The notes beneath the pieces are model-generated. The model saw nothing but the letters and a program-made list of their open reading frames with translations, was not told the origin of the DNA and searched no databases. The translations under genes and the position numbers were made by a program. From positions 1 through 20,279 of the IMG/VR virus record IMGVR_UViG_3300025120_000742: a stretch of DNA of 20,279 bases, one strand, 5' to 3'. The stretch is from a virus. Every line of letters begins with the position of its first letter. The first letter of the stretch is position 1. Of the stretch, positions 1 through 20,279 are shown in pieces.

Positions 1-160
1 ACATACTACTAAGTAAATCTTTTAAATTCTTCTTCTGCTCTTGGAGCTCTTTGCGTCTTTCCTCTAAGGCCTCTATACGATAAGAGACTGTCCTAGACTC
101 CTCCCGGATTAGGTTGATGCGAGTTTGTATTCGTTCTATGCTTCTGTCCTTGGGTTCCAT
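1..160 (-). CDS. Partial coiled-coil protein (3' end beyond window)
   Basis: An open frame starts at ATG 160-158 and runs off the left edge without a stop, giving about 53 residues beginning MEPKDRSIERIQTRIN. The visible part is almost entirely charged and heptad-like (RIEALEERRKELQEQKKNL), so it should form a helical coiled coil. There is no signal peptide, membrane segment or enzymatic motif. The start lies inside the last 25 bases of the upstream nuclease-like gene (stop at 136), the same tight packing seen through this leftward operon, which supports it being real. Function is unknown; a small structural or accessory DNA-metabolism protein is possible. Confidence 0.6.
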   Translation of the reverse strand, partial: MEPKDRSIERIQTRINLIREESRTVSYRIEALEERRKELQEQKKNLKDLLSSM

Positions 161-648
161 AATTTTACTTTCTTTGATTTGTTAACTGGCAAGTAGCCTA
201 TAGCTTTGCCGGACCAGTTTGGTTTATTAAATTCTGTGCTGTTTGGTAAGTCTTTGATTATCCAATCAAAAGGAAATTTATCCTTTGTCATTTTCGTTAT
301 GTTATAAACATAAGCTTTACCACCGACCTCTGTCAAGAAAAGAAAGTCCTTACTTTTAGCTTCGGACAAGTCCATATTGCTGTCGTACTTAATCATCTCT
401 ATGAACCACGGGTCATAGAACTTTGATCTGCACTTAACTTCTATTATGTACTGATTGCACTCGAAATCAAAAGGACTGTATTGGTCCTTGGGTTCAACTA
501 ATTTACCTAGCTGGGGGTAAACCCTTTCAAGGGCTCTGGCTACTGCTCTTTCTTTTTCTTTCATAAAGTGATGACATAGGCGGCGAAAGGGAAATGATAG
601 ACCCACCACCGTCTTAATAGGAGGACTACCTATGTCAAAAAAAATCAT
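136..648 (-). CDS. Small PD-(D/E)XK nuclease-like protein
   Basis: The 170-residue frame contains F60-D61-F62-E63, then I69-E70-V71-K72-C73-R74. This is the D-x(n)-E-x-K arrangement of PD-(D/E)XK nucleases (D61, E70, K72), with a preceding helix (KEKERAVARALERVYP) that could supply an extra acidic ligand. This suggests a DNA endonuclease or resolvase-type enzyme, but no specific family is recognised. Two starts are possible. ATG 648 overlaps the DnaB stop as ATGA, typical of coupling here. ATG 564 (M29) begins right before the conserved-looking helix, and residues 1-28 look less protein-like. Neither has a strong Shine-Dalgarno. The helicase context suggests a replication or recombination role. 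Confidence 0.7.
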   Translation of the reverse strand: MIFFDIGSPPIKTVVGLSFPFRRLCHHFMKEKERAVARALERVYPQLGKLVEPKDQYSPFDFECNQYIIEVKCRSKFYDPWFIEMIKYDSNMDLSEAKSKDFLFLTEVGGKAYVYNITKMTKDKFPFDWIIKDLPNSTEFNKPNWSGKAIGYLPVNKSKKVKLWNPRTEA

Positions 649-1979
649 ACGAACAAACCCTTGTGATTATAGAACTTGAACTTGCCCTTAACATCACGTT
701 CACCCTCTCGGTTCTTTGCGATGTTGTACTTCAATCTAATGTAAGATCCTTGTCCGTCAACTGCTTTTGAGTATTCCATATCACTTTCTTCTGGCCACAT
801 AAGAATGATAACGTCCGCATCGTTCTCAATATCCCCGGAATCCTTCAAGTCATAGATGGCTAGACCACCCTCTCGGCGAGCTCCCTCTCTGTTTACTTGA
901 CTGAGTAGTAGTACACCTACGTTTAACTCAAGGGCTAACTGTTTGATAGTGTGCGATATGTCAGCGACTGCATCGTTCTTGGACATAGTCTTGTTAGCGA
1001 ATGGAATCAGTTGTAAATAATCTATAACTAGTAGCTTAACCTTGTGCCTACGAACCATTGTCCTAGCGTGCGAACATAGCTCCCCAATGTTTTTGATGGA
1101 GTGAATACTGTACATAGGCATATCCTTAATTGCTTCACATCCTTTACGAACGGACTCCATATCGGACTCCTTCGCTACGCGGTCTTTAATACGCTTTAAA
1201 TTGATTCCGGACTTGAGGGTAATGATTCTCTTAGCTACTTGCTTTTGGGGCATCTCTAGGCTAAATATACCGCATCCTACACCACCTAGGACAGAGGCTC
1301 TAGTCGCTATGTTCAAGGCAAGTTGGGACTTACCGCAAGATGTAGGTGCCGAAATGACAACGACCTCACCAGCTCCGATACCTCCGTTGCCTAGCTTCTC
1401 ATCCAAGTGGGGAATGAAAGTCTTTACTACATCCTCCTTGTACTCTCCGTTCATTTGATCCTCGAACTCTGATAGCAGTTCTTCTACAGACCCGGATAGG
1501 CTCATATCAGTCTTGCCGCCGGCATCTAAATCAAGGAGCTTCTTCTCTATGCTTCCGCGGATTGAGTCCGGTGATTCACTCTCGTCCTCGGCTTGTTCAA
1601 TACCGACCTTGAAAGCACGTATCATATTACGTAGGCTGGACTTGTCCTTGACTAAGTTTACTAGATGGACTGCTTCTACACTAGAAGTTACCTTGTCCAT
1701 CAGTGTCATAACCATCTCCATTCCACCAACCTCATCAAAGGCGGAGGAGCTTTTCAACTCCTCTACCAATGAGATTTCTGATAATGGTTGGCCTCTTTGT
1801 GCAATAGAACTAATGCACTTAAAAGTTAAATTATGTTTATAGAGGTAGAAATCCTCTGGCTGTATTCTATGAGAAATGCTGTCAAAGAAATCACTTCGAT
1901 CTCCTTCTAGACAACAAGCAAGTATTCGCTCTTCAGCATCTACATTCTGTGGTATCTTTGTTTCGTTCTCGATCATCAT
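645..1979 (-). CDS. dnaB: Replicative DNA helicase, DnaB family
   Basis: The 444 aa length is typical of DnaB. The N-terminal domain begins with PQNVDAEERILACCL, the phage form of the DnaB N-terminal helical domain. The RecA-like ATPase domain follows: Walker A APTSCGKS at 211-218, Walker B LLVIDYLQL with D320, a sensor-type segment LLLSQVNR near 358-364, and DSGDIENDADVIIL at 380-392. A C-terminal NREGERDVKGKF segment may supply basic residues to the neighbouring subunit. It should act as a hexameric 5'-3' helicase at the replication fork. No primase, DnaC-type loader or polymerase is present in this window. ATG 1979 is followed directly by a second ATG (1976); the upstream 67 aa gene overlaps it by 47 bp. 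Its stop overlaps the next gene as ATGA. Confidence 0.95.
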   Translation of the reverse strand: MMIENETKIPQNVDAEERILACCLEGDRSDFFDSISHRIQPEDFYLYKHNLTFKCISSIAQRGQPLSEISLVEELKSSSAFDEVGGMEMVMTLMDKVTSSVEAVHLVNLVKDKSSLRNMIRAFKVGIEQAEDESESPDSIRGSIEKKLLDLDAGGKTDMSLSGSVEELLSEFEDQMNGEYKEDVVKTFIPHLDEKLGNGGIGAGEVVVISAPTSCGKSQLALNIATRASVLGGVGCGIFSLEMPQKQVAKRIITLKSGINLKRIKDRVAKESDMESVRKGCEAIKDMPMYSIHSIKNIGELCSHARTMVRRHKVKLLVIDYLQLIPFANKTMSKNDAVADISHTIKQLALELNVGVLLLSQVNREGARREGGLAIYDLKDSGDIENDADVIILMWPEESDMEYSKAVDGQGSYIRLKYNIAKNREGERDVKGKFKFYNHKGLFV

Positions 1980-2136
1980 TTATTTGTTCTTTCATAGCTT
2001 TAAGGCACTGTCCTAAGTACCGCAAGCTATCTCTTCTATCATTTAGATTTAATTCTTCTCTGTCATTAACTTTGCTGTGTAAGTACACAGCAAGGTCAAC
2101 GCCGTCTGTTAGTTGATCGATTAGTTTAGTAGTCAT
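1933..2136 (-). CDS. Hypothetical protein, 67 aa
   Basis: A small, charged, probably helical protein (MTTKLIDQLTDGVDLAV...) ending in ECRC. It has no membrane segment and no motif I recognise. It begins at ATG 2136, 24 bp after the stop of the DUF5664 gene, and its last 47 bases overlap the start of the DnaB gene. The position inside a tightly packed operon supports expression. A role connected with the adjacent helicase, such as loading or regulation, is conceivable purely from position. Confidence 0.6.
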   Translation of the reverse strand: MTTKLIDQLTDGVDLAVYLHSKVNDREELNLNDRRDSLRYLGQCLKAMKEQINDDRERNKDTTECRC

Positions 2137-2160
2137 AGGTTACTAATATAGCATCCTCGT

Positions 2161-2517
2161 CTAATCAAATCGTTGTATATCATCCAACTCTTTTGGTAAC
2201 TTATTCTTGGATATAGCTTTAAGTGTCCACATCCAACAAGCGATATTCCAAAGCACTGCTCCGAAGTGATCCTCGGACATATCTCCATCTCTGCACTGCA
2301 TAAGATGTCGATAAGTTGCGTCACAATACCGCGAGGTAGGGATACCCTTTCTCCAGTTATCTGGGCCGTACTTAGTCGCTCCGTCCTCGAAGCGTTTAGC
2401 CATAGCCATAATAGCACAAGTGGGTATCATACTAGGCAATCCCTTGCCTTGCATTGAATCGCGAACTGCCCCCGTATCGAAGGCAGTTCTTGATCCCGTA
2501 TCCGGTAATCCAGCCAT
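2161..2517 (-). CDS. dATP/dGTP pyrophosphohydrolase-like protein (DUF5664/MazZ N-terminal family)
   Basis: The protein (118 aa) contains the pattern I associate with DUF5664, later named dATP/dGTP diphosphohydrolase: TGAVRDSMQGKG (15-26), KRFEDGATKYGPDNW (41-55), then YRHLMQCRDGDMSEDHFGAVLWNI (69-92, described here by key residues E44, D45, H71, D78, E82, D83, H84). The all-helical acidic pattern fits the MazG-like superfamily, which hydrolyses NTPs to NMP plus pyrophosphate. The probable role is shaping the nucleotide pool during infection. Some relatives assist 2-aminoadenine (Z) genomes, but no PurZ is seen here, so a Z genome is not supported. ATG 2517 shares one base with the stop of the upstream SSB-like gene (TAATG). 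Confidence 0.75.
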   Translation of the reverse strand: MAGLPDTGSRTAFDTGAVRDSMQGKGLPSMIPTCAIMAMAKRFEDGATKYGPDNWRKGIPTSRYCDATYRHLMQCRDGDMSEDHFGAVLWNIACWMWTLKAISKNKLPKELDDIQRFD

Positions 2518-2747
2518 TAAAACGGTGCTGAATCGGTGGATGCTGATGATGCTGGGGCTTTACCTTCTTGCTTCTCAGAGACTGAGATTGAGAAGTATTT
2601 CCCGGCTTTCTCGCTTGTCTTTAACCAAGCTGATAATTGATAGTCCTTACCATCAACGTTGATTGGGCCACGAAAGTCTGGTTGACGATCGTTTTGCTTT
2701 TCGTTTTTGAATAGTGCCCCTCTGTTATTATTATCGTAGTCTGTCAT
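2517..2747 (-). CDS. Small SSB-like / DUF736-like protein
   Basis: This 76 aa protein begins MTDYDNNNRGALFKNEK and continues PDFRGPINVDGKDYQLSAWLKT..KAGKYFSISV. That short beta-rich core, with RGxINVDGxxYxxSAWxK followed by GKYFSISV, occurs in small phage and plasmid proteins related to DUF736 and to OB-like single-strand DNA-binding proteins. The tail is low complexity and ends DSAPF, which recalls the acidic DxxPF tip that SSBs use to recruit partners, although it is much less acidic. The Erf-family gene lies 2 bp upstream and DUF5664 follows with a TAATG overlap. An ssDNA-binding partner for Erf annealing is a reasonable inference, not shown. Confidence 0.6.
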   Translation of the reverse strand: MTDYDNNNRGALFKNEKQNDRQPDFRGPINVDGKDYQLSAWLKTSEKAGKYFSISVSEKQEGKAPASSASTDSAPF

Positions 2748-2749
2748 AA

Positions 2750-3253
2750 TTATATTAAGTCCGCGAAGGCATCAGTTTTTTGTACTGCCTTGCTAGTTTT
2801 TGGTTTAGTTTTGGTTATTTCTTTATAAGATTTTATTTCTGCTGACTTGCCGTGGTTGTTGGTAGCGTCAGCGTCTTTAGTATCGTCAATAGCGAATAGT
2901 CCATTGAGGGCGTACTTACGAGCGTAAGAACTAGCAGACCCGGTGATCTGTGCATCGTCCATACCCTTTTTAGTCTCGGCTTCTCTGGCGAATGCTGATG
3001 TCTCTCCGATTATGCCCGCCTCTGTACCATCACAAGATAGCATTGCAGTTGCTTGAACATAAACCCGACCTCCGACCTCTACCATATCGTCAGATATAGT
3101 TAAGTCACACTCGTATTTTTTTAGTAGAGGCTTGATAGCTTCTAGAATATCTTCGGCGGATCTGTATTTGTATCCTCCGAACTTATTGGTTTGGCCCTTA
3201 GGGGCTTTGAGTTCTGTCTGTATTTTGGACAGTATGTTTTTTTCTTTATTCAT
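2750..3253 (-). CDS. erf: Erf-family single-strand annealing protein
   Basis: The 167 aa protein matches the ERF family pattern. It has an N-terminal NKFGGYKYRSAEDILEAIKP segment (23-42), then LLKKYECDLTISDD, a central beta-rich stretch, and the diagnostic ITGSASSYARKYALNGLF region (101-118) followed by AIDDTKDAD. ERF proteins anneal complementary single strands during phage recombination. The C-terminal 40 residues are basic, low complexity and end in AFADLI, a typical variable tail. The start overlaps the stop of the endonuclease VII-like gene (ATGA), and an SSB-like gene follows 2 bp later. With the exonuclease at 5405-6157 it forms an exonuclease plus annealase recombination pair. Confidence 0.9.
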   Translation of the reverse strand: MNKEKNILSKIQTELKAPKGQTNKFGGYKYRSAEDILEAIKPLLKKYECDLTISDDMVEVGGRVYVQATAMLSCDGTEAGIIGETSAFAREAETKKGMDDAQITGSASSYARKYALNGLFAIDDTKDADATNNHGKSAEIKSYKEITKTKPKTSKAVQKTDAFADLI

Positions 3254-3687
3254 TGTTTTATTAGTTTCTTATATAGATTTGTTCGCTCTTTAGAATTGGT
3301 ACATTCCGAGATCTGTTGCCTATTAACTCCGAGTTTCTTAAGTATGTCAAGCTGAATCTCTTTATTAAATGAATTAAATCTTTTCCACAGTTGGCGGAAT
3401 CCTTGTGGGTGTAAGGTGCCAGTGTCCTCCCTCTCGAGATACGAAGCCATATTACGGAGTATTCTAGGTAGGGTAGTAGCCTTAGCGACACGAGAAAGCC
3501 TCTTAAAGGCGTTTTCTATCCTTCCAAGTAGTGCATTACCCTCAGAGGATACGACCCCCCTCACAAGCCCGCTGGTGTGATCGTGGTCTACTACCCAGTT
3601 CTCTGTTTTGTAACCTAAAAGTGGGCATTCTTTTGGCTCATTGTCCTTCCGCCATTTGGCGAGTTTACTTTGTGGTAGGTACTTCAT
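3250..3687 (-). CDS. Recombination endonuclease VII-like protein (zinc ligands degraded)
   Basis: The 145 aa protein has KECPLLGYKT (19-28), WVVDHDHTSGLVRGVVSSEG (31-50) and NALLGRIENAFKRL (51-64). This is the endonuclease VII (T4 gp49-type) pattern of DH-D-H, VRG, then N-x-x-LG. The H-N-H-type catalytic residues are kept (D34, H35, D36, H37, N51). Family members usually bind zinc through two Cys-x-x-Cys pairs; here only C21 of the first pair remains, and the second pair position reads S-S-E-G before N51. The C-terminal half is helical and basic (YLEREDTGTLHPQGFRQLW). It should resolve branched DNA before packaging. TAATG overlap with the upstream HNH gene; ATGA overlap with Erf downstream. 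Confidence 0.8.
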   Translation of the reverse strand: MKYLPQSKLAKWRKDNEPKECPLLGYKTENWVVDHDHTSGLVRGVVSSEGNALLGRIENAFKRLSRVAKATTLPRILRNMASYLEREDTGTLHPQGFRQLWKRFNSFNKEIQLDILKKLGVNRQQISECTNSKERTNLYKKLIKQ

Positions 3688-4049
3688 TAATAATGTTCGG
3701 TTAATCTATGGCAGTTAGCACATAAGAGTGTACATTTCTCTAATTCTTTTATGATTATTTCCTTTGAATAACTCTTCAGTTCCGAGATGTTTTTAAATTT
3801 ACTATCGGGGTTAATGTGGTGGCAGTCAAACTGTGCGAAGCTTCCAACATATCCGCACCGGTCGCATCTAAATACTTTATAGTATTCTTTGATAATAGCT
3901 TTATACCTTTCGTACTTTCGTTTATTTAAACACCTCTTGCAGTGGCTCTTGTGTTTGAGCGTTCCTTTTGGGGTGTATCCGTTCTCGTAAAAATCACTCA
4001 TCGGTAATTCTTCTGAACAAGTAAGGCAGTTTCTAGTTATCGATTTCAT
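3687..4049 (-). CDS. HNH endonuclease with two zinc-binding Cys clusters
   Basis: From ATG 4049 the protein is 120 aa. An N-terminal zinc module has C8-x2-C11 and C37-x2-C40. A second cluster has C62-x2-C65 and C110-x2-C113, enclosing the HNH core FDCHHINP (74-81) and LLCANCHRL (108-116), with H77, H78 and H114 the likely metal and catalytic residues. The frame can be extended upstream to a TTG at 4058, but ATG 4049 is preferred. The gene starts inside the upstream 64 aa gene, 17 bases before that gene ends, and ends in a TAATG overlap with the endonuclease VII-like gene. It could be a recombination or packaging nuclease or a homing-type free-standing HNH; the operon position does not decide. 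Confidence 0.85.
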   Translation of the reverse strand: MKSITRNCLTCSEELPMSDFYENGYTPKGTLKHKSHCKRCLNKRKYERYKAIIKEYYKVFRCDRCGYVGSFAQFDCHHINPDSKFKNISELKSYSKEIIIKELEKCTLLCANCHRLTEHY

Positions 4050-4227
4050 TAACTTCAAGTATCTGTATCGTAGCTCCCTTCTTGTTTAGTGTAATTCCGT
4101 CCTTGTTGGGTTTCTTAGGTGCTAAGTATTTGATGGCTTGTGCCTCGTCCCTAGCCCACTTAAGTGCGTAACCCCGGTATTCCGGGGGCATATCAAAGTG
4201 CCTATATATAATCTCGTATTGGTTCAT
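4033..4227 (-). CDS. Hypothetical protein, 64 aa
   Basis: A small mixed alpha/beta protein (MNQYEIIYRHFDMPPEYRGY...ILEVNEIDN) with no membrane segment. The pattern of a beta strand, a helix containing ARDEAQAIKYL, then a closing strand ATIQILEV resembles small phage proteins that convert or present modified residues, but I do not recognise a named family. The start overlaps the methyltransferase stop as ATGA and the end overlaps the HNH gene, so it is embedded in the operon and very likely translated. Confidence 0.65.
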   Translation of the reverse strand: MNQYEIIYRHFDMPPEYRGYALKWARDEAQAIKYLAPKKPNKDGITLNKKGATIQILEVNEIDN

Positions 4228-5408
4228 ACAATCCTATTGATTAATGTATGAAAGGCTTTGGCTGCAGTTTGTGGGACTACTCCATTTCCGAGAAGTCGCA
4301 GTCTGTCCACCCTACTGGAAGACCCATCAGTTGCTCCACCCAGCTTGGGTTCAACTTTAACAACCCTTGGCTCTTCCCATTCGTGTTGCTCTTCATTAGG
4401 TCTTGCTGGGTATTTTCCCCGGCTGCATCCGGTAAAAGATTCCGAGGTTTTTCCTCTTGGTTCTTCTTTGGATAAGCACCCTTCCAATCCCTCGATGTCG
4501 GTGTCGGAAAGTTGTGCATCCCTTGAACTTGTTCCCCTAAGTTGTGCTTGCCCCGGTCTTCCATTTTCGCTCGACTGTCTTGTTCCTTCGGAGTTCCCCA
4601 GTTCTTCGGATTTACTACTTCCTCTCGGAGGTTCTTGCAACCACCCTTCTTCTTTGCTTCCGCTAACTTTTCGGGACTCCTTGCTGGTAGGTTGTCCATT
4701 GTTGATGGAGTTGCCCAATTCTTCTCGTGGTGTATTACTGCATCCCTCAGTTTCGCTCCGTACTTCGTTCCGTTCTCCCTCGTTGCCGAGAATCCCTTCT
4801 CGTTCATCTCTACATTCTTCGCTACTCCCCCCTCTACGCAGCCCGCTACTGAAGCTGTTGGCCAACCCAAGGATGTAGACTCTTTTTCTCTGATGTGGGA
4901 AGCCGACTTCACCCGCTGAGAATATTCCCGCCGTTGCTCTATAACCCAACTCTTCCAATGTTCGGAGGACATATTGGAGAACCGGTTCGCCGTCTTGAGT
5001 GCAGCAACTGAGGATTCCTTCAACGTTTTCGAGGAAAACAATTCTAGGTTGGCACTCTCTGATGCCTTCGGCGATGTATGGGAATAGATGCCTTGGGTCC
5101 TCGGTAGCTTTTCTAGATCCCGCTTGAGAGAACGGCTGGCAAGGGAATCCTCCAGATATGATGTCCACTTGTCCTCGAAACTTTCTGTAAGGGAAGGTCT
5201 TAAGGTTCGTGTATATAGGTGCTTGATGAAGCTTCCCCGTTTCCATCTTGTTCGCCAAGTTCGCAATAGCGAAGGCTTCGATCTCCACATAAGCGATTTC
5301 TCTGACATTTGGCAGAACTTCTCTAAGTCCTCTTCCGATTCCTTCGTACCCAGTGCAGAGACTGAGGTGATTGATTGTATTTGTTTTGTTAGTATCCACA
5401 TTGTTCAT
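4224..5408 (-). CDS. DNA (cytosine-5) methyltransferase
   Basis: The 394 aa protein carries the C5-methyltransferase motifs in order: motif I LSLCTGYEGIGRGL (15-28), motif IV SGGFPCQPFSQAG (85-97, catalytic C90), motif VI FLENVEG (125-131), motif VIII GFPHQRKRVYILG (169-181), and C-terminal VEPKLGG plus RVDRLRLLGNGVVPQ (motif IX/X region, 366-380). Residues 182-340, where the target recognition domain should be, are Gly/Ser/Glu-rich and low complexity with recurring LANS/LGNS/LSDT units (182, 231, 270, 300). It likely methylates phage DNA against host restriction; no partner endonuclease is seen. ATG 5408 overlaps the exonuclease stop (ATGA) and its own stop overlaps the next ATG. A second long frame lies within it (separate entry). 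Confidence 0.93.
   Translation of the reverse strand: MNNVDTNKTNTINHLSLCTGYEGIGRGLREVLPNVREIAYVEIEAFAIANLANKMETGKLHQAPIYTNLKTFPYRKFRGQVDIISGGFPCQPFSQAGSRKATEDPRHLFPYIAEGIRECQPRIVFLENVEGILSCCTQDGEPVLQYVLRTLEELGYRATAGIFSAGEVGFPHQRKRVYILGLANSFSSGLRRGGSSEECRDEREGILGNEGERNEVRSETEGCSNTPREELGNSINNGQPTSKESRKVSGSKEEGWLQEPPRGSSKSEELGNSEGTRQSSENGRPGQAQLRGTSSRDAQLSDTDIEGLEGCLSKEEPRGKTSESFTGCSRGKYPARPNEEQHEWEEPRVVKVEPKLGGATDGSSSRVDRLRLLGNGVVPQTAAKAFHTLINRIV
4277..5401 (-). CDS. Candidate overprinted protein in alternate frame of the methyltransferase gene
   Basis: A 374-codon frame with no stop lies on the same strand as the methyltransferase, shifted +1, with its first ATG only 7 nt after the methyltransferase ATG. 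Its second half is modular. WPTA at 180, NWATPSTMDN at 228, NWGTPKEQDS at 267 and NFPTPTSRDW at 297 alternate with AKLRDAV, KNLREEVV, HNLGEQV and RNLLPDAAG. It ends LNPSWVEQLMGLPVGWTDC (350-368) and SEME. From memory, phage and bacterial proteins with WPTP repeats, an EYSQR segment (here at 159) and LNPxWVExLMGxPxGWT do exist in databases. However, each WxTP is also the forced +1 echo of L(A/G)N(S/T) in the main frame, so expression is unproven. The true start within the frame is unknown. Confidence 0.4.
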   Translation of the reverse strand: MWILTKQIQSITSVSALGTKESEEDLEKFCQMSEKSLMWRSKPSLLRTWRTRWKRGSFIKHLYTRTLRPSLTESFEDKWTSYLEDSLASRSLKRDLEKLPRTQGIYSHTSPKASESANLELFSSKTLKESSVAALKTANRFSNMSSEHWKSWVIEQRREYSQRVKSASHIREKESTSLGWPTASVAGCVEGGVAKNVEMNEKGFSATRENGTKYGAKLRDAVIHHEKNWATPSTMDNLPARSPEKLAEAKKKGGCKNLREEVVNPKNWGTPKEQDSRAKMEDRGKHNLGEQVQGMHNFPTPTSRDWKGAYPKKNQEEKPRNLLPDAAGENTQQDLMKSNTNGKSQGLLKLNPSWVEQLMGLPVGWTDCDFSEME

Positions 5409-6157
5409 TTCTTTTTGGGTTTAAGCATTCTCTCTTGCCAATATACTTTGGCCGAAAGCTTTGCACATTCTAGGTAGTGATTAAATTCGTTATCGCTCCA
5501 AGTCTTGTGATAGTGTTCAGCGGTGTTGGTGTCAATACAAACTGATATAATTTTTGGATTGTAATTTAATTTCAATTTTTTAGCTAGCATTACACTCTCG
5601 ATTGCTAACTGCTTGCAGTCCTTGCCGTAGAACTTACCCTTGCCGTCGCAGCTTCGACACTTGTAATCCGCGAGAAAAACCTTCTCGTCCTTATCTAGAC
5701 CGATAAAGTCCACACTTCCAGCAATCTTAAATCTTGAGTCCGATATAATGTATTCGCAGTCAATGACTTGCACACCGCTATCGTTGACCCAATCAATGAA
5801 TGGTTTCGCCCAATCATCAAAGGCCGTAGCGTCCCCCTCTCCCATCATTAGCCAATCCTCAATCCTTTTGTGAACGGCCGTCCCAAACTCTGAGCTTGGT
5901 ATCATATTCCCCGTAAATGGGTGCGGTCTAAATCCGTAGACCATATCCTTTAGTTTAGTATAGTGCAAATCGGTATGCTCCCTAGCTAACTCGACTAGCT
6001 TCCTAGGCTGGTAAACGGAATCTAGGAAATCATCTTTAACAATTCCTAGCACTGTCGTAACGGACGGATAGGCTCGCCCCATTTTGCGTGCTTGTGGAGC
6101 GGTTGTAATGTCCTCCAAGAACTGTGGCTTCTTAGCTGATGTATAGAAGTGGCTCAT
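5405..6157 (-). CDS. PD-(D/E)XK exonuclease, RecB/Cas4-like
   Basis: ATG 6157 is chosen because AGGAGG lies 7 bases upstream; the longer frame needs a TTG at 6196 and overlaps the upstream small gene. The 250 aa protein has the RecB-nuclease order: GTAVHKRIEDW (92-102, H96), AGSVDFIG (146-153, D150), FLADYKCRS (161-169, D164 and K166) and CKQLAIES (181-188, Q183). That set marks an ATP-independent exonuclease that resects DNA ends. Paired with Erf and the SSB-like protein it would feed annealing-based recombination. A CRSCDGKG stretch (167-174) adds two cysteines next to the active site, with C181 close by; I see no complete Fe-S cysteine set. The end overlaps the methyltransferase start (ATGA). 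Confidence 0.85.
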   Translation of the reverse strand: MSHFYTSAKKPQFLEDITTAPQARKMGRAYPSVTTVLGIVKDDFLDSVYQPRKLVELAREHTDLHYTKLKDMVYGFRPHPFTGNMIPSSEFGTAVHKRIEDWLMMGEGDATAFDDWAKPFIDWVNDSGVQVIDCEYIISDSRFKIAGSVDFIGLDKDEKVFLADYKCRSCDGKGKFYGKDCKQLAIESVMLAKKLKLNYNPKIISVCIDTNTAEHYHKTWSDNEFNHYLECAKLSAKVYWQERMLKPKKK

Positions 6158-6267
6158 TTCTTTTCCTCCTTCTTTTTCTTTCTTGTCTTGCTCCAATCAA
6201 TAGAATCATAGTTTGCGTCATACTTCTTTTGATCGTAGCCTTTTTTCGGTTCCATTCCTTTTCCCAT
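6154..6267 (-). CDS. Small basic protein, 37 aa
   Basis: A 37-codon frame from ATG 6267 to TGA at 6154-6156 fills the only apparent gap between the 63 aa gene (stop 6273) and the exonuclease. The product MGKGMEPKKGYDQKKYDANY continues to DSIDWSKTRKKKKEEKK, strongly basic at the end. Its stop overlaps the exonuclease ATG (ATGA), and the exonuclease Shine-Dalgarno AGGAGG is part of its Lys/Glu-rich tail. Similar KYDxNYDxI-type small proteins occur in marine phages as far as I recall. No function is known; a nucleic-acid-binding peptide is possible given the charge. Confidence 0.6.
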   Translation of the reverse strand: MGKGMEPKKGYDQKKYDANYDSIDWSKTRKKKKEEKK

Positions 6268-6272
6268 ATTTA

Positions 6273-6464
6273 TTAAGGTATCCTATCCCATTTTCTTAGT
6301 TCGCCGCAGTCCTTATCTTTTATCAGTCCCAGCAATCTAAAGGTATCAACGGCCTCTTTACCTTCTCTCATTGTCTTGCGGTTCTTCTCAGCTTTCTCAA
6401 ATACCTCTTCAAAGGCATCTAGTGATCGCGTGCTTTTATGCTCATCGGCTTCTTGTTTATACAT
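6273..6464 (-). CDS. Hypothetical protein, 63 aa
   Basis: A highly charged, mostly helical protein (DAFEEVFEKAEKNRKTMREG) ending in LGLIKDKDCGELRKWDRIP. There is no membrane segment. It sits 5 bp from both neighbours (6470 upstream gene stop, 6267 downstream start), consistent with one transcript. The family is not recognised. Confidence 0.6.
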   Translation of the reverse strand: MYKQEADEHKSTRSLDAFEEVFEKAEKNRKTMREGKEAVDTFRLLGLIKDKDCGELRKWDRIP

Positions 6465-6469
6465 ACTTA

Positions 6470-6841
6470 TTATAGTTCCTCCATATCCATTATGGGTTCA
6501 ATAAGATCCCTTATGATTGTCTTAGGCTCTTCGTAATGCATTTGGCATAGGATCAAATCCCCCTTGTATGCTTCAACAATTACGACTTCGTTGTATTCGT
6601 TCTTGATGTAGCTAAAACCTACTTGATTCCTAGCTATGTATTCTAATATCTTGTCAGCATTTCGCGGCGGTAATGGGTTGGGAATCCTTTCGCAGTAGTA
6701 GTCACCATTGACCAAGTCCCCAACGTGTTTATTATTCAAAGATCCGAGACTGTCCCGAACCAGCACTATTTCATCTTGACCCATTGTATCGGCTAATCCG
6801 TCTGGGTAAATGTAGAATTGTATTTTATTTTTTTCTTTCAT
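6470..6841 (-). CDS. Hypothetical protein, 123 aa
   Basis: A soluble mixed alpha/beta protein beginning MKEKNKIQFYIYPDGLADTMGQDEI, split here only for length, and ending in an acidic helix PIMDMEEL. No catalytic motif is apparent. The start is preceded by ACATAAATATG without a Shine-Dalgarno, like the other early genes. A TTGACA on the minus strand (6876-6871) lies about 30 bases upstream, but the matching -10 is poor. It is the first gene after the gene-free gap 6842-7103 and probably the 5' end of the recombination operon. Confidence 0.65.
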   Translation of the reverse strand: MKEKNKIQFYIYPDGLADTMGQDEIVLVRDSLGSLNNKHVGDLVNGDYYCERIPNPLPPRNADKILEYIARNQVGFSYIKNEYNEVVIVEAYKGDLILCQMHYEEPKTIIRDLIEPIMDMEEL

Positions 6842-6900
6842 ATTTATGTTCTGTATTAGTTACTTACGAATGTCAAGGGTATTACCGGTTAATTTTTTTA

Positions 6901-6929
6901 TTGACACGTAATTTAAGATTAAGTATAAT
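6901..6929 (+). promoter_or_regulatory. Consensus sigma70 promoter (TTGACA-N17-TATAAT)
   Basis: TTGACA at 6901-6906 and TATAAT at 6924-6929 are separated by exactly 17 bases, matching all 12 consensus positions. Transcription would start near 6936 and run rightward, against the flanking leftward genes. No plus-strand gene follows, so the product is either an RNA from the gap or an antisense transcript over the 7104-7910 genes. Confidence 0.7.
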
Positions 6930-6935
6930 TGAGAG

Positions 6936-7085
6936 TATAAAGAGAGAACGAAGTGAAAGAGTGCAACGAAATAGGCAGAATTACTTCTGTAACAATGCCG
7001 ATCCGCTCGTATGTAAAACACTTCAAACAGATGATACGTTGCTGCCTCGATATTCTTCATTCTTCTTCTTGGGTTTAAGGATAAT
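6936..7085 (+). ncRNA. Candidate small RNA (speculative)
   Basis: The 150 bases after the consensus promoter lack a convincing ribosome site or reading frame and contain several complementary segments (GCAACG/CGTTGC; GGCAG/CTGCC; GAAGTG near 6950 with CACTTC near 7020). The 3' end is not defined; no clear intrinsic terminator follows, only an AATCAC/GTGATT pair near 7102-7126 without a T run. No known RNA family is recognised. Confidence 0.3.
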
Positions 7086-7103
7086 TGTATTTAAATATTT
7101 AAA

Positions 7104-7298
7104 TCACTCCTTTATGTATTTGTGATTAGTTATGTAAACACGTCCCTCTGTCACAATCTCATTATGAAAGTCTTTATCTATTTGTCTTTCTTGGATTGCG
7201 TCAAAGTGTTCGTGTGCTTCGTCCATCGCTTGGATGTATTCCTCTGTAGTTAGGTTCGCCTCTATGGCTTTTTTGATTATGTCTTTCATATGTGTCAT
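7104..7298 (-). CDS. Hypothetical protein, 64 aa
   Basis: A small helical protein (MTHMKDIIKKAIEANLTTEEY...) with a central acidic and His-containing helix and a short beta-like end VYITNHKYIKE. The internal ATG at 7289 is an alternative start. It begins 3 bases after the stop of the acidic 74 aa gene, so the two are surely co-transcribed. No family is recognised. Confidence 0.6.
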   Translation of the reverse strand: MTHMKDIIKKAIEANLTTEEYIQAMDEAHEHFDAIQERQIDKDFHNEIVTEGRVYITNHKYIKE

Positions 7299-7301
7299 AG
7301 T

Positions 7302-7526
7302 TTATCTGTCTCTATCTGGGTCTTCTTCAATTTCGCCCTCTTTGATTTCTTCTATTATTCTAGAGCCATCCCAGTAATCTGCGTCTATTAAATTATTATC
7401 GTGGTCTACTTGCATTTCTGCTTCTTCAATGGCTTCTTCTATAGAGTCCGCTTCAACTTCTAGCTTGTATGTTACAAGCTCTTTCCATTCTACTGTGTAT
7501 GTATTTGGTGCTTTTATTCCTATCAT
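7302..7526 (-). CDS. Acidic hypothetical protein, 74 aa
   Basis: A very acidic protein with a beta-helix-beta look: YTVEWKELVTYKLEVEADSI, then EEAIEEAEMQVDHD, and a tail rich in Glu and Asp (KEGEIEEDPDRDR). Its overall charge suggests a DNA mimic or a binder of a basic partner, but that is only composition. It follows the 48 aa membrane protein by 4 bases and precedes the 64 aa gene by 3. Start ATG 7526 has no Shine-Dalgarno. Confidence 0.6.
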   Translation of the reverse strand: MIGIKAPNTYTVEWKELVTYKLEVEADSIEEAIEEAEMQVDHDNNLIDADYWDGSRIIEEIKEGEIEEDPDRDR

Positions 7527-7530
7527 AATT

Positions 7531-7677
7531 TTATTTTATTAGTATTGTTATTATTGTTACTGCGATTATTAAAGCGAATGATCCGACAAGAAGCAAGGCT
7601 TCTTTATATGTCTTTTCGCCGCCAGCTACTAAGCTGCTCAATTCCAATCTTCTTTTATTTTCTCTTTCTTTATTCAT
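7531..7677 (-). CDS. Small single-pass membrane protein, 48 aa
   Basis: The 147-base frame runs from ATG 7677 to TAA at 7531-7533. The N-terminal half is charged (MNKERENKRRLELSSL) and the C-terminal part is one hydrophobic segment (ALLLVGSFALIIAVTIITIL, residues 27-46) ending in IK, so it is a tail-anchored-type single-span protein with its basic end probably cytoplasmic. Its start overlaps the stop of the 78 aa gene as ATGA and its stop is 4 bases before the next start, fitting the operon perfectly. A holin-like or early membrane-acting role is possible; there is no direct evidence. Confidence 0.7.
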   Translation of the reverse strand: MNKERENKRRLELSSLVAGGEKTYKEALLLVGSFALIIAVTIITILIK

Positions 7678-7910
7678 TGTATTACTTCCCCGGTAAAGGT
7701 TAAAAATCCGCCTTCTATTAATGCTTTAGCGGTTCGTTCATAATGACCTTGTAACTGCCAGACTATACCGCTTTTGAGTAGCTCTGAAAAAAGCAATAAG
7801 CTTTGTATTTCATCAAGCTTTCCCTCTTCATAATCAAATAACACTTTCATATTATTTAATGACATTGCATTTTTAAATTCCTCTTTAGGATTATATTTTA
7901 ATTTATTCAT
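7674..7910 (-). CDS. Conserved phage protein, DUF7417-like, 78 aa
   Basis: The segment LLLFSELLKSGIVWQLQGHY followed by ERTAKALIEGGFL matches a short conserved phage protein I know as DUF7417-type: an aliphatic helix, then SGxxWxLQGHYxRTAxxLIExG. Its function is unknown. The start ATG 7910 follows a repeated AATAAATAAATATG leader without a Shine-Dalgarno, and the end overlaps the small membrane protein gene (ATGA). A hairpin cassette lies just upstream. Confidence 0.7.
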   Translation of the reverse strand: MNKLKYNPKEEFKNAMSLNNMKVLFDYEEGKLDEIQSLLLFSELLKSGIVWQLQGHYERTAKALIEGGFLTFTGEVIQ

Positions 7911-7993
7911 ATTTATTTATTTATTGTTAGTTAAAAATTAAATGCGGTCCACCAGCACCGGGCAACCGGTGAACCTTATTAACCTTTAATAAA
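7911..7993 (-). repeat. Intergenic cassette copy 1: hairpin plus T-rich tract plus AATAAATA leader
   Basis: Read on the minus strand this gap runs AGGTTAATAAGGTTCACCGG, then a hairpin, a TTTTTAAC tract and the CAATAAATAAATAAATATG leader of the 78 aa gene. Two alternative stems overlap: CACCGG/CCGGTG (7956-7961 with 7966-7971) and an outer 8-bp stem (7946-7953 with 7968-7975, one G-U). It closely resembles the gap at 8630-8703. The stem with the following T tract could end transcription of the 211 aa gene or shape processing. Confidence 0.65.
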
Positions 7994-8629
7994 CTATCTA
8001 TTCCAACTTTCTTTGATGGCTACCCAGATTATTGCTTGCAATTGATATCCTTTCAATCTGTACCTTTTCGCAAGCTTAGCTGTGATTGCTTCAATGCGTC
8101 GATATTGTAACGCTGTGCAACTTTCTACCGCGTCAACTATCCCATCGTTAGGAATACAAACGCACGCTCTTAGATGCCATTTATCAACTGTTATATGACT
8201 CGCGGACAATAGACCGACATTCATTGCAAACGCGTGAGTTTTCGGAGATTGAGAGCTTATCTTTTTTCCCTCTCTTAATATTTTCCAAGCTTTCAACTTG
8301 TTTGCATCATAAGTACAAACTTTAACATTTTCCATTATTTCCTTCTCTGTAAATTTACCACAAGCGAAACAGCCAATTAAAGCTTCGGCGTCAATTTTAT
8401 TTCTTTTCCATTTGTTATTAGGAGATAAAGCACTTACTACACTGGCAACGATGTAAGAATCTAGATTATATTTTTTGGCGGTATCTTTACAGAAGGACTG
8501 TGCGTCTTTATACCAAGATTTACCGGCTTTACGATTGGACCGCGTGGCGGATTTATACCACGATTCAAGATTATCATAAATTTCTTGATCGGTGATTTTT
8601 GTAACTGCTCTTTTGAATTGGTTTTTCAT
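7994..8629 (-). CDS. Conserved phage helical protein, DUF7178-like, possible HhH-glycosylase relative
   Basis: The 211 aa protein has a pattern I recall from phage proteins of the DUF7178 type: GKSWYKDAQSFCKDTAKKY (36-54), SALSPNNKWKRN (66-77), TYDANKLKAWKIL (106-118), SPKTHAFAMNV (128-138), TVDKWHLRAC (147-156) and YQLQAIIWVAIKE near the end. The K-T-x-x-F-x-x-N ... V-D-x-x-x-x-R spacing is reminiscent of the Lys and Asp region of HhH-GPD DNA glycosylases, but the canonical hairpin is missing, so that link is only suggestive. ATG 8629 follows an AATAAATAAATATG leader. The gene is flanked on both sides by the hairpin cassette, giving it the look of an independent unit. Confidence 0.65.
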   Translation of the reverse strand: MKNQFKRAVTKITDQEIYDNLESWYKSATRSNRKAGKSWYKDAQSFCKDTAKKYNLDSYIVASVVSALSPNNKWKRNKIDAEALIGCFACGKFTEKEIMENVKVCTYDANKLKAWKILREGKKISSQSPKTHAFAMNVGLLSASHITVDKWHLRACVCIPNDGIVDAVESCTALQYRRIEAITAKLAKRYRLKGYQLQAIIWVAIKESWNR

Positions 8630-8703
8630 ATTTATTTATTTTAGGTTAGTGTTAAAAAGCTGAAGTCGACTCACCGGTAAACCGGTGAATCTTATTAGCC
8701 TTT
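8630..8703 (-). repeat. Intergenic cassette copy 2: 10-11 bp hairpin plus T tract plus AATAAATA leader
   Basis: On the minus strand the stop of the 94 aa gene is followed by AGGCTAATAAGATTCACCGG, completing a long stem (8668-8678 with 8681-8691, one G-U pair, minimal loop TTTA), then GACTTCAGCTTTTTAAC and the AAAATAAATAAATATG leader. Shared blocks with copy 1 are AATAAGrTTCACCGGTT, CCGGTG, TTTTTAAC and the leader. The T run begins about 8 bases after the stem, so it is a weak or atypical intrinsic terminator. Confidence 0.65.
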
Positions 8704-8988
8704 TTACTCAAAATCGTAACCCATATTTTTAATAATATGAACTATGTTAGATGAAGTTTTGTCAAAAACAAAATTTTCTTTTATTTTGAATTTATTCCAT
8801 TCTTCATTTTCCCAATCATCATTTAAAGAATTAGGTAAAAATATTTGTAACTCTAACTCTTCATTAAATATTGATTCGGTTAAATCATTTCTACTTGTTG
8901 AATTAAGGAAGCCTTTGAATCCTTTTGTTTCAAGAATCTCGATAAGAGAATCGGCTTTGAATTTTTGGTTTTTCTTTTCTATGTTCAT
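8704..8988 (-). CDS. Hypothetical protein, 94 aa, first gene of the leftward operon
   Basis: A Lys/Asn/Glu-rich soluble protein (MNIEKKNQKFKADSLIEIL...) with no recognised motif. The DNA is more AT-rich than its neighbours, and the acidic patch NDDWENEEWNKFK is notable. Start ATG 8988 follows CTAAATAAATAAATATATG and lies about 30-40 bases downstream of the extended -10 promoter at 9027-9055, so it should be the first leftward early gene. The hairpin cassette follows the TAA stop directly. Host-takeover or anti-defence proteins often occupy this position, but nothing in the sequence shows such an activity. Confidence 0.6.
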   Translation of the reverse strand: MNIEKKNQKFKADSLIEILETKGFKGFLNSTSRNDLTESIFNEELELQIFLPNSLNDDWENEEWNKFKIKENFVFDKTSSNIVHIIKNMGYDFE

Positions 8989-9026
8989 ATATTTATTTAT
9001 TTAGGTTATTAATTTAATTCGAGATC

Positions 9027-9055
9027 ATTATATCAAAATACGGCCATTTTATAAA
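9027..9055 (-). promoter_or_regulatory. Leftward early promoter with extended -10
   Basis: On the minus strand TGATATAAT supplies a perfect -10 (9032-9027) with the TGn extension, and TTTATA (9055-9050) is a partial -35 at a 17-base spacing. The predicted start is near 9020, some 30 bases before ATG 8988. Confidence 0.55.
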
Positions 9056-9119
9056 TCCATCATTTTGAATACTTTATCCAAAATATTGAAACCAGATTAA
9101 TTCTCAAATAATCCCTTAA

Positions 9120-9267
9120 ATTAGCTTTGCTAATATATCTAAAACGATAAGAAAAACTAATTAATTCACAGTATAAGCAAAACTTATTTGACAAATAGTA
9201 TTAGAAACTCTTATAGTAGATGTATTATTAGCAATACTTATATTAAACCGGCATTAGAAAAACTAAT
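9120..9267. repeat. Six-copy dyad repeat array, ATWAG-N5-CTWAT, period about 26.6 bp
   Basis: Fifteen-base dyads begin at 9120, 9147, 9173, 9200, 9227 and 9253, each ATTAG or ATAAG, five bases (often A-rich), then CTAAT or CTTAT. All twelve half-sites obey ATWAG or its complement. Start-to-start distances are 27, 26, 27, 27 and 26, about 2.5 helical turns, placing alternate copies on opposite faces of the helix. The spacers are not conserved. Such iterons typically bind one dimeric protein cooperatively; origin, packaging or operator functions are all possible. Confidence 0.85.
9188..9217 (+). promoter_or_regulatory. Rightward promoter for the packaging/structural operon
   Basis: TTGACA (9188-9193) is perfect, and TATAGT (9212-9217) matches five of six -10 bases at an 18-base spacing. 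The -35 lies in the spacer after dyad copy 3 and the -10 overlaps the end of copy 4, so a protein bound to the array would block RNA polymerase. A start near 9224 would leave about 160 bases of leader before the small terminase gene. Confidence 0.6.
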
Positions 9268-9269
9268 AG

Positions 9270-9305
9270 TAGTGAACATATGTACACTAGTGAACATTTG
9301 TACAG
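9270..9305. repeat. Tandem 18-bp repeat of a near-palindrome
   Basis: TAGTGAACATATGTACAC (9270-9287) is followed directly by TAGTGAACATTTGTACAG (9288-9305), differing at two positions. The core GTGAACATATGTACAC is palindromic except for one mismatched pair, which suggests a dimeric repressor site. The GAAC-N4-GTAC core recalls LexA-type boxes (GAAC-N4-GTTC), an inference only. Confidence 0.7.
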
Positions 9306-9332
9306 TGGGGCGGGGCGGTCGCGAGTCGGCGG
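9305..9332. other. GC-rich block before the small terminase gene, candidate packaging site
   Basis: Twenty-eight bases made almost entirely of G and C, starting GTGGGGCGGGGCGG and containing the palindrome TCGCGA (9319-9324), interrupt an AT-rich region. GC-rich cos sites are often close to the small terminase gene, which begins 54 bases later. There is no direct evidence of cleavage. Confidence 0.3.
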
Positions 9333-9386
9333 TTACTGCTAGTCACGATTACATAAATCAGCCCTTAAAAAAATAACACACTCAAG

Positions 9387-9953
9387 ATGACTGAAGAGGA
9401 GAAACTAAAGACCGAGATACAAGCAGCGATCCGCGAGGTGGCTGACGACAAGGAGTTGCAGAGTATCAAGAGTCTAAGTCGGCACAACCCTATGAAGGTG
9501 GCTCAGATACTGTATATGTACAGCATAGGCAAGAGCCAGACGCATATAGTAAAGAAGCACAAGATACAAAGGAGTACAGTAATACAAGTGCTTGTGGACT
9601 ACGCCGACCACTTGGGCAAGCTCCGGGACTTAGCGGGTAAGATCAGTGCCAAGAACTATATGAACCTCAGTTCATTGGAGGAGGACTTGGTTGAGAGGGT
9701 ACGGGACCGAATGGAGAACGACCCCGAGATGGAGATCACATTCCGGGACTTAAAGGAGTTGAGCATAGCTAAGGCTAACGCATTCCGCGAAACTATGACT
9801 ACTAGGGGAGAGGCCAGTCAGATTACCGAGGAGCGTAAGGTAGTGACCCAAGAGGACTACGAGGATACTTTAAAAGCAGCCAGAGAGAGACTGGATAATA
9901 TGAAACAAGCGGAGGCAATAGATATCAATGGAAACGACGATGAAGTTAGTTAA
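9387..9953 (+). CDS. terS: Terminase small subunit (probable)
   Basis: A 188 aa protein lying upstream of the large terminase, with a helix-turn-helix-like segment YSIGKSQTHIVKKHKIQRST (45-64) followed by VIQVLVDYADHLGKL. The remainder is a charged helical region (SLEEDLVERVRDRMENDPEM) and a flexible acidic tail (INGNDDEVS). This fits small terminases, which bind the packaging site through an N-terminal HTH and oligomerise through helices. There is little Shine-Dalgarno before ATG 9387 (ACTCAAGATG). The dyad array and GC-rich block just upstream would be natural binding sites. It could alternatively be another HTH regulator. Confidence 0.7.
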   Translation: MTEEEKLKTEIQAAIREVADDKELQSIKSLSRHNPMKVAQILYMYSIGKSQTHIVKKHKIQRSTVIQVLVDYADHLGKLRDLAGKISAKNYMNLSSLEEDLVERVRDRMENDPEMEITFRDLKELSIAKANAFRETMTTRGEASQITEERKVVTQEDYEDTLKAARERLDNMKQAEAIDINGNDDEVS

Positions 9954-10179
9954 GGTCACTTGGAAGGACATAGTTGCGGACTTACATACTGAGGAGGACA
10001 TAGTTCCTTGCGATAGTTGGTCAGTGGGTTGGATACAAGAGGACACCGATGAGTACTTGAGGTTATATACTGGATTCTATGAGGATGGTATAGAGCTTGC
10101 GGACAAGATAGTTATCCCCAAGGGATGTATAGTAAAGATAGAGAACTTAAAGGTAACAAGCGATTTCTTTGATGATTGA
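9928..10179 (+). CDS. Hypothetical protein, 83 aa
   Basis: A small acidic beta-rich protein: KLVKVTWKDIVADL, WSVGWIQEDTDEYLRLYTGF and IVIPKGCIVKIENLKV suggest a strand-dominated fold. The start overlaps the small terminase end by 26 bases. GGAGG (9911-9915) lies 12 bases before ATG 9928, and ATG 9940 is an alternative. Proteins of this type recur between the terminase genes of marine phages as I recall, but no function is known. Confidence 0.6.
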   Translation: METTMKLVKVTWKDIVADLHTEEDIVPCDSWSVGWIQEDTDEYLRLYTGFYEDGIELADKIVIPKGCIVKIENLKVTSDFFDD

Positions 10180-10390
10180 TCCCAACTATGATGATTTGTT
10201 TGACCGCGTTCGAGGAAACTTGGGCGAGCACTTCAGTAACTATATGTTTATAGTTATGGATGACAGTGGTAACTTATTCTATGACTACACGAATCATAGG
10301 GTAGGAAAGATGCTTGTGGACGAGACAAAGAGTGAGATGGAGGCGGATGTTTTGGACATATGGTGGGAGGATCCGGAAGAGAAGGAGTAA
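10172..10390 (+). CDS. Hypothetical acidic protein, 72 aa
   Basis: ATG 10172 is preferred over an adjacent TTG three bases earlier; it overlaps the previous gene by 8 bases. The protein is acidic (MIDPNYDDLFDRVRGN...) with a strand pair YMFIVMDDSGNLFYDY and ends IWWEDPEEKE. No family is recognised. Its last codons carry the AAGGAG ribosome site for the large terminase. Confidence 0.6.
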   Translation: MIDPNYDDLFDRVRGNLGEHFSNYMFIVMDDSGNLFYDYTNHRVGKMLVDETKSEMEADVLDIWWEDPEEKE

Positions 10391-10396
10391 TGTTCT

Positions 10397-12055
10397 ATGG
10401 AGCTTAAGTTCACCCCACATCCTTTTCTACAGCCCCCTACTGACGAGGAGATAGTTCTCCTTGCGGAGAAGGACCCCAAGTTGTTGGAGGCATTGTATCT
10501 ATCCCACGAGGGACGCTTACAAGCATCTGAGGAGGACCCAGTACGTTACGGTTTTGACCTACCGGGATGGGAGCGTATGCAGAGTAGCCTAGGTGAGAAA
10601 AACGAGTGCTTGGTTCTAGGTGGTAACAGAAGTGGTAAGACCACTGGGTGTGCAAAAATGGTTATGCAAGCAGTTATGGACAACGAGGACGGGCACGTTG
10701 TTTGTTTCAGTCAAAATGCGGACACTAGTATTAAGGTACAGCAAGCTGCTGTGTGGGAGATGATGCCCAAAGAGTTCCGGAAGAAGACAAAAAGTATAGA
10801 GGGGTACATAAACTTCAGTATGCAGAACGGTTTTACTGGTCAGTCCTTTATCTTCCCGGACACTAGAACACGGGTGGACTTCAAGACCTATACGCAGTAC
10901 AGCAACAATCAGACAATCCTTGAGGGTTTTGAGTTCGGCTTCAAGAAGCCCAAGACGATTAACATCGGTGCTTGGTTGGATGAGTACTTAGGGGACGCTG
11001 CTTTGGTAAACACCTTACGATTCCGTTTAGCTACTAGAGATGCTAAGATGGTAATTGGGTTTACACCCATTGATGGTTACACTCCCTTCATTGCTGATTA
11101 CTTGAAGGGGGCTGAGACCATAAAGACAAGAGAGGCTGAGTTATTAAAGAACAAACAATTACCGATTGAGCAATACAGCCCAGATCGGGACGCTGGTGTA
11201 ATCTACTTACATTCCGACGAGAACCCCTTCGGTGGTTACGAACGTATCGCTAAGGACCTCAGAGGCCGTCCAGAGGACGAGATAATGGTGCGTGCTTATG
11301 GTATGCCCGTGAAATCGATGACGAGTCTCTTACCTTTATTTAACACAGAAGTAAATGTACTATCCAAAATACCCAACAAACACGGAAGAAGATTCCCAGA
11401 CATATCTGATAAATCCCAATTTAGCTGTTATCAAGTGGTCGACCCAGCCGGAGCGAGAAACTATGTTAGCCTATGGGCTGGAGTTAATCGAGATAATGAA
11501 GTTTATATCCGAAGAGAGTGGCCAGACCGTGATACATACGGCGAGTGGGCAATTTTTGGAGACCCAAAGTGGAAGTTCGGACCAGCAGCCAAAAAGGTGG
11601 GTTTCAATGTAGAGGGCTACGTGGAGCTATTCAAGGAGATTGAGGAAGAGCTGGACATACAAGTAATAGAAAGAATAGGGGACTCCAGATACTTTGCTAG
11701 AGAGAATGAGAACAACGATGACTTGTTTACATCCTTCTATGATTTTGGGATGAACTTCATCCCCAGTGACGGACGTATGGAGGAGGTTGGTATATCCGCT
11801 TTGGACGAGTGGTTCAGTTACAACCCTAACATAGAGGTGGATGAAGCCAACAAGCCCTTGTGTTACATACACAGCGACTGCGGGAACTTAATTGATTCCT
11901 TGATCAATTACAATTCTAAGGGGAAGGCTGATGAGCCCCTAAAGGATTTCTTTGACGCGATCCGATACTTACGTATGGCAAACTCCGGAGAAGGACCGGA
12001 CCATATAGATTCAAGAAATTTAAACACAACAATGCAAACAAAAGGAGGGTACTAA
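10397..12055 (+). CDS. terL: Terminase large subunit
   Basis: The 552 aa protein has both terminase activities. The ATPase has Walker A GGNRSGKT (75-82), Walker B IGAWLDEY with D195 and E196, and a GFTP coupling segment (221-224). The RNase H-like nuclease has VVDPAG (D349), IGDSRYFA (D429) and KDFFDAIRYL (D520), the expected three acidic metal ligands. It cuts concatemeric DNA and drives it through the portal. AAGGAG lies 10 bases upstream of ATG 10397. The position between small terminase and portal is canonical. Confidence 0.95.
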   Translation: MELKFTPHPFLQPPTDEEIVLLAEKDPKLLEALYLSHEGRLQASEEDPVRYGFDLPGWERMQSSLGEKNECLVLGGNRSGKTTGCAKMVMQAVMDNEDGHVVCFSQNADTSIKVQQAAVWEMMPKEFRKKTKSIEGYINFSMQNGFTGQSFIFPDTRTRVDFKTYTQYSNNQTILEGFEFGFKKPKTINIGAWLDEYLGDAALVNTLRFRLATRDAKMVIGFTPIDGYTPFIADYLKGAETIKTREAELLKNKQLPIEQYSPDRDAGVIYLHSDENPFGGYERIAKDLRGRPEDEIMVRAYGMPVKSMTSLLPLFNTEVNVLSKIPNKHGRRFPDISDKSQFSCYQVVDPAGARNYVSLWAGVNRDNEVYIRREWPDRDTYGEWAIFGDPKWKFGPAAKKVGFNVEGYVELFKEIEEELDIQVIERIGDSRYFARENENNDDLFTSFYDFGMNFIPSDGRMEEVGISALDEWFSYNPNIEVDEANKPLCYIHSDCGNLIDSLINYNSKGKADEPLKDFFDAIRYLRMANSGEGPDHIDSRNLNTTMQTKGGY

Positions 12056-12056
12056 T

Positions 12057-12434
12057 ATGCCAAAGAAACGATTAACAGAAATAGTAGAGGATTACGGCAT
12101 TTCCATAGAGGAAGGCCTTGAGCTAGTTTTTAAAGAGCTAGAAGAAGATATGGTTACCGGAAGGGGTAAAGCAACGTGGATTAGTGAAGCCGGTCAGATA
12201 GTTCTAGAAGAACTTATATCAATGCCGGTTCTTTACAGAGGACCCGTTCTCAGTCAAGCACCGAACCGTATGTACGTTATGGTTTATTTAAAGGACATAA
12301 CCAAGAAGGTTCCGGTAAAAGTACCGCGACGTATGTTGGGGAAGATAACACCCGGAAAAGTAATCTACGTAGAGACGGACAACAGCGGTCCAGAAACTAA
12401 GTACCACTGGGTCAAAACACCTCAACGTGGTTGA
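12057..12434 (+). CDS. Conserved phage protein of unknown function, 125 aa
   Basis: Begins MPKKRLTEIVEDYGISIEEG, a short helical segment resembling the IF2 N-terminal type of small helical domain, followed by a helix LVFKELEEDMV and a beta-rich half with GRGKATWIS, MPVLYRG, KKVPVKVP and GKVIYVETDN. A perfect AAAGGAGGG ribosome site overlaps the end of the large terminase. The protein is typical of the terminase-portal interval in marine podovirus-like phages as I remember. Head-assembly or DNA-binding functions are guesses. Confidence 0.65.
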   Translation: MPKKRLTEIVEDYGISIEEGLELVFKELEEDMVTGRGKATWISEAGQIVLEELISMPVLYRGPVLSQAPNRMYVMVYLKDITKKVPVKVPRRMLGKITPGKVIYVETDNSGPETKYHWVKTPQRG

Positions 12435-12461
12435 TAGGTATGATATTATAAATACTAAACT

Positions 12462-14546
12462 ATGCAAAGTGATAATAATTCAGAAGCACTTACGTACGTA
12501 AGTAAGGAACCAAGCATTAATACCCTACGTTACGCGTATGACCAAACGGTCACAGAGCTAGAATCATACTTTGATTTATGTAGGTCAAGCTACGACGATA
12601 GGCGTAACTGGTGGGCTGGTAAAAGTAGGGACCACAGAAAGCACGGAGCGGACGCATTCCCTTGGGAGGGTGCCGCCGATATGGAGGCTCATACAATCGA
12701 TGAGCGTATTACTCGCTTAGTATCTTTGTTTATGTCCAGCCTTAACCGTGCTAACGTTCGAGCGTTTCCGGTGGAGTCCAGTGATATGGCTAGAAGCAAG
12801 ATGGTATCCAGCTTCTTGAAGTGGATGGTATCCAGTGGTTACATTCCTAGGCTCAAGAGAGAGATGGAACTCGGTGCGAATTATTTATTAGAACGCGGTA
12901 TCTTAATTACATACGTAGGTTGGCACCGTGAGGACAGAAGGTTCTTACAACGCTTGGACATAAATCAAATTGCACAAGCAGCCCCAGAGGTTGTTGAATT
13001 AATCCAAGGTGGCGAAAATGACGAAGAGCTTACAGCTTTACTTGAAGTAACATTCCCGGGTGTAACAAAGAAGAGAGCTAAGAAAGCCCTCAAGGAATTA
13101 CGCAAGAACGGAGAAGCAGAGCTACCAATCGTTCGTAGACAGATTGATGCCCCCGAGGTCAAGACCCTTGCTCCCGATGGTGACTTCTTCTTCCCTCCAT
13201 ATGTTACGGACCCACAGCGTGCACCGTACTGTTTTTGGAGAACTTACTACACAGCTCAAGAGCTTGAAAACAAAGTAATGACCGACGGATGGGACGAGGA
13301 CTTTGTTGATTACATTATCGAGCACTACAGAGGTGTAAGTGTGGACTCAATCGAACGAGAGCAAGAAGGACGTAGGAGTACATCATTGACTGACAACGCT
13401 TATGAAGCTAATGAGTTAATTGAAATAGTTTACGGATACCAACGCTTGATTGACCAAGAGGACGGATCCGAAGGAATTTACTGCACAGTCTTCCACAAAC
13501 AGTTTGATGGAAACGAGCAAGCTCCGGGATATGCTAAGTTTGAATTATTAAACGGCTACGAGGACTACCCAGTGGTTGTAAGTAAACTTTCTGAAGATAG
13601 CAAGAGGTTGTACGACACTCAAACTATCCCAGACATTCTTCGCGGGATTCAGAATCAAGTCAAGGTTGAGCGGGATTCACGTATAGATAGAAACAGCCTA
13701 GCTACACTACCTCCGATTCTTCACCCAGTTGGTCAAGCACCAACAGATTGGGGACCGGGAAGAATGATACCTTACCGCAGAAAGGGAGACTTGGACTTCG
13801 CTCCAACACCACCATCACCAGTTGGTTCCATAGAGATCGAGAAGACTATGGAAGCCCAAGCGGACAGACTCTGTGGATTGGATGAAACAAGTCAAATCTC
13901 ACAAGTGCGTAAACAATTCTTGGTCGACAAGTTCTTACAGCACAACGCTGAGGTTTTACAGATGTGTTATAAATGTTTTCAGAGGTTTGGACCGGACTCA
14001 GTTTTCTTTAGAGTAACCGGATCGCCGGACCCCGTAAATTTTGATAAGGGTGACCCCGACGAAAATTACGACATAATCATTTCATATGATGTCCTCAATT
14101 CGGATCCAGAAACTCAAGAACAAAAGCTACAGCAGCTCATTGCCCTTACTCAGTTGGATAGGAGTGGTCGTATTGATATCAACTCTCTGCTTGATGCAGC
14201 TGCTAATAGTATCGATCCGGTCCTTGCTGATCGTATTCTACAGCCTACAGAGGCTGCTCAAGAACAAGTTGTACGTAAAGTAACTGATGACCTCGCTAAG
14301 ATATTTGCGGGTATCGAGATGCCAGCGAGTCCTAACGGTGCTCAAGTGGCTATGCAAGTTATTCAGCAGTACACTTCTCAGCCAGATGTTGCTGCTAGGG
14401 TGCAGTCCGACGAAGCCTTCAGAGCTCGTCTCGAGAAGTACGCTGGTCAGTATACCTTCCAAATGCAACAAGCACAGAATGCTCAGATTGGTAGAGTCGG
14501 TACACAACCAGCCCAAATGGGAGACATCCAAACACAAGGAATATAG
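12462..14546 (+). CDS. Portal protein
   Basis: A 694 aa protein with portal-like composition and position. The N-terminal region has a WEGAADMEAHTIDERITRLV segment (67-86, a typical portal clip or wing start), then a helical stem, a long beta-rich wing, and a C-terminal region of Gln/Ala-rich helices (FQMQQAQNAQIG). The length suits portals of SU10-type and marine podovirus-like phages. It forms the dodecameric ring at the unique capsid vertex, binding terminase and the adaptor proteins. It lies between terminase and scaffold/capsid genes, and its stop is directly followed by the lysozyme gene. No frameshift is seen. Confidence 0.85.
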   Translation: MQSDNNSEALTYVSKEPSINTLRYAYDQTVTELESYFDLCRSSYDDRRNWWAGKSRDHRKHGADAFPWEGAADMEAHTIDERITRLVSLFMSSLNRANVRAFPVESSDMARSKMVSSFLKWMVSSGYIPRLKREMELGANYLLERGILITYVGWHREDRRFLQRLDINQIAQAAPEVVELIQGGENDEELTALLEVTFPGVTKKRAKKALKELRKNGEAELPIVRRQIDAPEVKTLAPDGDFFFPPYVTDPQRAPYCFWRTYYTAQELENKVMTDGWDEDFVDYIIEHYRGVSVDSIEREQEGRRSTSLTDNAYEANELIEIVYGYQRLIDQEDGSEGIYCTVFHKQFDGNEQAPGYAKFELLNGYEDYPVVVSKLSEDSKRLYDTQTIPDILRGIQNQVKVERDSRIDRNSLATLPPILHPVGQAPTDWGPGRMIPYRRKGDLDFAPTPPSPVGSIEIEKTMEAQADRLCGLDETSQISQVRKQFLVDKFLQHNAEVLQMCYKCFQRFGPDSVFFRVTGSPDPVNFDKGDPDENYDIIISYDVLNSDPETQEQKLQQLIALTQLDRSGRIDINSLLDAAANSIDPVLADRILQPTEAAQEQVVRKVTDDLAKIFAGIEMPASPNGAQVAMQVIQQYTSQPDVAARVQSDEAFRARLEKYAGQYTFQMQQAQNAQIGRVGTQPAQMGDIQTQGI

Positions 14547-14547
14547 T

Positions 14548-15081
14548 ATGGCAAATATGACTAGAAGTCAGTTTGCTGATATGAGAGCATCTCAGCTTTC
14601 AGTACCACAGCTCGTAGCTAAGACCGTTAGTTTAAATGAAGGTATTCGTAACAATGTCTACAACGACACAAAGGGAAATCCAAGTATTGCGGTTGGATTC
14701 AACTTAAATGACAAAACAAACCAACCGGCACTGGATGCCTTGGGCTTAAACAGAGATGAGTTAAAAGCTGGTACTAGGTCATTGACTGCCCGAGAAATAA
14801 ATGAGCTCTACAAGTACTCATCTACACGAGCAGTTAAGGACGCTATAAAATTTGATCCAAACTTGCGGTCCAGACCAGCTAATGTTCAAGTAGCTATTAT
14901 TGATATGTCCTTCAACCTAGGTTTAAATAAACTAAAAGAGTTTAAGAAGATGAAAGCAGCCCTTGATGTTAATGACTACAATACAGCTGCGGACGAAATG
15001 CAAGATTCATTATGGTTCGACCAAGTAAAAGACCGCGGACCTCGTATGGTTAATATTATGCGTACCGGTTTTACTGATTAA
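14548..15081 (+). CDS. T4-type lysozyme (GH24), likely endolysin or virion lysozyme
   Basis: ATG 14548 follows AAGGA by about 8 bases and is 1 base after the portal stop; an open frame extends upstream to 14287 but that part is a shadow of the portal. The 177 aa protein has the catalytic block NEGIRNNVYNDTKGNPSIAVGF (30-51): E31 and D40 match the T4 lysozyme Glu and Asp, and S46 replaces the usual Thr. A C-terminal IIDMSFNLGLNKLKEFKKM and WFDQVKDRGPRMVNIMRTG match T4 lysozyme's second domain. It cleaves peptidoglycan. There is no signal peptide. Its place inside the head module, next to the portal, suggests a particle-associated enzyme or an unusual location for the endolysin. Confidence 0.88.
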   Translation: MANMTRSQFADMRASQLSVPQLVAKTVSLNEGIRNNVYNDTKGNPSIAVGFNLNDKTNQPALDALGLNRDELKAGTRSLTAREINELYKYSSTRAVKDAIKFDPNLRSRPANVQVAIIDMSFNLGLNKLKEFKKMKAALDVNDYNTAADEMQDSLWFDQVKDRGPRMVNIMRTGFTD

Positions 15082-15084
15082 TTT

Positions 15085-15303
15085 ATGACACTAGAAGAAG
15101 ACCTACAATCGTTAGGACAGCACGAGCACTTTGCTCGGTTCCTAAATACCATAAGCGACCTCAGAGAGGAATCAATAGAGGACTTGCATAAAGCAAGCAA
15201 CGAAGAGATACAACAAATCTCGGGTCGAATACTGACATACGACCAAATACTTCAAATGTGTGACTGGCGAAACCTACAAGTACGCTACGCTGATAGACTT
15301 TAA
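15085..15303 (+). CDS. Conserved small phage protein, 72 aa
   Basis: A short helical acidic protein (MTLEEDLQSLGQHEHFARFL) continuing LREESIEDLHKASNEEIQQISGRIL and ending YDQILQMCDWRNLQV. Similar proteins sit between portal and scaffold in related phages, as far as I recall, but no function is assigned. It begins 3 bases after the lysozyme stop, with no Shine-Dalgarno (ATTAATTTATG), so it is probably translationally coupled. Confidence 0.65.
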   Translation: MTLEEDLQSLGQHEHFARFLNTISDLREESIEDLHKASNEEIQQISGRILTYDQILQMCDWRNLQVRYADRL

Positions 15304-15373
15304 TTATATGCTATTGATGTATAGTATATAATATAACCATCGACTACGCTCGTCGTAAACAAGCGGAAACATT
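15304..15373 (+). promoter_or_regulatory. Possible weak promoter before the scaffold gene
   Basis: A perfect -10 TATAAT sits at 15327-15332 within a very AT-rich stretch. At a 17-base spacing the -35 is only TTATAT (15304-15309). Downstream CGAC/GTCG forms a short stem. It could boost scaffold and capsid transcription, but the -35 is poor. Confidence 0.25.
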
Positions 15374-16474
15374 ATGTCAAACGAAATCACAGTGGGAGAC
15401 GCTGAACCCACAACAGAAACAGCAGCGGAACAGTCAAATATGTCAGTGACGGATTTTATTAACCGTCGCTTAGGCCAAGCAGAGGAGAAAGCTCCACAAG
15501 CGGAAGCCAATGTTGAAGCAACAGACGAAGTAGTGGAAGAAGCCGAGGTTGAGAGCAATGCGGAAGAAACCAACGAAAAAGTTGTTGCTGAACAATCAGA
15601 GGGAACAGAGGAGCAATCCGAAGTATCCGACGATGTTCTTTCACAGTTAGATCTAGATGAGATGTCCGAAGATGACCTCAAGGAACTATCCGAAAAGCTA
15701 GGCAGTAGAGCAGTAGCTCGATTTGGGGAACTTACAGCAAAGCGTAAAGCGGCTGAAGAGAAACTCAAAGCGATGGAAGCTCAACTCCAAACAAAGAATC
15801 CATTAGAGACTCAACAAGTAGCTAACAACCCATATGAATCAGTAGGTTCATTAGAGGGTTTGCAAGAAAAAGCTCAAGAAGTAACAGAAGTAATAGAGTG
15901 GGCTGAGGAAATGTTGTTCAACGCAGACGGGTACGGACCAGAGGATGTCGTAACAGAAGTAGAAGGAAAAGAGCTTACCAAAGCTGATGTGCGTAAAAGC
16001 CTATTGAACGCACGCAAGGCTAGGGATAAATTCTTACCGGCTCAACTGAAAACACTCCAAACAGTAGCACAATCAAAACAGCTTAAAGAAGCCTTTGATA
16101 CACAAGCTACACAAGAGTTGGATTGGTTACAAGGAGAGGATAACGACACTCGTAAGAACTATGAAGCTATGGTCGGTGATTCCCGATTCCAAAAACTATT
16201 AGATAAAGCAGAACCAGAAATAGGAGCACAGCTCAACTATATTATGGCTCACGCTGCTAATAGTATATACGGACGGAAAACCATCAAAAATAGCCCAACC
16301 TCTACGAAGTTAAGTCCACCTAAAACAGCCGTAAGTGCTGCATCAACATCAGAGAAAACTGTGGGAAAGTCCGCTAAAGCACTTAAAAGCTTTAACCAAC
16401 AATTTAGACAGTCTGGCAACAAGAGTGATTTCATAGCTCTCAGAACTCTACAATTAAAAAACAAACAATCCTAA
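15374..16474 (+). CDS. Capsid scaffolding protein
   Basis: A 366 aa protein directly upstream of the major capsid gene. The first 100 residues are strongly acidic and low complexity (EATDEVVEEAEVESNAEE), followed by a coiled-coil-rich middle (RFGELTAKRKAAEEKLKAME) and a basic C-terminus (KALKSFNQQFRQSGNKSDF). This acidic-helical-basic layout is typical of internal scaffolds, whose basic tail binds the capsid protein. It directs procapsid assembly and is removed before packaging. No protease motif is visible. Confidence 0.8.
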   Translation: MSNEITVGDAEPTTETAAEQSNMSVTDFINRRLGQAEEKAPQAEANVEATDEVVEEAEVESNAEETNEKVVAEQSEGTEEQSEVSDDVLSQLDLDEMSEDDLKELSEKLGSRAVARFGELTAKRKAAEEKLKAMEAQLQTKNPLETQQVANNPYESVGSLEGLQEKAQEVTEVIEWAEEMLFNADGYGPEDVVTEVEGKELTKADVRKSLLNARKARDKFLPAQLKTLQTVAQSKQLKEAFDTQATQELDWLQGEDNDTRKNYEAMVGDSRFQKLLDKAEPEIGAQLNYIMAHAANSIYGRKTIKNSPTSTKLSPPKTAVSAASTSEKTVGKSAKALKSFNQQFRQSGNKSDFIALRTLQLKNKQS

Positions 16475-16486
16475 TTATAATATACG

Positions 16487-17476
16487 ATGTCATTCTCAAA
16501 TACATTCGATACAACTAATCCGGGATCTGGTGTTTCCAACAGAGAAGACTTGACTGATGTTTTGTCAATTCTTGCTCCCGAAGAAACTCCGATCCTTTCT
16601 TCTGCTTCTAAGCAGAAAGCTAGCTCAACATTTGTTGAGTGGACTGTCGACAGCCTAAGTGCACCATCAACTGCTGGTGTTGCTGAAGGAGCTGACGTAC
16701 AAGCGTTCACTGACAAATTCTCTGGACGTGCTCGTCTAGGTAACTACACACAAAAATTCCGTCGGGACTATATGGTATCAGACCTCCAAGAGGCTGTTGA
16801 TTCAGTAGGTCCAGCTAAGATCGCCCAAGCAGAAGCTAAAGCAATCCGTGAAATCAAACGCGACATTGAAGCTACCCTCGCTGGTACTCAAGACCGCTCT
16901 GTTGAAAACGGTGCTGGTACATCTTACGGTTTACGTGGTCTAGGTGACTGGATTGATTCCGCTGGTCCAGCTGATGTTCCAGCTACATTCCGTACTCCAG
17001 CTGCTTCAATCAATGCTACTGGTACTGCATTCACAGAAACTGTTCTTAACACAATGATCTCTTCGATCTATCGTGAAACTGGAACTGTGAACGACCTTAT
17101 GCTTGTTGCTGACACAGCTCTTCGTAACGAAATCTCTGACTTCGCTCGTAGTGGTGCAGCCAATGACGTTCGTTCAATGAACTACAACGGTAATGAATCA
17201 GCTATCAAACTATCTGTTGACTTATATCAATCAGATCACGGTATTGTTTCAGTAGTAAACGGTAACCCGGATTGTATGCCAGCAGTAACTGGTGGTACAG
17301 CAAACGGTGCTGGATACTTAGTTAACCCAGAATACTACGGTGTTCACGAGTTAATTCCATTAGGTTCAACTCGTCTCCCTAATATGGGTGGTGGTGAGCG
17401 TGGATATGTTGATGCTTCCTTAACTCTAGGTGTATACCACCCCGGAGCACACGGTTATATTCAAGCAATCTCTTAA
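16487..17476 (+). CDS. Major capsid protein, SU10/DUF5309 type (HK97 fold)
   Basis: The 329 aa protein begins MSFSNTFDTTNPGSGVSNRE and continues LTDVLSILAPEETPILSSAS, a start I associate with the SU10-type major capsid family (DUF5309). Further on are VEWTVDSL, RRDYMVSD (a segment common to this family), and an ending with NPEYYGVHEL and GAHGYIQAI. It forms the icosahedral shell. The codons are dominated by GCT, GGT, GTT and CGT-type endings, more biased than the rest of the window, as expected of a highly expressed gene. The 12-base gap from scaffold leaves little ribosome site. A decoration-type gene with a strong Shine-Dalgarno follows. Confidence 0.88.
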   Translation: MSFSNTFDTTNPGSGVSNREDLTDVLSILAPEETPILSSASKQKASSTFVEWTVDSLSAPSTAGVAEGADVQAFTDKFSGRARLGNYTQKFRRDYMVSDLQEAVDSVGPAKIAQAEAKAIREIKRDIEATLAGTQDRSVENGAGTSYGLRGLGDWIDSAGPADVPATFRTPAASINATGTAFTETVLNTMISSIYRETGTVNDLMLVADTALRNEISDFARSGAANDVRSMNYNGNESAIKLSVDLYQSDHGIVSVVNGNPDCMPAVTGGTANGAGYLVNPEYYGVHELIPLGSTRLPNMGGGERGYVDASLTLGVYHPGAHGYIQAIS

Positions 17477-17503
17477 TCATTAACCAAGGAGAAATATAAC
17501 ATT

Positions 17504-17962
17504 ATGTCAAAATTAACTGTAAACGAATCAGCGGGAGATTTTACTCACGTTCTTACATTATCAGCAGCGGACATCGTTGCAGCATCTACTAACCAAACTA
17601 TCTGGGGTTCTATCCCAGCTGGTGGTGCAGTTGACGTTGCTTTCGCTGTTGAATCAGTAGCTCTTGTTGGAGCTAGTGACATCACACTAGAAGTTGGAAC
17701 CGGAACTAACGATGATACTCTTATCGACAGCTTCGACCTCGACGCTAATGCTGGTGCAACTCTGTACAACACTGGAACAGATTTCATTCAAGCTGATGGA
17801 AACACTACATCTAAAGCTGGAGCTGATCCAGTTGCCGGATCTGGTGGTGCCGCTGCTACGAATCTTATCTACAAGTTCGGTGGAACAGTAGCTAACTTAA
17901 CAGCTGGAGAAGTTATTATTGGAGTTCGTGTATTCGACCCAATGAGATTCTCAAAGGCTTAA
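17504..17962 (+). CDS. Probable capsid decoration/head protein
   Basis: A 152 aa beta-rich protein full of Ala, Gly, Thr and Val (IPAGGAVDVAFAVESVALVG, ITLEVGTGTNDDT, NLTAGEVIIGVRVF) following the capsid gene by 27 bases with AAGGAG 11 bases before its ATG. It shares the biased codon use of the capsid gene. Its composition, size and position suit a decoration or stabilisation protein on the capsid surface; a minor capsid protein is an alternative. An intrinsic terminator follows 17 bases after its stop. Confidence 0.65.
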   Translation: MSKLTVNESAGDFTHVLTLSAADIVAASTNQTIWGSIPAGGAVDVAFAVESVALVGASDITLEVGTGTNDDTLIDSFDLDANAGATLYNTGTDFIQADGNTTSKAGADPVAGSGGAAATNLIYKFGGTVANLTAGEVIIGVRVFDPMRFSKA

Positions 17963-17979
17963 CACTTAAATTTGGTTGG

Positions 17980-18014
17980 GGGTCACGCAATGTGACCCTC
18001 AGCTACTTTTTTTT
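17980..18014 (+). terminator. Intrinsic terminator after the capsid/decoration genes
   Basis: Perfect 7-bp stem GGGTCAC (17980-17986) / GTGACCC (17992-17998) with loop GCAAT, extendable with a G-U and a G-C pair, followed after AGCTAC by eight Ts (18007-18014). It likely reduces read-through from the highly expressed capsid genes to the adaptor genes. Confidence 0.85.
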
Positions 18015-18029
18015 AACTTTAAATTACTT

Positions 18030-18338
18030 ATGGATATTATCACAGACATACCTAGAAGTTTCACGGACGGTGAAATCGACGCGGCATTCTTGGCTGAAAT
18101 CAAGAGTGGTTTTAAATTGGAAAAAGAAACAGAGCACCTACGTGTAGCTCAAGCACAAAAAGAAGCTAAAGATCTTAGAGGTAAGTGCCACCCTACATTA
18201 GGTAGACCAGTGGCTACTATTCCGGCTAGGGACTTCTTTAGATTAACTAAAAAATACGGACACGACCAAGTGCACTCCAAGGAGTTCTTGAAGTACTACA
18301 ACAAAAAGTTCCCGGAACTTAGTCCAAATCAAATTTAA
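18030..18338 (+). CDS. Conserved hypothetical head/neck-region protein, 102 aa
   Basis: ATG 18030 is chosen; the open frame upstream to TTG 17976 runs through the terminator stem and is not plausible. The N-terminal part is helical (DGEIDAAFLAEIKSGFKLEK) and the C-terminal half has CHPTLGRPVATIPARDFFRL and KKYGHDQVHSKEFLKYYNKK, a pattern I have seen in short marine phage proteins of unknown function. It has no membrane segment and no Shine-Dalgarno. The gene sits between the capsid genes and the adaptor pair, so a minor structural or assembly role is likely. Confidence 0.65.
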   Translation: MDIITDIPRSFTDGEIDAAFLAEIKSGFKLEKETEHLRVAQAQKEAKDLRGKCHPTLGRPVATIPARDFFRLTKKYGHDQVHSKEFLKYYNKKFPELSPNQI

Positions 18339-18359
18339 AAAAACTAACAAATATATATA

Positions 18360-19127
18360 ATGGCAACATACCCAACAGAATCATACACAAATCTTAAAGA
18401 AAGATTTAAATCAATAGCGGGCTTGCAATCCTTGGAAACAACGGACGAAGCCTTTTTCAGACAAGCAATTAATAGACGTTTCAGAACAGCATATCAACGT
18501 TATCCTTGGTATGAGTTTACGCTCATCGGAGAACAAGTATCAATGGCAACATCTGACGATAATCAAATCATTACTTACGGTGGTAATAAAGATTTAGCTA
18601 ATAATGCTGATACAGTGTTCCGTATTCATAAGACTGATCCAACTGATACTTTATATCCAGAGGAATATACTTATGTTAGTATGTTAGCCTCCGGGAATAA
18701 TCCACACACCGGAGATATTGCTGTAAAAATTTTAAGCCCTACAATCTTAAACGGATTAGCAGTTTTTGTTACTTACCGCAAAGATGTAGAAGATGTAATT
18801 AAGGATGGATCATTTACATCTGGATTATTTGGAAATGACAGTGGAGACAATGGAAATATTCCATTTAGATTCTTTGAGTATATGGCATTCGGTGCTTACG
18901 CAGACTTCTTGCGTGGAGACGGTCAAACTACAAAAGCACAAGTAGAAGATCAAAATGCCGAGATTATACTACGTCAAGAGATTGACATCGTTCGTAATCA
19001 AAGCCGTCAGTTCCGCCACGATGTTCTTCAGTACAGACCACAAACTCAGTTCCGCCGTCACAACATACAAGCTGGTGGATCCCCATTAAATGCTACTGAG
19101 CAAATTCTCGACAACAACGTTCAATAA
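18360..19127 (+). CDS. Head-tail adaptor-type protein, copy A
   Basis: The 255 aa protein begins TNLKERFKSIAGLQSLETTD followed by EAFFRQAINRRFRTAYQRYPW. This N-terminal helical part and the ending FFEYMAFGAYADFLRGDGQT resemble adaptor or tail-tubular-A-type proteins that dock onto the portal. Between them are beta-rich segments (VFRIHKTDPTDTLYPEEY, VFVTYRKD). The C-terminal tail is Gln/Arg-rich (RPQTQFRRHNIQ). No clear Shine-Dalgarno; the ATG follows AAATATATATA. The next gene is an evident paralog. Confidence 0.7.
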   Translation: MATYPTESYTNLKERFKSIAGLQSLETTDEAFFRQAINRRFRTAYQRYPWYEFTLIGEQVSMATSDDNQIITYGGNKDLANNADTVFRIHKTDPTDTLYPEEYTYVSMLASGNNPHTGDIAVKILSPTILNGLAVFVTYRKDVEDVIKDGSFTSGLFGNDSGDNGNIPFRFFEYMAFGAYADFLRGDGQTTKAQVEDQNAEIILRQEIDIVRNQSRQFRHDVLQYRPQTQFRRHNIQAGGSPLNATEQILDNNVQ

Positions 19128-19134
19128 TTGAAGT

Positions 19135-20052
19135 ATGCCTTCAGATGTTAGTTTAGTTAATGTCCGTAAATCTTTCCAAGCAGTTGCCGGCTTAGAAAGT
19201 ATGACCGAAATGGATCATTTCTTCTTCGAGCAGTCCTTAAATAGGGCTGTTCGGAGAGCTTATGATTCTTCACCTTCTTGGACTAGGTACTTAGTAGCTT
19301 CCGAAGAAAGAAGTCTTTATGCTTTAAATATCGTTAATTCAACTGTTAGTACAGTTAATCAAAACTATGTAATACTAGGTCAAGATACATCCGGATTTAA
19401 TGTATATCAAGGTGTAACAACCTCTACAGTTCACGTATTTAGAGATAACACAAGTAATACTTGGAAGGTAAGTTCTGGGTCTACAGCTTCATTGGCTGCC
19501 TCCGGAACTTATAGCGTAAGCGGAGGTGTATTAAGAAATGAAGAGCAAGATCAAGAAAAAAAGAATAACGCTTATGATGTTTTAATTTGGACTAATAATA
19601 ATAGTGGAGCTTTTTCGGTAACGGAAAGAAGTTTAATACCTTTTTCTGAAACTAATAAAAACTCTATAGGTTTATTTATTAGGATTCACAGAAATAAGGC
19701 TTTCTTAGAGAACTCAGCACGTGAGTTTGATTTTTATGTAGATGCAGAGGGTGCTAATATTTTAAATGTATCCAGCAATTCTCAAGAAACATTATTCGTA
19801 ACTTATAAAAAAGCGTACAGCTCTACCTTTGATGAAACAAGCACGGACGTACCCGCTGAGTTTTTTGACTACATAGTATATTCAGTGCTTTCAGATTTTT
19901 ACACCGGAGACGGCCAAACAGAAAAAGCAGTAATAGCTGAACAGTCAGCTGACAAAATGCTTGATCGTGAATTATTCAAATTGGATAATTTCGTAAACAA
20001 AAATACAATAACTAAAAAATTCTCAACTTACGTCAACCACCAAAGTCGTTGA
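19135..20052 (+). CDS. Head-tail adaptor-type protein, copy B (paralog with insertion)
   Basis: The 305 aa protein repeats the layout of the preceding gene: VRKSFQAVAGLESMTEMDHF and FFEQSLNRAVRRAYDSSPSW at the N-terminus, IRIHRNK, LFVTYKKA, and FFDYIVYSVLSDFYTGDGQT (where copy A has FFEYMAFGAYADFLRGDGQT). It is longer because of an insert around residues 65-165 that is beta-rich and Thr/Ser-rich (STVHVFRDNTSNTWKVSSG). It likely forms another ring of the neck or the start of the tail, with the insert pointing outward. It starts 7 bases after copy A, suggesting gene duplication. Confidence 0.7.
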   Translation: MPSDVSLVNVRKSFQAVAGLESMTEMDHFFFEQSLNRAVRRAYDSSPSWTRYLVASEERSLYALNIVNSTVSTVNQNYVILGQDTSGFNVYQGVTTSTVHVFRDNTSNTWKVSSGSTASLAASGTYSVSGGVLRNEEQDQEKKNNAYDVLIWTNNNSGAFSVTERSLIPFSETNKNSIGLFIRIHRNKAFLENSAREFDFYVDAEGANILNVSSNSQETLFVTYKKAYSSTFDETSTDVPAEFFDYIVYSVLSDFYTGDGQTEKAVIAEQSADKMLDRELFKLDNFVNKNTITKKFSTYVNHQSR

Positions 20053-20073
20053 CACTTAATGTAAAATAGTCCT

Positions 20074-20279
20074 ATGGCAAACTCATTCGTAACCAACTTA
20101 TATCCAAAGCCGACTTCTGGAGTGGCGGACCAAACCCTTGCGGTAGCAGATACTGCTGTGCAGTTCGGAACTGCGTTCAATAGCTTGACTCGATACATTG
20201 TACTAGATGTACAACTAGCAGACGTTCGAGTAACCTATGACGGTTCAGCTCCTACAACTACAAACGGTCACATCCTTTT
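20074..20279 (+). CDS. Partial structural protein (3' end beyond window)
   Basis: ATG 20074 opens a frame that runs off the right edge, giving 68 residues: MANSFVTNLYPKPTSGVADQ, then TLAVADTAVQFGTAFNSLTRY and IVLDVQLADVRVTYDGSAPT. The short beta-rich pattern (VQFG, RYIVLDVQLADVRVTYDG) resembles small head or fibre proteins that occur after the adaptor genes in related phages. There is no transmembrane segment. Incomplete, so its length cannot be compared. Confidence 0.6.
   Translation, partial: MANSFVTNLYPKPTSGVADQTLAVADTAVQFGTAFNSLTRYIVLDVQLADVRVTYDGSAPTTTNGHIL

Follow-up and report, generated by a model that had tools for sequence, protein, structure and literature searches.

Two overlapping reading frames on the minus strand of the window (the whole stretch analysed, 20,279 nucleotides, a 20-kb virus record that is possibly a fragment) most probably encode a naturally split C5-cytosine DNA methyltransferase, with its two subunits overprinted on one stretch of DNA. 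We put the probability of this reading at roughly 0.85. Both frames are open and under selection, the main-frame protein (alpha) carries an identifiable but partial set of methyltransferase motifs, and relatives hold the same parts either fused in one frame or split between two. That the +1-frame protein (beta) is translated, and that it assembles with alpha, is inferred.

Organisation of the locus

Beta starts with ATG and runs for 374 codons in the +1 frame relative to alpha. The features of the locus are as follows.

4224–5408, minus strand: alpha, main-frame C5-cytosine methyltransferase, 394 aa, motifs I–VIII and X (PF00145, E 9e-36)
4851–5384, minus strand: alpha catalytic large domain, residues 9–186 (AF2 model mostly confident; Foldseek E 3e-13 to M.HhaI)
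5127–5147, minus strand: FPCQPFS of alpha, within the catalytic large domain
5016–5030, minus strand: ENV of alpha, within the catalytic large domain
4872–4889, minus strand: RKRVYI of alpha, within the catalytic large domain
4404–4850, minus strand: alpha linker, residues 187–335, low complexity, predicted disordered, pLDDT about 30
4359–4409, minus strand: alpha block PARPNEEQHEWEEPRVV, overlapped by beta and nevertheless conserved in the main frame (alignments and distant relatives)
4227–4313, minus strand: alpha C-terminal helices with motif X (helices 366–374 and 379–393 well predicted)
4272–4289, minus strand: alpha motif X, GNGVVP
4277–5401, minus strand: beta, +1-frame ORF, 374 aa, WxTP modules and a candidate motif IX
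4907–4957, minus strand: beta W..WV..QR.EYSQR.K segment, residues 149–165, ahead of module 1
4853–4864, minus strand: beta module 1, WPTA, residues 180–183 (WxTP enriched over codon shuffles)
4706–4717, minus strand: beta module 2, WATP, residue 229
4589–4600, minus strand: beta module 3, WGTP, residue 268
4499–4510, minus strand: beta module 4, FPTP, residue 298
4301–4357, minus strand: beta motif IX candidate KLNPSWVEQLMGLPVGWTD, residues 349–367 (strongest alternate-frame selection; in-frame equivalents in actinophage fusions)
5397–5408, minus strand: start region ATGAACAATGTG, with the alpha ATG at 5406–5408 and the beta ATG at 5399–5401, the latter overlapping an in-frame alpha GTG
5405–6196, minus strand: upstream ORF, 263 aa, nuclease-like by sequence (a relative is annotated as exonuclease)

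The beta ATG lies seven bases downstream of the alpha ATG in the window, with wide conservation of AATGTGGAT at the start among homologs. In many homologs only the beta ATG is present, together with an alpha GTG that shares ATGTG with it; judged from these sequences, the alpha start in many homologs appears to be the GTG that overlaps the beta ATG. The alpha gene of the window has its own ATG, which overlaps the TGA of the upstream ORF (ATGA, 5405–5408), and this overlap of stop and start suggests translational coupling. The order of upstream ORF and alpha matches the neighbourhood found in Phage C75C1. At the other end, the TAG stop codon of beta sits within the codons of the alpha GNGVV motif, an end position common to many homologs.

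Openness of the +1 frame

A sequence-only reading of this DNA had pointed to a 374-codon open +1 frame. This frame was confirmed on the minus strand, and none of 5000 shuffles of the main gene, in which synonymous codons were permuted with the alpha protein and codon usage preserved, reproduced its length (mean 10.5 stops). Related viral loci were collected, 65 for the main protein and 32 for the alternate one, and a scan with a beta profile confirmed at least 532 places. The +1 frame was stop-free in 56 of 57 near-full-length homologs, with about 7 stops expected per gene; in the one exception, Paenibacillus phage Shelly, a distant homolog, stops were counted starting at a fixed position. By region of the main protein, 55 homologs had no +1 stops in residues 12–60 (56 expected), 61–120 (35 expected), 121–180 (46 expected) and 181–330 (117 expected), and three in residues 331–372 (58 expected). 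Of the five regions, four had +2 stops in line with expectation, and residues 12–60 had 80 versus 143 expected. Among 87 further loci, 85 pair both proteins in the same +1 relation and the remaining two share this frame offset over an aligned overlap that is short.

The same reading had cautioned that L(A/G)N(S/T) in the main frame automatically echoes as WxTP in the +1 frame. The echo exists, and the frame might then be nothing more than main-frame constraint and composition that happen to read as WxTP. The four W/F-x-T-(P/A) modules which it had listed are present (WPTA, WATP, WGTP and FPTP), but shuffles that preserve the main protein yield only 0.39 WxT(P/A) by chance versus the 4 in the window, and 0.46 versus 3.65 across the 57 homologs. 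LN(P/A/Q)xWVExLMG occurs in 55 of 57 homologs and in none of 5700 shuffles. Since the shuffles reproduce neither the number of WxTP modules nor this motif, the echo does not explain the +1 frame; nor do they give its openness, and alternate-frame dN/dS values lie far below simulated ones (see below). An echo or composition artefact is thus ruled out by the codon shuffles together with the simulation of main-frame-only constraint, and we consider it scarcely credible.

The EYSQR segment and the terminal KLNPSWVEQLMGLPVGWTD noted earlier were also located in beta, at residues 149–165 and 349–367, respectively. Within the former, W149, W152, V153, R157, E159, R163 and K165 show no variation in 48–49 homologs.

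Selection on the two frames

In the +1 relation, position 3 of a main codon is position 2 of the alternate codon, and main position 1 is the alternate wobble position. Differences were taken position by position from homolog pairs 75–97% identical. The fractions at main positions 1, 2 and 3 were 0.342, 0.230 and 0.260 for residues 181–230; 0.426, 0.293 and 0.303 for residues 231–280; and 0.302, 0.093 and 0.150 for residues 341–372. Positions 1 and 3 were about equal in residues 281–340 (0.381 and 0.378). For residues 373–394, mostly past the alternate stop, the values were 0.070, 0.052 and 0.399. In close pairs, the alternate wobble (main position 1) evolves fastest overall across residues 181–330, whereas past the alternate stop main position 3 is the fastest.

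Substitution rates in the overlap were 0.665 for changes silent in both frames, 0.219 for those silent in the main frame only, 0.180 in the alternate frame only and 0.085 in neither. Sites silent in both frames were few (529) and the pairs are not independent, so that the bootstrap intervals are too narrow. When constraint on the main frame alone was simulated, the alternate dNN/dNS was 0.74–0.87; the observed values were 0.52 for residues 8–180, 0.49 for 181–330 and 0.09 for 353–374. The strongest alternate-frame selection is therefore in the region of the motif IX candidate, where 0.09 compares with 0.74 simulated. For the N-terminal 170 residues of beta, selection is clear by stop avoidance and weaker by dN/dS. 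Comparison of dN/dS in both frames thus found the alternate frame under purifying selection of its own, below the main-only simulation.

The reverse control, in which the alternate-frame codons were shuffled, gave no observed main-frame stops versus 284 expected (residues 181–345, 55 homologs). Because selection acts in each frame and this reciprocal control points the same way, both frames are kept as coding. Frequent +1 stops in homologs, or neutral variation in that frame, would have refuted the proposal of an overlapping gene; both were looked for and neither was met. Stop avoidance, substitution patterns, the reciprocal control and the split and fused relatives all support a real overlapping pair over a wrong-frame echo in databases. 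Both frames are presumably translated, although for beta this is inferred from sequence and there are no expression data.

Domains and predicted folds of alpha and beta

Alpha meets the catalytic criteria of a C5-cytosine DNA methyltransferase (PF00145) with its PCQ and ENV motifs, and that of a motif X near the C-terminus with GNGVVP in well-predicted helices. A structure model built on a 23-sequence alignment, drawn from the window and the related viral loci collected here, was mostly confident for residues 9–186, had a pLDDT of about 30 for residues 187–335 and was again confident for the C-terminal motif X helices; in a Foldseek search about 174 residues of it matched the large domain of M.HhaI and M.HaeIII. 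The main-frame region that had been described as low complexity (182–340) corresponds closely to residues 187–335, which are of low complexity and predicted disordered. No motif IX was recognisable in alpha, which has this disordered stretch where the recognition domain would be expected.

Beta matches phrog_1008, ‘DNA methyltransferase’ (E 4e-17), over residues 77–369, as do 49 of 49 beta homologs; the end of phrog_1008 (285–320) is matched by the motif X region of alpha and not by beta. No Pfam or NCBIfam model was matched by beta alone. Its best Pfam match, HMG_box_2 (E 0.009), was found in only 10 of 49 members and was treated as chance. A sequence search of beta against solved structures (PDB) gave no match, and a search of the PDB with a short motif IX–X peptide found no methyltransferase, the only hits being nanobodies with E values of 0.45 and above. 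Modelled alone by AF2, beta gave a poor structure (mean pLDDT 49, pTM 0.19) that had no PDB fold match by Foldseek. Such a model could reflect a domain that folds on its partner; it neither supports nor refutes the split enzyme.

The assignment of motif IX to beta rests on single-chain methylases of actinophages (Silvy 53, Ritam007 68 and PFR2 gp47; phrog_116-like), which share the WxTP modules, motif IX and motif X with the pair. Unlike in the window, a single frame there holds IX, X and one or more WxTP-like modules together with the catalytic domain. In PFR2 gp47 the matches to PF00145 and TIGR00675 extend through the motif IX block, as far as positions 312 of 324 and 315 of 329, respectively. 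The equivalent sequence in beta, KLNPSWVEQLMGLPVGW, is a candidate motif IX by virtue of these in-frame fusions, whose PF00145/TIGR00675 match spans the block; we also take the block shared by beta and the actinophage proteins to resemble motif IX of M.HhaI. The WxTP modules are probably the target recognition domain, as inferred from position and homology; their fold has not been shown. Further WxTP-like modules were seen in the +1 frame of the Silvy, PFR2 and Ritam007 genes.

Beta might instead be a real overlapping protein with no part in the methyltransferase, such as an independent accessory or anti-restriction protein. It has no recognisable fold, and its long N-terminal region (residues 1–170), which overlaps the catalytic domain, contains no known domain. 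Yet relatives fuse the same WxTP/motif IX block in frame to a catalytic domain and motif X, and alpha itself lacks motif IX and is disordered where a recognition domain should be. An unconnected beta is accordingly quite improbable.

Comparison with split and fused methyltransferases

The gene for the small subunit of M.EcoHK31I overlaps that for the large subunit in another frame. This enzyme consists of two polypeptides, the large one with motifs I–VIII and X as well as the predicted target recognition domain (TRD), with motif IX on the small one (PMC3404938). M.EcoHK31I (C5, YGGCCR) is the closest characterised enzyme, with the same split of motifs between chains, although no sequence comparison underlies this; as far as sequence motifs go, its arrangement of a large chain with I–VIII and X and a small chain with IX is met by alpha and beta. 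The two differ in that selection here places the region that is variable and recognition-like in the frame of the small subunit rather than in the large subunit, and in that beta covers almost the whole gene from the alpha start. In M.AquI, another naturally split C5-methyltransferase, alpha has motifs I–VIII and the small subunit IX and X (PMC3404938), whereas here motif X remains with alpha.

Cluster O mycobacteriophages (Corndog gp7/gp6, Firecracker gp6/gp5) and Arthrobacter phage ArV1 (067a/067b) also have a +1 overlapping gene with WxTP and motif IX. In Firecracker and ArV1, where the records already list the two as overlapping genes, the catalytic gene stops after motif VIII and the +1 gene has WxTP-like modules and motif X, with VNPAFAEWMMG or LSPRFVEWMMG as the motif IX block. 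Unlike in the window, these phages have an overlap of only about 200–270 bases and carry motif X on the second gene. For the Cluster O pair, it was left undecided whether there are two products or a frameshift, hop or intron (PMC4351075).

Programmed ribosomal frameshifting would make a single alpha-to-beta chain, with catalytic domain, WxTP modules and motif IX, in place of two subunits. The split does fall after motif VIII, single-frame fusions do occur in actinophages, and a frameshift, hop or intron was not excluded for Cluster O phages. However, a one-way shift would not need the alpha frame to be free of stops in the variable region (0 versus 284 expected), a second shift back would be required to reach motif X, which lies in the alpha frame, and the beta frame begins with a conserved ATG of its own where alpha starts and contains no stop across the catalytic region. 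A product made only by frameshifting is disfavoured by the reciprocal stop test; we regard it as unlikely, with some small chance left to it. For the question left undecided in PMC4351075, our result speaks for two products, in this branch at least.

In Paenibacillus phage Shelly gp55/gp56 (‘g55 internal gene’), as here, a nested +1 ORF matches phrog_1008 and alpha has motif X. Its beta begins about 180 bases after alpha, and its alpha is only 28.8% identical to that of the window. Records of Paenibacillus larvae phages label the nested ORF as internal gene or second methyltransferase. In the uncultured phage KM23-C739 (2189–3025), the catalytic frame is annotated as an 80-aa fragment beside a beta-like ORF annotated as methyltransferase. 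When E. coli genomes were searched with a relative from a Salmonella phage, four had a match, annotated as DNA cytosine methyltransferase.

Proposed assembly of the enzyme

In the split enzyme as we propose it, alpha would form the catalytic large domain, with AdoMet binding and the PCQ nucleophile (motifs I–VIII), and continue through a disordered linker to the motif X helices. Beta would provide the small domain, its variable WxTP modules probably contacting the DNA sequence and its motif IX docking this domain onto alpha. With the motif set incomplete in each chain alone, alpha and beta are expected to assemble into one active enzyme; activity is inferred. The nearly coincident starts should hold the two chains at near equal amounts, although initiation is likewise inferred and there are no data on it. 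Most likely the enzyme would methylate phage DNA and so evade host restriction, which is again an inference.

We found no report of the present arrangement in the literature searched, which left out most subscription journals. What appears new is that the genes overlap from start to end with their start codons almost coinciding (ATGTG), that the signs of selection locate the variable region in the hidden frame, that exchangeable modules are open in two frames, and that the arrangement is widely distributed among phages. Annotation records mostly give the catalytic frame only (e.g. Phage C75C1 and Acinetobacter phage ABMM1); a likely essential subunit is therefore absent from many phage annotations. 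The second protein, mostly overlooked, probably makes up half of an enzyme common in phages, and the annotated gene expressed alone would probably yield an inactive enzyme, as far as activity can be inferred. As same-strand overlapping genes in phages go, the pair is also unusually long and well conserved, and it can be tested.

Variation of the WxTP modules

Counted as W/F/Y/L-x-T-P/A/V past residue 150, the signatures number 2 to 6 per gene across homologs. Three loci about 94–96% identical where aligned (L066, L072 and L073) have 4, 3 and 2, respectively, so whole modules are gained or lost while both frames remain open. By analogy with the recognition domains of multispecific phage enzymes, the modules may set sequence specificity. 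A tentative extension, to which we give slightly less than an even chance, is that a large class of phage methyltransferases hides its recognition subunit in an overlapping frame and alters specificity as WxTP cassettes, which must remain open in both frames, are gained, lost or exchanged, the variable region of the catalytic subunit being a passenger linker. Near-identical methyltransferase genes at three other loci (L014, L088 and L090) also differ by whole WxTP modules, with both frames open. In Klebsiella phage BUCT711 (2662–3177), a short methyltransferase passes almost directly from catalytic domain to motif X, and may have lost the recognition region.

Other reading frames in the window

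A 206-aa antisense ORF (4258–4878, plus strand) lies opposite the alpha/beta pair and is probably a by-product of codon composition. Elsewhere in the window, a dATP/dGTP diphosphohydrolase-like protein (PF18909) is encoded at 2161–2517 and is overlapped by an ORF in another frame (2133–2417).

Follow-up and report, generated by a model that had tools for sequence, protein, structure and literature searches.

The divergent control region of the virus record IMGVR_UViG_3300025120_000742 raises the question of what purpose is served by a dense cluster of short inverted repeats lying between its early and late genes. The window, i.e. the whole stretch of 20,279 bases that was analysed, is a virus contig and a partial record. 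Left of the cluster the minus strand carries early genes that include a DnaB-type helicase, an Erf-type annealing protein, a cytosine methylase and an exonuclease; to the right lie the gene of a 188-residue probable small terminase (terS, 9387-9953, + strand), the terminase large subunit (phrog_2, 10397-12055) and a major capsid protein (Pfam SU10_MCP). The initial annotation offered three readings of the cluster, an origin iteron set, a cosB-like packaging array, or an operator silencing late genes, and of these the evidence favours the operator. The same annotation called the adjoining gene an HTH-containing small terminase; the small terminase assignment stands on its position before the large subunit and on synteny in relatives, whereas the HTH is only a weak Pfam match (HTH_23, E=0.03).

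The cluster consists of six copies of the 15-bp dyad ATWAG-N5-CTWAT, all of them exact and placed as first annotated: ATTAGCTTTGCTAAT at 9120-9134, ATAAGAAAAACTAAT at 9147-9161, ATAAGCAAAACTTAT at 9173-9187, ATTAGAAACTCTTAT at 9200-9214, ATTAGCAATACTTAT at 9227-9241 and ATTAGAAAAACTAAT at 9253-9267, none having a strand. Two of the six read exactly ATTAG-N5-CTAAT; the five central bases of the dyads vary and, as had been noted, the spacers between them are mutually unrelated in sequence. By a first-order Markov null for the 396-bp intergenic region the expected number of exact copies averages 0.0098, with a maximum of two in 200,000 trials, and no seventh exact copy is found in the 20,279-base record, all six falling within 148 bp. 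The start-to-start intervals of 27, 26, 27, 27 and 26 bp average 26.6 bp or ~2.5 turns, so that the strict phase originally described holds within the window. It does not hold as a family rule, since neighbouring dyads in relatives have start-to-start distances that group at 26-29, 31-32 and 37-39 bp, a few being only 19-25 bp; this variable spacing does not support helical phasing as a general property, and the proposed alternation of copies between two faces of the helix is likewise not kept.

The array does overlap a rightward promoter, as was also claimed. This sigma-70-like sequence (9188-9217, + strand) has TTGACA at 9188-9193 and TATAGT at 9212-9217 separated by an 18-bp spacer, matches 11 of 12 consensus bases, and is the best rightward match of its kind in the region, with a putative transcription start near 9224. 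Relative to such a start the centres of dyads 1 to 6 would lie at about -97, -70, -44, -17, +10 and +36, dyad 3 abutting the -35 box and dyad 4 lying between the two boxes and overlapping the -10. Because a promoter scan finds about as many promoter-like sites in the region as in shuffled sequence, the assignment draws on the quality of the match and on its recurrence beside dyads in relatives. The dyad that abuts TTGACA in the window overlaps it by one base in L024, L025, L031 and L034, and a dyad between -35 and -10 is shared by the window, L011, L013, L014 and L199, relatives that are mutually non-independent; in the L070-L073 group an additional dyad sits on the terS promoter, near the gene. 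Inspection by eye of GC-rich relatives shows no TTGACA beside the array and places the terS promoter hundreds of bases off; it is thus not apparent in all family members that the array controls a promoter. On the - strand, 9027-9055 contains a candidate early promoter directed leftward, TTTATA-17-TATAAT, in which a TG precedes the -10; it matches 10 of 12 consensus bases, weaker than the rightward one, and does not overlap the array.

Other promoter-like features of the region were noted in passing. Upstream of terS in L070-L073, and in L188, L204 and L217, the -10 of the terS promoter appears by eye to end up within a few bases of the start codon, on its upstream side, which suggests that the terS message of these phages may be leaderless. 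At 6901-6929 (+) the window has a perfect sigma-70 consensus, TTGACA-17-TATAAT, in an intergenic gap and directed against the early operon; 20 of 48 sequences, the window among them, have such a perfect promoter, with a 16-18 bp spacer, to the left of terS. It may possibly give rise to a small RNA; no convincing common fold was found among eight stretches downstream of such promoters. Between two early genes, at 8671-8688, the stem-loop TCACCGGTAAACCGGTGA is terminator-like.

Between the array and terS two further elements follow. Positions 9271-9306 are occupied by two 18-bp dyads in tandem, AGTGAACATATGTACACT and AGTGAACATTTGTACAGT, which have no strand and belong to a second type; similar dyads occur in relatives, and these AGTGAACATWTGTACA-type sequences resemble GAAC-N4-GTTC boxes. 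A conserved core element with a G-box and an A-tract then extends over 9307-9386 (+) and consists of the G-box GGGGCGGGGCGGTC, a variable stretch, TACATAAATC, and CCCTTAAAAAAATA followed by CTCA; aligned across relatives it reads GGGGnGGnGGTC, a variable part, a stretch like TATATATACATAAA, and finally CCCTTAAAAAAATA and CTCA. Of 147 relatives, 137 gave a match to the core element upstream of terS; its distance from the gene differs widely among them, and for this reason it is not simply a terS leader. The leader RNA, core element included, is no more stable than shuffled sequence, and Rfam has no match in the window. The last dyad touches the G-rich box that begins the core element in 11 of the 34 phages that have at least three exact copies.

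Recurrence of the dyads was followed in relatives gathered by small-terminase search (80 viral loci) and by large-terminase search (80 likewise). At least one exact dyad is present, always upstream of terS, in 36 of the 79 small-terminase-anchored loci tabulated, and at least three are present in 34 of 82 distinct control regions, a set enriched for dyads in that some of its members were fetched by pattern scan. A search of 2.9 million viral contigs for three spaced dyads returned 50 stretches, ~40 of them with terminase genes of the phage family to which the window belongs; in these the array again occupies the slot to the left of the conserved G-box/A-tract element. In GC-rich relatives the AT-rich arms of the dyads are kept amid GC-rich spacers, and this persistence in the same slot against a GC-rich background argues that the sites are under selection. 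Three further loci, L178, L185 and L222, carry ATWAG arrays yet share no detected gene with the family; in L222, a 172-kb viral contig, many ATWAG dyads at 9840-10550 are mixed with GAACAAACGTTC boxes, and no gene of the window's family was detected in the stretch examined. The nearest annotated phage, C75C1, has a terminase 75% identical and none of the dyads; a text search by name found no paper describing it. A scan of 84,980 bacterial and archaeal genomes for the array pattern gave 13 matches, most of those examined being exact or near-exact tandem repeats. A separate observation in two relatives concerns a small late protein with a VPEP-type tail (G002 2345-2647 and G015 29794-30081, coordinates with terS turned to +), one of the two proteins reaching the curated cut-off for a PEP-CTERM sorting domain and the other falling below it.

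The most informative comparison is with L005, the closest relative, whose terS product is 99% and terS DNA 96.9% identical to that of the window. L005 aligns at 95% to window positions 8628-15950, the alignment spanning the array region, and at 84 to 96% over the rest of the left arm, and it contains no ATWAG dyad. Over 5042-15950 it has counterparts of all window genes compared, some of them clearly divergent; its extras within 5042-9110 are three small open reading frames without a recognised domain. The two phages form a nearly clean pair, the main difference over ~11 kb being the dyad cis element. The initial annotation had named as a refutation of its proposal related phages in which the control region is the same but the dyads are missing, and L005 is such a relative. 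It speaks against an indispensable packaging or origin role, but not against a swappable operator. The idea that the small terminase binds the dyads as a cosB or pac array during packaging has in its favour that the array adjoins terS and that the nearby core element is conserved in position before this gene. It is contradicted by L005, which retains the terminase product and flanking DNA ~95% identical but not the dyads, and by other relatives of at least 90% terS identity that also differ in having them; a packaging function of the array is accordingly very improbable. As for where the genome itself ends, contig ends of relatives reveal no common terminus and were rejected as genome ends, those of G004 overlapping by an exact 77 bp and those of G018 and G011 looking overlapping by eye.

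The loss in L005 is not an isolated case. The presence of dyads differs in 99 of 411 pairs of relatives with at least 85% terS identity, pairs that are not independent of one another. What occupies the slot instead also varies. In L005 an inverted repeat CATATC-N10-GATATG, recognised by eye, has five overlapping matches against 0.57 expected when three mismatches are allowed, one of them perfect; that it is the replacement motif of L005 is the weaker claim. In more distant relatives the slot contains GTATCC-N7-GGATAC seven times (0.006 expected), TAGGGT-N4-ACCCTA nine times (0.08 expected) or ATGGGT-N1-ACCCAT five times (0.02 expected), each with up to two mismatches, and since the swapped-in motifs were chosen by de novo scan of the same sequences these expected values understate chance. 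A type of dyad called type C (TGAGACTnAGTCTCA) matches the Fur box at up to 16 of 19 bases, where 0.13 matches of at least 14 bases per region are expected by chance; that type C dyads may be Fur boxes is only a lead. Judged from these comparisons, the slot is conserved while what fills it is interchangeable.

The same turnover bears on the possibility that the dyads are the initiator iterons of a replication origin, with the G-rich and AT-rich core as melting element. In lambda-type origins dyad-bearing iterons stand beside an AT-rich stretch, and the likeness to the window is that its dyad repeats likewise adjoin the conserved G-box, AT-rich and A-tract core; the genome also encodes a DnaB-type helicase, and the cumulative GC skew has its minimum at 9169, within the array. 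The differences are that no initiator gene is recognised among the 32 window proteins and that the repeats are absent from L005. The skew check that had been suggested for an origin lends it no positive support: at third codon positions the coding strands of the two arms both have a slightly negative skew (-0.05 and -0.09), so that the minimum reflects gene orientation and is not a replication signal. More iteron-like than the dyads are direct repeats of TAAGTCGTTGATA, ~22 bp apart, elsewhere in the region of GC-rich relatives; by eye these lie left of the array in the control regions of L180, L181, L204 and L217. An origin at the array is therefore considered improbable. Six dyad-carrying relatives share a small protein family (L194 10146-10466, G033, G035, G036, L197 and L218), of which the L194 member matches the DnaA DNA-binding domain (Bac_DnaA_C); a protein resembling DnaA domain IV is present in some relatives.

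The preferred interpretation, which is held tentatively and with somewhat less than even confidence, is that the six dyads form a multi-site operator of the rightward promoter and that a host protein probably acts as its regulator, the simplest candidate being a member of the GcvA class of LysR-type regulators. A study of LysR-type regulators predicted for the GcvA operator a pair of inverted repeats of 15 bp each, ATTAG-n5-CTAAT, which lie at -65 and -43 relative to gcvB and include the CTAAT motif found important by mutagenesis (PMC5002191). In E. coli K-12 the gcvA-gcvB region has two imperfect copies, with 2 and 1 mismatches to this pattern, 22 bp apart. At the level of sequence the window dyads have the same 15-bp repeat as the predicted GcvA operator of gcvA-gcvB and gcvTHP of Gammaproteobacteria. 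The centres of dyads 2 and 3 would fall about 70 and 44 bases before the putative start, 26 bp from each other, as compared with GcvA centres at -65 and -43, which are 22 bp from each other; dyad 3 comes close to the -43 position. Against a GcvA assignment is that the documented GcvA arrangement is a pair of sites on a bacterial gene, separated by 22 bp, and not a set of six at 26-27 bp on a phage promoter.

On the operator reading each 15-bp dyad would bind one dimer of the same regulator, and the promoter at 9188-9217 would run into terS and the head genes. Dimers at dyads 2 and 3, whose placement resembles that of the paired sites of LysR-type regulators, might stimulate or bend the promoter, whereas those at dyads 4, 5 and 6, which cover the -10 and the first transcribed bases, would be expected to block it. 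Judging by position, occupancy of the array would then determine the timing of rightward transcription, or whether it takes place at all. A different use of the same binding, in which the array acts as a sponge, soaking up a host factor as copies of the phage DNA accumulate, and has no local control function, could draw on the many sites per genome and on the location of the array away from a recognised promoter in some relatives. It is disfavoured by the siting of dyads, which coincide with promoter elements in the window and in several relatives and with the terS promoter in L070-L073, and seems quite unlikely.

The operator reading also raises the question of where the binding protein comes from. 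No LysR-type or repressor-like domain occurs among the 32 window proteins, and none of the repressor or LysR type among the 51 proteins of G009, a dyad-carrying contig of 36.8 kb, in the first 25 of its 27 Pfam families. Nor was any gene family found to be present in all dyad carriers and absent elsewhere, either among the left-arm proteins of 48 relatives or among all open reading frames of 33 genomes and loci. With the small terminase made an unlikely binder by L005, no regulator domain and no covarying gene family, we infer, tentatively, a host protein that binds the dyads in a GcvA-like manner and regulates the rightward promoter. The main rival is an operator for a phage-encoded, fast-evolving repressor or activator, whose specificity is swapped between relatives like that of an immunity region and whose gene lies outside the compared stretch or is too divergent to be recognised. 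Quite different dyad arrays in the same slot and their rapid swapping between near-identical phages speak for such a regulator, and the window, being a 20-kb fragment, could leave the gene beyond its ends. The GTATCC, TAGGGT and ATGGGT dyads, which match no familiar host box, would also be better suited by phage-specific repressors; to our knowledge no known host regulator matches any of these three types. Yet no regulator domain was recognised in the window or in G009, L005 lacks the dyads while having counterparts of all genes compared over 5042-15950, and the protein families most associated with the dyad (an acidic 85-residue protein and DUF7417) are not DNA-binding-like and are missing from some carriers. 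A search with terminase alignments found no terminase relative in the 84,980 bacterial and archaeal genomes and hence no sign of a prophage, so that a temperate life style is without support. A phage-encoded regulator is therefore regarded as possible but rather doubtful.

There are precedents both for arrays of operators and for the control of phage promoters by host regulators. The P1 promoter of tectivirus GIL01 is controlled by host LexA through inverted-repeat boxes, with binding demonstrated experimentally (PMC4551915). GIL01 thus resembles the proposal made here in placing a phage promoter under a host regulator, and differs in being temperate and in using two LexA sites assisted by the phage protein gp7. 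The cluster A mycobacteriophages have many copies of repressor sites (operators and stoperators) whose specificity varies between related phages (PMC6550527, PMC9283540). The window's family shares with them the multi-copy sites and a specificity that differs between relatives; the cluster A sites are asymmetric, genome-wide and served by a phage-encoded repressor, whereas those of the window are palindromic, confined to one slot, and accompanied by no repressor that could be found. Unlike stoperators the dyads are not spread over the genome, the six copies lying within 148 bp of the record. As far as open papers show, what is new is a conserved slot in which dyads, here of a GcvA-type box, are exchanged between near-identical and apparently lytic phages; a word search of such papers found no description of a phage slot with exchanged GcvA, LexA or Fur boxes.

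A broader proposal, speculative and on balance unlikely, is that the slot is a late-promoter cassette exchanging host regulator boxes, GcvA-like here and LexA-, Fur- or Pho-like in relatives, by which an apparently lytic family would tie late expression to the metabolic or stress state of its host. If phages of this family do indeed lack a regulator of their own and tune their late genes by interchangeable host operator arrays, the timing of virus production would depend on the regulators of the host, and operator turnover between near-identical phages would constitute a readable record of adaptation.
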